This document shows positions 1 to 64,000 of a DNA stretch of 64,000 nucleotides, in pieces. The DNA is from Nitrosomonas sp. (GTDB taxonomy: Bacteria; Pseudomonadota; Gammaproteobacteria; Burkholderiales; Nitrosomonadaceae). The first letter of the stretch is position 1; each line of letters begins with the position of its first letter. The notes below the pieces were generated by a model. It saw only the letters and a program-made list of their open reading frames with translations. It made no database searches and was not told the origin of the DNA. The stretch covers positions 30,157-94,156 of the forward strand of contig JAJHPK010000016.1 in assembly GCA_020890945.1 (NCBI GenBank), read 5' to 3'. The position numbers were made by a program, and so were the translations under genes.

Positions 1-540
1 GCCTTTGGTTGATTTAAGGGTGCGTTCGTTATGAATAGTTTTCCCGGTCAAAATTTCTTTGATGCAATTGCGAATATCCAAATAAAAACTTTCGTTCGAG
101 AAATCAGTCAGCAATTTACCGTCAATTTGATCCGCATTTAATCCAAACCAACGGCGAAAAATCCGGTTATGGTAACGGCATCTGAGCTCTGTATTGAAAT
201 AAGCCAGCATCACGGGAAAGTTTTCATCAATGTAAATGGATTTAACTTTGCTTTCAGACGCATTTTTTTCGGCCCACAACCGGTGTTTCATTTCATTGGT
301 GAGTCTTTCTTTGGTAAGCGATAACTGTTCAAAACAGTTGTCAGCAGTTTTTTTCTTGCTAACAATTTGATAAATAACAATTGCTTGAAATAGTATCAAA
401 CACCCCCAAAGAATCATCGACCAGTATTCTTCGATACCATTAATGAAATAAGTAATCGCAATCAGACTACAAGCAAGCAAAAAAGAGATACCTGCAGGTA
501 AGTAAGACTTGATACTATTCATTTGAACAGCTTTTTGCAT
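1..540 (-). CDS. Membrane-anchored PAS-domain protein, C-terminus cut by window edge
   Basis: The frame is open from an ATG at 538-540 to the left edge of the window, giving 180 residues with no stop. Two hydrophobic segments (about residues 14-31 and 37-52) form a membrane hairpin, followed by a short charged linker. A PAS-like segment follows, with the typical run 'YFNTELRCRYHNRIFRRWFG' near residues 110-130. This architecture is common in sensor kinases and diguanylate cyclases, whose output domain would lie further left, outside the window. The ligand and output are unknown. The PAS assignment is from pattern recognition only. Confidence 0.7.
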   Translation of the reverse strand, partial: MQKAVQMNSIKSYLPAGISFLLACSLIAITYFINGIEEYWSMILWGCLILFQAIVIYQIVSKKKTADNCFEQLSLTKERLTNEMKHRLWAEKNASESKVKSIYIDENFPVMLAYFNTELRCRYHNRIFRRWFGLNADQIDGKLLTDFSNESFYLDIRNCIKEILTGKTIHNERTLKSTKG

Positions 541-663
541 CAGTACTCCTCGCTATTTTCATCACAGACTTAATAGGGTTAATTATGAGGCGATTTTTAG
601 AATAGCTGAATCTCATTTAAAGTGCTTTTCTATCGCTATTTCACAGTTTTGAATAATGTTAAG

Positions 664-1713
664 CTACAGAAAGAGAGAAAGAGAAGTCATTGATTTTATT
701 GATCGCCAAAACTTCCATAAATCGGATGGTATGATTCGAAAATTTTGAGCTGTGGCATTCGATCTTATAACAGTTAAATCAATTTGACTTATTTTTTTGT
801 CTGTAAGTGCACTATATAACGGCGAAAACCATTTTTTCTCCATCTCTTTTAAAGTTTCTCGCCACTCATAAGCGTCTCTATATTTAGCCTTCCCATACAA
901 ACTATCCAATACGATCAAATGATTACCAGGCGAGGATTTCTTTATAAAATCATTCGCATTCAAGGGTAATTCTTCCCATATTGTATTGCTGTGAAATGCT
1001 AACGCCTTGACTAAATTATCGTTACACCAGACATGGCTATAGATAGATTCAATTTTTGTTTGCGGCATGATACCGCCACCCCAAAACCACACGCTATTAA
1101 TAGGCAATTCCCCGGCACTCTCTCGTTGTTGGTTTATAGGGTTTTCATGCAAAATCATTTGGATTTCATTAAACAGCATATTCCAGAAAGCACCTTCAGC
1201 GCCCATTGCTAAGTAATTGTTAATATTTTTACAAGTCACTTTGCTTAGCGTGTGAGTCTCAAGTTCAGGTATTTGTGTACAACGCAAATACCAGCGAGTA
1301 GGTTGCAATGCTATTAATTGAATATTTGAATCATTTAATGAACGATTAATGATTTCTACTAATTGCTGCGATTCTTCTGCTGATATTTTGAAGGCCTGGC
1401 TATCGGCGAGAAGAATATGATTTTGCTCGATGCGTAAATGAACCGGATCCGCTCGCATCCAGAAATCAGATCCCGGATAAATTGTATTACTACTATCGTT
1501 CTGCAGCATGATGGGAGCAATCGGCCAATCAGATTGCTGCTTATTAATCTCAAATAAACGACAAAGCCATGCTTCCAATGAATCAGACGAAAAACTATCC
1601 TGCTTACTTTTTGATAATATTTTTTCTAATTTCGGAAGCGATAAATCACTATAAATCTCTTGCTGCGAGCTTTCGGGCCAAAAAAGATCTGGTATAACAA
1701 GTTGCAAATTCAT
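664..1713 (-). CDS. RpfE-like / phosphoglycerate-mutase-related conserved protein
   Basis: The 349-residue protein has the betaproteobacterial pattern seen in proteins annotated as RpfE-type regulatory protein or cofactor-independent phosphoglycerate mutase homologue: 'RADPVHLR' near residue 88, 'LQPTRWYLR' near 137 and 'NSVWFWGGG' near 206. These blocks are conserved in that family, but no catalytic chemistry has been shown for it to my knowledge. There is no signal peptide or membrane segment, so it is probably cytosolic. It is divergent from icd across about 200 bases. The family call is moderately sure; the function is unknown. Confidence 0.6.
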   Translation of the reverse strand: MNLQLVIPDLFWPESSQQEIYSDLSLPKLEKILSKSKQDSFSSDSLEAWLCRLFEINKQQSDWPIAPIMLQNDSSNTIYPGSDFWMRADPVHLRIEQNHILLADSQAFKISAEESQQLVEIINRSLNDSNIQLIALQPTRWYLRCTQIPELETHTLSKVTCKNINNYLAMGAEGAFWNMLFNEIQMILHENPINQQRESAGELPINSVWFWGGGIMPQTKIESIYSHVWCNDNLVKALAFHSNTIWEELPLNANDFIKKSSPGNHLIVLDSLYGKAKYRDAYEWRETLKEMEKKWFSPLYSALTDKKISQIDLTVIRSNATAQNFRIIPSDLWKFWRSIKSMTSLSLFL

Positions 1714-1919
1714 TGTGATATAAAAAGATAGCGATCACATTGCATAAAATATCATGCCTCTTTGTAGGTTAAGCAATTTACTGAAAAAATCAATTACCAT
1801 GCGTAATGGAATAATATTTCGTTTATACAATATAATGACGAACAAATAAAACAAATTACACAATTACTTTCGATCGATGGTAGAGGTAATTACTCTTGTA
1901 AATTTCTAAGGCGCTTGCG

Positions 1920-3170
1920 ATGTATCAACATATAAAAATACCTGCCAATGGCAAAAAAATTGAAGTCAATTCCGACAATACACTTAATGTCCCCAATAAT
2001 CCGATCATCCCTTTCATTGAAGGTGATGGTATCGGCATTGATATTACGCCCGTCATGCGAAAAGTGGTTGATGCTGCTGTCGACAAAGCTTATAAAGGAC
2101 AGCGTAAAATCTCGTGGATGGAAATATATGCTGGAGAAAAGTCCACGAAGGTATATGGACCGGACGTATGGTTACCCGACGAAACACTAACAGCGGCTAG
2201 AGAATTTGTGGTGTCCATAAAAGGACCATTAACGACTCCAATCGGAGGAGGCATTCGTTCGATCAATGTTGCATTGCGTCAACAATTAGATCTTTATGTT
2301 TGCTTGCGGCCAGTGCGATATTTCAATGGTGTTCCCAGTCCAGTCAAAAGCCCTGAAAAAACCGATATGGTCATTTTTAGAGAAAACTCAGAGGATATCT
2401 ATGCCGGAATCGAATGGGAAGCTGAATCAGAATTAGCGCGAAAAGTAATTGATTTCTTAGTGAATGACATAAAAGTAACTAACATACGATTCCCTAAAAC
2501 TTCCGGCATTGGAATTAAACCAATTTCAAAAGAAGGAACGGATCGTTTTGTACGCAAAGCCATTCAGTATGCCATCGATAATCAACGTAAATCCGTGACC
2601 TTGGTTCACAAGGGTAATATCATGAAATTTACTGAAGGTGCATTTAAGAAATGGGGATATGATCTTGCTGTAAAAGAATTCGGTGCACAATTACTGGATG
2701 GCGGACCGTGGATGAAATTACCCGAGAAATACGGCGGAATCGTTATTAAAGACGTCATTGCCGATGCTTTTTTGCAACAAATTTTATTGCGACCGGAAGA
2801 GTACGATGTGATCGCAACGCCTAACTTAAACGGGGATTATATTTCTGATGCTTTAGCCGCACAAGTCGGTGGAATTGGTATCGCGCCAGGTGCAAACTTA
2901 AGTGATTCAGTCGCTATTTTTGAGGCAACGCACGGCACAGCTCCAAAATATGCGGGCAAAGACCAAGTTAATCCAGGTTCAATTATATTGTCTGCTGAAA
3001 TGATGCTGCGACATATGGGGTGGACAGAAGCAGCCGACATGATCATTCAATCCATGGAAAAAACCATTCAAAACAAAGTAGTAACCTATGACTTTGCAAG
3101 ACAAATGACCGATGCACAAAAAGTTTCCAGTTCAGCCTTTGGTGACGCCATAATCAGTCAAATAAGCTGA
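1920..3170 (+). CDS. icd: Isocitrate dehydrogenase, NADP-dependent
   Basis: The 416-residue enzyme oxidatively decarboxylates isocitrate to 2-oxoglutarate in the TCA cycle, in the cytosol. It shows the substrate loop '[13 protein letters not shown]', whose Ser is the AceK phosphorylation site in the E. coli enzyme, and '[14 protein letters not shown]'. The coenzyme region 'HGTAPKYAG' plus 'VTYDFAR' keeps the Lys-Tyr and Tyr/Arg residues that bind the 2'-phosphate of NADP in the E. coli enzyme, so NADP rather than NAD is expected. The length matches the bacterial homodimeric type. A hairpin terminator follows at 3223-3247. Confidence 0.96.
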
Positions 3171-3222
3171 TTAGGTAAAATAATACGGGCAATTTACAAT
3201 TAATTTAGATTGAAAGTAAAAA

Positions 3223-3247
3223 GCCTCTTGTTCTTTGAACAAGAGGC
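3223..3247. terminator. Bidirectional intrinsic terminator between icd and cspA
   Basis: GCCTCTTGTTC and GAACAAGAGGC form a perfect 11-bp stem with a TTT loop. It is preceded by AAAAA (a U-tract on the minus strand) and followed by AAAAGTTTT. It lies between convergent icd and cspA and can serve both; the U-tract is better for cspA. Confidence 0.85.
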
Positions 3248-3349
3248 AAAAGTTTTCTGCAAATCTTTATGATCTCTGCGCTAACTTCATCACGTTTGTT
3301 TCTGCTACTTAAATTCAGTCGACGTCAGCTTTCATATTCGAACAAGCAA

Positions 3350-3553
3350 TTAAACGGATTGGATATTAGAGGCTTGTTTTCCTTTTGGCCCTTGAGTAAC
3401 GTCAAAGCTTACTTTCTGGCCTTCTTTAAGTGTTTTAAATCCAGACATGTTGATTGCTGAAAAGTGAGCAAATAAATCTTCGCTACCATCATCAGGAGTA
3501 ATAAAACCAAAACCTTTAGAATCATTAAACCATTTTACTGTACCTGTTGCCAT
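3350..3553 (-). CDS. cspA: Cold-shock domain protein
   Basis: This is a 67-residue single cold-shock domain protein, a nucleic-acid chaperone that melts RNA secondary structure. Both RNA-binding motifs are present: RNP1 'KGFGFI' near residue 14 and RNP2 'LFAHF' near residue 28. The start is supported by 'WFNDSKGFG' at the expected distance and by a purine-rich GGAAG about 4 bases upstream of the ATG. A strong promoter about 110 bases upstream (3663-3691) leaves a long leader, as in known csp genes. Which paralogue of the csp family it is cannot be told from one window. Confidence 0.95.
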
Positions 3554-3662
3554 TTCTACTTCCTATAAAAAACTGGGCCGGAAACCCAAATACTATTTGA
3601 ATTTCAAGACATTTACGGATGATACGGTGCCGCAGAGAACTTGAAGCCAAACGCCACGTGCT

Positions 3663-3691
3663 GTTTTACGCAAATTCCATGTTAAAGTCAA
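3663..3691 (-). promoter_or_regulatory. Sigma-70-type promoter of cspA with long leader
   Basis: On the minus strand TTGACT (3686-3691) and TAAAAC (3663-3668) are separated by exactly 17 bases. Transcription starting about 7 bases later would give a 5' leader of roughly 100 bases before the cspA ATG. Long structured leaders control cold-shock mRNAs in E. coli; whether this one does is inference. Confidence 0.65.
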
Positions 3692-3835
3692 GCGATTACA
3701 TTTATTTTTTAAATAAACTGCTTTTTTCTCTGCTAAGAGACTTGAAAATTTTGTCGTAATCATCAAATATGGTGGTAATGATGTACTTGATACTAATTTT
3801 TTGAGTGAATAGTAAAAGTAGGTTACCACATACAT

Positions 3836-4156
3836 ATGGTAGAAAAAGAATTACAAGCTGTTAGACAAAATTTGAAAGAGCGGCAAGAAAAACATAAAGA
3901 AAAAATCCCTCCGCTTTATAAAATATTATTATTAAATGATGACTTTACCCCAATGGACTTTGTTATTGAGGTACTAATGTTATTCTTTTCAATGAATCAA
4001 GAACAGGCAACCCGTGTAATGTTAAAAGTACATACCGAAGGAGTTGGGGTATGCGGTGTCTATACGAGTGATATTGCAAGTACCAAGGTTAATCAAGTAA
4101 TTGAGTTCGCTAGAAGAAACCAGCATCCACTTAAGTGTGTAATGGAGAGAAATTGA
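3836..4156 (+). CDS. clpS: ClpS, N-end-rule adaptor for ClpAP
   Basis: The 106-residue adaptor binds N-degron substrates and hands them to ClpA. The conserved core is clear: '[17 protein letters not shown]', where the acidic Asn-Asp-Asp loop contacts the substrate amino group, then '[16 protein letters not shown]' and '[10 protein letters not shown]'. The first 30 residues are charged and probably flexible, as in known ClpS. It is followed one base after its stop by clpA, the usual clpS-clpA operon, so the two are probably translationally coupled. Confidence 0.96.
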
Positions 4157-4157
4157 T

Positions 4158-6413
4158 ATGATCGCCCCTGATTTAGAAGTTAGTTTGCACATGGCATTTG
4201 TTGAATCCAGGCAAAAAAGATATGAATTTATAACGGTTGAACACCTTCTATTGGCAATGCTTGATAATGCAAGTGCCGTGGAAGTTCTGAATGCTTGTTT
4301 GATCGATATTGCAGATCTTCGCGAAGTATTGATGGATCATGTCGTACGCCATACACCCGTTATTAGCGGCAGTGACGAAGTTGATACACAACCTACTTTA
4401 GGTTTTCAACGAGTCATTCAAAGAGCGATATTGCATGTTCAGTCGTCTGGGAAAAAAGAAGTGACGGGAGCCAATGTTTTGGTATCTATTTTTGGCGAAA
4501 AAGATTCGCACGCTGTTTATTTTTTGGAACAGCGAGGCGTGACGCGTTTAGATGTAGTGAATTATATTTCACACAACATTCGAAAAATGCCACAAGAACA
4601 TAATGCGAAATCAGGAAACGAAAGCGACAATGAACAAGACTCCAATACGGCAGGATTTTTAGAAAATTACACGGTAAATCTTAACTATCAAGCACTCATC
4701 AATAAAATTGATCCTCTCATTGGGCGGGAAAAAGAAGTTGAGCGTGTAATACAAACGCTGTGTCGTCGTCGCAAAAATAATCCCCTGCTCGTAGGAGAAG
4801 CCGGTGTAGGAAAAACGGCCATTGCAGAAGGTTTAGCAAAACGCATCGTGGAAGAAGATGTTCCCGATCTACTTTTAAAACATCAAATTTATGCGTTAGA
4901 TATGGGCGCTTTGCTTGCCGGTACAAAATACCGTGGTGATTTTGAGCAGCGCTTAAAAGCATTGTTAAAGCAATTAACCGATAATCCTTTTGCGATATTA
5001 TTTATTGATGAAATTCATACTTTAATTGGTGCAGGAGCTGCATCAGGCGGTGTTTTGGACGCATCCAATTTATTGAAACCGGTATTGAGCTCAGGGCAAT
5101 TACGTTGTATTGGCGCCACAACTTACAACGAATATCGCGGCATTTTTGAGAAAGATCACGCGCTATCAAGACGCTTTCAACAAATAGAAGTGAACGAACC
5201 GAGCGTTGACGAAACAGTGGCCATTTTGCGCGGACTCAAATCACGGTATGAACAGCACCATAAAGTAAAATATACCTCTAGTGCTCTGGTATCCGCAGCA
5301 GAATTGTCAGATCGCTATATTAATGACAGACATTTGCCCGACAAAGCTATTGATGTCTTGGATGAAGCTGGTGCCGCGCAACGAATACTGCCTAAATCTA
5401 GGCAACGTCGCATAATTAGCAAAGCTGAAATTGAAAATATCGTGGCCAAAATTGCCCGTATTCCGCCACAAAATATTTCTTCGAATGATCGCAATAAATT
5501 AAAAACATTAGAACGCGATATGAAGTCGATCGTTTTTGGCCAAGATAAAGCGATCAGTTCATTGGCAGCAGCAATCAAGATGTCAAGAAGCGGGCTAGGA
5601 AATGTGCAGAAACCGGTAGGTTCATTCCTGTTTTCAGGGCCAACCGGTGTGGGAAAGACCGAAGTTGCTCGACAACTTGCTTATGCACTCGGCATACATT
5701 TGCATCGATTCGATATGTCTGAATACATGGAACGCCACGCGGTGTCACGTTTGATTGGTGCTCCTCCGGGTTACGTAGGTTATGACCAAGGAGGGTTATT
5801 GACTGAAGCCATAAACAAGCAACCTCACTCGGTTCTTCTTTTAGACGAAATTGAGAAAGCGCACGCCGATATTTTCAATATCCTTTTGCAAGTCATGGAT
5901 TATGGAACTTTGACCGATAATAATGGACGCAAAGCCGATTTTCGTAATGTCATCATCATCATGACAACCAATGCTGGTGCGGATGCATTGACTAAATCTA
6001 CTATCGGATTTAAGCAATCGAAACCTACTGGCGATGAGCTGATCGACATCAAAAAATTATTCACTCCTGAATTTCGTAATCGGCTTGATGCAATTGTTTC
6101 GTTTGCACCTCTGGATGAAGAAATCATTTTACGTGTGACTGATAAGTTTTTGATTCAACTAGAAACTCAATTGCATGAGAAGAAAGTCGAAGCAACTTTT
6201 ACTGAATCGCTACGTAAATACTTAGCAAAAAATGGCTTTGACCCATTAATGGGCGCTCGCCCGATGGAAAGGCTTATTCAAGACACTATACGCAGTGCGT
6301 TAGCTGATGAACTTCTATTTGGACGCCTGGAGAATGGTGGAAAAGTTACTGTCGATATCGACGATAACAACAAAGTTGTATTGATTTTTGAAAAAGAGTC
6401 TGCAACGATCTAA
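4158..6413 (+). CDS. clpA: ClpA, ATPase subunit of ClpAP protease
   Basis: The 751-residue class I Clp/Hsp100 unfoldase has an N-domain (about 1-145), where ClpS docks. The first AAA+ module has its Walker A 'GEAGVGKTA' near residue 213, and the second has 'GPTGVGKTE' near 494 followed by '[10 protein letters not shown]'. A ClpP-docking IGF tripeptide sits near residue 616, so it can partner ClpP. The length is typical of ClpA (about 750) and it lacks the long ClpB middle domain. It is transcribed with clpS. Confidence 0.97.
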
Positions 6414-6439
6414 GGATTATTTAACTCTTAGATAAAATT

Positions 6440-7063
6440 TCAGTTATTGATATAATTCTGTCCATCTTTGGACAGAATTATATACTTTTGATGCAGCGAA
6501 ATAACTTGTTTTTTCAGATGATCGATGTCTTCATCATTGAAAATAACATCATGTGATTTTTGTAGACGCTGTTGTCTTGTCATTTGTGTTGCCATAATCG
6601 CCTTTACTTTTTCTTCTGACAACTGACTTCTTGCCATCGTCCGGATTAATTGTTGACGTTCATCGCAATCAACGACTAATGTACGATCAACAATATTTTG
6701 ATAGTCATCAATTTCAAATAATAGCGGAACCACTACTATGATGTAGTTGTCTGACACTTGTTCGATCTGAGTTTTGACTTCGTTTAGAATCAACGGATGA
6801 AGAATTTTTTCAAGCTTGTTTCGTGCTTCTTTATCTGAAAAAATTAATTCTCGCATTTTAGCTCTATCGATCCCCTCGATAGAATTAGTGTAGGCTTCCC
6901 CGAAGTTTTCTCGGATTCTGTTAATAGCTATTCCGTTTACTTCAGTAAGTTTTCTCGAAATTACATCGGTATCAATTACTGTTATTCCTAAATTCTCAAA
7001 GAGCTTGCTAACGGTAGATTTGCCAGATCCAATTCCACCAGTTAATCCGACAACAAAACTCAT
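6440..7063 (-). CDS. coaE: Dephospho-CoA kinase
   Basis: The 207-residue kinase phosphorylates dephospho-CoA at the 3'-OH, the last step of coenzyme A synthesis. The P-loop 'GLTGGIGSGKST' lies at residues 7-18, followed by 'VIDTDVISR' and the lid-region 'RQQLIRTMARSQLS'. It starts 3 bases after the pilD stop, forming an operon pilC-pilD-coaE on the minus strand. In many betaproteobacteria zapD and yacG follow coaE; here zapD lies alone at 37.4 kb. Confidence 0.95.
   Translation of the reverse strand: MSFVVGLTGGIGSGKSTVSKLFENLGITVIDTDVISRKLTEVNGIAINRIRENFGEAYTNSIEGIDRAKMRELIFSDKEARNKLEKILHPLILNEVKTQIEQVSDNYIIVVVPLLFEIDDYQNIVDRTLVVDCDERQQLIRTMARSQLSEEKVKAIMATQMTRQQRLQKSHDVIFNDEDIDHLKKQVISLHQKYIILSKDGQNYINN
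6452..6481 (+). terminator. Hairpin downstream of clpA, inside the coaE 3' end
   Basis: ATAATTCTGTCC and GGACAGAATTAT form a perfect 12-bp stem with a 6-base loop. It lies about 40 bases after the clpA stop and is read into ATACTTTT. It is also the last coding part of the convergent coaE gene, so the sequence does double duty. The U-tract is weak. Confidence 0.5.
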
Positions 7064-7066
7064 TGA

Positions 7067-7927
7067 CTAAAACAATCCTAAATACATTTGATTAATTTTT
7101 TCACCTGCGAATAGAGCAACCAAAGCTCCGCCCGCCAAATAAGGACCAAATGGAATTGTGCTATTTTTATCGTGTTTAGATTTCAATATCAAACTGATGC
7201 CGACAACTGCACCTATCAGCGAGGAAAAAATAATTACCAATGGTAGCATAGCCCATCCCAACCATGCCCCGATGGCGGCTAATAACTTAAAATCTCCATA
7301 TCCCATACCTTCTTTACCGGTTAGCAACTTAAAACACCAATAAATTGACCATAAAGATAAATAACCTATTACCGCACCTATAACTGAACTGTTGATGTCA
7401 GTAAATCCGTTGTTTAAGTTAACAAGAATCCCTAACCATAACAGCGGCAACGTGATATCGTCAGGCAATAATTGGGTATTCAAATCGATCACAGCGAGCG
7501 CAATTAATGCCCATACAAAAATCAATGCAGCTAACGTCAATAAACTAAAACCAAAATGCCAAGCTACTAGGCCACTCATCAAAGCTGTCAAAACTTCAAT
7601 CAAAGGATAACGTAATGAAATAGGCTTTTTACATTGCGCGCAACGTCCACGTAATGCAACATAACTAATGATGGGAATATTCTCTAAAGCAGTAATTTTA
7701 TGCCCACAATGAATACAAGCAGAACGGGGTACCATCAGATTAAATTTTTCTGAGGAGCTAAGCGTTTCTCCTCGCAATTCCGCGCATTGTTGCAGCCAAT
7801 CTCTTTTTATCATTTCCGGTAATCGGTAGATGACAACATTGAGGAAACTTCCTACCATCAATCCGATGATAGTGATCATGGACATAAACAAAAGAGGCGT
7901 ATCTTGCAGTTGAGTAATGAATGTCAT
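7067..7927 (-). CDS. pilD: Type IV prepilin peptidase / N-methyltransferase
   Basis: This 286-residue inner-membrane aspartyl protease removes leader peptides from type IV prepilins and pseudopilins and methylates the new N-terminus. The cytoplasmic zinc loop has two C-x2-C pairs, 'CIHC' and 'CAQC'. The two catalytic Asp motifs are present: 'AVIDLNTQLLPD' and 'GMGYGDFKLLAAIG'. About seven or eight hydrophobic segments are visible. It sits between pilC and coaE. It is the expected processing enzyme for the pseudopilin at 39.96 kb. Confidence 0.95.
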   Translation of the reverse strand: MTFITQLQDTPLLFMSMITIIGLMVGSFLNVVIYRLPEMIKRDWLQQCAELRGETLSSSEKFNLMVPRSACIHCGHKITALENIPIISYVALRGRCAQCKKPISLRYPLIEVLTALMSGLVAWHFGFSLLTLAALIFVWALIALAVIDLNTQLLPDDITLPLLWLGILVNLNNGFTDINSSVIGAVIGYLSLWSIYWCFKLLTGKEGMGYGDFKLLAAIGAWLGWAMLPLVIIFSSLIGAVVGISLILKSKHDKNSTIPFGPYLAGGALVALFAGEKINQMYLGLF

Positions 7928-7972
7928 AGTCGATTTAAAATAGAATAACGATTAGAAAACATTTGCTGCGAT

Positions 7973-9217
7973 TTAACTAACAACCATACCCATTTTAAAT
8001 ATCGGCAGATACATGGCAACGACCATTCCACCTATTAGTGTTCCCAGTACTACCATAATAACTGGTTCCATCAAGCTGGATAGTGCCGCAACCGCATCAT
8101 CGACTTCAGCCTCATAAAAATCAGCAACTTTACCAAGCATAGAATCCAGCGAACCCGATTCCTCACCAATCGCAACCATTTGTACCACCATACTGGAAAA
8201 TACTTCACTGTTGGTCATGGAAGACATCAAGCTATTTCCTGTACTCACTTCCAGTTGAATTTGTTTGGTTGCTTCGTAATAGACATAATTGCCCGCAGCT
8301 CCGGCTACGGAATCCAACGATTCGACTAACGGCACACCAGCGGCAAACATAGTTGAAAGTGTACGTGACCAACGAGCGATGGTTGCTTTGCGAATCACAT
8401 CACCAAATACCGGTACTTTTAATAATAAGCGATCCATCACGCGTTGCATCGGAACTGACCGCTTCCACGTATAAAGAAATGCATACACACCACCGCCTAA
8501 TATTCCGATGATAGCCCACCAATAAGCAACAAAAAAATCTGACACAGCCATCACCATTAATGTCGGTGCAGGCAAATCAGCACCGAATCCCTGGAACAAA
8601 TCTTTAAACGCAGGAATGACAAAAATCATAATGACAGCAGTAATGATAAAGGCAACCACGATAATCGAAATGGGGTAGAAAAGCGCTGATTTAATCTTGC
8701 CTTTAATTGCTTGAATTTTTTCCTTGTACGTCGCTAAACGGTCTAGCAAACCATCCAAGATACCCGCAGCTTCTCCAGCTTCTACTAAATTACAAAATAA
8801 TGAATCGAAATAAAGCGGGTATTTGCGAAAAGCATTGGCTAAGTTACTTCCAGTTTCCACATCCGATTTTATATCCAAAAGTAGTTTTGCCACGGCGCGA
8901 TTGCTGTGTCCTTTGCCTACGATATCAAAAGCCTGCAGCAATGGCACTCCTGATTTCATCATGGTTGCTAATTGGCGCGTAAATAAAGTGATATCTTTAT
9001 CCGTTATTTTGCCACTGGAAGGAGCTTTCTTGATTTTTTTGACTTTGATCCCTTGACGTCGCAACGCAGCCGTAATAATAACGGTTCCCGCCGCACGCAT
9101 CTCGCCCTTTACATCTTTCCCGAACCTATCTTTACCCTCCCATAAATAATTATATTGCTTTACTTCCTTTTCTTTTTTAGCTTTAGTCGCACGAGAAGAT
9201 ACAGTTGTTGTTGCCAT
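7973..9217 (-). CDS. pilC: PilC, inner-membrane platform protein of type IV pili
   Basis: The protein has two tandem T2SSF/GspF domains, about residues 75-200 and 280-405. It has three membrane segments, including 'ISIIVVAFIITAVIMIFVIP' in the first half and one near the C-terminus. Family signatures are 'TRQLATMMKSGVPLLQAFD' and 'LSTMFAAGVPLVESL'. The frame is open 38 codons further upstream, but the ATG at 9215-9217 is preferred: it has GGAG upstream and gives a 414-residue protein of normal length. pilB, usually directly upstream, is absent; the next gene is a Rid-family protein. Confidence 0.94.
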   Translation of the reverse strand: MATTTVSSRATKAKKEKEVKQYNYLWEGKDRFGKDVKGEMRAAGTVIITAALRRQGIKVKKIKKAPSSGKITDKDITLFTRQLATMMKSGVPLLQAFDIVGKGHSNRAVAKLLLDIKSDVETGSNLANAFRKYPLYFDSLFCNLVEAGEAAGILDGLLDRLATYKEKIQAIKGKIKSALFYPISIIVVAFIITAVIMIFVIPAFKDLFQGFGADLPAPTLMVMAVSDFFVAYWWAIIGILGGGVYAFLYTWKRSVPMQRVMDRLLLKVPVFGDVIRKATIARWSRTLSTMFAAGVPLVESLDSVAGAAGNYVYYEATKQIQLEVSTGNSLMSSMTNSEVFSSMVVQMVAIGEESGSLDSMLGKVADFYEAEVDDAVAALSSLMEPVIMVVLGTLIGGMVVAMYLPIFKMGMVVS

Positions 9218-9468
9218 TTCAATAAGCTCCAGATCAATCAAAGAATGAATCAATTCAATATGTAACAACTTAAAACTTCGTGCAAATGAAGCTTTAAGTT
9301 GATTTGAATAACATGAGGAACTTAACGGCACAGTTCGCTACATTCTTAAAAGGAAGATTCTAAAAATGTGCAATTGGAGGGGATAAAACAAAAAAATTAT
9401 CGCTAATGCATCCTAATAAAATATCTGTGCATTTGTGAAATTTATCTTTCTGAATTCACTACTAACGA

Positions 9469-9855
9469 TTAATCTCTATTTCGATAAGCTGTTACTTGAA
9501 TTTCAATTTTCATGCGTGGATCAGACAAGCCAGCCGCCAACATCATCGCTGATGGCCTTACATCGCCTAAGTATTTACGCATGACGGGCCAGCATTTTTC
9601 GAAATCTTCAGCTTTAGGAAACACGTAGGTAACGCGCACAACATCTTTCATGCTCGATCCAGCTTCTTTTAAAGCCATTTCAATATTTTTGAAACATTGT
9701 TCTGCTTGTTCCAGCAAATCTTCTGAAATAGTCATTTTACTGTAATCAAAACCTGTCGTACCCGAAACCAAAATCCAGTTATCTTGAACAACAGCTCGAG
9801 AATAACCAATTTCTTTTTCAAATGTAGAACCTGAACTAATCAGCTTGCGTGTCAT
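9469..9855 (-). CDS. Rid-family (YjgF/YER057c/UK114) protein
   Basis: This 128-residue protein has the chorismate-mutase-like fold pattern of the Rid family: 'SGTTGFDYSKM', 'EQCFKNIEMALKEAGSS', 'VRVTYVFPKAEDF' and the ending 'MKIEIQVTAYR'. True RidA enzymes, which hydrolyse reactive 2-aminoacrylate imines, use an Arg in a 'PAR'-type motif. At the equivalent place here the sequence is 'VRPSAMMLAAG', with no Arg in that register by my hand alignment. It therefore more likely belongs to a non-archetypal Rid subfamily of unknown activity. ilvA, the main source of RidA substrate, lies only 1.6 kb away, but on the other strand. Confidence 0.85.
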   Translation of the reverse strand: MTRKLISSGSTFEKEIGYSRAVVQDNWILVSGTTGFDYSKMTISEDLLEQAEQCFKNIEMALKEAGSSMKDVVRVTYVFPKAEDFEKCWPVMRKYLGDVRPSAMMLAAGLSDPRMKIEIQVTAYRNRD

Positions 9856-9968
9856 ACTGTTATATCCTTTTCAAAATTTTTAAAAAATATAGCTTTATAA
9901 TGGCTTCACTATTAGCTAGCTGAAACCCAAACAGTTTTATTCAATCACCGATTCCATTTCATCCCATC

Positions 9969-11405
9969 ATGGCGACAACTTTATATTGGCACGATTATGA
10001 GACTTTTGGCGCCGATCCACGCCGTGATCGACCCGCACAGTTTGCAGGAGTGCGTACTGATGAAGCGCTCAATGAGATCAGCGAGCCATTGACGATCTAT
10101 TGTAAACCATCACGTGATTACTTGCCCCACCCAGAAGCCTGCTTACTTACGGGCATTACTCCACAATTAGCCGATAAAAATGGCATATTGGAACCAGAGT
10201 TTATTGCGCGTATTCATAGCGAACTGGCAAAACCGAATACCTGTGGTGTGGGTTATAACTCAATTCGTTTTGACGATGAAGTTACGCGATTTACTTTGTA
10301 TCGAAATTTTTATGAGCCTTATGCGCGTGAATGGCAACAAGGCAATTCTCGTTGGGATATTATCGATCTAGTCCGTATGGCTTATGCGCTTCGCCCTGTT
10401 GGAATCAACTGGCCGCAGCATGAAGCAGGGCAACCGAGTTTTCGTTTGGAAGATTTAGTCGCCGCAAACGGCATTCAACATGAATCCGCGCACGATGCAT
10501 TATCAGATGTGCGCGCCACCATCGCACTCGCGAGACTAGTGCGTGCGCAGCAACCGCGTCTATACCAGTGGTTGTTTGAATTACGTGATAAACGCAAAGC
10601 AGCAGCACAACTCGATCTCGTTACACGCCACCCGGTTGTACATAGCACACGCATGTACCCTGCTGTCACTGGCTGCACTTCATTGGTGATGCCGTTAATC
10701 ATCGAACCTGGCAATAACAATAGCGTACTGGTTTACGATTTGCGTCACGATCCGGAGATTTTTTTATCGCTAGATAGCGATGAACTGAGTCGATTGTTGT
10801 TTACGCGCACCGAAGAATTGCCCGATCAAATGCAGCGGTTACCTGTTAAGTCAATCAAAATTAACAAATGCCCAGCGCTTGCGCCAAGAAATACGTTGAA
10901 TGCCGAAATTGCCGAACGCATTGCTCTCGATATGGAGGCCTGCCAGAAACATTGGCAGATACTCTGTGAAAATCCTGATTTTTATAAACGTGTTGCTGCA
11001 GCTTACACTAATCTATCGTTTGAGCCGTCGAATGATGTCGATGCCGCTTTATACGACGGTTTCTTCAATGCTACAGATATGACTCTGATGACACAAATAC
11101 GAAACGCTAGTCCTAAAGAGCTGGCGAAAGCCAAATTTGATTTTCAAGACGCACGACTACCGGAATTACTTTTTCGCTATCGTGCTCGTAATTGGCCAGA
11201 AACCTTAAGTGAATCGGAAAAAGATCAGTGGGAACAACAACGATTAACGCGATTAATGCAAGGTAATGAAAATACTAGCTTGACAGTAAGCGAGTTATCT
11301 AAGCAAATTAAATCATTACATGATATGGATAACGCCAATAAAAATCATAAACATATTCTGGATCAGCTGAAAGCTTGGATGAATAATCTGCAGCTTACAG
11401 AGTAA
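9969..11405 (+). CDS. sbcB: Exodeoxyribonuclease I
   Basis: The 478-residue enzyme is a 3'-to-5' single-strand DNA exonuclease in recombination and mismatch repair. The DEDDh motifs are visible: 'WHDYETFGADPRRDRPAQFA' near the N-terminus, 'GYNSIRFDDEVTRF' near residue 92 and 'SAHDALSDVRATIALARL' near 177. The C-terminal exonuclease_X-T domain is present ('YDGFF', 'RNWPETL'). The length equals that of E. coli ExoI (475). It stands alone, divergent from the Rid gene. Confidence 0.96.
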   Translation: MATTLYWHDYETFGADPRRDRPAQFAGVRTDEALNEISEPLTIYCKPSRDYLPHPEACLLTGITPQLADKNGILEPEFIARIHSELAKPNTCGVGYNSIRFDDEVTRFTLYRNFYEPYAREWQQGNSRWDIIDLVRMAYALRPVGINWPQHEAGQPSFRLEDLVAANGIQHESAHDALSDVRATIALARLVRAQQPRLYQWLFELRDKRKAAAQLDLVTRHPVVHSTRMYPAVTGCTSLVMPLIIEPGNNNSVLVYDLRHDPEIFLSLDSDELSRLLFTRTEELPDQMQRLPVKSIKINKCPALAPRNTLNAEIAERIALDMEACQKHWQILCENPDFYKRVAAAYTNLSFEPSNDVDAALYDGFFNATDMTLMTQIRNASPKELAKAKFDFQDARLPELLFRYRARNWPETLSESEKDQWEQQRLTRLMQGNENTSLTVSELSKQIKSLHDMDNANKNHKHILDQLKAWMNNLQLTE

Positions 11406-11504
11406 GAATTTTGTTTTAAAAGAAACAGAAAATTTGCACACTTCAATCTCATGCTAGAATTTTTCATTAAATTTATACGTATTATTTAAATCTTTTAATT
11501 TTCC

Positions 11505-13016
11505 ATGAAAAACAATTACCTTGAAAGAATTCTGACCGCCCAGGTTTATGACGTAGCGATTGAAAGTCCGTTGGAACCCATCATCAATTTATCGGAACGA
11601 ATTCATAATCAAGTGTTGTTGAAACGTGAAGATCTTCAACAGGTTTTTTCCTTTAAATTGCGCGGCGCTTATAACAAAATGATTAAATTATCCGCCGACG
11701 CGCGTAATCACGGCGTGATTGCTGCTTCAGCAGGTAATCATGCGCAAGGCGTTGCGTTAGCGGCCAAAAAATTGAATTGCTCCGCTACCATTGTGATGCC
11801 TGTCACAACCCCGCAAATCAAAGTACAAGCCGTAATGGCGTTGGGTGCGACAGTGACCTTGCATGGAGATTCTTATAACGATGCCTATGATTACGCAATA
11901 ACGCTTGCCCAAGAGCAACATGCTACGTTTGTGCATCCGTATGATGACCCTGACGTGATTGCGGGACAAGGGACCATTGGCATGGAAATTTTGCGGCAGC
12001 ACACCGGCCCTATTCACGCTATTTTCGTACCGATTGGCGGTGGTGGGTTAATTGCAGGAATTGCTGCCTATGTAAAACGCTTGTATCCCAAAATCAAGAT
12101 CATCGGGGTGGAGCCTGTCGATGCAAACGCTATGTATCGTTCCTTGCAAAGCGGCCGTAGGATCAAATTAGCACAGGTCGGTCTATTTGCCGATGGTGTT
12201 GCGGTTCGTTATGTGGGTAAGGAAACTTTTCGTTTATGCCGAGAATTCGTCGATGAAATCATTTTGGTTGATACCGATGCAATTTGTGCGGCCATCAAAG
12301 ATGTGTTCGAAGATACGCGTACCATTCTTGAACCTTCTGGGGCCCTCTCGGTTGCTGGTGCCAAATTGTATGTAACGCGTGAAAAAATTCAGCATCAAAC
12401 GTTGGTTGCAATTGCATCCGGTGCCAATATGAATTTCGATCGATTACGCCACATTTCTGAACGTGCCGAAATTGGGGAGCAACGTGAAGCGGTGATGTCC
12501 GTAACGATTCCCGAAAAACCTGGCAGCTTTAAGAAATTTTGTAATTTGTTAGGAGCAAAAAGCATTACCGAATTCAACTATCGTTATTCCGATCCAAAAT
12601 TGGCGCATGTATTCGTCGGTGTGTCGATTCGCAATCAAGAAGAAAAACAGGCTTTGGTAGAGAAATTAAGGCGTAGCGGTCTAGCGACTGAAGACATGAG
12701 CGACAACGAAATGGCTAAATTGCATATCCGTCATTTAGTGGGAGGTCATGCTCATGCGGTCAAAAACGAAATCATTTATCGTTTTGAATTTCCAGATCGT
12801 CCTGGTGCTTTGATGAATTTTCTCAATAATATGAGCCACAATTGGAATATTAGTCTATTTCATTATCGCAATCATGGCGCCGATTACGGACGAGTGTTGG
12901 TCGGGATTCAGGTGCCCCCGGAAGAAAAATCGCATTTCAAAGCTTTTCTGAATGAATTGGGTTATCAGTATTGGGATGAAACAAAAAATCCTGCGTACCA
13001 ATTATTCCTCGCCTAA
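11505..13016 (+). CDS. ilvA: Threonine deaminase (biosynthetic)
   Basis: The PLP-dependent enzyme converts threonine to 2-oxobutyrate and ammonia, the first step to isoleucine. The Schiff-base Lys is K51 in 'FSFKLRGAYNKM', and the phosphate-binding Gly loop 'GGGGLIAG' lies near residue 177. Two ACT-like regulatory modules follow: 'SVTIPEKPGSFKKF' near 329 and 'YRFEFPDRPGALMNF' near 423. Their presence and the 503-residue length show the biosynthetic, allosterically controlled form and not the catabolic TdcB. Confidence 0.96.
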   Translation: MKNNYLERILTAQVYDVAIESPLEPIINLSERIHNQVLLKREDLQQVFSFKLRGAYNKMIKLSADARNHGVIAASAGNHAQGVALAAKKLNCSATIVMPVTTPQIKVQAVMALGATVTLHGDSYNDAYDYAITLAQEQHATFVHPYDDPDVIAGQGTIGMEILRQHTGPIHAIFVPIGGGGLIAGIAAYVKRLYPKIKIIGVEPVDANAMYRSLQSGRRIKLAQVGLFADGVAVRYVGKETFRLCREFVDEIILVDTDAICAAIKDVFEDTRTILEPSGALSVAGAKLYVTREKIQHQTLVAIASGANMNFDRLRHISERAEIGEQREAVMSVTIPEKPGSFKKFCNLLGAKSITEFNYRYSDPKLAHVFVGVSIRNQEEKQALVEKLRRSGLATEDMSDNEMAKLHIRHLVGGHAHAVKNEIIYRFEFPDRPGALMNFLNNMSHNWNISLFHYRNHGADYGRVLVGIQVPPEEKSHFKAFLNELGYQYWDETKNPAYQLFLA

Positions 13017-13195
13017 ATTAATGCGTTACCAGTTGAAATAGCAGCAAAAAGTAATCCCTAAAAAAGATGCCTTTTCCCGGGTCTAATTGCGTTTTTGAAC
13101 ACCCTATAAGTGACTATGCTATGACTCACTAACGCACTAATGATGCTTATCATTCATTAGATTGCATTGTGATCATCATGATTAGGGAGAATCAG

Positions 13196-15310
13196 ATGCA
13201 AGCTCACTTTCCAAAAATCAAACTGTCTTCAGGTATTTCTGCACTAAAAAAAGATTTACCAGCCATCGTGTTATCAAACAAGGTGAATGACGAGAAACAC
13301 GTATCATGGCTCCATAATCAATGGATCATGGGAAGTGCGGTTGCTGTATTCATGCTGGCGATTGTGCTCATTTCAATCATCAGTTCCTACCATAATCAAC
13401 GCATTTCGCTGCAAGCAATGATGGTTTCCGAGCTCCCTTCTCAGCAATTACAATTAGCGAAGAATGTGCAAAGAATCACGCAAGGATATACATCAACAGC
13501 AACCTTTTCTGAGTTACAAGGTTTTCGATCTGAAATTAATGAGATACTGAACGCTCTGGGCGAAGGTGGCTTATATCATGGCAAAACTGTCGCTAGCGTG
13601 ACCGATCAGAGTGCTATGGCAACATTGGAAACGTATCAACGCGATTGGCGGCAAATTGAGGAAAAAATCAATTGGCTACTTGTCCATCAGGACACATTAC
13701 TGAAGCTGGGTAATAGCGCTAAAGTGATCGAAACCATTTATAGCCAGTTAACGCGTCGGATTGACGAAACTGTTCAACGCATGCATGAAATAGGTAATCT
13801 ATCCCAAGAAATACGTATCATGGAAACCATCCGTACGCATGCACGCAATACCACACGAAATCTACAGGTCGTTTTTATGAACGATTTATTACCTGCTGAA
13901 ATTACTGCGCAACTCAATCAAGATCAGGCGCAGGTTGCAGCCGTTACCCAAATGGTAAGCCAAGGGTCGCAAGGCCTAGGTGCTATTTCAGATAAAGACG
14001 AAACTACTCAGGACTTATTGTCCCATATCTATTCGCTGTTAAAAAAATTCGATCAGCATATCAGCTTGATTCAGAAAGAAATTACCGTTGCAACAACAGC
14101 GCAAGTAACAGCACAACAAATCAGCAATAAAAGTGAAACAGCACTGATCTCGATCGATGAATTAAAAAATAAAATCCAAGAACATCATTCAGCATTATTT
14201 TCTCTGTTAACGACATTGTTTTACGCATCAGTTGCCGGTTTGATCGTTAGCTCGATTGTTTTTGCTTATCGGATGCGCCAAAATTCACGAAATACACTCT
14301 TCCAAAACGACGATGAGGTTGAGAATACACAAAAAGCGATTCGTAACTTATTAAGCGACATGAAAAGAATTGCCGAAGGTGATTTGACAGTTCGCACCGA
14401 TATCACGAATGAAACCACTGGCGCCATCGCGGATGCGATCAATTGCACGATCGAAGAACTGCATACCTTGGTAGAGCAAGTCAATCAAGCAGGTGCGCTG
14501 GTTGTTAAAGCGTCGAATCAAGCACAATATGTTTCGACCGAACTGTTGTCGGCTGCGCAACACCAATCGACAAAGATTGAGGAAACCACCTTAGCAGTTC
14601 TAGGCATGGCCGAATCAATCAGTGAAGTTTCGAATCTAGCAACTGAATCCGCTAAAGTAGCCGAACAATCATTAACGACTGCGGAACGAGGCGGAATCGC
14701 AGTGCGTGATTCGATTGCCGGCATGAATGAAATTCGTCTGTATATCCAAGACACTTCCAAACGAATTAAACGCCTGGGAGAAAGCTCGCAGGAAATTGGC
14801 GAGATTATTGCGTTAATCAGTGATATTACCGATCAAACCAACGTGCTTGCACTGAACGCGGCTTTACAAGCAAGCGCTGCGGGAGAAGCTGGTCGTGGTT
14901 TTAGCGTCATTGCTCAGGAAGTACAACGCTTAGCAGAGCGCTCTACCGAAGCCAGCAAGCAAATTAGTGAATTAATCATGACTATTCAAGGGGATACTCA
15001 AGATGCTATCGCAGCAATGGAGCGAAGCACGCTCGGGGTTGCGCAAGGTGCACAGCGATCCGATGCCGCTGGCCGCGCGCTGGAAGAAATTGAACAGGTT
15101 TCAAAACAGTTGGCGCATCGGGTAACACACATATTTGATGTGACCAATATGCAAACTCGAGCAGCACATCAAGTAGTCGCTAATATGGAGGATATTCTTC
15201 ACATCACGCGCAAGAATACTGAAGGAACCCGTAAAACCACCACCTCGATTAAGCAAATTGCGGGTTTTTCTTCTGAATTGAAAGCGTCTGTATCCAACTT
15301 TAAAGTTTAA
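13196..15310 (+). CDS. pilJ: PilJ-type methyl-accepting chemotaxis protein for twitching motility
   Basis: The membrane receptor has TM1 at about residues 43-64 and a periplasmic PilJ-type region containing 'ETIRTHARNTTRNLQ'. TM2 follows at about 335-357, then HAMP, then a methyl-accepting signalling domain with the hairpin tip 'ISDITDQTNVLALNAALQAS'. The start chosen is the ATG at 13196, preceded by AGGGAG at proper spacing; the frame is open 9 codons earlier. It is followed 40 bases later by the chpA/pilL histidine kinase, as in Pil-Chp clusters. The pilG, pilH and pilI genes usually found beside it are not here. Confidence 0.92.
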   Translation: MQAHFPKIKLSSGISALKKDLPAIVLSNKVNDEKHVSWLHNQWIMGSAVAVFMLAIVLISIISSYHNQRISLQAMMVSELPSQQLQLAKNVQRITQGYTSTATFSELQGFRSEINEILNALGEGGLYHGKTVASVTDQSAMATLETYQRDWRQIEEKINWLLVHQDTLLKLGNSAKVIETIYSQLTRRIDETVQRMHEIGNLSQEIRIMETIRTHARNTTRNLQVVFMNDLLPAEITAQLNQDQAQVAAVTQMVSQGSQGLGAISDKDETTQDLLSHIYSLLKKFDQHISLIQKEITVATTAQVTAQQISNKSETALISIDELKNKIQEHHSALFSLLTTLFYASVAGLIVSSIVFAYRMRQNSRNTLFQNDDEVENTQKAIRNLLSDMKRIAEGDLTVRTDITNETTGAIADAINCTIEELHTLVEQVNQAGALVVKASNQAQYVSTELLSAAQHQSTKIEETTLAVLGMAESISEVSNLATESAKVAEQSLTTAERGGIAVRDSIAGMNEIRLYIQDTSKRIKRLGESSQEIGEIIALISDITDQTNVLALNAALQASAAGEAGRGFSVIAQEVQRLAERSTEASKQISELIMTIQGDTQDAIAAMERSTLGVAQGAQRSDAAGRALEEIEQVSKQLAHRVTHIFDVTNMQTRAAHQVVANMEDILHITRKNTEGTRKTTTSIKQIAGFSSELKASVSNFKV

Positions 15311-15350
15311 TTGTGTTTTCAATCAGAGCATTGACTGATAATATTCCCAT

Positions 15351-18300
15351 ATGAGTGCTCAAGCCAAAGTCAATATTTCGTCAATCTACGGGATTAAGGA
15401 AGGAATCTATCAGGTTTTTTCGTTGATTGATCAAAATCTGGAAAGCTATAAGCAGTATCCAGATAAGATGAATTTAATCCGCGATAGCCGGAATTACGTG
15501 CAGCAACTCAATGGCCTGCTCGAAATGCTAGGGTTGAGTGGCATTACAGTCGTCAGCAAGCAAATGATTCAGCTAATCGATACTCTGATAGACAAGAAAA
15601 TTCCACCCAATTCTGACATTCCACAAGCATTGCAGCTCGCTTCAAAAACGATGCGTCATTATTTGAACGAATTAATTGAAGGGAAAACTGAAAATCCGCT
15701 TAATTTGTATCCTGCATACCGTTCGTTAGTGCAAGCGTACGGAAGTGATTATGCTCCAGAAAGCGATTTATTTTTCCCCCGCCTTACTGTTGAGCCACCT
15801 TTAGTGGATGCGGTAATACAACCTGACGCCGATGCGAACAAACATCGAATCAAGCAAGTTGGGGGCGAGTATCAAGCAGGATTACTCAAGTGGTTGCGCG
15901 ATCCGGCACACCATGAAGGCTTGCAGCAGATGACTGAGGCCGTTTACCAACTTGAAAAACTGCCGGGCACACTAGAGCAACGGGCTTTTTGGTGGGTGAC
16001 TGCTGGATTTTTGGAGGGGCTGTCGAATTTACAGTCCACAGAAATCGATGTTGCAATTCGACGATTATGCGGAAAAATAGAACAAACGATACGCCACTTG
16101 GTTGCTGAAACGCTGATCGATACACAACCGCTATTACGTGAATTGTTATATTACGTTGCACATAGCACCGGATCGAATCAACGTATCGCTGACATTAGAC
16201 GGTGTTATATATGGCCTGGGCAAGATATGAATACCAGCCCTTTGACACTGGAACAATCAGAAGCGTTATCCCCAATACTCGGCAAGTTGCGTGGCACTTT
16301 GATGGAGGCTAATGATATCTGGCGCGAGTACTGTGCAGGGCATCAAGAAAGTTTGATTTCACTGCGCGAAAACATTAAGCAATTGCAACAATTGTCGCAG
16401 CAAGTTCAATGTGCACCGCTCGAAAAATTAGTCAATGGCATCAGCCAAGCCGTTAGCTTTTTGCACGATCGGCAGGAAGATATCAACGAAGAATTGGCAA
16501 TGGAAATGGCCACTGCTTTATTACTCGCGGAAAGTATTGTTGACGATTTCAATCAACCTTCCACTGATCTGCCGCAGCAAGTTGAAGCGGTCATTGCTCG
16601 ATTACAACAAGTAACATTATCGAGCGGCGATATATCAGGAGAGCTGCATCATCTTCCCTTCAATATCATTGATAACCGGAAACAAGAAAAAGAACTGCTC
16701 ACGCAAATCGCGCAAGAGATTCAGGCTAATTTAGCTTTGATCGAAAACACGTTAGACGCTTTCTTTTTTGAACCGGAGAAACGCCCCGAACTGTCTAAAC
16801 TCGCTACATTATTTAAGCAAATTTCCGGCGCATTTGTTGTATTAGAGCTAGAACGCGCGAATAAATTACTCGATCTTTGTCAGAATCTGGTAGCAAAGTT
16901 ACTCGACCAAGAACATCAAATCATTGAAGCTGAACAAATTTTGTTGGTCGATGGATTAAGCAGTCTCGGTTTTTTTATCGCATCGCTCAAGAATGGCCGG
17001 CCAGACAGCTATCAAATCATTGAGGAAGCCATTGCTTTATTTGAAATCGCTTCATTACCTGAAAATGCTTCATTGCTGGCGCTGGAAGCTGCGGTTGAAG
17101 CAGACAACCTTCCACAACCTACTGCTGAATCGGTTGAGCCATTAGATAAATTAACAAAACCAGAACCTGACCGAGAATTATTAGATGTTTTTCTGGAAGA
17201 GGCTGACGAGGTTCTAGCCAGTATCACTAGAGATTTTAAGAATTGCCAGAAAAATCGCAGTGACGGCGTTGCCTTAGTAGCTATGCGGCGCGCATTCCAT
17301 ACGCTGAAAGGTAGTGGCCGAATGGTCATGCTGGATGAAATGAGCGAGGTCGCCTGGCATCTTGAACAAGTTTTAAATCTTTGGATTATCGAAAAAAGAA
17401 CTGCGTCCGATTCTTTGATCGATTTAATTTCCAGAACGGTGGATACTTACAATGTATGGTGTAAAAATTTAAGCACGTATGGCGCCACAGATGTGGAATC
17501 CGAGGATTTATTGCAGCTTGCATCGGAATTACTGCAAAGCAAAGATAGCCGCCAAATCACCCCGAAAATAACCAAAACTACGGCGGAAGACAATGTAACA
17601 ACCGATGCCGACGACGAACTTAAAACGGCGGCTGCTACTTCGATTTCGAAAGTTGATTCGATACAAGCGGATATTGAAAAAGTAGCCATCAATGAAGTTG
17701 CCACTGTCTCACCAATACAACCGCCAAGCTCGGTTGAAAAAACTGACCAGCAACATGCTAACGAAGACCGCCTTAATTACCGGTTATTGCCGGTATTCCT
17801 TGAAGAAGCGCAAGATATCATTCCACAAATTGGTAGCAAATTGCGTGCATGGCGCATTTTGCCGCAAGACAATGATATCCATCATGCGTTGATGCGCTTA
17901 CTACATACGCTTAAAGGCAGTTCGCAGATGGTGGGTGCTATGCGTATAGGTGCTCAAGCACATGCGCTTGAAAGTCATGTCGTTACCGCTTTTCAACAAC
18001 ATAATATTTCAGAAGTTGCACTGGATCAGCTTGAGAATGAATTTGATAGCATCAGTGGTGAAATCGAACAGCTACACATCCTTCAAGCTCAGCGACATCA
18101 GGAGAATACGGCTACTACAGCCAAACATAGCCCAGTCAGTGATGGCGACCCGGTGATACAACAAACTGAGCAGGATCTTGATAAAGCGCTTTCACTGCAA
18201 TCTAAAACAATTGTTCGAATCAACTCAGATTTGATTGACCGCTTAATTAATGAATCCGGGGAAATGAACGCACTGCGCTCAAAAATTGAAATGCAATTAA

Positions 18301-20030
18301 ATGCTTTTAAATTTTCCCTGCAAGATCTATCGGAAAGTGCAAGTCGTTTACATGATCAGCTACGCGAAATAGAGATTCAAGCGGAAACTCGTATTCAGGC
18401 GCATACCTTACAGTCACGAGATCACGATCCTGCCTTTGATCCACTCGAATTGGATCGATTTACACGGTTTCAGGAACTTACGCGATTAATGGCCGAGAGC
18501 GTCGACGATATCGTGACCGCACAGAAAAGCCTGCGTACGACCCATCACATTGCAGAAGAAGCCACCGCACAGCAGGCTATTATGCAACGGCAGCTACAGC
18601 AATCACTGATGCAAATTCGCACGATACCTTTTAGTCATTACGCTGAAAGGTACTACCGCATCACCCGTCAAGTTGCGGAAGAAATGGGCAAGAAAGTGCG
18701 TTTGCAAATTCACGGTGCTGAAGTTGAAATTGATCGCAACGTACTGGAAAAAATCAATGCACCATTAGAGCATTTGCTTCGCAACGCTATCGCTCACGGT
18801 ATAGAAGATCCAGCGCAACGAATCAAAGCTGAAAAATCCGAGATGGGTGAGATAGCCATTCATGTACGCCAAGAATCGAATGAGGTGATTTTATCGTTAT
18901 CCGATGATGGTCAAGGTTTGAATCTCCCACGTATTCGTGAAGAAGCGCAACGGTTAGGCCTGATCAAGCAAGATGAAACCCTCGACGTTGATGCGGTGAC
19001 GTCTTTGATTTTCTCGCCAGGGCTATCAACGACTGAGTCTGTTACCGATATTGCAGGACGTGGTATTGGTTTGGATATCGTTAAAAATGAAATTACTGTG
19101 TTGGGAGGGCGCATTAGCGTCAATACAGGTTCTGGCAAAGGTACGTCATTTACGCTGAATCTACCGCTAACGCTTTCTGTAGCGCAGGTATTAATGGTTC
19201 GTGTTGAAAAACAACGTTATGCAATTCCAGCATTTATCGTAGCCAGTCATTGTGAAATTGAAGCAGAAAAATTGAAACCAGCGTACCAAAAACATCATAT
19301 TGTTCTCAACGACAAACAGTATTTGTTTTCGCATTTAGCGCATTTGCTCGGCGAACCAAATCACGTTCCTGAGATGAGCAAAAAAAGCCAAGTGTTGTTT
19401 TTGCATAGCGGCACGCAATATTTGGCCGTTCATGTTGATGAGCTTATTAACGACACGGAAGTAGTCATTAAAAATCTAGGAGCACAATTAACGCAAGCAC
19501 CGGGTATTGAAGGTGCAACCATTACAGGTGATGGCGAAGTGATTCTGATTATGAATCCGGTTAAGCTATTGCAGCGTAGCGATGTTCAAAAACTGCTGAG
19601 TACGCCAACAAAAATATCATTGAGCACAAATCAGCGCAAAAAAGCGAAAGCTCTACCCACCATCATGGTCGTTGATGATTCGCTGACAGTACGCAAGGTC
19701 ACTTGCCGTCTTTTAGAACGCGAAGGTTGCGATGTATTGATCGCAAAAAATGGCGTGGAAGCAATGGATATCTTAAAAGAGACTATACCGGATGTCATGC
19801 TGATCGATTTGGAAATGCCCAAAATGAATGGCTTCGAATTGATTAGAAATATTCGCAATAAAGCCAGGACAGCCAAAATTCCGGTTATTATCATCTCATC
19901 CAGAACTGCTGAGAAACATCAAAAATTGGCTCAGGAACTGAATGTGAATGTGTTTTTAGGTAAACCTTACAAAGAAGATACCCTAATCAAGCACCTTGCA
20001 AAATTTATTACCAAACCAACCTCGATTTAG
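15351..20030 (+). CDS. chpA: ChpA/PilL hybrid chemotaxis histidine kinase
   Basis: The 1559-residue CheA-type kinase belongs to the type IV pilus chemosensory system. Two Hpt domains are recognisable from the phospho-His motifs 'AFHTLKGSGRM' (His near 649) and 'LLHTLKGSSQM' (His near 852). The HATPase has its N box 'LEHLLRNAIAHGIEDP' near 1139, then 'SDDGQGL' and 'AGRGIGLDIV'. A CheW-like domain (about 1275-1410) and a C-terminal receiver beginning 'IMVVDDSLTVRKVT' near 1436 follow, with the phospho-acceptor Asp in 'MLIDLEMPKMNG' near 1484. The first 600 residues are helical and contain further degenerate Hpt-like regions. Pseudomonas ChpA carries more Hpt domains. Confidence 0.94.
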   Translation: MSAQAKVNISSIYGIKEGIYQVFSLIDQNLESYKQYPDKMNLIRDSRNYVQQLNGLLEMLGLSGITVVSKQMIQLIDTLIDKKIPPNSDIPQALQLASKTMRHYLNELIEGKTENPLNLYPAYRSLVQAYGSDYAPESDLFFPRLTVEPPLVDAVIQPDADANKHRIKQVGGEYQAGLLKWLRDPAHHEGLQQMTEAVYQLEKLPGTLEQRAFWWVTAGFLEGLSNLQSTEIDVAIRRLCGKIEQTIRHLVAETLIDTQPLLRELLYYVAHSTGSNQRIADIRRCYIWPGQDMNTSPLTLEQSEALSPILGKLRGTLMEANDIWREYCAGHQESLISLRENIKQLQQLSQQVQCAPLEKLVNGISQAVSFLHDRQEDINEELAMEMATALLLAESIVDDFNQPSTDLPQQVEAVIARLQQVTLSSGDISGELHHLPFNIIDNRKQEKELLTQIAQEIQANLALIENTLDAFFFEPEKRPELSKLATLFKQISGAFVVLELERANKLLDLCQNLVAKLLDQEHQIIEAEQILLVDGLSSLGFFIASLKNGRPDSYQIIEEAIALFEIASLPENASLLALEAAVEADNLPQPTAESVEPLDKLTKPEPDRELLDVFLEEADEVLASITRDFKNCQKNRSDGVALVAMRRAFHTLKGSGRMVMLDEMSEVAWHLEQVLNLWIIEKRTASDSLIDLISRTVDTYNVWCKNLSTYGATDVESEDLLQLASELLQSKDSRQITPKITKTTAEDNVTTDADDELKTAAATSISKVDSIQADIEKVAINEVATVSPIQPPSSVEKTDQQHANEDRLNYRLLPVFLEEAQDIIPQIGSKLRAWRILPQDNDIHHALMRLLHTLKGSSQMVGAMRIGAQAHALESHVVTAFQQHNISEVALDQLENEFDSISGEIEQLHILQAQRHQENTATTAKHSPVSDGDPVIQQTEQDLDKALSLQSKTIVRINSDLIDRLINESGEMNALRSKIEMQLNAFKFSLQDLSESASRLHDQLREIEIQAETRIQAHTLQSRDHDPAFDPLELDRFTRFQELTRLMAESVDDIVTAQKSLRTTHHIAEEATAQQAIMQRQLQQSLMQIRTIPFSHYAERYYRITRQVAEEMGKKVRLQIHGAEVEIDRNVLEKINAPLEHLLRNAIAHGIEDPAQRIKAEKSEMGEIAIHVRQESNEVILSLSDDGQGLNLPRIREEAQRLGLIKQDETLDVDAVTSLIFSPGLSTTESVTDIAGRGIGLDIVKNEITVLGGRISVNTGSGKGTSFTLNLPLTLSVAQVLMVRVEKQRYAIPAFIVASHCEIEAEKLKPAYQKHHIVLNDKQYLFSHLAHLLGEPNHVPEMSKKSQVLFLHSGTQYLAVHVDELINDTEVVIKNLGAQLTQAPGIEGATITGDGEVILIMNPVKLLQRSDVQKLLSTPTKISLSTNQRKKAKALPTIMVVDDSLTVRKVTCRLLEREGCDVLIAKNGVEAMDILKETIPDVMLIDLEMPKMNGFELIRNIRNKARTAKIPVIIISSRTAEKHQKLAQELNVNVFLGKPYKEDTLIKHLAKFITKPTSI

Positions 20031-20037
20031 GTCGATT

Positions 20038-21012
20038 TTATTTTTCTAGCATTCCGGATTCTTTCAGTTTCGCAATCAAGCAAATGAAATCGCACGCAAT
20101 GTGCGCTGCTGCTAATGCGGTAATTTGGCTTTGATCGTAAGCGGGCGCTACTTCGACCACATCCATGCCGATCACATTAATGTCAGTCAATCCACGAATA
20201 ATTGCCAGCGCTTGCGCGGTCGATAAACCGCCACAAACCGGCGTACCAGTACCCGGTGCAAAAGCCGGATCCAGACAATCGATATCAAATGTTAGATAAG
20301 CCGGATGTTGTCCGATAATACGTTTAATTTCGGTAATCACAGCATGCGGACCATGATGATGAACCCAAGCCGCATCTAAAATAGGAACCCCCATAAAATC
20401 GTCATTCCAAGTGCGAATACCAATCTGCACCGAGCGTTTTGGATCGACAAGTCCCTCTTTAATCGCTTTGTAGAACATGGTGCCGTGGCTCAGAGAGTCC
20501 GTGCTTTCATCGGCCCATGTGTCGCTGTGCGCATCAAAATGTATCAATGAAAGCGGTTTGCCGAATTTTTCCGCATGCGCTTTAAGTAGTGGATAACTAA
20601 TGTAATGATCGCCACCCAAAGTCAACATGCGTGCGCCCGAGCTTAAAATGTGCCGAGCATGATCGACGATCGCCTGGTGCGTCGTCATCGGATGATGAGT
20701 ATCAAGATAACAATCGCCAAAATCAATCACCGAGAGTTTTTCAAAAGGATCAAAACCCCAAGGATAGGGTTTCAGAGACGCTACTTCTGCCGATGCCAGT
20801 CGAATTGCTTGCGGTCCGGAACGCGCACCCGGTCGATACGTCACGCCTAAATCAAACGGAACACCGCTGACAACAAGATCGACTCCGGTCAAATCTTTGG
20901 AATAATTACGCCTTAAAAACGACAATACACCTGCGTAAGTCGGTTCTCGCCGCATGCCATGCAAAGATTCACTCGCTATTGCGCCGTCAATTTTGATTGC
21001 TTCATCCTTCAT
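20038..21012 (-). CDS. speB: Agmatinase-like ureohydrolase
   Basis: The 324-residue arginase/agmatinase-family hydrolase shows all metal-ligand motifs of the binuclear centre: 'GGDHYISYP', 'FDAHSDT' and 'DIDCLDPAFAPGTGTP'. Agmatinase, giving putrescine and urea, is the default reading. Related family members hydrolyse guanidinobutyrate or guanidine, and motif reading cannot separate these. Urea release could matter in an ammonia oxidiser. It is convergent with chpA; the stops are only 8 bases apart. Confidence 0.85.
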   Translation of the reverse strand: MKDEAIKIDGAIASESLHGMRREPTYAGVLSFLRRNYSKDLTGVDLVVSGVPFDLGVTYRPGARSGPQAIRLASAEVASLKPYPWGFDPFEKLSVIDFGDCYLDTHHPMTTHQAIVDHARHILSSGARMLTLGGDHYISYPLLKAHAEKFGKPLSLIHFDAHSDTWADESTDSLSHGTMFYKAIKEGLVDPKRSVQIGIRTWNDDFMGVPILDAAWVHHHGPHAVITEIKRIIGQHPAYLTFDIDCLDPAFAPGTGTPVCGGLSTAQALAIIRGLTDINVIGMDVVEVAPAYDQSQITALAAAHIACDFICLIAKLKESGMLEK

Positions 21013-21084
21013 AAAAACTAATATCTCCTCAATATTGCTGCAGCAAACTATAATGATGCATATTCAATCGGTTCAAATATTGTT

Positions 21085-21561
21085 ATGCCACTTTCATTTT
21101 TCTATTATTCCAGAAAAGCTGCTGTATTGATTTTCATTTTAATCAGCGGATGTGCTGTCAATTCGATCGATAAAGGCGGATCTAATATTTCACTCCCCAA
21201 TTTGAATGCCGCATACAATAAAGCTTATACAGTTTTCGGCGTAACCTATTACCCATTGAAAACTGCCGTTGGATATAGCGAAACGGGTTATGCCTCCTGG
21301 TATGGCGCCGAATCAGGTAATACTACTGCGATGGGCACCTACTTTAATCCCAATAAAATGACCGCAGCGCATAAAACGTTACCGCTTCCTTCGCGCGTCA
21401 GGGTCACGAATTTACAAAATGGCCGGCAGATCGTGGTGATTGTCAATGACCGTGGTCCTTTCAAGAGGAATCGTATTATCGATTTATCGCGTGGCGCAGC
21501 GAAAAAAATTGGAGTTCAAGGTGTAGCAAAAGTAAAAGTGGAATATGTTGGACTCAATTAA
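21085..21561 (+). CDS. rlpA: RlpA-like septal lytic transglycosylase, lipoprotein
   Basis: The 158-residue protein has a lipoprotein signal with lipobox 'LISGC' (Cys near residue 23) and a double-psi beta-barrel: 'GYASWYGAESGN', 'MTAAHKTLPLPSRVRVTNL' and 'VNDRGPFKRNRIIDLSRGAA'. RlpA enzymes cleave denuded glycan strands at the division septum, and the Asp in 'NDRGPF' is the conserved catalytic residue. There is no C-terminal SPOR domain, so this is the short form and may not localise to the septum in the usual way. Confidence 0.88.
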   Translation: MPLSFFYYSRKAAVLIFILISGCAVNSIDKGGSNISLPNLNAAYNKAYTVFGVTYYPLKTAVGYSETGYASWYGAESGNTTAMGTYFNPNKMTAAHKTLPLPSRVRVTNLQNGRQIVVIVNDRGPFKRNRIIDLSRGAAKKIGVQGVAKVKVEYVGLN

Positions 21562-21631
21562 CGCTATGGGCATTTAATCAAGATAATCTATAAAAAGGTA
21601 CTTTGGTTCAGTTCAATAGTTTCGTTATCAG

Positions 21632-22500
21632 AAACCTTTGCAAAATCACACGTAGTTCTTGTTTAAATGCAATTCCGGGTTTATTTGTAAATTTTTCAAG
21701 GTAATTTTTCAGCTATTTTTCTGTAGCGAACAGTAGATAATCACCCTAAACCGGCTATTTTCGGTTGTGAGGGCGCAATAATCCTATATTTGCGCAATCA
21801 TTTGACGCTCAGCGAAGAGTTTAGGAAGTCTTTTCAAGTTGTACGCCATAGCCAGTAATATGTACCAGGTATGGGTTTTGTCTAGACCGCAGTAACGCAG
21901 TATTTTGGCATTGAACCAGCGTACTTGGCTGCCGAAGGTTCGCTCTACCACATAACAGACTTTGGTAATCATATGTAATCAGCCATGATAATTGACGCGA
22001 GACATAATGCTCGTGTCAACGTGACAATCCTGCTAAACGATGATGTTGTACCTGGATCTGCCGGTTGATTTCCGCCAATAACTCATCCCATGTTTTTGCT
22101 GCCGTTATTCGCGTTCTAAATCGCGATAACACAGAATAAGTTCCTCACATCATCTTCAAGCGACAAACCCAGAAACCGCATCACGTGGAGATTCGAGTCC
22201 GCCATGTCTTCCAACCGATTCATCGCTTAGACCGCCGTTCCAAATCCCGACCAATAGCATCTTAAACAACAGCAACCCCGAGCGCAGCATCGCAAACCGG
22301 CGCATAATGCATTGCGATTGTTTTCTCGATCGAGTTCCAGTCAATCAATTGATCAATTTTCTTCAGAAGATTCCCTTTCCGGGTGCAGCGGGTTACATAA
22401 ATTTTGAAAAACTCATACTTATTACTCCGGCACTATTGATTTAATAGCACTATCATAGCGGTCGACTGGACAACCAAGATCGAAACCGTGCAAAGGTCTC
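21632..22500 (-). mobile_element. IS5-family relic, copy A (internally deleted)
   Basis: The 869-bp remnant has terminal inverted repeats GAAACCTTTGCAAAATC (left) and CGTGCAAAGGTCTC (right). It matches copy B at 23158-24429 at both ends but lacks about 400 bp from the middle, the junction lying near 21970. No convincing target duplication is seen. Confidence 0.85.
21784..22416 (-). pseudogene. IS5-family transposase remnant (copy A)
   Basis: The start region (near 22414) and the end ('RWFNAKILRYCGLDKTHTWY' near 21900) can be read, but frameshifts, a stop and the internal deletion remove the catalytic DDE core. It is not functional. Confidence 0.85.
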
Positions 22501-22508
22501 ATCTAGTG

Positions 22509-22964
22509 TCAGTAATACATTAGGTTCGCTGAGCCTTTCATAAGAATATATTTATAAACATTCAATTGACCCACATTCTGATTCGGATCAATTGAAAACT
22601 TATGCTGGGTCATAGTCCCCTGTGTCTGAAGATATATCTGGTTTTCAGAACCGAGATCACTCTTAGGAATCAGGAGCGTAAAAGTCGTAAATCCCGATTT
22701 GGTTTTCCACAGTGTGACACTCACAAAAGTTCCAATTTCGGTCCCTACCGTTCTAATCTCATCGCCGCTGAAATTTCTAATCTTGACGCCATTGTCATAA
22801 CTTAAATACGGCCTACCGGTAAAACTTGTAGTCGAGTAGGTAACATTCAAATTATCTCCCTGTAATCTAAAATGATTCGGTGGTTGGGCAAAGGCCGAGG
22901 AAGTTGTTGCGATAAAAATAAAAGCAGTAAGAATCAGATTCTTAAATTCCACTCTGGTTTTCAT
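22509..22964 (-). CDS. Small secreted protein of unknown function
   Basis: A 151-residue product is expected from the ATG at 22962-22964, which has a strong purine-rich site (AGAGGGGGT) just upstream; the frame is open 20 codons earlier. It has a clear Sec signal peptide ending 'SSAFA' before 'QPPNHF'. The mature part is about 125 residues, rich in Thr, Ser and aromatic residues with alternating beta-type pattern and no cysteine. I do not recognise the family. It lies between two same-strand IS5-family relics, with its stop only 9 bases from the end of copy A, so it may have arrived with them. Confidence 0.75.
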   Translation of the reverse strand: MKTRVEFKNLILTAFIFIATTSSAFAQPPNHFRLQGDNLNVTYSTTSFTGRPYLSYDNGVKIRNFSGDEIRTVGTEIGTFVSVTLWKTKSGFTTFTLLIPKSDLGSENQIYLQTQGTMTQHKFSIDPNQNVGQLNVYKYILMKGSANLMYY

Positions 22965-23157
22965 GCCACCCCCTCTCTTAAATAATGTATTAAAGGTAAT
23001 TTCCATAGAAAACTTATCCACCAAACATAAACAACCAACATGAAGTGCTTCGGATAAGACGAAATAATTTGAAGCTTAACTCAAAATTAAATCCTGATAG
23101 TTAAAATTAAATGGATAAACATAGGGTTAATCAATCCATTAATAATGAAAATATAGA

Positions 23158-24429
23158 GAGACCTTTGCAAAATCGCAGGTAGTTCTTGTTTCAATGCAAT
23201 TCTGGGTTTATTTGTAAGTTTTCAAGGTTTTTCTGTAGTGAACTGGGAATAATCGTCCTAACCCGGCTATTTCCGGCTATAAGGACGCAGTAATCCTATG
23301 TTTGCGTAATCATTTTCCGCTCAGCGAAGAGTTTAGGAAGTCTTTTCAAGTTGTATGCCATAGCGAGTAATATGTGCCAGGTATGGGCTTTGGCTAGACC
23401 GCAGTAACGCAGTATTTTGGCATTGAACCAGCGTGCTAGGCTGCCGAAGGTTCGCTCTACCACATAGCGAACTTTGGTAATCATGCGATTGTGTTGTAAT
23501 TGTCTTGGTAACAGCGGTTTATTTTTTGTTGCTTTATCTTGAATGCCATTTTTAATGCCGCGCGATTTCAATGCATCGCGGTGTTTTTGGCTACCATAGG
23601 CTTTGTCAGCATGAATGCGAGTTCCAGGTTGAGTAATTGGCTTTATCGAGCAAATCCAGCAGCGACTTGCTGTCATGGCAATTCGCCGCAGTGGTTTCAA
23701 CGGCTAATACCAAACCATTGTTATCGACTACGGTATGCTGCTTATAACCAAATACTGAGTTTCCACCTTTTTTAACCCAGCGTGCTTCAGCATCGACACC
23801 GGGTTGCGTTACTTCAATGACTCGCATGGCTGATTGCGCATTCGCTTCATCACCGCGCTCTTCCCGGTCACCAACCACTTCGTAAGCTGGTCTGGTTTTG
23901 GGTTTGCGTGGACTCTGTGTAATGCTCGCGTCAACGTGACAACCCTGTTTAACAGTGATGTTGTAAGCCTGGATCTGCCGGTTGATTTCCGCCAATAACC
24001 CATCCCAAATTTTTGCTGCCGTCAGTCGTGTTCTAAATCGCGATAGCACAGAATGGTCCGGCACATCATCTTCCAGCGACAAGCCCAGAAACCGCATTAC
24101 GTGCAGATTCGAGTTCTCCATGTCTTCCACCGATTCATCACTTAGACCACCGTGCCAAATCCCAACCAATAGCATCTTAAACAACAGCAACACCGAATAA
24201 ACTGGCCGACCCGCCGCATCGCAAACCGGTGCATAATGCACCGCGATTACTTTCTCTATCGAGTTCCAGTCTATTAACTGATCTATCTGCTTCAGAAAAT
24301 TCCCTTTCCGGGTACGGCGGGTTACATCAAATTCTGAAAAACTCATACTTGCTACTCCGACACTATTGAGTTAAAGCACCATTATATCGATCGACTGGAC
24401 GACCAAGATCGAAACCGTGCAAAGGTCTC
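23158..24429 (-). mobile_element. IS5-family element, copy B (best preserved, 1272 bp)
   Basis: The ends are GAGACCTTTGCAAAATCG (left) and the complementary CGTGCAAAGGTCTC (right), sharing GAGACCTTTGCA as terminal inverted repeat. It encodes one transposase broken by a frameshift. The flanks TAGA and TTCT do not form a target duplication. It serves as the reference for copies A, C, D and E in this window. Confidence 0.9.
23296..24346 (-). pseudogene. IS5-family DDE transposase, frameshifted (copy B)
   Basis: The first part reads 'MSFSEFDVTRRTRKGNFL' through 'HVDASITQSP' (first catalytic Asp) to 'DSKSLLDLLDKAN' near 23650. The second part continues in another frame with 'PGTRIHADKAYGSQ' (second Asp) and 'YVVERTFGS' (catalytic Glu). 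The break lies near 23640 and has no A-rich slippery run, so a mutation is more likely than programmed frameshifting. All three catalytic residues survive. Confidence 0.88.
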
Positions 24430-24531
24430 TTCTAATGCTATTTTCGCGGATCACAATGAAGGCATGGATATCATCAAAAAGCGTTGCGGTTATCGATTTT
24501 AAATAGGCAGTTGACTATCAAGAGCCAGTCG

Positions 24532-26199
24532 TTAAGCATTCTGAAAGCGCGAATGTTTAATGATCAAAATTGTTATGAGTGGAAGGACGAACCCAATAAT
24601 CGTTGTAGTAATCAGCAATTGGCCTAATTCGCTGTAATCGGCCGGTACAGTAATTTGATCGGTGAGATTGTCTTTCACCTCTCGTTTGACGTTAAAAATT
24701 TGATTCAAATATTTAGTGCCCAGCTGTGAGGCTGAAAGCGCCAAATTGGTAAACGATGCCATCACAGCAAAAAACGTTGCTTTTAGCTTTTCCGGTGCAG
24801 AATTGGCAATCCAAGCCAGCATTGGGATCATAGCAATTTGTCCCAAAGGTGATTCTAGCGCAGTATCAATCAACGCGATAAAGCGAGCGTCTACGACCCC
24901 TCCTGTTACAGAAGCCGTCCATTCGTGCAAGCCAAAGTACATTCCCAGAATCGGCAACGATAAAAAGGTACCGACGATCGTCAGAAAAGCGATGATGTAA
25001 GCAATAGAGCGTTCCGCCATGAAACGGCGAAAAATGAACATGCCGAACAATGTCAAAATCGCACCTACCAGTGATAACACGGCAAGAAACTGCTGGTCGA
25101 AATTCAATTCATCGATCATCCACCAGGTAGACCCCGCGCCTGGACCCGGTATGGCGCGAAACACAAATATCATCATGGCGGTTCCCACTAAAACATTGCG
25201 CGCTTCCGGTTCAAGTTCCTGCGTTAAACGCCACATCAGGAAGATGACGATCGTCATCGAAACAACAAATACGATTTCTTCTCCGGCCGGAATTCGAGTC
25301 AGGCCAACGGCTATCGACATGATCGTAAAAGCTAATCCACCACCGAGAATCCACCAATTCACGGACGGCGTTTCCGAATGAGCGTTTAACATGGCGTTAA
25401 TTTCGTGATGATCATGCCCAAGCGAGTGCAAGCGTTTGTATTCTCGATAATTAAGCCAAGACGCTAATATCACACCCAAGATCGAAATCATTGGAATAAC
25501 TAAAGCCAATTGATACACCAATAGATACACCGCATCTTTTTCGGAACCAGACATGGCCTCCGCATCGCGCAATAGATAAACGTTTACGATAGACACCAGA
25601 AGGCCACCGCCGATTATCGCTACCCGGCCAAGCGTTTGCATGGTTACGTGCATCAACTTCCGCTTTTCCAACGACAATTTTTCGCCATTTTCATCAACAC
25701 GCGGCACCGCTTCAACCGTCATCGCATCGGCAACAACATCTTGTAAAACATAGCCGATAGGTGCCAGTAATGCGGATAAAACGTACCATGTCTCAACCGA
25801 TGCTTTAGCTGCCATGGCTTCGGTGTATCCCAGCAAACCTACCATGATCAACAAACTCAACATGATTAAGCTTGCGCCCAGATACACTAAGATGCTTTTC
25901 CAACGCCAAATAAGATCCACTAAATGACCCAAAGGCATTTTTAACGCCCAAGGCAACATCATCCAAAACCCTAACATCGCGAGAAACTCAGGCGATAATC
26001 CGAGTTTCTCTTTGACATAGAAAGTTCCTACGATACCGGTCAATCCTGAAACGCCTGCTGCCACATACACCATCAGAGGAGGCAAGTAAGACAAGCGCAT
26101 TTCTCTGCCGAGTGAAAAAATATTGCTATCAAACCAAATAAAGATTTTTTGTAGCCAATGCGATTGAGAAGACTGTTCAGTCAGATCGTTTTTTTTCAT
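24532..26199 (-). CDS. MFS permease, BT1/folate-biopterin-transporter-like
   Basis: The 555-residue polytopic inner-membrane protein has about twelve to fourteen hydrophobic segments and a short cytoplasmic N-terminus. The pattern 'LGLSPEFLAMLGFWMMLPWA' followed by 'MPLGHLVDLI', and 'APIGYVLQDVVADAMTVEAV', resembles the BT1 branch of the major facilitator superfamily. The substrate is unknown. Its start lies 10 bases after the stop of the DegS/AlgW-type protease gene, so the two are probably cotranscribed. Confidence 0.7.
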   Translation of the reverse strand: MKKNDLTEQSSQSHWLQKIFIWFDSNIFSLGREMRLSYLPPLMVYVAAGVSGLTGIVGTFYVKEKLGLSPEFLAMLGFWMMLPWALKMPLGHLVDLIWRWKSILVYLGASLIMLSLLIMVGLLGYTEAMAAKASVETWYVLSALLAPIGYVLQDVVADAMTVEAVPRVDENGEKLSLEKRKLMHVTMQTLGRVAIIGGGLLVSIVNVYLLRDAEAMSGSEKDAVYLLVYQLALVIPMISILGVILASWLNYREYKRLHSLGHDHHEINAMLNAHSETPSVNWWILGGGLAFTIMSIAVGLTRIPAGEEIVFVVSMTIVIFLMWRLTQELEPEARNVLVGTAMMIFVFRAIPGPGAGSTWWMIDELNFDQQFLAVLSLVGAILTLFGMFIFRRFMAERSIAYIIAFLTIVGTFLSLPILGMYFGLHEWTASVTGGVVDARFIALIDTALESPLGQIAMIPMLAWIANSAPEKLKATFFAVMASFTNLALSASQLGTKYLNQIFNVKREVKDNLTDQITVPADYSELGQLLITTTIIGFVLPLITILIIKHSRFQNA

Positions 26200-26209
26200 T
26201 ATTTTTTGA

Positions 26210-27352
26210 TTATTGTTGTCGAGGCCGCACGCCTACTTTTATAGAAATATCTTTCCTTTCATCATTACGAATCACCGTGACATTAACGGTTTCACCAGGT
26301 GCCAATGCAGCCACTAGATAAAGAATTTCCGCAGCATTTTTAACAGGCTTATTTTCCACCGCCACCAGTATGTCGCCCGGTTTAATGCCGGCTTTATCGG
26401 CGGGCCCATCTTTTAACACGCTCGCCACCAGTGATCCGGTCTTCTGCTCAGCATCCAGCGATTCGTAAAGTTCAGGCGCCATGTCTTGCATGCTAACACC
26501 TAACCAACCTCGAATGACAGTACCCGATTCAATGATTTGTTCCATCACTTGTTTGGCCACATGCACCGGTATCGCAAACCCGATTCCCAGCGAGCCTCCG
26601 GTTTTTGAATAAATCCCTGTGTTGATTCCAATCAAATTACCTAAAGTATCCGTCAATGCTCCGCCTGAATTGCCGGGGTTGATCGCGGCATCGGTTTGAA
26701 TAAAGTTTTCAAATGTATTGATGCCCACTTGACTGCGACTGAGCGCGCTGACAATGCCCATCGTAACACTTTGACCCACACCAAACGGATTCCCTAGAGC
26801 TAATACCACATCACCCACTCTAGCTTGCTCAGATTGACCAAAAGTGATCGCTGGCAAGTCCTTTAAATCTATTTTTAACACCGCCAGATCTGTTTCAGGG
26901 TCTGTGCCAATGATAGTTGCTTTTGCTTTTCTTCCATCTATCATGGCAATTTCAACTTCATCAGCCGCTTCAATCACATGATGATTGGTTAAAATGTATC
27001 CTTTGGCACTGACGATGACGCCGGAACCCAAATTGGCACGTCGGCGTGCTTTCGATTCAGACGGGTCGCCGAAAAACTTGCGTAATGTCGGGTCATCCAG
27101 TAAGGGATGAGAAGGCTCTTTAATTTCTTTGCTGGTAAAAATATTAACCACCGCAGGCATGGCTATCTCTGCAGCTTTGGCGTAGCTATCGGATCGATTC
27201 ACATTGGCCGAAGATGGGCTGGCTTCTTTGATGGTCACAAGCTCTCCGCGAGGTCGCCAAGAAAGCAAATCAGGACGTAAAGACGAAACGATAAAAAAAA
27301 TAGCCAGCAACACCGTGACGCTTTGTGCAAAAATTAACCAGTGTTTATACAT
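26210..27352 (-). CDS. DegS/AlgW-type periplasmic serine protease
   Basis: The 380-residue HtrA-family protease is anchored by one N-terminal membrane helix (residues 5-24). The trypsin-like triad is His125 in 'LTNHHVIEAA', Asp155 in 'ETDLAVLK' and Ser229 in 'NPGNSGGAL'. It has a single C-terminal PDZ domain (about 275-370). An anchor plus one PDZ is the architecture of DegS and AlgW, which start the sigma-E envelope-stress cascade by cutting the anti-sigma factor; DegP has a cleaved signal and two PDZ domains. It is divergent from the Nif3 gene, with 78 bases between starts. Confidence 0.9.
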   Translation of the reverse strand: MYKHWLIFAQSVTVLLAIFFIVSSLRPDLLSWRPRGELVTIKEASPSSANVNRSDSYAKAAEIAMPAVVNIFTSKEIKEPSHPLLDDPTLRKFFGDPSESKARRRANLGSGVIVSAKGYILTNHHVIEAADEVEIAMIDGRKAKATIIGTDPETDLAVLKIDLKDLPAITFGQSEQARVGDVVLALGNPFGVGQSVTMGIVSALSRSQVGINTFENFIQTDAAINPGNSGGALTDTLGNLIGINTGIYSKTGGSLGIGFAIPVHVAKQVMEQIIESGTVIRGWLGVSMQDMAPELYESLDAEQKTGSLVASVLKDGPADKAGIKPGDILVAVENKPVKNAAEILYLVAALAPGETVNVTVIRNDERKDISIKVGVRPRQQ

Positions 27353-27430
27353 AAACCCCTTATCCCCAATCGAATTAGACTGCTAGAATCTTTAGTATTA
27401 ATTTTCTGTATCGCATACAAAGGAATCCAT

Positions 27431-28177
27431 ATGCATCGCGATGTACTGGAAAAATACCTGAATGAATTATTGGACATCCATCGCTTTCAGGATTATTGCC
27501 CAAATGGGCTTCAAGTGGAAGGGCGCCATCAGATTGAAAAAATCGTCAGTGGCGTAACCGCTTCGCTCGATCTATTGCAAGCAGCTATTGCGGCTAAAGC
27601 CGATGCCATTCTCGTCCATCATGGTTATTTTTGGCGCAATGAAGACAGTCGAATTGTTGGCATAAAGTCGCGCAGAATCGGTTTATTAATGGCAAACCAA
27701 GTGAATTTATTTGCCTATCATCTCCCGCTCGATTCGCATCCGCAATTTGGCAACAATACACTGTTGGGAAAGAAGTTAGGATTTATTGAAACCGGGCGCT
27801 TTGGCGGACAAGATATCATGATGCATGGCGAATTACCGAAGAAAACGACACTGAAAGAGCTAGAGGAAAGAATATCACGTACTTTGTTGCGTAAACCGCA
27901 AGTCATTGGTGATGAAAATAAAATCATTCACCGAATTGCCTGGTGTACCGGTGGAGCGCAAAACTACTTTGACGCAGTGATTCCACAAAATGTCGACGCC
28001 TATATTACCGGAGAAATCTCAGAGCACAATGTTCATTTGGCTCGCGAAACCGGTATTGCGTTCATATCGGCAGGACATCACGCGACAGAACGTTATGGTG
28101 TTCAAGCACTCGGTGATCATATTGCGCAGAAATTTTCACTGCAACATCAGTTTATCGATATGGATAATCCCGTATGA
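27431..28177 (+). CDS. Nif3-like dinuclear metal-centre protein
   Basis: The 248-residue protein belongs to the NIF3/YbgI family: 'YCPNGLQVEG' near residue 20, 'ADAILVHHGYFW' near 58, 'YHLPLDSHPQFGNN' near 97 and a C-terminal 'ISAGHHATERYGVQALG'. The His and Glu residues in these blocks bind the metal pair. The start at 27431 is chosen because AGGA lies just before it; the frame is open 30 codons earlier but overlaps the divergent protease start. The biochemical role is not settled in the family. Confidence 0.9.
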   Translation: MHRDVLEKYLNELLDIHRFQDYCPNGLQVEGRHQIEKIVSGVTASLDLLQAAIAAKADAILVHHGYFWRNEDSRIVGIKSRRIGLLMANQVNLFAYHLPLDSHPQFGNNTLLGKKLGFIETGRFGGQDIMMHGELPKKTTLKELEERISRTLLRKPQVIGDENKIIHRIAWCTGGAQNYFDAVIPQNVDAYITGEISEHNVHLARETGIAFISAGHHATERYGVQALGDHIAQKFSLQHQFIDMDNPV

Positions 28178-28234
28178 TCTACAACAAAATCACGGACTAT
28201 GTATCGCAGCAAAATTGGGTATAAAATTCAGCCA

Positions 28235-28351
28235 TTATGAGTTGTCATTTTCACCATCTTTTTTCTTCTTGCCTGAAAACATTGTCCACCAAATGATAAA
28301 AACGAATAACGCTAAAGCGACTGCTGCTTCGACTACAAGTAACCACCACAT
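28235..28351 (-). CDS. 38-residue single-pass membrane protein
   Basis: The short frame from the ATG at 28349-28351 encodes one hydrophobic helix with 'WWLLVVEAAVALALFVFI' at residues 2-19. An amphipathic 'IWWTMFSG' and a charged tail 'KKKKDGENDNS' follow. Positive-inside logic puts the tail in the cytoplasm. It lies between convergent nif3 and divergent mltA, filling an otherwise empty 230-base gap. A helix-plus-basic-tail design this clean is unlikely by chance, but the ribosome binding site is weak. Function unknown. Confidence 0.55.
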   Translation of the reverse strand: MWWLLVVEAAVALALFVFIIWWTMFSGKKKKDGENDNS

Positions 28352-28405
28352 AATTTAAATTTCTTCTCACATTGAAAATAGATTAATTCACGAAATAAAA
28401 TTTTA

Positions 28406-29632
28406 ATGAAAAAATTGCTTTATTTCATTTCATTCATGGCTATGCTGGCATTGTCAGCATGCTCGACAAGCACTGTTGCTCCTACAGATAAGCCTGCTCA
28501 GAAACCTGAAGCTTCTTCAGATTCTCAAGCGACAACTGCAATACAGCCCCCTTCACCTACTAATGCGACTGACAAGGGATTTACCAAATCGATTCATAAA
28601 TCATCAACTTGGTCAGCATTAACTGATTGGGAAAAAGACGATTTATCGCCAGCGTGGCAAGCATTTCTAAAAAGTTGTAGCGTTCTGAATAAGCAAACAT
28701 TGTGGCAAAAATCTTGTAAAGCAGCTACAACACTCAACAATCCGAACAATGCAACACTCGCAGTTTTCTTTTCAAACAACTTTACGCCTTACCAAATAAT
28801 TAATAAGGATAACACCGAAGAGGGACTTGTGACCGGTTATTACGAACCGCTACTGAAAGGTAGTCGTAAACCCTCCGAACGCTATCGGTTTGCGATTCAC
28901 GCTGCGCCGCCGCAATTGCTAACGATTAATTTGGGCACAACCTATCCAGAAATCAAAGATCTACGTTTAAGAGGTCGTTTGGAAGGCAACAAAATCGTGC
29001 CTTATTACACGCGCGCAGAAATCATGCAAAATCCCAAGCTGCTCAGTGCACATGAGTTTCTATGGGTAGAAGATGAAGTGGAATTATTTTTTCTACACGT
29101 GCAAGGGTCTGGTCGCATACTTCTTGAGAATGGCGATATTGTAAAAATTGGATATGCAGATCAAAACGGCCATCCCTATAATTCCATTGGAAAAATATTA
29201 GTACAACGCGGTGAACTAAAGCTAGAAAATGCATCAATGCAGGGAATTAAACAATGGGGTAGAAAAAATCCCAGCAAACTGCCCGAGCTGCTAAAGCAGA
29301 ATGCGCGGTACGTATTTTTCCGCGAATTACCCGCAGATATTTCCGGTCCGATTGGTGCGTTAGGCGTACCACTGACTGCGGGACGCAGCATTGCCATTGA
29401 CCCACTTTCCGTTCCACAAGGCGCACCCGTATTTCTTGCTACAACCTGGCCTAATACTAGCAAGCCGCTAAATCGATTGATGGTGGCGCAAGACGTCGGT
29501 AGTGCTATTACGGGCGGTGTTCGCGCCGATTTCTTCTGGGGATTTGGCGAAGAAGCAGCGACGCAAGCTGGAAAAATGAAACAACCAGGAAAAATGTGGG
29601 TTTTGCTACCTAAAAACAATGGTTCCTATTGA
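28406..29632 (+). CDS. mltA: Membrane-bound lytic murein transglycosylase A
   Basis: The 408-residue outer-membrane lipoprotein cleaves peptidoglycan glycan strands to 1,6-anhydromuropeptides. It has a lipoprotein signal with lipobox 'LSAC' (Cys19) and a Ser/Thr/Pro-rich linker. The MltA domain shows 'TEEGLVTGYYEPLLKGSRK' and the C-terminal 3D domain shows 'MVAQDVGSAITGGVRADFFW', which contains the catalytic Asp. The length and order are as in E. coli MltA. Confidence 0.94.
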   Translation: MKKLLYFISFMAMLALSACSTSTVAPTDKPAQKPEASSDSQATTAIQPPSPTNATDKGFTKSIHKSSTWSALTDWEKDDLSPAWQAFLKSCSVLNKQTLWQKSCKAATTLNNPNNATLAVFFSNNFTPYQIINKDNTEEGLVTGYYEPLLKGSRKPSERYRFAIHAAPPQLLTINLGTTYPEIKDLRLRGRLEGNKIVPYYTRAEIMQNPKLLSAHEFLWVEDEVELFFLHVQGSGRILLENGDIVKIGYADQNGHPYNSIGKILVQRGELKLENASMQGIKQWGRKNPSKLPELLKQNARYVFFRELPADISGPIGALGVPLTAGRSIAIDPLSVPQGAPVFLATTWPNTSKPLNRLMVAQDVGSAITGGVRADFFWGFGEEAATQAGKMKQPGKMWVLLPKNNGSY

Positions 29633-29667
29633 TGAAATAATTTAAAAGATTTTTTTTTATAAGGCTT

Positions 29668-29696
29668 TAGACTAGCAGATACAATCTGTTAGTCTA
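29668..29696. terminator. Hairpin between convergent mltA and RTX gene
   Basis: TAGACTAGCAGAT and ATCTGTTAGTCTA form a 13-bp stem with one mismatch and an ACA loop, 36 bases after the mltA stop. Neither side has a strong U-tract, so termination is plausible but not certain. Confidence 0.45.
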
Positions 29697-29762
29697 GAAC
29701 CTATACAAAATCCAGGGCAATCTAATCCTAGATTTATTGCAATCGAAACGAGAATTTTTGGA

Positions 29763-30677
29763 CTACATAATAATATCGGTAGCAATGTCCAATTGTGGTG
29801 CTCCTGCTAGCTCGATTAACATATTTGATCCACCGATGGTGTATATTTCAAGATAGCCGTTGTTACCCCAACCATAATAATTAAAATGATCTACTGTGAA
29901 TGCTTGATTACCTGATTCATACAAGTTTGCATCTAACCAGGATAGATCGATTTTATCACCTTCCCAACGATTGAAATCTTTGATGATATCCCAGCCATAG
30001 GAATTATTTATACTCTCACTTTGGTTATAGTAGGTAAAATAATCAGCACCCCCTTCCCCCCAAAGTGTGTCAGAATCGGCACCACCCGCGATGGTATCAG
30101 TATTATTCCCCCCGTAAATGGTATCATTACCCCACTCCCCGGCGAGAAAATCATCTCCTGTATAACCCCAAAGCGTATCATTACCATACCCGCCATACAG
30201 ATAGCTGACTCCGACATTGCCATAATCAAAAATAAGGTTATTCAAGGAATTTCCATAGCCGATAACCCCATTTTCTCCTAAATTCAATCTTTCTACTGTG
30301 CTTGGTAAGGTATAAGAATAAGCTTCACTGGCGACTGCATCCCATCCTGAAGAATCGTATATGTAGTCACTTTGATTATCCACATAGTAATAATCATCAC
30401 CAGCACCGCCATACATTTTATCTATTCCAGTCCCACCATCTAATACATCAATTCCATCTCCCCCGTCAAGAGTATCTATACCAGACTCGCCGTATAAGAT
30501 GTCATTATCTTGATCACCTCTTATCGTATCATTTCCTGAGCCACCATATAGTTTGTCATTACCGTAACCACCTTCAATTAAATCATTACCACCAAAACCG
30601 TACATTTCGTCGTTCTCAGTCTTAGGATAAGGTTCCCAAAGATGATTATCACGATTATCGCCGTAATATTTACCCAT
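29763..30677 (-). CDS. RTX (hemolysin-type) calcium-binding secreted protein
   Basis: The 304-residue protein carries two blocks of glycine/aspartate nonapeptides, such as 'GGYGNDKLYGGSGNDTIRGD' near residue 36 and 'GGYGNDTLWGYTGDDFLAGE' near 167. These fold into calcium-loaded parallel beta-rolls. There is no N-terminal signal. The hydrophobic C-terminus ending 'ATDIIM' resembles type I secretion signals. No ABC exporter lies nearby, so secretion would rely on genes elsewhere. It has no enzymatic domain, and adhesin or surface-layer roles are possible. Confidence 0.88.
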   Translation of the reverse strand: MGKYYGDNRDNHLWEPYPKTENDEMYGFGGNDLIEGGYGNDKLYGGSGNDTIRGDQDNDILYGESGIDTLDGGDGIDVLDGGTGIDKMYGGAGDDYYYVDNQSDYIYDSSGWDAVASEAYSYTLPSTVERLNLGENGVIGYGNSLNNLIFDYGNVGVSYLYGGYGNDTLWGYTGDDFLAGEWGNDTIYGGNNTDTIAGGADSDTLWGEGGADYFTYYNQSESINNSYGWDIIKDFNRWEGDKIDLSWLDANLYESGNQAFTVDHFNYYGWGNNGYLEIYTIGGSNMLIELAGAPQLDIATDIIM

Positions 30678-30791
30678 TACTTTCTACTTTCTCCGTTTAA
30701 CGATTAAAATCAAATCTTGTTTCACTATCAAACGATAGTCTCTGAAGATTACATTAAAGTCCTAAGAAAATATGTGGCAAAGCTCACAATT

Positions 30792-31015
30792 GAAGAACAT
30801 TTTGCACAGTCGCGATCTTGATTGGCCAGTCAACTGCTACAATATTTTTTTAAAACAATAGCATTGAAGTGATGAGTGTGGGTTTTTCAGAACTTGATGT
30901 AACCCGCCGTATACGAAAAGGGAATTTCTTGAAACAGATAGATCAGTTAATAGACTGGAAGACTAGAAATTGATAGAGAAAGTTATTGCAATGCATTATG
31001 TGCCGAATTGCTATG
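30792..31015 (+). mobile_element. IS5-family 5'-end fragment, copy C
   Basis: About 225 bp corresponds to the left terminal repeat (TTTGCACAGTCGCGATCTTG) and the first codons of the transposase, 'FSELDVTRRIRKGNFLKQID'. It is truncated about 12 bases before the end of the thioesterase gene. No right end is present. Confidence 0.75.
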
Positions 31016-31026
31016 CTTTGATTGAA

Positions 31027-31461
31027 TTAGCTTTCATCCATAGACACCAATCTAGGTTTTCGTTGATTATCAATCGCAACATACGTTAAAACCGCTTCGG
31101 TCACTTTAATGCATATTTCATTTTGACCATCCCGAGCGCCGCGTTGTGCATACACGCCTACCTCGACGGTAATTGAAGTTCGTCCTACTTTGACGATATC
31201 TGCATAAAAACTAACAAGATCGCCTACAAATACCGGTTGTTTGAAAACAAAGGAGTTAACCGCGACAGTGACCACTCGACCGTTTGCCCGTCGAATAGCC
31301 GGTATGCTTCCCGCCATATCGACTTGAGACATGATCCAACCACCAAAAATATCCCCTGCATAGTTCGTATCTGATGGCATTGGCACAGTACGTAAAACAG
31401 GTTGTTTATCGGGTAAACATACGTGCAATAAAGACTCGTTTGGGGTGTGGTTGTCGGTCAT
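31027..31461 (-). CDS. yciA: YciA-type acyl-CoA thioesterase
   Basis: The 144-residue hotdog-fold enzyme hydrolyses acyl-CoA thioesters. The helix signature 'YAGDIFGGWIMSQVDMAGSI' near residue 29 contains the catalytic Asp of the YciA/BACH group, and 'PVFVGDLVSFYADIVKVGRT' is the usual second block. The C-terminus reads 'KPRLV'. An IS5-family fragment abuts the 3' end without damaging it. Confidence 0.9.
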   Translation of the reverse strand: MTDNHTPNESLLHVCLPDKQPVLRTVPMPSDTNYAGDIFGGWIMSQVDMAGSIPAIRRANGRVVTVAVNSFVFKQPVFVGDLVSFYADIVKVGRTSITVEVGVYAQRGARDGQNEICIKVTEAVLTYVAIDNQRKPRLVSMDES

Positions 31462-31501
31462 AATTTATTTGGCGCTAGGCTAGCAAGGTTAATATTAGCA
31501 A

Positions 31502-32116
31502 TCATTTTGCTCGTTCAAATCGATAAAATGCCAATACCCCCATCAAATTCGGTAAAAAATGTACTGGGCGATAGTTGCTTGTGACACGGCGTTCAAGTAT
31601 GCGCGCATCACAGCGACGGCACAAATCTTCAAAATCATTGAGTGTGCACAAATGGATATTAGGCGTGTCATACCAGTGATATGGAAGCGCTTTCGACATC
31701 GGCATCTGACCTAAAATGACTTGGAGGCGATTGCGCCAGTATCCAAAATTGGGGAAAGATACGATGCCTTGCTTACCAACGCGCAACATTTCTTTAATGA
31801 TATCTTCGGTGTGACGCATTGCTTGCAATGTTTGCGATAAGATCACATAGTCGAATGAGCCGGATTCGAAACTCGATAAACCGGACTCTAAATCGTTTTG
31901 AATGACATTGATGCCATTGTAGAAACAATTCAGCAAGTTTTGATCGTTAATTTCAACACCATAACCAAAAACGTCCTTTGTTTCATGCAGATAACGTAGC
32001 AGCGAGCCATCCCCGCAACCCAGATCAAGCACTTTCTTCCCGGGTTGAATCCATTCCGCAATGGCCGCCAAATCAGGTCGCAAATTTGCCACAGAAAGTG
32101 CCGCGGTATCGTTCAT
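31502..32116 (-). CDS. metW: MetW, methionine biosynthesis SAM-fold protein
   Basis: The 204-residue class I SAM-methyltransferase-fold protein has motif I 'VLDLGCGDGSLLRYL' near residue 29, then 'YVILSQTLQAMRHTEDIIKE' and 'VSFPNFGYWRNRLQ'. MetW is a partner of MetX in proteobacteria and stimulates the acyltransferase. It follows metX by 19 bases on the same strand, so the two form the standard metXW operon. Confidence 0.94.
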   Translation of the reverse strand: MNDTAALSVANLRPDLAAIAEWIQPGKKVLDLGCGDGSLLRYLHETKDVFGYGVEINDQNLLNCFYNGINVIQNDLESGLSSFESGSFDYVILSQTLQAMRHTEDIIKEMLRVGKQGIVSFPNFGYWRNRLQVILGQMPMSKALPYHWYDTPNIHLCTLNDFEDLCRRCDARILERRVTSNYRPVHFLPNLMGVLAFYRFERAK

Positions 32117-32135
32117 AGTTTGAAAAAGAGATTGT

Positions 32136-33263
32136 TTAGATTGTAATGTTGTTTAAATAAGCTCGTACCAATTCGTGATAGTAGCGATTTTCCATCAAGA
32201 ACGAATCGTGGCCTTGATTGGAATCGATTTCGGCATAGCTTACATTCAGATTATTATCCAACAATGCTTTGACGATTTCGCGCGAACGTTCAGGAGAAAA
32301 ACGCCAATCTGAAGTAAACGACATCACTAAAAAATTGGCTTTGACTCCTCGAAAAGCCGCGCTTAAATCTCCATTGTAAGCATAAGCCGGATTAAAATAA
32401 TCCAACGCTTTGGTCATTAATAAGTAAGAGTTGGCATCGAATAAATCAGCAAATTTGTCACCTTGATAGCGTAAATAAGATTCGATTTCGAATTCCACAT
32501 CGTAACCAAATGACAGCTCGCTCCTCTTCAAGCTACGTCCAAATTTGGCTGCCATCGAATCGTTAGATAAATAGGTAATATGCCCCAGCATGCGGGCCAA
32601 CCGTAAACCTCGTCGCGGTAAAGTTTCAAAAGCATAATAATTGCCGCCATAAAATTCTTGATCGGTCAAAATAGCTTGTCTCGCCACATCATTGAAAGCG
32701 ATATTTTGTGCCGTTAGGTTTGCCGCAGCAGCGATCACCAAAGCGTGCCGCACTTTTTCCGGATAATCAAGCGTCCACTGCATTGCTTGCATGCCGCCTA
32801 AACTGCCGCCCATAATGGCGGCGAATTGTTCTATGCCGAGATGCTGCGAAAGTTTTTCCTGCGCTTCTACCCAGTCTTCCACCGTCACGACAGGGAAACT
32901 TGCCCCGTATGGTTTTCCTGTTGTGCTATCAATGCTGGTGGGGCCAGTTGATCCATGACAACCGCCAAGGTTATTTACCCCAATCACAAAAAAACGATCT
33001 GTATCGACGGGCTTACCAGGTCCTACCATGTTGTCCCACCAACCCTGACTTTTTTCTTTATCTGCATACACTCCGGCAATATGATGATTGCCTGACAATG
33101 CATGGCAAATCAGAATGGCATTGGATTTGGCGGCATTAAGTTGTCCATAAGTTTCATACACCAGATGATAACGATCCAGCGTTGCGCCACTTTTCAATTG
33201 CAAAGGGCTGTCGATATGAACATACTGAGGTGTCACTACACCTACCGATTTCGTGTCTTGCAT
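32136..33263 (-). CDS. metX: MetX-family homoserine O-acyltransferase
   Basis: This alpha/beta-hydrolase acyltransferase activates homoserine for methionine synthesis. The nucleophile Ser is in '[14 protein letters not shown]', and the Asp and His of the triad lie in '[16 protein letters not shown]' and '[10 protein letters not shown]'. The ATG at 33263 is preferred over an upstream TTG at 33308 because family N-termini begin near 'SVGVVTPQ' and a TATAAT box (33312-33317) sits right before the TTG. The product is then 375 residues. Betaproteobacterial MetX enzymes paired with MetW are usually succinyltransferases. Confidence 0.93.
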
Positions 33264-33336
33264 GAGATGATGAGAAGAAGTCTGGCGCAACGATTGCGCC
33301 CTAGCCAAGTATTATAGCGTCAAAGATCAATACAGC

Positions 33337-35064
33337 CTAACTATTCAATTTCGTTAATAACGACTTAATCTTATCCGTTTGATCGGATTTAACAATTTTA
33401 CGCACTAACGGAACGATATCCGGCAAATGGCTTTTTAAAATCTGATCTTTTACTGCCAAAACCTGAGCTGGATACATGGAAAACTGCTGCAAGCCAAAAC
33501 CAAGTAACAGACGCGTAAACCGTTTATCTCCAGCCATTTCGCCACAAACAGAAACCGGTTTATTAGCGCGGTTAGCGCTTTGAATAATGTGTGAAAGCAA
33601 CCACAGAATGGCTGGGTGTAACGGATCATATAAGTGCGCGACGGTATCATCGATACGATCCACCACCAGGGTATATTGAATTAAATCATTGGTGCCGATC
33701 GACAGAAAATCCAGTTTGCGCATAAACATATTCAGCCGCAATGCCGCCGCTGGAATTTCAATCATGCCACCGACTTGAATGTGCTCGTTAAACGGTTTTT
33801 TTTCATCTTTTAAACTATCTTTGGCCTGTTGAATCAGTTGCAATGTTTGCTCGATTTCAGCCACATGCGACAGCATGGGGATAAGAATGCGCACATCACC
33901 GTAGTGTGAAGCGCGTAGAATAGCCCGCAATTGCGTATGAAACATTTTCGGTTCAGCCAAGCTCATGCGGATCGCTCTTAAACCTAATGCAGGATTGGTC
34001 GCAACCTGCACTGCATCGTTAAGATTCTTGTCGGCGCCCAAATCATAAGTACGAATGGTAACGGGTTGCTTGTGCATCTCAGTTGCAACGGTACGATATG
34101 CCTCGAATTGTTCCTCTTCGCTCGGTAAATCATCGCGATTCAAAAAAAGGAATTCGCTGCGAAACAAACCAATTCCAGTTGCGCCACTTTCTTTAACCTG
34201 CTGCATATCTTCCGGCAATTCGATATTGGCGTACAAATCAACCGATGTGCCATCCAGCGTCACCGCAGCAATACTTTTGAGACGTTTTAGTTTTTTCTTT
34301 TCTAGCTCAAGCTGACCTTGCCGTAACCGGTATTCATCCAAAATCGACTGATCGGGATTAACAATCACAATCCCTTGCGTTCCGTCGACAATGAGATAAT
34401 CCTCTTCCAAAATCAACTGGTGCGCATGATGCAAGGCTACGATAGAAGGAATATTGAGACTGCGTGCCACGATTGCCGTATGCGAAGTCAAACTGCCCAG
34501 GTCGGTTAGGAAGGCAACAAACTGATGCTGTTTATAATGCATCACATCGGCGGGGCTCAGATCGTGCGCAACTAAAATACTATCACCCGTATGTTTGGAA
34601 GCTACTGGTAAATAACCAGGATGTCCCATCATGGCTTTCAGTACGCGCTCAACAACTTGCACCACATCGGCTTTTCGTTCACGAAGATAGGCATCTTCGA
34701 TGGCCTCAAATTGCGCAATCAATACCTGCATCTGCTGGGACAAAGCCCATTCAGCGTTACAAAGCGTTTGTGCAATCATCGTGTGGGCTGCATCGGATAA
34801 AGTCGGATCATCCAGAATCATCAAATGCAAATCCAGAAATGCAGTAAATTCCGCGCGCGCCGGCCCATCTGAGACAGAATTTTGCAATGCTTCGAATTCG
34901 CCGCGAACTACCGAAAAAGCGTTATTTAAACGCGAGATTTCCTTGTCGACTTGCTGCTTGGAAATCAAATAATGCATGACTTCCAAAGCAGAGGGTGCCG
35001 CTAGGTGCGCGTGTCCAATGGCGATTCCTTCCGAAACACCGATGCCTTGTAGGATAAAACTCAT
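33337..35064 (-). CDS. ptsI: PTS enzyme I (PEP-protein phosphotransferase)
   Basis: The 575-residue enzyme takes phosphate from phosphoenolpyruvate and passes it to HPr. The active-site His is in 'LGSLTSHTAIVARSLNIPSI' near residue 195. The C-terminal PEP-binding barrel has 'GIGLFRSEFLF' near 297, 'DLIQYTLVVDRID' and the PEP-binding Cys in 'VSVCGEMAG'. Its start overlaps the ptsH stop by 4 bases. With EIIA and HPr but no sugar permease in view, it is probably part of a regulatory phosphorelay. Confidence 0.95.
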   Translation of the reverse strand: MSFILQGIGVSEGIAIGHAHLAAPSALEVMHYLISKQQVDKEISRLNNAFSVVRGEFEALQNSVSDGPARAEFTAFLDLHLMILDDPTLSDAAHTMIAQTLCNAEWALSQQMQVLIAQFEAIEDAYLRERKADVVQVVERVLKAMMGHPGYLPVASKHTGDSILVAHDLSPADVMHYKQHQFVAFLTDLGSLTSHTAIVARSLNIPSIVALHHAHQLILEEDYLIVDGTQGIVIVNPDQSILDEYRLRQGQLELEKKKLKRLKSIAAVTLDGTSVDLYANIELPEDMQQVKESGATGIGLFRSEFLFLNRDDLPSEEEQFEAYRTVATEMHKQPVTIRTYDLGADKNLNDAVQVATNPALGLRAIRMSLAEPKMFHTQLRAILRASHYGDVRILIPMLSHVAEIEQTLQLIQQAKDSLKDEKKPFNEHIQVGGMIEIPAAALRLNMFMRKLDFLSIGTNDLIQYTLVVDRIDDTVAHLYDPLHPAILWLLSHIIQSANRANKPVSVCGEMAGDKRFTRLLLGFGLQQFSMYPAQVLAVKDQILKSHLPDIVPLVRKIVKSDQTDKIKSLLTKLNS

Positions 35065-35330
35065 TCGCCTTCGCCAAAATAATCTTCGATCAAAGCCACT
35101 AAAGCCGTCATCGCTTCCATTTCATCTTCACCAATTGTTTCCAATTGAATACGAGAGCCTTTATTGGCGGCTAACATCATCACTCCCATGATACTTTTTG
35201 CGTTGACGCGGCGATTATTACGCGTTGCCCAAACTTCGGATTTGAATTGACTGGCCAGCTTGGTCAGTTTTGAAGAAGCACGCGCATGTAGTCCTAATTT
35301 GTTGATAATTTCAACTTCTTTTGTTTGCAT
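35061..35330 (-). CDS. ptsH: HPr phosphocarrier protein
   Basis: The 89-residue carrier has the phospho-acceptor His15 in 'NKLGLHARASSKL' and the regulatory Ser46 in 'AKSIMGVMML', the site used by HPr kinase. The presence of Ser46 suggests that an HPr kinase exists elsewhere in the genome. The gene starts 2 bases after the EIIA stop. Confidence 0.95.
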   Translation of the reverse strand: MQTKEVEIINKLGLHARASSKLTKLASQFKSEVWATRNNRRVNAKSIMGVMMLAANKGSRIQLETIGEDEMEAMTALVALIEDYFGEGE

Positions 35331-35332
35331 AG

Positions 35333-35725
35333 TTAAGATGCCGATTGAATATGAACCATGCCCTGCTGTCCGCCGCTGAGCGCTTTTTCAATCACCATTG
35401 GTAGCGGTTCATGACGATAGGATAAAACACGCACTAACATCGGTAAACTAGCCCCTGCGATACATTCCACTTTGCCGCTGCGCACTAAGCGCGTCGCAAT
35501 ATTGCAAGGTGTCGCACCAAAAATGTCACTGAGCAACAACACGCCATCGCCGCTATCTAATTCATCTATCATCGCACTCGCTCTAGAAAAAATAGCGTCG
35601 GGTTGATCTTGAATAAATACGCCTAAATGATTCAGTTGTGGCAATTTTTCTCCCATCACGTGAGTAGCGCAGCTAATCAAATGCTGACCTAAATTTTCAT
35701 GCGTTATGACTAAAATACCGATCAT
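35333..35725 (-). CDS. PTS EIIA component, mannose (Man) family
   Basis: The 130-residue EIIA-Man-like protein has the phospho-acceptor His9 in 'ILVITHENLG' and the family block 'GVLLLSDIFGATPCNIA'. No IIB, IIC or IID gene is nearby. In betaproteobacteria this stand-alone EIIA with HPr and EI forms an incomplete PTS with a regulatory role, not a transport one. It is the first gene of the EIIA-ptsH-ptsI operon. Confidence 0.92.
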   Translation of the reverse strand: MIGILVITHENLGQHLISCATHVMGEKLPQLNHLGVFIQDQPDAIFSRASAMIDELDSGDGVLLLSDIFGATPCNIATRLVRSGKVECIAGASLPMLVRVLSYRHEPLPMVIEKALSGGQQGMVHIQSAS

Positions 35726-35855
35726 TTAAGATAAAAAAACAAATTTATTCAAAAAACTGAGTGTGTTCGACGCGCAGCAAAATAACAGTATTTCACAAGG
35801 TGTCTGGTTATTCAAACGTGACGATACTTTATAACGTAAAAAGCTAAAATATCAG

Positions 35856-37151
35856 TCATTCCAGTAGCTCATCTGTTTCAGAGGCGGCGAAAGCCGGATA
35901 AATTTTAACCATCTTAACCACACGATTTTTGGTTTGAATAATCTCCATCGGATAATTGGCAATATTCAAACTGATCCCTGCTTCCGGAATATCTTGAAAA
36001 TGTTCCAAAATTAAACCGTTTAAGGTTTTTGGTCCGTCCAAAGGAAACTGAAAGTTTAATTTTCGATTCAAATCCCGCAACAAAGTACTTCCTTCTACAA
36101 CAATACTGCCATCTTCTTGTTTCAAAAAAGAACTGCTCTGAGTCGGTGCATGAGTGGTAAATTCGCCGATAATTTCTTCCAGAATATCCTCTAAAGTCAC
36201 CAATCCCAACCATTCGCCATATTCATCAACCACAAGACCAATACGGTGCTTGTTCTCCTGAAATAATTGCAATTGAGAAAATAACGGCGTTCCAGCAGGA
36301 ACGAAATACGGTTTATGAATAACTTTTTCAAGTGTTTCCGCAGTGATTTTGCCATTTTGCATCTGATTGAGAACCTTACGCACATGAATAATACCAACAA
36401 TGTCATCCATGCGTTCTCGATACACTGGCAAACGCGTATGGTGGCACGTCAGCAACTGTGTTTGAATGACTTCATCATCTTCATCGATATCAATAGCCTC
36501 CACTTGGCTCCTAGGAACCATCACGTCATCTACCGTGATCGTTTCGAGATCGAATAAATTAATCAACATACTTTGATGTTTATGCTGAATAAAGTGTCCG
36601 CCCTCTAGCACCAGGGTTTTGAGTTCCTCAATGCTGATTTTTTGTTCTATTTCGTTTTGTTCCGGGTTTAAACGAAATAAAATCAATAACCCACGCACAA
36701 ACAAATTGACAAACCAAACAACGGGATAGCAGATAAACAACAAAGGCGTCAATACATAGCTTACGGTCAACGCAATTCGTTCGGGATAAGCTGCAGCGAT
36801 AACCTTCGGCGTTATTTCGCTAAAAATCAAAATGGCAAACGTAACGGCAATCGATCCCAGAAAAAGGGCTAAATCGTCATGACCGAATAGCATCGCCACG
36901 ATTACGGCCACCAACGTCGCTGAAGCGGTATTGAGGAGATTATTGCCAAGCAAGATAACACCCAGTAATCGATCGGTATGATTGAGCAATCGTATCGTCA
37001 ATCGAGCGCCGCGATGACCTTGTTTTGCTAAATGCCGCAAACGATAGCGATTAATCGCCATCATGCTGGTTTCAGATAAGGAAAAAAAACCGGAAAGAAT
37101 CAATAAAAAGACCAATGCAATAAGCATGGTGTACAACGACATGTCTTCCAA
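35856..37151 (-). CDS. CNNM/CorC-family (HlyC-like) membrane transporter-associated protein
   Basis: The 431-residue protein has an N-terminal DUF21/CNNM membrane domain with four hydrophobic segments (residues 5-175). A pair of CBS domains follows (about 205-330, 'VDDVMVPRSQVEAIDIDEDD' and 'IGLVVDEYGEWLGLVTLEDI'), then a C-terminal CorC/HlyC domain. The family is linked to magnesium and cobalt efflux and ion homeostasis. It is often called hemolysin, but there is no reason to think it lyses cells. Confidence 0.92.
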   Translation of the reverse strand: MEDMSLYTMLIALVFLLILSGFFSLSETSMMAINRYRLRHLAKQGHRGARLTIRLLNHTDRLLGVILLGNNLLNTASATLVAVIVAMLFGHDDLALFLGSIAVTFAILIFSEITPKVIAAAYPERIALTVSYVLTPLLFICYPVVWFVNLFVRGLLILFRLNPEQNEIEQKISIEELKTLVLEGGHFIQHKHQSMLINLFDLETITVDDVMVPRSQVEAIDIDEDDEVIQTQLLTCHHTRLPVYRERMDDIVGIIHVRKVLNQMQNGKITAETLEKVIHKPYFVPAGTPLFSQLQLFQENKHRIGLVVDEYGEWLGLVTLEDILEEIIGEFTTHAPTQSSSFLKQEDGSIVVEGSTLLRDLNRKLNFQFPLDGPKTLNGLILEHFQDIPEAGISLNIANYPMEIIQTKNRVVKMVKIYPAFAASETDELLE

Positions 37152-37453
37152 GAAGCACCTTTATACTATAATAGAACCGCTATACTATCGGAAACTTAAT
37201 TAAGTGATATAAGTGGATATATTCTGGATACTAAATGGCATTTGTCAATCAAAATAAAAAAATTGCGAAAAAGTGATAGGCACACCCGAAATTACCAAGC
37301 CAAAGCCTATTCGTATCTACACAATAAAATGATTATCAAGTTGCGAAGCCGTTTTTAGAAAACTTTGAATTATTATATACTCAGTTTTTCTGCTGTTTAC
37401 TTTCGCTGTACTCGAAGTATCCGACATCAATTTTGCTAGGAACTTGAATAACT
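37152..37453. other. Intergenic region between divergent CNNM gene and zapD
   Basis: About 300 AT-rich bases without a convincing gene. Two TATA-like stretches (TATACTATAATAG near 37165) are close to the CNNM start and may be its promoter. An AGGA lies 12 bases before the zapD GTG. I see nothing else in it. Confidence 0.5.
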
Positions 37454-38209
37454 GTGATTTGTTACGAGCATCCGCTGAATGAGCGCATACGCACTTTGCT
37501 GCGCCTCGAGAATCTGTTTACTAAGATTGATTTCTTTTTAACGAAAGATACGTCGACAGATCATCACGCTGCACTCATTGCTTTGTTTGAAGTACTCGAA
37601 ATCACCGCGCGCGCTGACATTAAATCTGACTTATTGCAAGAATTGGAACGACAAAAACAAATTCTTGAAGCGTTAAGAAAAAACCCACATGTCGATGAAA
37701 CAACGTTGAATACCGTTTTGACCAACATTAGAAGCACCTTCCGAGAAATGCTGGATTTGCCTGGAAAAGTTGGCGAACACTTACGAGAAAATGATTGGTT
37801 GATGTCAATAAAACAACGTATGTCTGTGCCTGGAGGGTGTTGCGTGTTTGATCTGCCTTCCTACCATTACTGGTTGAGTCTTGATGCTGAAAAACGCCAC
37901 AAAGATTTTAAAACCTGGCTAGAACCGTTTCAACCTGTCCGCAAAGCGTTTGAAATTGTTTTGTATCTATTACGAAAAAGCGGAAAAACAATAAAATTCA
38001 CCGCCACCCAAGGTATTTTTCAACAAACTGGCGCCGAGTATGGAGCACACATGCTAAGGCTCAACTTAAGCGACGAACTACCTTGCATACCTGAAATCAG
38101 CGCCAACAAGTACGCTTTGAACATACGCTTCATTCCTTCAAAATCGATGCAAAAAAATAAAGCTTATGAAGGCGACGTGCCATTCGAATTGACATTCTGC
38201 AATTTGTAG
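37454..38209 (+). CDS. zapD: ZapD, FtsZ-ring-associated division protein
   Basis: The 251-residue protein (DUF1342/YacF family) bundles FtsZ filaments. The N-terminus 'YEHPLNERIRTLLRLENLF', the middle 'CCFDLPSYHYWL' and the C-terminal 'QGIFQQTGAEYGAHMLRL' are family hallmarks. It begins with GTG; no better in-frame start is seen. It is usually beside coaE and yacG but here stands alone, with a transposon graveyard immediately downstream. Confidence 0.93.
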   Translation: MICYEHPLNERIRTLLRLENLFTKIDFFLTKDTSTDHHAALIALFEVLEITARADIKSDLLQELERQKQILEALRKNPHVDETTLNTVLTNIRSTFREMLDLPGKVGEHLRENDWLMSIKQRMSVPGGCCVFDLPSYHYWLSLDAEKRHKDFKTWLEPFQPVRKAFEIVLYLLRKSGKTIKFTATQGIFQQTGAEYGAHMLRLNLSDELPCIPEISANKYALNIRFIPSKSMQKNKAYEGDVPFELTFCNL

Positions 38210-38328
38210 TTTTATTACAATAAAAACTGTGAAGCTCATAATCGACTTTCCGTAAATATATAACACACTTTGTTGCTGTCTCATGTAACACTAGAAGTTT
38301 CAATTTAATTGGTCGGCATCCAGCTGCT

Positions 38329-38556
38329 GCTTCGCTCGATTTTAATTTTATCAAGCAACAGTTTAGATTCATCCGAACCCGCTACCGCGACCTGATGAAG
38401 AATGCCGTTCAGCTGAACGCTGATGAGCGTGGTCAACTTGTACCTGCTGCGCAGAGACTACTGGCTACTGAGAAGGAGTTCACTCAAAATGCCCCAACGA
38501 CAAACGATGAAGCACAAACAGGGGAAATCTGGCGGAAAACCGCGGCCAAAAAATGA
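38329..38556 (+). pseudogene. C-terminal fragment of a second transposase family
   Basis: A frame without start reads 'FNFIKQQFRFIRTRYRDLMK', then 'NAVQLN', and ends in a hydrophilic tail 'GEIWRKTAAKK'. The first part resembles the conserved C-terminal 'RYRGLxKN' block of another IS5-type transposase group, different from copies A-E. It is only a relic. Confidence 0.45.
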
Positions 38557-38732
38557 ATTACCGGGAATTCGTGTTCAAAAAAACTGACAGTAATACCAAA
38601 AAATCTGAAAACCACTAATTGTTCAGCATTTCCCTAACTAATTACAGTCTGAAACTTTTGCACGGTTGTAATCAAAACTGATTTACCGGAAGCTATAATT
38701 ATTTTTTAAATCAATATCATCTGGGCAGAAAT

Positions 38733-39714
38733 ATGGGTTTTCCGAATTTGATGTAAACCACCGTACCCGGAAAGGGAATTTTTTGAAGCAAATTGATCAA
38801 TTGATCGACTGGAACTCGATAGAGAAAGCAATCGCAATTCATTACTCACCGCTATCGGATTCTGCTGCCAGCCCGCTTACTCGGGATTGCCGTTGTTTAA
38901 GATACTATTGGTCGGGATTTGAAACGGTGGTTTAAGCGATGAATCAGTGGAAGACATGGCTAACTCGAATCTGCATGTGATGCGATTTCTGGGCTTGTCG
39001 TTGGAAAAAGATGTGAGAGACTTTTCTGTACCATCGCGATTTAGGACGCGGTTAGCAGCGGCACAAGCATGGGACGGGCTATCAGAGGAAATCATCCGGT
39101 AAATTCAGACTTGCAACATCACCGTTAAGCAGGGTTGTCACGTTGACTCGAGCATTACGCAGAATCCACGCAAACTTAAAACCAAATCAGCTGGTGAAGT
39201 GATCAGTGATCGGAAAAAACGCGATGATGAAATCGATACCGAGAAAGAGATGCAGATTATTGAAGTAGCACAACCGGGTGTCGATGCCAAAGCGCGCTCC
39301 GTCAAAAAAGGTGGAAACTCAGTATTGGGTTATAAGCAACATACGATAGTCGATGGGAATAGTTTGGAGACTTTTGTGAAACCCATATTATCATTTCGAA
39401 CCAACTGTTTTTATTGAACTGAAATTTTTTAAAATAGGGTTTTGCAAAGGCCTCGCTTGGCGTTAGCAATTAAAACCGCTGCGGCCAATTGTCATGACAG
39501 CAAGGTATACAGCGCAATGTATCATTACCAAAGTCTGCTATGTGGTAGAGCGAACCTTCGGCAGCCAAGCATACGTTGATTCAATGCCAAAATACTGCGT
39601 TACTGCGGTCTAGCCAAAGCCCATACCTGGTGGCACATATTACTGACTATGGCGTATCACTTGAAAAGACTTCCGAAGCTCCTCGCTGAGCAACAAATGA
39701 TTACGCAAATATAG
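38733..39714 (+). pseudogene. IS5-family transposase remnant (copy D)
   Basis: Recognisable pieces include 'GCHVDSSITQNPRK' (first catalytic Asp) and 'SVKKGGNSVLGYKQHTIVDG' in different frames, then 'CYVVERTFGSQ' near 39545. The segment with the second Asp is deleted. It is dead. Confidence 0.85.
39367..39454. repeat. 88-bp MITE-like element nested in IS copy D
   Basis: The ends GAGACTTTTGTGAAACCC and GGGTTTTGCAAAGGCCTC are inverted repeats matching at 14 of 18 positions. They begin like the terminal repeat of the host IS5-family element (GAGACCTTTGCA). The flanks GTTTG and GCTTG look like a 5-bp target duplication with one change. Removing the insert restores the transposase sequence seen in copy B. 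It has no coding capacity. Confidence 0.65.
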
Positions 39715-39959
39715 GATTATTGCGTCGTTGCGACCGCGAATAGCTAGTTTAGGGTGACTGTTCCCAGCTAATTACAGAAAAATAGCTGAAAAATACATAG
39801 CAAAAAATTCAATTCGATTGATTTAAATAATATTTTTAGCAACTAGCTGATAAATTAGATTACAGCCGAAAAAAGTTATTCATAGTATCAAGTACAGCAA
39901 ATTTTAACCGTTAAGATAATTCTCCCCCAGTGTATTAAATTTTAGTTAGGATTTAAAAG

Positions 39960-40430
39960 TTGAAGGCCTATTGCCATCTTCAGCGAGCATTTACGTTGAT
40001 TGAATTATTGATTGTGATAGCCATCATAGGAATTCTTACAGCCATCGCTGTCCCGGCCTATAACGACTATATCGATCGAGCAAAAGCTGTGCAGGCAGTT
40101 ACTGATATCAGCGCTATTGGCAAAAGTTTAGTCATATATCAAATGAACAGCGGGAAATTTCCATCTTCTTTAGCTGAAGTAGGCGCGCAAGATTTATTGG
40201 ATCCATGGGGTAATCACTATCAATATTTAAACCTTTCCGACCCAACCGACAAAAGCGTAAGAGGAAAAGCACGTAAAGATCATAACTTGGTTCCGATTAA
40301 TTCAGATTTTGATCTTTACAGTATGGGAAAAGACGGTAAAAGTACATCACCATTAACTGCCCAAGCAAGTCGAGACGATATTGTCCGCGCCAATAATGGA
40401 CGCTATATCGGGTTGGCTTCTAAATACTAA
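39960..40430 (+). CDS. GspG-like type II/IV pseudopilin
   Basis: The 156-residue prepilin has a short leader and the processing site 'RA|FTLIELLIVIAIIGILT', followed by the conserved hydrophobic helix with Glu5. The C-terminal region 'LLDPWGNHYQYLN' and 'DFDLYSMGKDGKS' is typical of the major pseudopilin GspG, including the calcium-site Asp region. The residue before the cleavage site is Ala, whereas Gly is nearly universal. The start is TTG, 9 bases after AGGA. It is followed 7 bases later by a GGDEF-EAL gene and probably forms an operon with it. Confidence 0.85.
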   Translation: MKAYCHLQRAFTLIELLIVIAIIGILTAIAVPAYNDYIDRAKAVQAVTDISAIGKSLVIYQMNSGKFPSSLAEVGAQDLLDPWGNHYQYLNLSDPTDKSVRGKARKDHNLVPINSDFDLYSMGKDGKSTSPLTAQASRDDIVRANNGRYIGLASKY

Positions 40431-40437
40431 GCTCATC

Positions 40438-43233
40438 ATGCTGTTAGAGAAAAATTTTTTACTCAGCAAAGTGGCTCGCAGAATGCTGGGATTTTTTGTA
40501 ATGGCAGCATTTATCCCAATACTGTTATTAGCCTATTTGTCCTATTGGGAATCCACTCAATTATTGCTTAAGGAAACGCATACTCGCCTAGAAGCAGCGA
40601 GTGATGTTTATAAAAAATCTATTTATGAAAAGCTATTGTTGTCTGATCAAATACTTTTCGATCTCGTGCAACGATTTTCAGAGCAAGAATGGCCAACCAA
40701 TATAGAGAGGCAATTACATAATCAATTCAGAAGTCTACATATACTTTCTCAAGACAATCGTTTAATTCATGTGTTCGGAAAGATAGAAAAATTACCAAAT
40801 ATAAGCGCTATTGCAAAAAAACATTTATACAGCAATCAACCGTTACTATTGACTCAACATAACGGCGCCGAAACTCACGTTTTCATGCTGTACGCTCGAA
40901 ATTATTTATCCCCGGAAAAAGGAATTGTCATTGCTGAAGTGAATACTGACTTTCTTTGGGGAAGTCATGATAGTTTCGTGATGAATATGAATTTATGTGT
41001 ATACAACGAGAATTTTTTAAAGATATTTTGCACACAGCCTGATCATTATCCACCCACAGACAAAATACAAGAAAGCACTCAATCCGTTAAAGGTGAGTTT
41101 GTATGGAATCTCAAGCAAGAAAAATACTTGGCTAATTATCAAGAAATTTTTCTGCAAGCAAAATTCCTAAGTTCTCGTTGGCTAGTTGTTGCAACCCAGC
41201 TTGAAACAGAAGCCCTAGAATCACTAAAAAAAGTCAATATCATTTTTTGGGGTGGTGTTTCTTTCACCATACTGTTGATTATTTTGCTTAGCATGATCCA
41301 AATCCGGCGCGTTTTGACTCCGTTAGAAAAGTTAATCGAAGGTACGCGCCGATTAGGAAGTCGTGATTTTGCTAACAAGGTATCTATTACCAGTAATGAT
41401 GAATTTGGTGAGTTAGCGCAATCGTTCAATACAATGAGTGAGAAATTAGGCAGTCAATTTCAGACACTCTCAACACTTTCAAAAATTGATCGAGAAATTT
41501 TATCGTCTTTGAGTATCGATAAGATCATTGCCGACGTACTTGTTCATTTACAAAAAATAACCGGTGCCAATACTGTCAATATTGCAATTTTTAGTGAGGA
41601 CTCCAGCGATCACATTGAATTATATGAAATAGATCGTAGTGGACAGGTATTAGCGCCACAACAAAAAATTTTAATCGACCCAATCAAGCAATTTTTAACA
41701 CAAAACCCTGAAGGAAATTGGCTTGTAGAAAAAAAACTTAAGAAAACAAATGAGTTAGCTGAAGAATTTTTATTGCCACTGATTTGGAAAGATCAAATGG
41801 TTGGTTACCTTTCGTTATCTCTCTCGATTGGGAATAAATGGAATGTTGATAAGAACGACTTTGTACAAGATTGTGCAGACCGGATTGCCGTGGCTTTGTT
41901 TACAAAAAATCGTGAATTAGCGCTTATTAAGCAAGCTCGTATTGATGCTCTTACAGAATTACCGAACCGTTTACTTTTTGTGGAGCAATTACAAAAAGAA
42001 ATAGCACAGGCAGAATTTGTGCATCAAAAAATGGCAGTACTTTACATCGATCTCGATCAGTTCAAAAAGGTTAACGAAACATTGGGTCATTCCAGTGGAG
42101 ATCAATTATTGTGTGAAGCAGCACAACGAATACAAAGAAATATTCGAGAAACCGATACGATTGCCAGACTGGGAGGTGATGAATTTGCAATTATTATTCC
42201 ACAATTAAATTTTACCCATGAAGCGAGCGATGTGGCGGCCAATCTTATAAATAGTCTATCAAAACCTTTTATCATTCAAGATGAAGAAAATGTCATTGCA
42301 GCAAGCATAGGGATCGCTATCTATCCAAACGATGGAGTGAATGCTCCCGAATTAATGCGCAATTCCGATATCGCAATGTACAGAGCCAAGCAAAAAAGCG
42401 GCAATCAATACGTTTTCTTTGAAGAAGAGATGAATGCTGAAATCATCGGTAGGACTACAGTCGAAAGAGAACTGAGGCGTGCGATTTCGGAACATCAATT
42501 CGTTTTGCACTATCAGCCTCAAATAGATCCTGAAACTAACGTAATTCGGGGTGCTGAAGCATTGATTCGGTGGAACCATCCTGAAAAGGGGCTAGTTTCA
42601 CCTGGATATTTCATTGGAATTGCCGAAGAAGTTGGACTCATTGCAGAAATAGGCCAAATCGTATTGGCTGATGCATGTTCTCAATTTCGAGTTTGGCGTA
42701 ACGAAGGTTTTTTCATCGATTATGTAGCTGTAAATGTATCGGTAAAACAATTTAGCCAAGAAAATTTCTTGCAGCAGGTCAAAGATGCATTAAGCAAAAG
42801 TGCTATTCCTGCTAACTGTTTGGAGTTGGAAATCACCGAAAGTGTATTGATGGATGATCAGAAAGTAATGCTCGAAGTGCTGAAAAATTTACAAGAATTA
42901 GGTGTGAAACTCTCAATTGATGACTTTGGAACTGGCTATTCTTCCATGTCTTATTTGGAGCAATTACCCTTTGAAACCCTGAAAATTGACCAGTCATTCG
43001 TGCGTAAAATTGATGATGATGGCAAGGGAGGTATTATCGCTGGAACAATTGCAGCGATGGCGCATGCGTTAGGAAAAAAAATTGTAGCAGAGGGGGTTGA
43101 GACGCAAGCGCAAGTAGATTTTTTGAGAAGTCATCATTGTGAACTTCTTCAAGGATATTTTTACAGTCGTCCGATATCAGCTCAAGAATTTTCTAAATTG
43201 ATTCATCATCAAAAGATAGCGCCAGAAATTTAA
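40438..43233 (+). CDS. Membrane GGDEF-EAL cyclic-di-GMP enzyme
   Basis: The 931-residue protein has TM1 (about 20-40), a periplasmic sensor domain (about 45-260), TM2 (about 265-285), HAMP, a GAF-like domain (about 350-500), then GGDEF and EAL. 'GGDEF' near residue 579 is intact and the inhibitory RxxD site (RETD) lies 5 residues before it. The EAL domain keeps 'GAEALIRWNHP', 'LEITES', 'DDFGTGYSSM', 'LKIDQSFV' and 'AEGVET', so both synthesis and hydrolysis look possible. The ATG at 40438 is chosen over an upstream TTG inside the pseudopilin gene. Confidence 0.92.
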   Translation: MLLEKNFLLSKVARRMLGFFVMAAFIPILLLAYLSYWESTQLLLKETHTRLEAASDVYKKSIYEKLLLSDQILFDLVQRFSEQEWPTNIERQLHNQFRSLHILSQDNRLIHVFGKIEKLPNISAIAKKHLYSNQPLLLTQHNGAETHVFMLYARNYLSPEKGIVIAEVNTDFLWGSHDSFVMNMNLCVYNENFLKIFCTQPDHYPPTDKIQESTQSVKGEFVWNLKQEKYLANYQEIFLQAKFLSSRWLVVATQLETEALESLKKVNIIFWGGVSFTILLIILLSMIQIRRVLTPLEKLIEGTRRLGSRDFANKVSITSNDEFGELAQSFNTMSEKLGSQFQTLSTLSKIDREILSSLSIDKIIADVLVHLQKITGANTVNIAIFSEDSSDHIELYEIDRSGQVLAPQQKILIDPIKQFLTQNPEGNWLVEKKLKKTNELAEEFLLPLIWKDQMVGYLSLSLSIGNKWNVDKNDFVQDCADRIAVALFTKNRELALIKQARIDALTELPNRLLFVEQLQKEIAQAEFVHQKMAVLYIDLDQFKKVNETLGHSSGDQLLCEAAQRIQRNIRETDTIARLGGDEFAIIIPQLNFTHEASDVAANLINSLSKPFIIQDEENVIAASIGIAIYPNDGVNAPELMRNSDIAMYRAKQKSGNQYVFFEEEMNAEIIGRTTVERELRRAISEHQFVLHYQPQIDPETNVIRGAEALIRWNHPEKGLVSPGYFIGIAEEVGLIAEIGQIVLADACSQFRVWRNEGFFIDYVAVNVSVKQFSQENFLQQVKDALSKSAIPANCLELEITESVLMDDQKVMLEVLKNLQELGVKLSIDDFGTGYSSMSYLEQLPFETLKIDQSFVRKIDDDGKGGIIAGTIAAMAHALGKKIVAEGVETQAQVDFLRSHHCELLQGYFYSRPISAQEFSKLIHHQKIAPEI

Positions 43234-43294
43234 TCATCACAATATTTTCTGTATTATTGTGAATGTCGTTAAAAGTTCGTGTAGTTGATTCAGT

Positions 43295-44185
43295 TTATCT
43301 TAGCAGTTTGTGATAATAATCTAAACGTTTGCTTAGAATTTTCCCGTCCTCATGTGCTGCTAATACAGCACAGCCTGGCTCGGCACGGTGCCTGCAATTG
43401 CTAAATTTACAATGTCCGATATAGGGATGAAATTCGGCAAAACCATATGCTAAATTCTCTTCTTTGATGTGATTTAAGCCAAATTCCTGAAAACCGGGTG
43501 AATCGATGATCGCGCTATTTTTATCAAGTTGATACAGTTGTGAATAGGTCGTGGTATGCGAACCAGAATCAAGTGCCAATGAAATAGTTGCCGTTGATCG
43601 GTTGGCTTCGGGGACCAGTGCATTTAACAAGGTTGATTTACCCATACCAGATTGTCCCACTAAAACGCTCAGATGATTGGTTAAATAAGGCAGTAATAAT
43701 GACACATCGTGAATGGAGCTGAGTTGTAACACGCAGTAGCCTAGGTCTCGGTACAACGAAAGCGTTTGATAAGCGATTTTCGTTTGTTCAATTAAATCAG
43801 ACTTGTTTAAGACGATTAAGACATTGATATTTTCGCTTTCGGCTGCTACCAAGCAACGACTAATCAATTCTTCACTAAAGCTGGGAACAGCCGCAACAAC
43901 AAGAATAATTTGCGTCACATTAGCAGCAATAATTTTTTCCTTGAAAGCATCGCTGCGATAAAAAAGTGATCGACGAGGTTGAATTGTTTCGATGACACCT
44001 TGGCCAGGAGTTGTTAGGCGGCACGTGACTTGGTCACCACATGCGACGCCAATTTTTTTGCCACGCGTAACACAAGAGACGATACCTGCTTCTGTAGCGA
44101 CGGAATAATGCCTACCGAAGGCGGCAACAACTTGACCTGCTAAACAGTCAGAATGAAATTGCGTTTTTTTAGTGCGCCCGCTCAA
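43295..44185 (-). CDS. rsgA: RsgA ribosome small-subunit GTPase
   Basis: This circularly permuted GTPase matures the 30S subunit: OB fold (about 1-70), then G4 'VLNKSDL', G1 'GQSGMGKSTLLNAL' and G3 'DSPGFQEFG', in that order. A C-terminal zinc finger 'CKFSNCRHRAEPGC' follows. The proper start appears to be the TTG at 44183-44185, which overlaps the phhB stop and gives 296 residues beginning 'SGRTKKTQ'. An upstream ATG at 44275 would overlap phhB by more than 90 bases and add an unrelated N-terminus. Confidence 0.92.
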   Translation of the reverse strand: MSGRTKKTQFHSDCLAGQVVAAFGRHYSVATEAGIVSCVTRGKKIGVACGDQVTCRLTTPGQGVIETIQPRRSLFYRSDAFKEKIIAANVTQIILVVAAVPSFSEELISRCLVAAESENINVLIVLNKSDLIEQTKIAYQTLSLYRDLGYCVLQLSSIHDVSLLLPYLTNHLSVLVGQSGMGKSTLLNALVPEANRSTATISLALDSGSHTTTYSQLYQLDKNSAIIDSPGFQEFGLNHIKEENLAYGFAEFHPYIGHCKFSNCRHRAEPGCAVLAAHEDGKILSKRLDYYHKLLR

Positions 44186-44520
44186 ATGGTAAACAGCTTG
44201 TCGACTTTGGCGGCGCAAATAAAGTCGTTTTCGGACAATCCGTTCAAAGCATGCGTTGTATAGTTGACAACACATTTGTTATAGCCGACTGTCATATCCG
44301 GGTGATGATCTTCACGGTGAGAGACCCATGCGACCGCATTCACAAAAGCCATCGTTTGATAATAATTTTTGAATGAATACGTTTTGCTAATTAATTTATC
44401 GTTTAATTCCCAACCTTGAACTTTTTTGAGTAGCACGTTTGCCTCAGCCGTGGTCAATCCAGGCACTCCGCCTTCGCAAGGCTTGCATTGTTTGTTAGTT
44501 AAATCATCGGTAGTGGTCAT
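44182..44520 (-). CDS. phhB: Pterin-4a-carbinolamine dehydratase
   Basis: The 112-residue enzyme recycles hydroxylated tetrahydropterin. The active-site motif 'HREDHHPDMTVGYNKCVV' near residue 68 contains the paired His residues. The N-terminus 'KPCEGGVPGLTTAEA' is usual for bacterial members. It sits in an overlapping M48 peptidase-phhB-rsgA operon: 4-base overlap with the peptidase stop and 2-3 bases with rsgA. Confidence 0.92.
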   Translation of the reverse strand: MTTTDDLTNKQCKPCEGGVPGLTTAEANVLLKKVQGWELNDKLISKTYSFKNYYQTMAFVNAVAWVSHREDHHPDMTVGYNKCVVNYTTHALNGLSENDFICAAKVDKLFTI

Positions 44521-45773
44521 AATTGCCCCTGGCTTTGTAAACGTGCCACGCGAATCGCCGCTGGTGGATGTGAATCATAAAAAGCGGAATGTAACGGATC
44601 AGGTGTCAGTGTTGCCGCGTTATCCTGATAAAGCTTGACTAGAGCATGAATCAAATCTTCAGCCGATGAATTTTGCGCGGCATAAGCATCTGCTTCAAAT
44701 TCATGTTTACGCGAATAGAGACTCGATAGCGGATGAAATAAAAAGGTAAATATTGGCATCACTAAAAAAAATAATAATAATGCCAGCGCTGTCGAAGGGA
44801 CGGAAGATACCGATACACCCAAACCTTCATAGAACCATGGTTGTTGCATCAAATACCCTAATCCCCACAAAAATGCCAAGCTCATCACAAAAGAAAAAAC
44901 AATGCGTTTAATAACATGACGATGTTTGAAATGACCCAACTCATGTGCGAGAACCGCTTCGATTTCACTGGCATTAAGACGTGATAGCAATGTATCAAAA
45001 AAAACAATCCGCTTGGTTTTGCCAAAGCCGGTGAAATAAGCGTTGCCGTGACTGCTGCGACGTGAGCCATCCATAACAAACAATCCGCTGGTTTTAAACC
45101 CGCATTTATTCAGTAATTGCTCAATGCGTGTTTTTAATGAAGCATCTTCTAAAGGGGTAAATTTATTAAATAACGGTGCAATCCAAGTTGGAAAAATCGC
45201 CAAAACAAACAAATTAAAAGCAACCCAGCCAAACCAAGCATACAACCACCAGTATTCGCCCATTTTTTCCATTGACCAAAGCATGCCAAACAGCAACGGC
45301 GCTCCTAACAATAAGCCAACACCAGCTTGCTTCAATAAATCGACAAAAAACATTGCAGGTGTCATTTTATTGAAACCAAATTGTTCTTCGATCACAAAAG
45401 TACGGTAGTAACTTAAAGGAATTTCAGTTGCAGTCATAATCAAAAAAACACTGATGATCAGCAACATACCGTGTATCAGCGGGTCATCGAATAGCGTTGC
45501 CAAAAACTCATGCAACATATTCAACCCGCCACCCAGCGTCAATAGCAATAACAATAAAACATTCACCGCAATGCTCAAATACTCCATACGTGTTTTAGCG
45601 CATGTGTAATCGGCCGCCTTTTGATGATCCGCCAAACTGATTTGAGAACTGAATCGTTCTGGTACTTGATCACGATGTGCACGCACATGACTAATATGTC
45701 TTGCTGCTAACCAATATTGCGTAAGCGTCGAAATTAGTAGTGCTATTAAAAAAAATAAAGTAAAAGTTTGCAT
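44517..45773 (-). CDS. Ste24-like M48 integral membrane metalloprotease
   Basis: The 418-residue zinc protease has several membrane helices and the motif 'AVLAHELGHFKHRHVIKR' (HExxH, near residue 275). The third zinc ligand Glu is in 'SRKHEFEADAYAAQ'. The length and topology match the CAAX prenyl protease 1 (Ste24) family, not HtpX (about 290). Bacteria lack CAAX proteins, so the role is probably membrane protein quality control. Confidence 0.9.
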   Translation of the reverse strand: MQTFTLFFLIALLISTLTQYWLAARHISHVRAHRDQVPERFSSQISLADHQKAADYTCAKTRMEYLSIAVNVLLLLLLTLGGGLNMLHEFLATLFDDPLIHGMLLIISVFLIMTATEIPLSYYRTFVIEEQFGFNKMTPAMFFVDLLKQAGVGLLLGAPLLFGMLWSMEKMGEYWWLYAWFGWVAFNLFVLAIFPTWIAPLFNKFTPLEDASLKTRIEQLLNKCGFKTSGLFVMDGSRRSSHGNAYFTGFGKTKRIVFFDTLLSRLNASEIEAVLAHELGHFKHRHVIKRIVFSFVMSLAFLWGLGYLMQQPWFYEGLGVSVSSVPSTALALLLFFLVMPIFTFLFHPLSSLYSRKHEFEADAYAAQNSSAEDLIHALVKLYQDNAATLTPDPLHSAFYDSHPPAAIRVARLQSQGQL

Positions 45774-45968
45774 AGCCTAGAATATTAAAAGAGTGTGTTG
45801 ATTCATTGTATATCACTGTAGAACATACTTAAACAGTCTATCGTCGAGCGCATCAAAGTTTTTATTATGACGAGCCTCGAGTTGTTTGCGCGTTTCTCCA
45901 GTGACGACCCGACACCAATATGACACAATTGGGCTCATAACATTCATTTACAATAAGCAAAGACAAAA

Positions 45969-46514
45969 ATGGCACAAGATAGTAATAACCTTATTTGGGT
46001 TGATATGGAGATGACTGGATTGAATCCTGATGCAGACCGTATCATTGAAGTGGCGTTGGTAATTACGGATTCCCAGTTAAACACGGTTGCTGAAGGTCCT
46101 GTGTTAGTCGTTCATCAGGCCGATGAGATTTTGGATGGAATGGACAAATGGAATAAATCCACCCATGCTAAATCAGGATTGATCGATAAAGTTAAGGCTT
46201 CACGTTTGACGGAGACGGAAGTGGAAACACAATTGATCGAATTTCTGCGGCAACACGTTCCGTCTGGCATATCACCCATGTGCGGCAATTCTATCTGCCA
46301 AGACCGGCGTTTTATGGTACGCACCATGCCGAAATTGGAAGAATATTTCCATTACCGCAATCTGGATGTTAGTACATTGAAAGAACTCGCCAAACGCTGG
46401 AAACCTGAAATAGCGTCTGGATTCACAAAAGAAAGCAAACACGAAGCGCTCGCTGATATTTATGATTCCATCAATGAACTAAAATACTATCAGCAGAATT
46501 TTATAAAACTTTAA
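45969..46514 (+). CDS. orn: Oligoribonuclease
   Basis: The 181-residue DEDDh exonuclease degrades 2-5 nt RNA and pGpG. The motifs are '[20 protein letters not shown]', '[11 protein letters not shown]' and '[17 protein letters not shown]'. It is essential in many proteobacteria and completes cyclic-di-GMP breakdown begun by EAL enzymes such as the one at 40.4 kb. It is divergent from the M48 protease. Confidence 0.96.
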
Positions 46515-46595
46515 AGAATAAGCTTTCCTTGGTACTAAAATGGCAAGATAACAGTAAGAAAAATATTCAATTAAGTTAACGGACAATCATTTATT

Positions 46596-46671
46596 GCCCT
46601 GGTAGCTCAGTGGATAGAGCAACCCCCTCCTAAGGGGTAGGTCGCACGTTCGATTCGTGTTCAGGGCGCCA
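46596..46671 (+). tRNA. tRNA-Arg (anticodon CCT)
   Basis: A 76-base cloverleaf includes an encoded CCA. The acceptor stem is GCCCTGG with TCAGGGC, the D arm GCTC..GAGC and the anticodon stem ACCCC/GGGGT around loop CTCCTAA. The T arm is GCACG-TTCGATT-CGTGT. CCU reads the rare AGG arginine codon. Confidence 0.93.
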
Positions 46672-46724
46672 TTATTATTGTTTAGAATAAATGTTAGCGC
46701 TAAAAAATGAACCCCAGATAAATC

Positions 46725-47375
46725 ATGAAAATCCCTATTTACGCAATACTTTATCTCATAATCATGATGACTATGCTAAAAATGGAAACTACAGCCGCTT
46801 CTAATCAGGTTGAATCAAAACAAGCTGCTGAATTAAAGACAGATTATATTGTGTTGGGAATGGGCTGTTTCTGGGGAGCAGAGAAGAGAATGGCGCAAAT
46901 TTCGGGCGTCATCGATGTGGAGAGCGGTTATGCGGGCGGTGATCGCTCTGATGTCGGCTACCATGATATTTTAAATCATGAAAAAGATCTTCGCATCGGA
47001 AAAAATGTAGGGCGTAATCATGCGGAAGTAATCAAGGTGGTTTTTAATTCTGAGAAAGTCTCTTTGGAAACCGTTTTAGCGAAATTCTGGGAAAATCATA
47101 ATCCGACTCAAGGTGATCGACAAGGCAATGACATCGGTAGCAATTACCGAAGCGCTATTTATTATCATGATGAGAATCAGAAAAATATCGCCTTAATCAC
47201 AAAAAACAACTATCAGAATGCTTTAAATGCAGCTGGGTACGGCAAAATCACAACTGAGATTCTACCGTTAAAAAATTATATTACGGCGGAAGAATATCAT
47301 CAGAACTACCTGCAAAAAAATCCTGACGGGTACTGCGGTCTTGGCGGCACAGGTGTTGAATATCCCTTTCCATAG
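46725..47375 (+). CDS. msrA: Exported peptide methionine sulfoxide reductase MsrA
   Basis: The 216-residue enzyme reduces methionine-S-sulfoxide. The catalytic Cys is in 'LGMGCFWGAEKRM', followed by 'GYAGG' and 'EVIKVVFNSEKVS'. The C-terminus 'GYCGLGGTGVEYPFP' carries the resolving Cys. A hydrophobic N-terminus (residues 4-19) suggests export or membrane anchoring, so it probably protects envelope proteins. There is no msrB beside it. Confidence 0.92.
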   Translation: MKIPIYAILYLIIMMTMLKMETTAASNQVESKQAAELKTDYIVLGMGCFWGAEKRMAQISGVIDVESGYAGGDRSDVGYHDILNHEKDLRIGKNVGRNHAEVIKVVFNSEKVSLETVLAKFWENHNPTQGDRQGNDIGSNYRSAIYYHDENQKNIALITKNNYQNALNAAGYGKITTEILPLKNYITAEEYHQNYLQKNPDGYCGLGGTGVEYPFP

Positions 47376-47433
47376 CCATTTAATGAACGGTAAAATATAG
47401 AATCAAACTATGAGTAAGTGCCGCTGGATTGTT

Positions 47434-50400
47434 TTATGCAGCCCACTTCCGGGCATGGCTGGCATAGTCGAGCATCAAATGAAACACGTTGTCGCATTTC
47501 TCGCGGAACACCGCCTGATCGTAGCTTTCCGGTAAATTGTGATCCAATACTTGTTCGACCGCTGAACGTACCATTTTCTGAGTTTGTGTGTCTTTATACC
47601 AATCCTGCACCAATACTTTGGGGTGTTTTTCCAGTAAGCGGTGCAGTAACGATTTCGCGGCCAGTTTTACTTTTTGCGTTTCATCCTGCGTCATCGTGTC
47701 TTTTTTCAGTAAATCGAACAACTCCAGCTCATCTTCATTCAAGCCCTCGTGAATGTGACGCTCATCCTCCGTGCGCAAATCCTCAGTGAATTGCATCAGA
47801 TTTTCGTAGTAGCTTTCAGTCAATGAATCACCAGCGTTGTAGGTATCAATAATTTGCTGCAAGCGTTGCACAAAATCCGTTCGTGTCACATTGTGTTGCA
47901 GCATCAATTCCAGCTTAAGCTGTAAAAAGGCGCGCAGATCAGCAATTTCGATATGTTTGTAAGTGACTTGTTTAAATTCCTCGCGCAATTTGTCGACATT
48001 GATTTTGCTCAAATCCCAGGTCTTGCCCTTTTGAATCATCTGATATTCCGCATCTTTTTGCGGTGCTTTAAGCACTTCCACACCCTCTACCACGATGTCA
48101 CTTTCATTTAACAGCTCGAAAATCTTCAAGCTGATCGCGTCGACGTTCTTCTGCTCGATATGTGCCTCGATGACGCCGCGCAGATATTGAAATGCCGCGA
48201 CTTCGAGTCCCTTGCCAAGCTCCAAAACCTCCGGCTTGCACGCTTCATACAGTGATGTGATCGCATTCTCATGTCGATTGAAACTTCTGCGCCACTCGTC
48301 GTTTGCCAGCAAGGTATTGGCAAACGGCTCAAATCGTCCGACTTGCTTGAATACATCATCGTTTCCTAATGCCTCGCGTAACGCAACCGCCTTCTCGTGG
48401 CAAAATGCAAAACCTTGTTCAATCGCATCGTCCAGCAAACGAAACAGCTCCGCTTTTTCCTTGACTGGCCATTCAGTTTCATCATCTTCTTGCGTGTAAT
48501 CTTTCAGTGCCAATTTCAAGTTACTGAACACATTGCAGTAATCCACGATTTCGCCGTTACGTTTCTCCACCTCGTTGATCTTCCACGACGTCACGCGATT
48601 GGTACGGGCAATGGTTCGCATCAGCGTATGGCCTCGCATCGGTTTGTCGAGATACAACGTGGACAGTGTCGGCGCATCAAAATCGGTCAACCACATAGCG
48701 CAGACAAACACCAGTTGCAGCGGATGTTCGGGATCTTGGTAGTTGTATTCGATATCGTGCCCATATTCATCGAGCTGATCCATGCGTTCACGATGCGGTT
48801 TGATGGTCAAGTTCTGCGCAGCAAATTTTTCTTTTTCGCCTGTGTCTTTGCTAATTACCACGGCCATTTCAACAGTGCGCATGAATTCTACCCGGTGCCT
48901 CAGGCGCCGTTTTTCAATTTCGCTAGGCGTTTTGCTGATAATCCCTTTCAGAGAGCTTATCTCTTGCTTCCACAACCGCTGTACTTTATCGTACATTGTC
49001 ACGGCGGTGAATTTATCGACCGATACCGACACAGCCCTTTGCCGAGATAACCGCGCCGAGGAAAGTGATTAACGATGTCCCGCGCGATTTTTTCCAACCG
49101 CTCGTCGCGTCTGATGATTTTCGCTGCTTTGGTAAGGCGCTGTTCCAACCCGGTTTGTTGCGCTTCATCCAGACCTTCATTCTCCAGATTCTGGCGCAAC
49201 CGCTCGCTCAATCCTTCTTTCTGAATCAACACCGCCGGCACGCGCTTGCGGTAAAACAACGGTACTGTCGCACCATCGTCGATCGACTGCTGAAAATTGT
49301 ATTCCGACACGTAACTGCCAAACCAAGCATTGGCCTTACGTTCACGCCCCAGCAGCGGCACGTCGGTGAATGCCAGATAATTCGCTTTCGGCAATCCCTT
49401 GCACATATTTGCCATCAACGACTGGTATTGCGAGCAGTGCACCTTGGCGAGGATCACAATGATGGTATTTCGGGCTGACAATTCGGGATATTCGCGATCT
49501 TTGTTCCAGTGAAATTTTTGGATCAGCGTAAAAACAATTCGTTTGTTCTGTGCTAGAAACTTTCGCATTTCCTTGCTGTTCTTCGGCTGTGCCGCTTCAG
49601 TCTCGCTCACCGTGCGGGTATGCAGAAAATTGTGGTAAATCTGACTGTCTAGGTCGTCGCGGTCGGTGACTACTACGAAAGTGAAATTGCCGGTCTGTTT
49701 GCGGAAAATTTTGCGCACGTAAAAAATCATCGAAAAATCTTTGTCCGATCCCTGGGTATGCCAAAATACCCCGAGCTTACCCGCTAATTCCTGACGTTTG
49801 AAGAAAACACCATACGCGCGATTTACACCGATAAACTGGTAGTTCTGCGCGATGATTTTCTGTGTATCCTTGTCATAGAGAACGAAATTCTCCACGTAAT
49901 CCAGCAATTTTTGCTGCGGCAACAGGCCCTCGATAACGCTCTCCAGGCTAGTGCCTTGTGCGCGGATTGCGGTACGGTCAATTTGCTGTTTCTCATCATC
50001 GACGCGTAACCAATTGAAATAATGCTGCCACTGTGCCGTGATGCTGCCGACTTTGGTTTCGACTGCGTTGGACAGCACGCAAAACGCATTGGTCAGGAAA
50101 AGCTGTGGAATCTCCGCCTTGAAATTCGTTAGATTATCGTCGTAGGCGTTGCGCAGCGCTACAGTCGAGTTTTTCAGCGCAATGAGCACCAACGGGATAC
50201 CATTCACATACAGCAACACATCCGGACGGCAAAAACCGCGCCTACCTTTGATCCACAGTTGCGTCACGACCAGATAGCGGTTATTGCTAGGTACGTTAAA
50301 ATCCAGCAGCCGCACGCGCCCCTGCTGAGACTGTCCTTGCGCATTGTCGAACGTTACTGGAATACCGTCGCACAACAGACCGTAAATTTCCTGATTTGCT

Positions 50401-50666
50401 GCAATCAACGACATTGCCTGTCGCTGTTCACACAGTTTTTCCAATGCATTTTCAATGGCTTCTGGTGGAATATCCGGGTTCAAACGGAGCGCGACATCAC
50501 GGACTCGGTCAACCAAGATCACATCACGTTTTCTGGCACGGTTTGAGCCGTCGTTCAAATCCTTCGCATTGACCGTATGGCAATTAAGCACGTCAAAACC
50601 ATGTCGATGCTGGAGCCTCTGCACCAAGGCTTGCTCGATCTGGTGTTCGGAAATGAAGTTGGGCAT
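47434..50666 (-). pseudogene. hsdR: Type I restriction endonuclease HsdR, inactivated
   Basis: Two frames together cover a full-length HsdR (about 1080 residues). The first (50666 to near 49020) ends after '[10 protein letters not shown]'. The protein resumes in another frame at 49032 with '[16 protein letters not shown]', consistent with loss of one base. Catalytic sites are also changed. The nuclease 'IELK' is 'IALK' near residue 161. The Walker A 'GSGKS' is 'GSDKD' near 308. The 'DEAH' box is 'AKVH' near 405. It lies downstream of a Tn3-derived insertion that separates it from hsdM-hsdS. Confidence 0.93.
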
Positions 50667-50715
50667 TTGGTTCTTTATCCGAGTTTGTTTTGCCTTAACT
50701 TAATTGTTGCCTAAG

Positions 50716-50739
50716 TTAAGGGAAAGTGATTTCCCTTAA
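50716..50739. repeat. Perfect hairpin upstream of hsdR at the transposon junction
   Basis: TTAAGGGAAA and TTTCCCTTAA pair perfectly around GTGA. The hairpin lies about 50 bases before the hsdR ATG, in its leader, and its last bases are part of the TAATT target duplication of the adjacent Tn3-derived element. Confidence 0.6.
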
Positions 50740-50741
50740 TT

Positions 50742-50884
50742 GGGGTAAAACAAGCAGTCGTGTTACCAGCCGCCATCTTGGCTACGGCAAATCAAGTGAG
50801 CATTCATATCAAGCTCAAAACGCCCATACGCGTTGATATGTTCCCATATCAAAGGTGTCAGCGCAACATAATCGCGTAATGTAT
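50742..50884 (+). repeat. Left terminal inverted repeat of the Tn3-derived element
   Basis: About 143 bp, complementary to 54765-54907 with roughly 85-90% identity by eye. It includes the canonical ~38-bp Tn3-type end starting GGGG plus the last ~40 codons of tnpA. Confidence 0.85.
50763..50884 (-). pseudogene. tnpA 3' tail at left end of Tn3-derived element
   Basis: It reads 'LRDYVALTPLIWEHINAYGR' then 'FELDMNAHL', the very C-terminus of a Tn3-family transposase. The frame extends upstream to 51005 without transposase similarity. It is homologous to the tail at 54765-54867. Confidence 0.8.
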
Positions 50885-51090
50885 AATTACATCTATCGAG
50901 TCTGACCCCTTTGATTCCATGATTGACCACCCTGAACCAATCGCACCGCTTCCAATTTGTATTCCAATGTATATATGATGTTCTTTTGACCTTTTCTGCT
51001 TTCATCTCTTCGTCTCCTTAACTTGCAAGTGTAACCTTAGTTAAGAAGTACGTTTTTACAGGGCAAAGTCATGTTTAAAGAACTGAATTT

Positions 51091-53634
51091 CTAGAGATGT
51101 TCACAAGTTGCCCCAATGCATCCAAGATTATTAAAATCGTATAGTTTTGAATGTCCGAGCTTTCCCGTGGGGTACGTCACTCTTTTTTGCAAAAAGAAGG
51201 TCACTGAATGAGCACCATATAAACCCGAAGGAATTGTGAATTCCTTCAATATAACATATGCATTTCCATGTATTTTAGGCTTGAATGCTGCTAATCGATC
51301 ACCGCCTACGATTTTTGGATGGTCCTTATACAGCTTTGCTTTTTCTGTTGCCCACAATTCGATATCGTCTTTACGCAGCGGTCGAAGAATTCCTTTGGCA
51401 AGAGCATCATTTATACCAGCCTGGCCAGCTTTGGGCATTGAGGCGTCGAGATGCTTTTCAGGTGGATTATTCTTAGATGTATGTAACCTAACAGAACTAG
51501 GCAGGGTTTCTCCAATTTGTAACTCACCATTTTTTGCGACATAAACAAGATCAGCAGATTTTCCAAAAACAATATTAGATAATGAATTGATTTCTGAAGC
51601 ATTATCCTCTTTCACATAAGCGTATCCACATGAAAAACCTTCTTGATATGAACTGTTGACTACTGGCATATTGTCTGCAATACCAGAAATTCTTTGGGCA
51701 TGATACCCGGTCACGAATACGCCTAATATCACAGTTCCACTTGTCCATTTTATATTCCACACAGATGGTTCATAGGCTCCCAGTAAAAGCGCTACGGGAA
51801 TATTGGGTGAATTTACCACTACCTCAAACTGAGTTGCAGTATGGCCGCTTTGGTCTATTTGGTAATCTGTTTCCTTTCCTCTATACGCCCCACCGGCATA
51901 AATCATAAAATTCTTAGGAAAAGAACTGGTATCCAGCTTGCAAGAAGCTTTTCTGACTGTTGTTGTAGATTCAACCTTTACAGGAGCCTGATTGGAGGGA
52001 GATTGTTCTGCTCGAAGTTGTGCTGCTCTAAGGGAAGTTTCCCAGATTCCAGTTAGATCATCAAGATTCTTGCCCGTTTTGATATCAACAAAATGCATTT
52101 TTTTCACAATACTACGCACCTCATCGTTCTCACTTTCTTTCATTTGTTTGTATGCAGATGAAAAAAATGGTGTGGTGAGTGTATTTTGGGATATCTTAAT
52201 GACATTTGAGTGCAAACTTTTCAAGATATTTAATATGAGAATTGCAGTTTCTCTATCTTGTTGCTTAAGCAAAGCTTCCAACATCTGACTAATTTTCAGC
52301 CAATAAGAAATATCGTCTTGTATTATTGTTGCACCGGCATTTATGAGAATCTGAGCAATATGATATTTATTTTCTAATAGAGACGATCCAAGTGCGGTTT
52401 CCTTAAACCCTCCTCTACCTTGACCTGCTATTAAATTAACATCTGCGCGATGTTTGATAAGCAGCTTAACCACATCTGCATAGCCGTTTTCAGCAGCAAT
52501 CATCAAGCCAGTTTTTCCAACCCCCATTTGTTGGGCATTGATATGCGCACCTTGCTTAATCATAAATTCGATGACTTGTAACAAGTCTGGATATCTCAGC
52601 GGATCTTTCCCTGCCAGCAAAGGAATAACTGGGTAATTAGGAGCATTAGTTTCATTGGGATCTGCCCCAAGCTCAATCAATAATTTAATATTTTCATAGT
52701 CAACACGTGACAATGCAGTAAATAGCAGCGTGGCTTTCTGTCCTGATTTAATGTTCGGATCAATTTTACTTTTGTCTATTAAGTCGGATAACCCAATTTC
52801 AGGGTTAGTCAACAGATGTAATGCAACTGTTGTATTTTGACCTGGGATTAAAACATTTGGGTTCGCGCCTTGATTTAACAGAATTCTAACCTGAGACCAT
52901 TGCGCTCTTGCCGCCAGAAGTGATAGTGCCGTTTCTTTGTTCCGGTTCTCTAAGTCAATGTTAATACCATGCTTAATCCCTAAATCTATAATCCGGATAT
53001 TTCCTATAAGTGCCGCTTTGTGAATTAAACCATTTCCTCCTCTATCAGTCGCATTAACATTGGCATTATTTTCTATCAATACATTGACGTTTTGTTCATT
53101 GCCTTTGGAGGCTGCAATTAGTAATGGTGTTTCTCCTTGCGCATTGGCTTTATTGATATCCACCCCCTTTTCAATAAGTCGCTGTAGCACATCCGGTTTA
53201 ACATAGTCCATAATCAAATGAGCAATATTATTTTTATTTGTGTCTAGACTATTAACATCTGCCTTATTTTGAACAAGTATTTCAAATGTCTCTAAAGCAG
53301 GATCTTCATGCGCCCTTACACTTAAATGAATAGGGAGCCTACCAGCGTTGTTTCTCCTATTAATATCCGCACCTAGCGCTAGGAGCCTGTTGATAATTTT
53401 TGTTTTATCGGAGGAATTCTTTGAGGTAACTGCCAAATGAAGGAGTGTTTCACCATTACTGGTCACAGGGTAGTTGATTTCTTCGCTGGTCAGCCTATCC
53501 AGCAAATTTATTGTACGTTCAGCCGAGCTGGAACGTATCGCATCTAATAGTGTGGGGTCATCGGCCCTAATTGCAGACACTGACTGCGACGACAAAAGTA
53601 GTAGAAGAAAAATATATTTGACTATGTGTGGCAT
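51091..53634 (-). CDS. Large secreted ankyrin-repeat protein with unknown C-terminal domain
   Basis: A 847-residue product is expected from the ATG at 53632-53634, which has GGAG 7 bases upstream. The signal peptide ends 'SSQSVSA', so the protein is exported. About ten ankyrin repeats span residues 30-440, for example 'NAQGETPLLIAASKGNEQNV' and 'GKTGLMIAAENGYADVVKLL'. A helical linker follows, then a ~250-residue domain with 'MIYAGGAYRGKETDYQID' and 'WTSGTVILGVFVTGYHAQR', which I cannot name. It is the only intact gene in the Tn3-derived element. It probably acts by protein binding outside the cytoplasm; the role is unknown. Confidence 0.88.
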   Translation of the reverse strand: MPHIVKYIFLLLLLSSQSVSAIRADDPTLLDAIRSSSAERTINLLDRLTSEEINYPVTSNGETLLHLAVTSKNSSDKTKIINRLLALGADINRRNNAGRLPIHLSVRAHEDPALETFEILVQNKADVNSLDTNKNNIAHLIMDYVKPDVLQRLIEKGVDINKANAQGETPLLIAASKGNEQNVNVLIENNANVNATDRGGNGLIHKAALIGNIRIIDLGIKHGINIDLENRNKETALSLLAARAQWSQVRILLNQGANPNVLIPGQNTTVALHLLTNPEIGLSDLIDKSKIDPNIKSGQKATLLFTALSRVDYENIKLLIELGADPNETNAPNYPVIPLLAGKDPLRYPDLLQVIEFMIKQGAHINAQQMGVGKTGLMIAAENGYADVVKLLIKHRADVNLIAGQGRGGFKETALGSSLLENKYHIAQILINAGATIIQDDISYWLKISQMLEALLKQQDRETAILILNILKSLHSNVIKISQNTLTTPFFSSAYKQMKESENDEVRSIVKKMHFVDIKTGKNLDDLTGIWETSLRAAQLRAEQSPSNQAPVKVESTTTVRKASCKLDTSSFPKNFMIYAGGAYRGKETDYQIDQSGHTATQFEVVVNSPNIPVALLLGAYEPSVWNIKWTSGTVILGVFVTGYHAQRISGIADNMPVVNSSYQEGFSCGYAYVKEDNASEINSLSNIVFGKSADLVYVAKNGELQIGETLPSSVRLHTSKNNPPEKHLDASMPKAGQAGINDALAKGILRPLRKDDIELWATEKAKLYKDHPKIVGGDRLAAFKPKIHGNAYVILKEFTIPSGLYGAHSVTFFLQKRVTYPTGKLGHSKLYDFNNLGCIGATCEHL

Positions 53635-54015
53635 CAGTAATCTCCAGTAATAAGAGCAATTATTCATTTGTTTGGATAAAAACACGGCGGATGATATTAA
53701 GGAAATTCTGATTAAGTTATTTATTTCAGTTTTGTCGACAAAGCCATCGGCAAAAATGAGGTCACATCTAGATATAGTACATCAACAAAATTGGCCTTTT
53801 TACAGTGCAACCAGAATTTGATTCTACATTTTATACGTACATGAATTAGCGCGTTACCATTGGCGCGTGATTCGACGAAAGTCCTGCCGCATGATGCATT
53901 GCGTTGCAATGCCTATTATCTGTTTCTTAAAACCGCAATAAGAAAGGGAAAAAGCGACTTATTTGGAATATAGTATATATATATCGTTCAAAAACGAACT
54001 GTTATACAAACGAGC
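53635..54015. other. Intergenic region inside the Tn3-derived element
   Basis: About 380 AT-rich bases between the divergent ankyrin gene and tnpA remnant. It includes a TATATATATA stretch near 53975 and a small GTTCAAAAACGAAC hairpin at 53985-53999. I see no resolvase gene or clear resolution site. Confidence 0.4.
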
Positions 54016-54867
54016 ATGAGAGCACATTTTTTTGTCCTACTGATCTATGCGAGTTCTCTCCGATTGAAAATTGGTGCTTGGTGTATACATTCGCAACTTA
54101 AATCGCCGTCCTCATCGGAAGTGGCCTCAATGATCGAAGGAGTGATTCATCATTGCACTGAAATGGAAATTGATCGTCAATATGTCGATTCTCACCGCCA
54201 AAGAACGGTTGTTTTTGCTTTTTGTCGTTTATTGGGTTTTCAATTATTACCTAGGCTGAAAGCCATTCACTCACAAAAACTAAGTCGGCCAGATGTCGGT
54301 ATGGCAGATGCGTATCCTAATCTACAACTGATTTTAACGAAACCGATTGATTGGGATTGCATACGGCAGCAATATGATCAAATGGTTAAATACACAACGG
54401 CTCTGCGACTTCGAACAGCGAAAACAGAAGCTATCTTACGGCGCTTTACTCGAAAAAACATCCAGCATCCGACTTACAAGGCATTTGCTGAATTAGGCAA
54501 AGCGATTAAAACTATCTTTCTATGCTGCCACCTGCACGACGAATCCATGCGCCGTGAAATCCACGAAGGTCTAAATGTGGTTGAGCAATGGAATGGCGCA
54601 ACTGATTTTGTGTTCTTTGCTCGAAGAGGTGAAATGTCAAGCAACCGCCGGGAAGATCACGAAATCAGTATGCTTGCCTTACATCTCATTCAAAACTGTA
54701 TGGTTTACATTAACACGTTGATGATCCAAAGAGTGTTAGCGTAGCCACACTGGCAAGTCAAAATGACATTACGCGATTATGTTGCGCTGACACCTTTGAT
54801 ATGGGAACGTATCAACCCGTATGGGCGTTTTGATCTTGATGTGAATACTCGACTTGACTTGCCGTAG
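54016..54867 (+). pseudogene. tnpA: Tn3-family transposase TnpA, C-terminal remnant
   Basis: The 242-codon frame reads '[20 protein letters not shown]', '[20 protein letters not shown]', '[16 protein letters not shown]' and '[18 protein letters not shown]', the conserved C-terminal half of Tn3-family transposases. An in-frame TAG at 54742-54744 stops it; the frame then continues to the natural end at 54867 ('TPLIWERINPYGRFDLD'). Family members have Glu where the stop lies, so one G-to-T change suffices. The N-terminal half and first catalytic Asp are missing. Confidence 0.9.
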
Positions 54868-54907
54868 CCAAGATGGCGGCTGGTGACAAGATTACTTGTT
54901 TTACCCT
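54765..54907 (-). repeat. Right terminal inverted repeat of the Tn3-derived element
   Basis: Inverted counterpart of 50742-50884. The outermost base is T where a C would complete the GGGG end, and the TAATT duplication follows at once. Confidence 0.85.
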
Positions 54908-55107
54908 TAATTAGTGAACATGCTTAAGTAACGATCAAACACGTAAGCGCGTCCTCTTTGCTGTCTTCCAGCAAACCAGCTCGGCAATGTTATGTTTTTT
55001 GATAAACCGATCGGTTGGTCAGCTGCTAAACAAAATAGATCTATTCGATTAACTTTCTTAAGTTGGTCGAAATGACGATTGGCTCCGAATCGTCTTCTGT
55101 AACAAAG

Positions 55108-56406
55108 TCAGGTATTGATCGCTTCTTCCATACCAGACGGGAACTGGATATTAAGATGCTCGACAGAAAGCTTGCCGGAGATGAGGCGAGGAAGGAGCAT
55201 AGCTCGCATTTTGCCAAGCTGTATATTGGCTTTCCCTAGCATATCAGCTTCCGCATACAACGGTTCAACAATTTGCGCAAATTTGTTTTGTAATGGTATT
55301 GGGGAAATCAGGATTTTCTGCTGCAGGATTAAGTCTGGCTTCAAATGTAAGACGTTTGCGCCATTGGCAAATTCTTTGATGAAATTGGCAAAACCTGAAT
55401 ACCTCATGTAAGCATATAAAAAAGTCTTGTGAACATTTTTGGGTATCAGCTTTACGGTATCAAGAGAGATGACAGCGCCTTTTTCACCTAAAGCAGGTAT
55501 GCGAGCAACTTGGCCAATAACTGCTCGGTCTTGCGTCATATCCGTTACGGCCATCACAACATCATTCTGATAGACCACCTGCTCTGGTTTGAATTGTCCT
55601 GAATAATATTTCAGTCCATCTTCACGATAGCCACCGCCACGATTAAAGGATTTGAGGTTGATAAAAGGCATGTGTCCTGTATCGTCCGTTAGCTCCTCGG
55701 CAGCATAGGATCTGCCTTTGGCTAAATTAAAAAACTTCGATGCTTCGTCAAAACGCCATTCTTCTGGCATTCCTTTGACGATCCTTGCTTTCTCATGCTC
55801 CGGAAAGCGCAGACGCACAAACCATTCGCGGTAGATTTCCTCGACCATTTTTTCCAGCAACGCAATGCGCCGCTGATTGTTGTCGATCAGTTCGTCGTAG
55901 GCGGAAAGAATTGCTGCTATGTTTCTCTGAGCTTGCGCTTTCGGTAAATAGATCGGGATTTTTTTAAGATCCCGAATGGGTATCTGCCGTTGGGCAGAGC
56001 CAGAGGCAAAATTTAAGATATAGTTCTGTAAGCTATTGGATGTGATGTAATAAAAAAGATATTTTGCATAAATATCCTTATTATCTGCTCGTAAAATTAA
56101 CATCTGAGCATTAATCAATCCTTTGTCGTTGCTCGTAACAAATGCCGCATCGCCAATACCGTTTCCTCTTGTTGTAAGAAGAATATCATTTCGAGCAATT
56201 CTTCCTTTTTTGATGTCTCGATATTTTTGTTCGGTAATGAAATTAACCGCCTCTTTGTTAATGGTTCCTCTGTTTATTGATTCGCCATTAAGAAACATAA
56301 TGCCGGAATCAACATACTCTTCGCGTTTTGGATAACGAGCTGACCGGTCACCATCGATAAATTGGGTATTGGTTTCTCCTATAATTATTGGATGGCTTTG
56401 ATTCAT
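55108..56406 (-). CDS. hsdS: Type I restriction-modification specificity subunit
   Basis: The 432-residue DNA-recognition subunit has two target recognition domains. The first is around 'FIDGDRSARYPKREEYVD' to 'ASGSAQRQIPIRDLKKIPIY'; the second runs from about residue 220 ('KGMPEEWRF') to 'QNKFAQIV'. Conserved helical spacers follow each ('LSAYDELIDNNQRRIALLEK' and 'LGKANIQLGKMRAMLLPRLI'). The frame is intact. Its ATG overlaps the stop of the upstream HsdM C-terminal frame as ATGA. The N-terminus is slightly short compared with usual HsdS, and the Tn3-derived element lies 200 bases downstream. Confidence 0.92.
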   Translation of the reverse strand: MNQSHPIIIGETNTQFIDGDRSARYPKREEYVDSGIMFLNGESINRGTINKEAVNFITEQKYRDIKKGRIARNDILLTTRGNGIGDAAFVTSNDKGLINAQMLILRADNKDIYAKYLFYYITSNSLQNYILNFASGSAQRQIPIRDLKKIPIYLPKAQAQRNIAAILSAYDELIDNNQRRIALLEKMVEEIYREWFVRLRFPEHEKARIVKGMPEEWRFDEASKFFNLAKGRSYAAEELTDDTGHMPFINLKSFNRGGGYREDGLKYYSGQFKPEQVVYQNDVVMAVTDMTQDRAVIGQVARIPALGEKGAVISLDTVKLIPKNVHKTFLYAYMRYSGFANFIKEFANGANVLHLKPDLILQQKILISPIPLQNKFAQIVEPLYAEADMLGKANIQLGKMRAMLLPRLISGKLSVEHLNIQFPSGMEEAINT

Positions 56407-57113
56407 AGATTATTCTCAGTCATCTGACGAAGATTATGGGTAATGATTGATTCCAGTCCTTGCGCATTTTCGTTTAATTGCGCAAACTCATTATTCAGCG
56501 CCAGCAACTCCGCAACAAACTCCTCCTCACTCTTGCCATCTTCCTCGATCACCACGCCGACATACCGCCCTGGATTCAGCGAATAATCCTGCTCTTTGAT
56601 TTCCTCGAGGGCAGCTAGTTTGCAAAGGCCGATGACATCTTCGTATTCAGCATTGGGGAAGCGTTCTTGCAGCCAGTGGATATGCTGAAAGTAAATTTCC
56701 GCATTATTCACATCTTGGTGCAGTTCTTCCAGTGCGGATTTGAGTGCTTTTGTCCTACGATCAGTTGAAGTGCGCGTGCCTTCTCGAAGCGCTTGTCCGC
56801 TTTGCTGTTTTTCGTGCTGACACAAGGTCTTATCCAAGCGCTTCAAGTCTTCATGCAGCGTGGTAAAAAAAGGATCAAATGCATTGTACAATTGGCGTTG
56901 CGATTGATTCTTGGCGCTAATGGAAGATTTTTCTTTCCCATTCGGAACGACCAAGCTGTTTTGTCGTAAATAGTGCTGGTAGCGTACCTTGAGCTTGTTC
57001 AATTCTGACCAATGCTGCAATAGTTGATTCACCGCTTGTTTTCCGTTCGCATCGTTCGGCGTATCGAGAAATTGTGCGTAGACAGATTCGATCTTTTCGT
57101 TGTTTTCGATCAA
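56403..57113 (-). CDS. hsdM: Detached C-terminal domain of HsdM
   Basis: The 236-residue, largely helical frame begins at a TTG that overlaps the end of the hsdM catalytic frame. Its last part, 'YSLNPGRYVGVVIEEDGKSE' followed by 'EEFVAELLALNNEFAQLNE', is the standard C-terminus of HsdM. With the 461-residue frame before it, the total is about 697 residues, a normal HsdM length. A single missing base near 57118 explains the split. Coupled translation (TTGA overlap) could still yield two pieces that assemble. Confidence 0.85.
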   Translation of the reverse strand: MIENNEKIESVYAQFLDTPNDANGKQAVNQLLQHWSELNKLKVRYQHYLRQNSLVVPNGKEKSSISAKNQSQRQLYNAFDPFFTTLHEDLKRLDKTLCQHEKQQSGQALREGTRTSTDRRTKALKSALEELHQDVNNAEIYFQHIHWLQERFPNAEYEDVIGLCKLAALEEIKEQDYSLNPGRYVGVVIEEDGKSEEEFVAELLALNNEFAQLNENAQGLESIITHNLRQMTENNL

Positions 57114-58495
57114 CTGCTCAATACCGTAGCAAAGTAGCGATCGACAAGCTGCACAAATTTCTCTCGTCGGCCTTTATGCAGATGGCTGATGATAGCGATG
57201 TTCTGGATCTGTTCTTCGCTAAATACACGGTGGGTGCGGTCGATCTGGGTAAAAATGTTGCGCGCATCGATGAACAAAATCCTGTCGTCACTCTTGGCTT
57301 TGTCGAAAAACCACAGTGTGGCGGGCAGTGAGACGGTGTAGAACATATTCGACGGCAGCGTTAGCATGGCGTAGATCAGCTTTTGTTCGATCAACTTTTT
57401 GCGGATGTCGGCTTCGGAGTGGCGTGCATCGGAAGCGGAATTTGCCATGACCAATGCGGCGCGGCCTTGCGGTTTGAGCGAGGTAGCGAACAGGTTGATC
57501 CACAGGTAGTTGCCGTTCGGCACGGTTTCCTTGTCTTTGTCGGCTTTTTTTACTTTTGATTTGTTTCGTGGGATGCCATAGGTATTGAAGCGTTTGTCCT
57601 TTTCCACGCAGGAAAGACTCACATCATCAACATTGAACGGCGGATTGGCGAGCACGTAATCGAATGCACCGAAGCTGTTATGTGGATCTTCATAGTAGGT
57701 GTTGCCCTGTTTGATTTCGCCGCGTAAACAGTTGACCGCAAGATTCATCTTGGCAAGCTTGACGGTATCCTGGGTTTTTTCTTGGCCGCATACATACACG
57801 TCGTTATTCGCGCCTTTCAATTTCTCACGCTGTGCTCCGATGAACTGGGCGGATTGCACGAACATGCCACCAGAGCCGCAAGCGGGATCGAATACCTTGC
57901 CGCCATGCGGTTCGATGATTTCGACCATTAGCCGCACCACCGAACGCGGCGTGAAGAATTCGCCGCCTTTCTGGCCTTCGCTGCGCGCGAATTCGGACAA
58001 GAAGTATTCGTAAATCTGCCCGAACAGGTCACCTGTCGTGTTGAAAGGAATATCCGCGAATGTTCTCAGCAATTGTTGCGGAATGGTTTTGTCAGTGCGC
58101 GTCAGCGCGGCATATTCATCCTTCGGCAGCACCCCTTCGAGCTCCGGTTTGTATTCTTCAATCACCTTCATCGCTTCCTTAAGCGCTTTGGCGATGTCCT
58201 TTTCTTCCGACAAATTCAGCAGATAATCGTAGCGTGCGTAATCGGGCAGGTAGAAACCACAGTGCTTGATGGCGATTTCAGAAATTGATTTCTCGCATCG
58301 GGTACCCTGCAATTGCTGATATTCGGCGAGAATGGCTTTTTCGTGACGGCGGTAGTTGTTGTCGGCAAATTTGAGGAAAATCAGTCCCAATACTGGTGTC
58401 GCATACTCGCTCGACTTCAAATCGGAATTTGCACGCAGGTTATCGGCGGCACTCCACAGATCGGCCTCGAGTTTTTTCAGTTGATCCTTGTTCAT
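57110..58495 (-). CDS. hsdM: HsdM methyltransferase, N-terminal and catalytic part
   Basis: The 461-residue frame has the HsdM N-terminal helical domain ('LEADLWSAADNLRANSDLKS') and an N6-adenine methyltransferase domain. SAM motif I 'VFDPACGSGGMFVQSA' lies near residue 203 and catalytic motif IV 'YVLANPPFNVDD' near 281. Both motifs are intact. It ends early with 'RYFATVLSS', where the family continues into the C-terminal domain encoded by the next frame. It is first in the operon hsdM-hsdS-(insertion)-hsdR. Confidence 0.92.
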   Translation of the reverse strand: MNKDQLKKLEADLWSAADNLRANSDLKSSEYATPVLGLIFLKFADNNYRRHEKAILAEYQQLQGTRCEKSISEIAIKHCGFYLPDYARYDYLLNLSEEKDIAKALKEAMKVIEEYKPELEGVLPKDEYAALTRTDKTIPQQLLRTFADIPFNTTGDLFGQIYEYFLSEFARSEGQKGGEFFTPRSVVRLMVEIIEPHGGKVFDPACGSGGMFVQSAQFIGAQREKLKGANNDVYVCGQEKTQDTVKLAKMNLAVNCLRGEIKQGNTYYEDPHNSFGAFDYVLANPPFNVDDVSLSCVEKDKRFNTYGIPRNKSKVKKADKDKETVPNGNYLWINLFATSLKPQGRAALVMANSASDARHSEADIRKKLIEQKLIYAMLTLPSNMFYTVSLPATLWFFDKAKSDDRILFIDARNIFTQIDRTHRVFSEEQIQNIAIISHLHKGRREKFVQLVDRYFATVLSS

Positions 58496-58654
58496 GAGCT
58501 ATTGGGGGTGTTTCAGAATCTTTTTTGCTGATTATTGCAGATTTTAATGCTACTTTTATATTTTTTGCCCGTAAGTTCTGCGTCATCGCATTGAGCAATC
58601 TATTAATATCTACTTTTGTATTCTGTTGTGCAATAGCTGATTTGTTTAATTACT

Positions 58655-59903
58655 GAGATCTTTGCAAAATCACATGTAGTTCTTGTTTCAATGGAATTCT
58701 GGGTTTATTTATAAGTTTTCAAGGAATTTTTCAGCCATTTTTCTGTAGTGAACGGTAAATAATAAACTTAAGCCGGCCACTTTCGGTCGCAAGGATGCGA
58801 TAATCCTATGTTTTCGTAATCATTTACGCTCAGCGAAGACCTTAGGAATTCTTTTCAAGTTGTATGCCATCGCGAGTAATATGTGCCAGGTATGGGCTTT
58901 GGCTAGACCTCAGTAACGCAGTATTGTAGCATTGAACCAGCGTGCTTGGCTTCCAAAGACTCGCTCTACCACATAACGGGCTTTAGTGATCATGCGATTG
59001 CACTGCAACTGCAACCGCCGTCGCGTCAAGGGATTGTTCTTGGTAGCCTTATTCTGAATGCCGGTTTTAATGCCGCGTGATTTCAAAGCATCGCGGTGCT
59101 TTTGGCTACTATAGGCTTTATCGAGTAGATCCAGCCGCGGCTTGCTGTCATGACAATTGGCCGCAGTGGTTTTAACGGCTAACACCAAGCCATGATTATC
59201 GACTACCGCATGCTGCTTATAACCCAATACTGAGTTTCCACCTTTTATGACCCAGCGTGCTTCAGCATCGACACCGGGTTGCGTTACTTCAGTGACTCGC
59301 ATGGCTGATTGGGTATTCGCTTCATCACCGTGCTCTTCCCGATCACTGACCACTTCATAAGCTGGTTTGGTTTTGGGTTTGCGTGGACTTTGCGTAATGC
59401 TCGCGCCAACGTGACAGCCCTGCTTAAGGGTGATGTTGTAAGCCTGGATCTACCGGTTGATTTCCGAATAACCCATCCCATACTTTTGCTGCCGTCAGTC
59501 ACGTCCTAAATCGCGATAGCACAGAATGGTCCGGCACATCATCTTCCAGCGACAAGCCCAGAAACCGCATCACGTGGAGATTAGACTTCGCCATGTCTTC
59601 CACCGATTCATTGCTTAGACCACCGTTCCAAATCCCGACCAATATCATCTTAAGCAACAGCAACCTCGAATACGTCGGACGCTCCCGCTGCATCGCAAAC
59701 CGTTGCATAATGGACTGCGATTGCTTTCTCTATCGAGTTCGAGTCGATCAATTGATCAATTTGATTCAGAAAATTTCCTTTCCACGTGTGGAGGATTACA
59801 TCAAATTCAGAAAAACTCATACTTACTACTCCGACACTATTGATTGAAAGCACCACTATAACGGTCGACTGGAAGGCCAAAATCGAAAACGTGCAAAGGT
59901 CTC
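58655..59903 (-). mobile_element. IS5-family relic, copy E (1249 bp)
   Basis: Both ends are present: GAGATCTTTGCAAAATCAC (left) and CGTGCAAAGGTCTC (right). It is near full length but carries several frameshifts. It lies just upstream of hsdM and may have affected its promoter. No clear target duplication is seen. Confidence 0.87.
58806..59820 (-). pseudogene. IS5-family transposase remnant (copy E)
   Basis: The coding region is broken into at least three frames: 'MSFSEFDVILHTWKGNFL' near 59820, 'FLGLSLEDDVPDHSVLSRF' near 59520, and 'SVLGYKQHAVVDNHGL' to 'VVERVFGSQARWFN' up to 58910. The region of the second catalytic Asp is also damaged. Not functional. Confidence 0.87.
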
Positions 59904-59955
59904 TTCTCATTAAGCACAGCAAATTTGCGCAGTTATGCAGAGGTCTTAAAAATCT

Positions 59956-60063
59956 TTGAATTCTGATTCTAAGAAGATTGTGGCCAGTTATGTTGAGCAG
60001 GCTATGCTAGACGCAAAACCGGAAGAACGCTTTCAATTTGACCGCAACGAAGCCAGTGTTTAA
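59956..60063 (+). pseudogene. Possible tail of a lost gene next to IS copy E
   Basis: A 35-codon frame without a good start reads 'SKKIVASYVEQAMLDAKPEE' and ends 'FDRNEASV'. It has a protein-like, amphipathic composition and sits directly beyond the IS right end, so it may be the 3' end of a gene cut by the insertion. I cannot name it. Confidence 0.25.
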
Positions 60064-60108
60064 TCGTGCTGTAACTTTGCGCGATTCTTGGGGGAAAACT
60101 GCGAAGCC

Positions 60109-60579
60109 CTAATCTCCTAAAAACTGCCAGTCGGAAAAAGTGGCCGCTTGTCCTATGTTTTCTCCGTTATTGGCACGGACAGTCCAGATAATAGCGTTGT
60201 CTACTCGAAAGCGCTTTCCAGAGCTTGAAATACGCACACCATGATAATTGGAGATATAGCCTTCAGTTTCCGCTCGAGCAAGCATGTGTGAGCGTTCTTC
60301 ACGATTCATCGATTCTGCAGTCAATCGGGAGGGCGTTCGAGTGAACGACTCCCAATCCATCTCCCACAATTCTAGTGCGATTTGATTACCGTAATTCAGA
60401 ATTGGATCGCTTTCTGCGCCATGTGAAACAACCACGAGTGCCGAATGAAATAATGTTTCCGCTTGGGTCAGTGGTGTTCCGATCCGTTGAATCAACTCAC
60501 TTTTTGTCCAATAGGCATAACTGTTTAATAACTGTTGACACCACACTACCACAGGTGGATCGGACCAAGCTAATTGCAT
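60109..60579 (-). CDS. MEKHLA-domain protein
   Basis: The 156-residue soluble protein matches the MEKHLA domain pattern (PAS-related): 'FHSALVVVSHGAESDPILNY', 'GNQIALELWEMDWESFTRTP', 'SRLTAESMNREERSHMLARA' and 'RFRVDNAIIWTV'. The family occurs in plants and in bacteria, where its function is not established. It lies 9 bases after the pstS stop on the same strand, so it may be cotranscribed with the phosphate-uptake genes. Confidence 0.85.
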   Translation of the reverse strand: MQLAWSDPPVVVWCQQLLNSYAYWTKSELIQRIGTPLTQAETLFHSALVVVSHGAESDPILNYGNQIALELWEMDWESFTRTPSRLTAESMNREERSHMLARAETEGYISNYHGVRISSSGKRFRVDNAIIWTVRANNGENIGQAATFSDWQFLGD

Positions 60580-60588
60580 CGTGATATA

Positions 60589-61614
60589 TCAATGATGCTC
60601 AAATTCCAAACGGCCTTCACGCCGAATCAAATCATCAATCGTCAGTCCAACTCCCGACACGCTATCAAACAATGTCCCCACCCTTTTTTTATTGAAGTGC
60701 TCCAACATGGTGTTGTAAGCTCTAGGTGGCAGAGGGAATAATCCTGCTTCTTTAGTAATTAAAATGCCATTTTTTAGGTAATAAGTGATGAATTCATGGA
60801 CTTCCTGTTTTTCCACTGATTTTGCGTTGACATAAATAAAGACTGGACGGGAGAGAGGTTGGTAAGCGCCATTTTCGACACTGTCGACTGAAGGCAAAAC
60901 TGCACCATTACCTTTTTCATTATCCACCGCTACCGCTTTGACTTTATTTTGATTTTCAAGAAAGTAAGCGAAACCCAAAAACCCTAGTGCATTTTTATTG
61001 TTAGCAATATCTTCAGCCAAAGCAATGTCATTTTGAGATTTATTAAAATCATTTCGACTGGATTTGGCTTTACCGACTATCGCTTCAGTAAAATAATCAA
61101 AAGTACCTGAATCTCTATCTGACACATAAAGGCCAATTTCCTCAGCAGGCCAAGCCGGATTGATTTGATTCCATCGGGTAATTTTTCCTTGCGCCGAAGG
61201 CCCCCAGATTTTATTTAACTCCGTCACGGTTAGTGACTTACTCCAGGTGTTATGAGGATTAATCACAACGGTTAACGCATCAAAAGCTATTGGAATCTCT
61301 ATGAATTGAACCTTCGCATTTTTGCATTCGAGAAGTTCTTTTTTCTGAATTGGGCGCGAAGCATTTGCAATATCGATTTCGCCGCGACACATCTTTTTAA
61401 AACCGCCGCCGCTACCGGAAATTTCCATCGCAATCTTCACCGTATTTTTCTTCATTACTTCGAATTGATCTGCGGCTATTTTGGTGACCGGATAAACGGT
61501 GCTGGAACCATCAATTTTAATGACGGATTGCGAGTGAGCAAGCCCGACGCACGCGATAAAGCTAGTGGAAACAAACCAATGACTAAGTAAAGAAAACTTT
61601 AGTGATCGTGACAT
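60589..61614 (-). CDS. pstS: PstS-like phosphate-binding periplasmic protein
   Basis: The 341-residue ABC-type phosphate-binding protein is expected from the ATG at 61612-61614, which has a strong GGAGG site 6 bases upstream; an ATG 4 codons earlier contains that site. A signal peptide ends near 'CVGLAHS'. Binding motifs are 'IDGSSTVYPVTKIAADQF', 'ISGSGGGFKKMCRGEIDIAN' and 'DRDSGTFDYFTE'. The partners pstCAB are not in view, and instead a MEKHLA protein follows. A porin gene of the OprO/OprP type lies just upstream. Confidence 0.92.
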   Translation of the reverse strand: MSRSLKFSLLSHWFVSTSFIACVGLAHSQSVIKIDGSSTVYPVTKIAADQFEVMKKNTVKIAMEISGSGGGFKKMCRGEIDIANASRPIQKKELLECKNAKVQFIEIPIAFDALTVVINPHNTWSKSLTVTELNKIWGPSAQGKITRWNQINPAWPAEEIGLYVSDRDSGTFDYFTEAIVGKAKSSRNDFNKSQNDIALAEDIANNKNALGFLGFAYFLENQNKVKAVAVDNEKGNGAVLPSVDSVENGAYQPLSRPVFIYVNAKSVEKQEVHEFITYYLKNGILITKEAGLFPLPPRAYNTMLEHFNKKRVGTLFDSVSGVGLTIDDLIRREGRLEFEHH

Positions 61615-61745
61615 TTTTTCCTCCATAATTTCGGGAATATCGACACTGTGAGCTAGCGAAAAGTGTTTTCTGTTGAAAATATTCGGTTACCGCACATATT
61701 GCTGCTCAACTCTACAATAGTCAACAATCAAAGATGCAAAATACA

Positions 61746-61788
61746 AAACCCGAAATAAGCACCGTATGAAAGCGCCTATTCCGGGTTT
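61746..61788 (-). terminator. Imperfect terminator hairpin after the porin gene
   Basis: AAACCCGAAATAAGC and GCGCCTATTCCGGGTTT pair with a few bulges. On the minus strand the stem is followed by TTTTGTATTTTG. It would separate the porin transcript from pstS or attenuate read-through. Confidence 0.55.
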
Positions 61789-61801
61789 GTGTGTTTTTAG
61801 A

Positions 61802-63523
61802 CTAAAAATCTACTGTGAGTTGCGTCAAGAATGCGCTCAAACTGCCATTATCCCAACCATGCGTCCGTGCACCCGCACCTCCAGAATAGCCGTTGGTATT
61901 CGTAGTCGGCGTTCCTGCGGTGTTGATATTGAGCATGTGAACAACGTTGGCTTGGAATTTAACATTCGAATGAGGATACCAATTCAAGCCAAACCTCACC
62001 ATGTCTGCTTCCCCTCCTTTGATGACACCTGAGTTCATATCAATATAGTCATAACCAAACGCAACTTCCCATGCGCCCAGTCCTGACCCATTGAATTGAA
62101 AGGGTCTGTTTGGTTTGATGCGGTTCGCAGCACCGTTTCTAACGTGGTAAGCTTTGGATTCCCCTGTTAGGAAGTAGCTAATAAAACCATAATAGCCGGT
62201 TAAATGTTCGCCGTTATATCCGAAACCATTGATGTTAGTGCGCAAATATTCAGCTTGTGCTGAAAAGGGCCCATATACGAACCATCCTTCCGCGCCATAA
62301 CGATCATAACTGGTGATTCGTCTATGATTCGGGTCGGTTTCGGCACCATTACTTAAGTTTCCGGTATTCAACATATTGGAACGATCAATGTTAGTTCCCG
62401 GAAAGGCTACAAAAGACATTCCACCACCTCCCCCGTTGCTACCTTCGCCCACCATTGTGCCATCAGCACGATACTGTGTTTGCACATTAGTATGTCCTGC
62501 AGAAATTCCCACGTGCAGGAACTTGCTTTCGCTTTCCATCCACGGTCTTCCTGTCACACGCCCAATCCCCTGCCAACCTATGTCACCAGAACCATTGTTA
62601 CGGCTTTGGTTACCATTGGCATTGACGGAAGTCGAAGCTGCTGACCATGCCCCGATAGGTTCGGTTTGGAAAGCCAATCCCGTTTGGAAACGTTGCACTG
62701 CATAATTGAGCCCAATACCGGTTTTATAAGTATTCGGATTATCCACGAATGAGTTAACCGACATATGGCGTTCGATGAATGTCAGGAAGCGATTGCTAGC
62801 AGCCTCTTCCAAACTGAATGGTTCTTTAAATGAACCTATTTTATAGGAAAGCGCGTTTGTGTGATTCAGGCGAACAAATGCATCCGTAATGCCAGAACCT
62901 ACGGAACCATTACCGCGGCTAAAATCATACTCAAATTTATAATCCCATATTTTGTAGTAAGTACCTTCTACACCCAAGCGAGCGCGTCGTATATTCGCGC
63001 CACTGTTAAATTCATTAGGCAAATTAGTTCCCGTTGCAGGATCAGGATCGTTGATAAAATTGTATTGTGATGCAGGTTGAATACGGCCGTTCAGAGAGAT
63101 AGAAAAATTTCCATCTTTGGTAGCCCAATGCAAACCACGGTCATCGAACGTTCCATGTATTTTTTCAACTTCTTTGACACGTTCGTCGAGTATGGAAACT
63201 TGATTTTTAAGTTGCTCTTTCTCCGCCTTTTCTCGCAATCTCACAAGACGATCACCCGCAGGTTTATCGCTTGCACCTACGTTCGAATCTTCTTGAACGG
63301 GAACTGATTCCGCCACCGTCGCTTTTTTCGAGTTTGCTGTAGCAGATTTTGCAGAAGCGCTTCCGGATTTTTCGTAAGTACCCATATGTACCCTACCCGG
63401 ACCAGGTTCAGCAAAAATTTGCTTGGTTTTCTTGTCGACGTACAAATCTAAGGCATAGCTACTGGATGCTGCACATGAGGTTATGATAGTTAAAGCTGTC
63501 AGAAAAAATCTGAATAATGACAT
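61802..63523 (-). CDS. OprO/OprP-type phosphate-selective porin
   Basis: The 573-residue outer-membrane porin has a signal peptide ending 'SSSYA'. A short N-terminal region ('KTKQIFAEPGPGRVHMGTYE') and a coiled coil (about residues 92-118) follow, as in other porins that trimerise. The beta-barrel has 'FSISLNGRIQPASQYNF', 'YYKIWDYKFEYDFSRGNGSV' and 'IGSFKEPFSLEEAASNRFLT', typical of the porin O/P family, and ends in Phe as required for BAM recognition. A PHO-box-like promoter lies upstream and pstS lies downstream, so phosphate uptake is the likely job. Confidence 0.9.
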   Translation of the reverse strand: MSLFRFFLTALTIITSCAASSSYALDLYVDKKTKQIFAEPGPGRVHMGTYEKSGSASAKSATANSKKATVAESVPVQEDSNVGASDKPAGDRLVRLREKAEKEQLKNQVSILDERVKEVEKIHGTFDDRGLHWATKDGNFSISLNGRIQPASQYNFINDPDPATGTNLPNEFNSGANIRRARLGVEGTYYKIWDYKFEYDFSRGNGSVGSGITDAFVRLNHTNALSYKIGSFKEPFSLEEAASNRFLTFIERHMSVNSFVDNPNTYKTGIGLNYAVQRFQTGLAFQTEPIGAWSAASTSVNANGNQSRNNGSGDIGWQGIGRVTGRPWMESESKFLHVGISAGHTNVQTQYRADGTMVGEGSNGGGGGMSFVAFPGTNIDRSNMLNTGNLSNGAETDPNHRRITSYDRYGAEGWFVYGPFSAQAEYLRTNINGFGYNGEHLTGYYGFISYFLTGESKAYHVRNGAANRIKPNRPFQFNGSGLGAWEVAFGYDYIDMNSGVIKGGEADMVRFGLNWYPHSNVKFQANVVHMLNINTAGTPTTNTNGYSGGAGARTHGWDNGSLSAFLTQLTVDF

Positions 63524-63582
63524 AGTTTTTAATCCAGAATTGATAAGAGTTGATCAGGTAATCAGTCTTATAAAGGATTAAT

Positions 63583-63600
63583 GTTACAGTTTTGTTACAA
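63583..63600 (-). promoter_or_regulatory. PHO-box-like PhoB site upstream of the porin gene
   Basis: On the minus strand two 7-mers, TTGTAAC and CTGTAAC, are separated by AAAA, giving the 11-base period of PHO boxes. TATAAG follows 10 bases later as a -10, the arrangement of PhoB-activated promoters that lack a -35 element. Confidence 0.65.
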
Positions 63601-63634
63601 TTTTAGATTAACGCGTAATTTATTCGATAACTAC

Positions 63635-63663
63635 TTGTACAAATAACAATTATTTTTTAGAAT
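63635..63663 (+). promoter_or_regulatory. Sigma-70-type promoter candidate for amoC
   Basis: TTGTAC (63635-63640) and TAGAAT (63658-63663) are 17 bases apart, pointing toward amoC. They imply a leader of about 215 bases. Within that leader lie GGACAG at 63753 and the dyad GACAG-C-CTGTC at 63783-63793. AOB amo transcripts have long leaders; this start is a prediction only. Confidence 0.5.
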
Positions 63664-63886
63664 TAGAAATCAACCTTATCGCTTACAGGGATAAATCAGC
63701 TTTCATAGGTTTATTTTATGAATGAATTTTGCGATGAGCGAGATGAATAAGCGGACAGACTCTCATTGAACTTTTAAGGATAGACAGCCTGTCCAATAAG
63801 TACCTGGCAAATAAAAATAGTGAATGAATGCTGTTTTTTGCCAAGGATTGTTTTCTATTAATTTTATATTGATAGGAGGTAGCAAT

Positions 63887-64000
63887 ATGGCAACAACCTA
63901 TGGCACGACGAGTGCGAGCAAGAGTGGTGAGTATGACATGTCACTGTGGTATGACTCTAAATACTACAAGATAGGCATGCTCACGATGTTACTGGTAGCG
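63887..64000 (+). CDS. amoC: Ammonia monooxygenase subunit C, 5' end (cut by window edge)
   Basis: The first 38 codons read '[18 protein letters not shown]' followed by '[20 protein letters not shown]', the characteristic N-terminus of Nitrosomonas AmoC leading into the first membrane helix. AGGAGGT ends 6 bases before the ATG, an ideal ribosome binding site. AmoC is an integral subunit of the copper enzyme that oxidises ammonia to hydroxylamine. Whether this is the first gene of an amoCAB operon or a solitary amoC copy depends on sequence beyond the window. Confidence 0.93.

Follow-up and report, generated by a model that had tools for sequence, protein, structure and literature searches.

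A 64,000-nucleotide stretch of Nitrosomonas DNA (the window) contains an ankyrin-repeat gene enclosed by two inverted sequences, each joining the tail of a Tn3-type transposase gene (tnpA) to an inverted repeat (IR). This arrangement raises the question of whether the two ends and everything between them moved as one unit, and by what means. The block is probably a Tn3-derived cassette of the non-autonomous kind: it has a tnpA-side end on either side, and a transposase acting in trans is likely to have moved it. An annotation based on transposase genes would list an ankyrin gene beside a transposase fragment.

Boundaries of the block and derivation of its ends

The block measures 4,166 bp (50742-54907) between its duplications and consists, from left to right, of the left end, a dispersed repeat, an insertion sequence (IS) end, the ankyrin gene, a second IS end, about 320 bp of further DNA and a tnpA remnant. 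The features are as follows.

50737-50741, no strand: left target duplication TAATT, read from the sequence; a single TAACT stands in the empty sites of three relatives
50742-50884, minus strand: left end, a Tn3-type IR (GGGGTAAAACAAGCAGTCGTGTTACC...) plus the last ~34 tnpA codons, outward-reading, with a 1-bp deletion
50887-50922, no strand: piece of a dispersed repeat (GAGTCTGACCCC type), with short matches in G022, G060 and G015
50918-51072, minus strand: truncated IS end (~155 bp) with the start of its first ORF, terminus towards the ankyrin gene; 79-90% identity over all or most of its length in G007, G031, G008, G005 and G016
51091-53634, minus strand: ankyrin-repeat gene, 847 aa from the ATG
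53697-53754, no strand: truncated end of another IS (~58 bp), terminus towards the ankyrin gene
54073-54867, plus strand: tnpA 3' remnant, 795 bp, with one in-frame TAG at 54742-54744 (PF01526, E 6.5e-78); DNA homology starts at 54081
54765-54907, plus strand: right end, tnpA tail plus IR, with the tip AGGG and not GGGG
54908-54912, no strand: right target duplication TAATT, from the sequence and the empty sites of relatives
54910-54963, minus strand: final 18 codons of a Fic-domain gene, which G020 has complete (tblastn 88.9%; Fic_N/Fic in the relative)

A first reading from the sequence alone had proposed terminal inverted repeats of 143 bp, and the alignment of 50742-50884 with 54765-54907 agrees, with 129 of 144 columns identical. 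The similarity covers IR and tail alike, so it is not restricted to the coding tail, a pattern that had been named as counting against the proposal. Identity reaches 94% in the inverted arms 50798-50882/54766-54850 and 85% in the arms 50731-50797/54852-54918. At 15 of the 144 columns the ends disagree, so they are not freshly duplicated copies, or are old ones. When 50737-50900 is searched against the whole genome, the right end is recovered at E 6.8e-53, and a third copy is absent at E <= 0.001; likewise, the 64-kb window holds two IR-like sites and no third at up to 7 mismatches in 26.

The perfect TAATT duplication that had been read outside the ends is indeed there, directly abutting both of them. 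From base composition, a 5-bp match at fixed places has a chance of 1.1e-3, and a 5-mer common to both places at this spacing occurs at 85 of 59,824 window positions. A 5-bp target duplication is a trait of Tn3-family derivatives that the block displays, as are IRs of about 38 bp that start with GGGG and are common to a Tn3-family transposon, and a transposase sequence, here represented by the remnant only. Both tips had been described as starting with GGGG, which is correct for the left one and not for the right.

The derivation of both ends from the tnpA side, proposed at the outset, is supported by comparison with complete elements. The left-end query covers 123-142 bp of their tnpA-side ends, whereas against the tnpR-side ends used as a control it spans only 35-40 bp (35 in G013, 38 in a Methylomonas plasmid and 40 in an Acidithiobacillus plasmid). 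The last tnpA codons had been noted at both ends, and both tails are present; missed was that the ends are unequal, the left one keeping only the last ~34 codons and the right one extending into the 795-bp remnant. The G013 transposase is 982 aa long, and the remnant covers its residues 719-982 with 90% identity at the protein level. At the DNA level, G013 is 84.5% identical to the left end (BLASTN of 50742-50882 against the tnpA end of locus L021) and 85.5% identical to the right arm, sharing 120 of 144 columns with the left end and 121 of 143 with the right. Judged from these alignments, the block is bounded by two inverted tnpA-side ends of a single Tn3 lineage.

We compared the window ends with five others, from G013, Methylomonas, Diaphorobacter, a Methylobacter MAG and a gammaproteobacterial MAG. 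Seven bases are private to the two window ends, so both descend from one sublineage; a further 7 changes are confined to the left end and 6 to the right, with 2 ambiguous, and the ends have drifted about equally since. Four of the six right-private changes fall within the outermost 19 bp of the right IR, and this end may therefore not work now.

The left IR bears on one-ended transposition, in which a single tnpA-side IR would have produced a variable second end. Such events, and solo IRs of Tn3 elements, are mentioned in passages of PMC4133298. However, the second end here is not random: a recognisable tnpA-side IR lies exactly at the duplication, which contradicts a one-ended origin and makes it scarcely probable.

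An empty site in the type I restriction operon

The block sits in a type I restriction operon, between hsdS (55108-56406) and hsdR (48999-50666 plus 47434-49032). Querying 61 genomes with the protein of the initial hsdR segment gave matches at E <= 1e-60 in nine of them, own included, and for the DNA comparison we used the three closest of the other eight, all of them congeners (G020, G029 and G016; 82-84% identical). In each, DNA similarity extending from the hsdR side runs directly up to that extending from the opposite flank, with no insert between them. When the window flanks are joined by one TAATT, the resulting sequence CCCTTAATTAGTGAAC aligns through against CCCTTAACTAGTGAAC of the relatives. 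The empty site that had been proposed as a test is thus found in all three congeners compared, with a single TAACT in place of TAATT, and it shows that the block came in whole, as a single unit. G020 has an entire Fic-domain gene in the interval from hsdS to hsdR, on the hsdS side (L038 5410-6546), and its last 18 codons are those that remain beside the block in the window. More generally, the empty site shows that Tn3 debris can still mark a unit that moved.

This comparison weighs heavily on the idea that two independent Tn3 insertions in opposite orientation came to flank a resident ankyrin gene, with the TAATT match arising by chance. Ankyrin genes are common in the group, some match to the protein at E <= 1e-10 occurring in 40 of the 61 genomes (own included), and a resident gene would not be surprising in itself. 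Yet nothing lies between the flanks in the three relatives, the coincidence of five bases has a chance of about 1e-3, and a full-length match to this ankyrin protein is confined, among the 61 genomes, to its own. The empty site largely refutes two separate insertions, and we give them only a slim chance.

An assembly artefact is very improbable as well. The draft genome (2.68 Mb, 99.95% complete) is in 106 contigs, and the frameshifts described below for hsdM and hsdR could be sequence errors; against this, both junctions lie within one 94-kb contig, the one that carries the window, the flanks align with the relatives across the site, and the ends are not identical, as those of a collapsed repeat would be.

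At the same locus, hsdR (47434-50666) and hsdM (56403-58495) are each split by a frameshift into two overlapping frames, and both are whole in G020; the hsdR of G016 is also in more than one frame. These frameshifts suggest that the restriction system may be decaying, or else they are draft errors.

The ankyrin gene and the remains around it

The passenger had been described as an 847-residue ankyrin protein, a length that holds when counted from the ATG. Its hydrophobic N-terminus resembles a Sec signal by eye, and the protein is probably exported. The ankyrin repeats extend to about residue 420. They are followed by a C-terminal domain of about 285 residues (window 51094-51990) with invariant cysteines and glycines, which is sporadic in the phylum: searches for this part gave matches in 8 Burkholderiales genomes (399 examined) and alignments in 8 across the phylum (398 examined), own included in both counts and with several of the matches short. 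In L060, L061 and L062 the domain lies on an ORF without the ankyrin part (whole-protein tblastn), and G871 holds several matches to it.

Only ankyrin-type models of Pfam and NCBIfam match the protein. NCBIfam names pointing to Dot/Icm effectors fall far short of their cut-offs, the best reaching 71 bits against 600. PADLOC reports PDC-M72A (E 2.1e-40, best stretch 37-200) and Ankyrin, both within the ankyrin part. Among plasmids, 41 records have ankyrin-type matches to the whole protein and none covers 80% of it. For the C-terminal domain, no match is found in phages, plasmids or viral contigs, no Pfam model applies, and the PDB sequences contain nothing convincing (best E 0.4). Its structure model is of fair quality (pLDDT 83.8), and Foldseek returns no match to it at E <= 0.001, the best being a betaglycan orphan domain (1.9e-3, TM 0.26). 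The GC content of the gene, 39.4%, is unexceptional, as 90 of 615 windows are lower. Promoter and terminator scans gave results at chance level.

The remaining interior is a patchwork. The IS end at 50918-51072 is, going by the start of its ORF, presumably of the IS3 type. The one at 53697-53754, which we take to be of the IS5 type from the ORF sequence, has 10 matches in G020, among the best 10 of 70 candidates there, with further matches in G027, G008 and G016; sequence of this kind lies near a transposase-like ORF in L074, L075 and L078. The ~320 bp before the tnpA remnant match nothing but their own copy, among the best 10 or fewer candidates per genome in the 61 genomes. What the block shares with the G013 element is limited to the IRs, the tail and the remnant of tnpA, and nothing of that element's tnpR region is found inside. 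Several elements seem to have decayed step by step around the gene, leaving the Tn3 ends as the outermost signals still intact, and the presence of a truncated IS end on either side suggests assembly and deletion in steps.

The same patchwork could be read differently. An ordinary Tn3 element, with its tnpR-side end on the left and its tnpA-side end on the right, may have inserted here; recombination or gene conversion with another copy would later have put a tnpA-side end in place of the left one, and the ankyrin region would have replaced the inside. Such a history would also leave a target duplication and an empty site, and the truncated elements do imply much rearrangement at some time. 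It requires, however, a further exchange in which the outer boundary was preserved to the base, and the interior retains no tnpR region of the G013 type. We regard this course of events as unlikely and prefer a cassette that moved with two tnpA-side ends already in place.

Helper transposase, related elements and paired ends elsewhere

For the preferred cassette, two tnpA-side ends of one lineage would have come to lie inverted around the ankyrin gene. The transposase of an intact relative, acting in trans, would then have recognised the two outer IRs and moved all that lies between them as a unit. The target was the 3' edge of the Fic gene in the restriction operon, where the insertion made the TAATT duplication. 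TnpA acts on the IR common to both Tn3 ends, and a tnpR-side end would therefore not be needed. Because nothing like the tnpR/res of G013 is present inside, the resolution of cointegrates would depend on host recombination. The first reading had two inverted ends mobilise the DNA between them; insertion as a unit is shown by the empty site, and the mobilising step itself is what the above scheme would supply.

The block has neither a complete tnpA nor a resolvase nor a tnpR-side end, as an autonomous Tn3 element would. A full Tn3 element in the same genome had been named as something to look for, and none was detected: a profile search with PF01526 finds one place only, the remnant, and no other Tn3 transposase. 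With no helper detected and the right IR decayed, the block is probably immobile now. With the G013 transposase as query, 17 of the 61 genomes of the genus give a hit at E <= 1e-20 (own remnant included), and the close and complete transposases are only those of G013 itself and G001 (72%). A complete element is thus present in the congener G013 (uncultured Nitrosomonas KLAP95; L021), with tnpR, the 982-aa tnpA, one tnpA-side IR and two tnpR-side IRs. Between the latter two lies a Fic gene (L021 318-1382) that differs from the one in G020. This element is of the same end lineage as the block, differing in its tnpR, full tnpA, tnpR-side IRs and Fic gene, and it may show what the parent looked like. 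No matching duplication is seen at the bases inspected in its outer flanks. Another complete relative, on a plasmid of Methylomonas sp. LL1 (58502-72083), has ATTTA outside both ends, which indicates that the lineage makes 5-bp duplications.

The likeness to TIMEs suggested at first is not borne out. In the parts of the sources that describe them, TIMEs and TIME-COMPs resemble the block in being Tn3-derived and non-autonomous, with a 5-bp duplication and unrelated DNA carried along. According to the same parts, Tn3-derived elements without a transposase gene do transpose and make 5-bp duplications (PMC4133298), and movement of such elements has been shown with the transposase in trans (PMC13367494). 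However, the TIMEs described there are 262 bp long (PMC4133298), against 4,166 bp for the block, which is no miniature element (MITEs, 50-500 bp). In TIME-COMPs, going by a section of PMC13367494, either end is formed by an entire TIME, which has two IRs; the block has one IR per end, and the window two IR-like sites in all.

Closer are the mobile (minimal) insertion cassettes (MICs) of Tn3-like transposons, which excerpts of PMC4619425 and PMC7157771 report from Xanthomonas, around TnXax1. In both, Tn3-type IRs surround a passenger without a functional transposase, and movement is thought to occur in trans. Differences, as far as those descriptions of the Xanthomonas MICs allow comparison, are the tnpA tails at both ends (one of them a 795-bp remnant), the ankyrin cargo and the Nitrosomonas host. 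The block fits the MIC concept, and is nearer to it than to TIMEs, as a variant of MIC-like elements and not a new kind.

Tn7714, of the Tn1721 type, was also considered; in the portion of PMC11332342 concerned with it, a truncated tnpA with an intact IRR forms the outer end beyond a passenger gene, with the duplications outside. That element keeps a full tnpA and a tnpR-side IRL, whereas the block has no full tnpA and, in place of the tnpR-side end, a second, inverted tnpA-side end. In open-access PMC text, partly judged by titles, we found no ankyrin cargo in a Tn3 transposon, nor, in such text, a non-autonomous Tn3 transposon in Nitrosomonas. The block is a documented case in this genus of an ankyrin gene captured by a transposon.

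A search for further copies of the paired ends around different cargo had been suggested, and none was found in the genomes, plasmids and contigs searched, for this end lineage and not for the Tn3 family at large. The own genome holds no second pair of tnpA tails. Among the 61 relatives, three have end matches (own, G013 and G001), with the tail pair only in own. With the best two candidates per genome considered, the left end is matched in 5 of 399 Burkholderiales genomes, own included; only in own, G013 and G376 does the similarity extend past the IR, and two tails are present in own alone. On the same basis, 4 of 369 genomes of the class match it, the three besides own with one match each. 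PLSDB has 14 records with matches in 15 places, and five of these records were inspected inside (Methylomonas, Diaphorobacter, Acidithiobacillus, one Xylella and one Azotobacter, the last scanned over 11.4 and 19.3 kb of its 69 kb). The only record with two places, that of Methylomonas, was examined over its full length and holds an ordinary element with a tnpR-side IR at 58502 and a tnpA-side end at 72083. A narrow end pattern has no match in IMG/VR, and of the 11 loci (3.8-8.0 kb each) retrieved by a pattern search of genome contigs none has two tnpA-tail ends. Within the sequences inspected for this lineage, two inverted tail-type ends without a tnpR-side end were seen only here.

With no second copy or insertion site found, mobility rests on one event. 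The block predicts that two tnpA-side ends suffice for transposition. It is conceivable, and we put it forward tentatively as somewhat short of an even chance, that a pair of inverted tnpA-side ends is by itself a functional module for capture, in which any two outward tnpA tails of decayed copies of one Tn3 lineage carry the intervening DNA when an intact relative passes through the cell.

The searches also returned other arrangements of these ends, the first three below being further non-autonomous forms that this lineage makes. In a Giesbergeria MAG (L050 3849-4117), two of these Tn3 ends lie inverted within 269 bp, flanked on either side by AACTT; this pair is TIME-like. In Nitrosospira multiformis (L041) a 3.7-kb IR pair has a truncated tnpA at one end. 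In Azotobacter beijerinckii (L048 3658-4936) an IR pair spanning 1,279 bp tightly encloses a transposase gene of the IS1595 type; either the Tn3-type ends belong to this gene or the gene hopped in. Neither of the last two pairs has a matching 5-bp duplication. On a Xylella taiwanensis plasmid (L086 6001-6230), a solo tnpA-tail end is followed 181 bp on by a second IR in the same orientation. Finally, on the Azotobacter chroococcum plasmid pAcX50d (L087 6001-6136), a solo tnpA-tail end stands beside genes annotated as a Qat anti-phage system.
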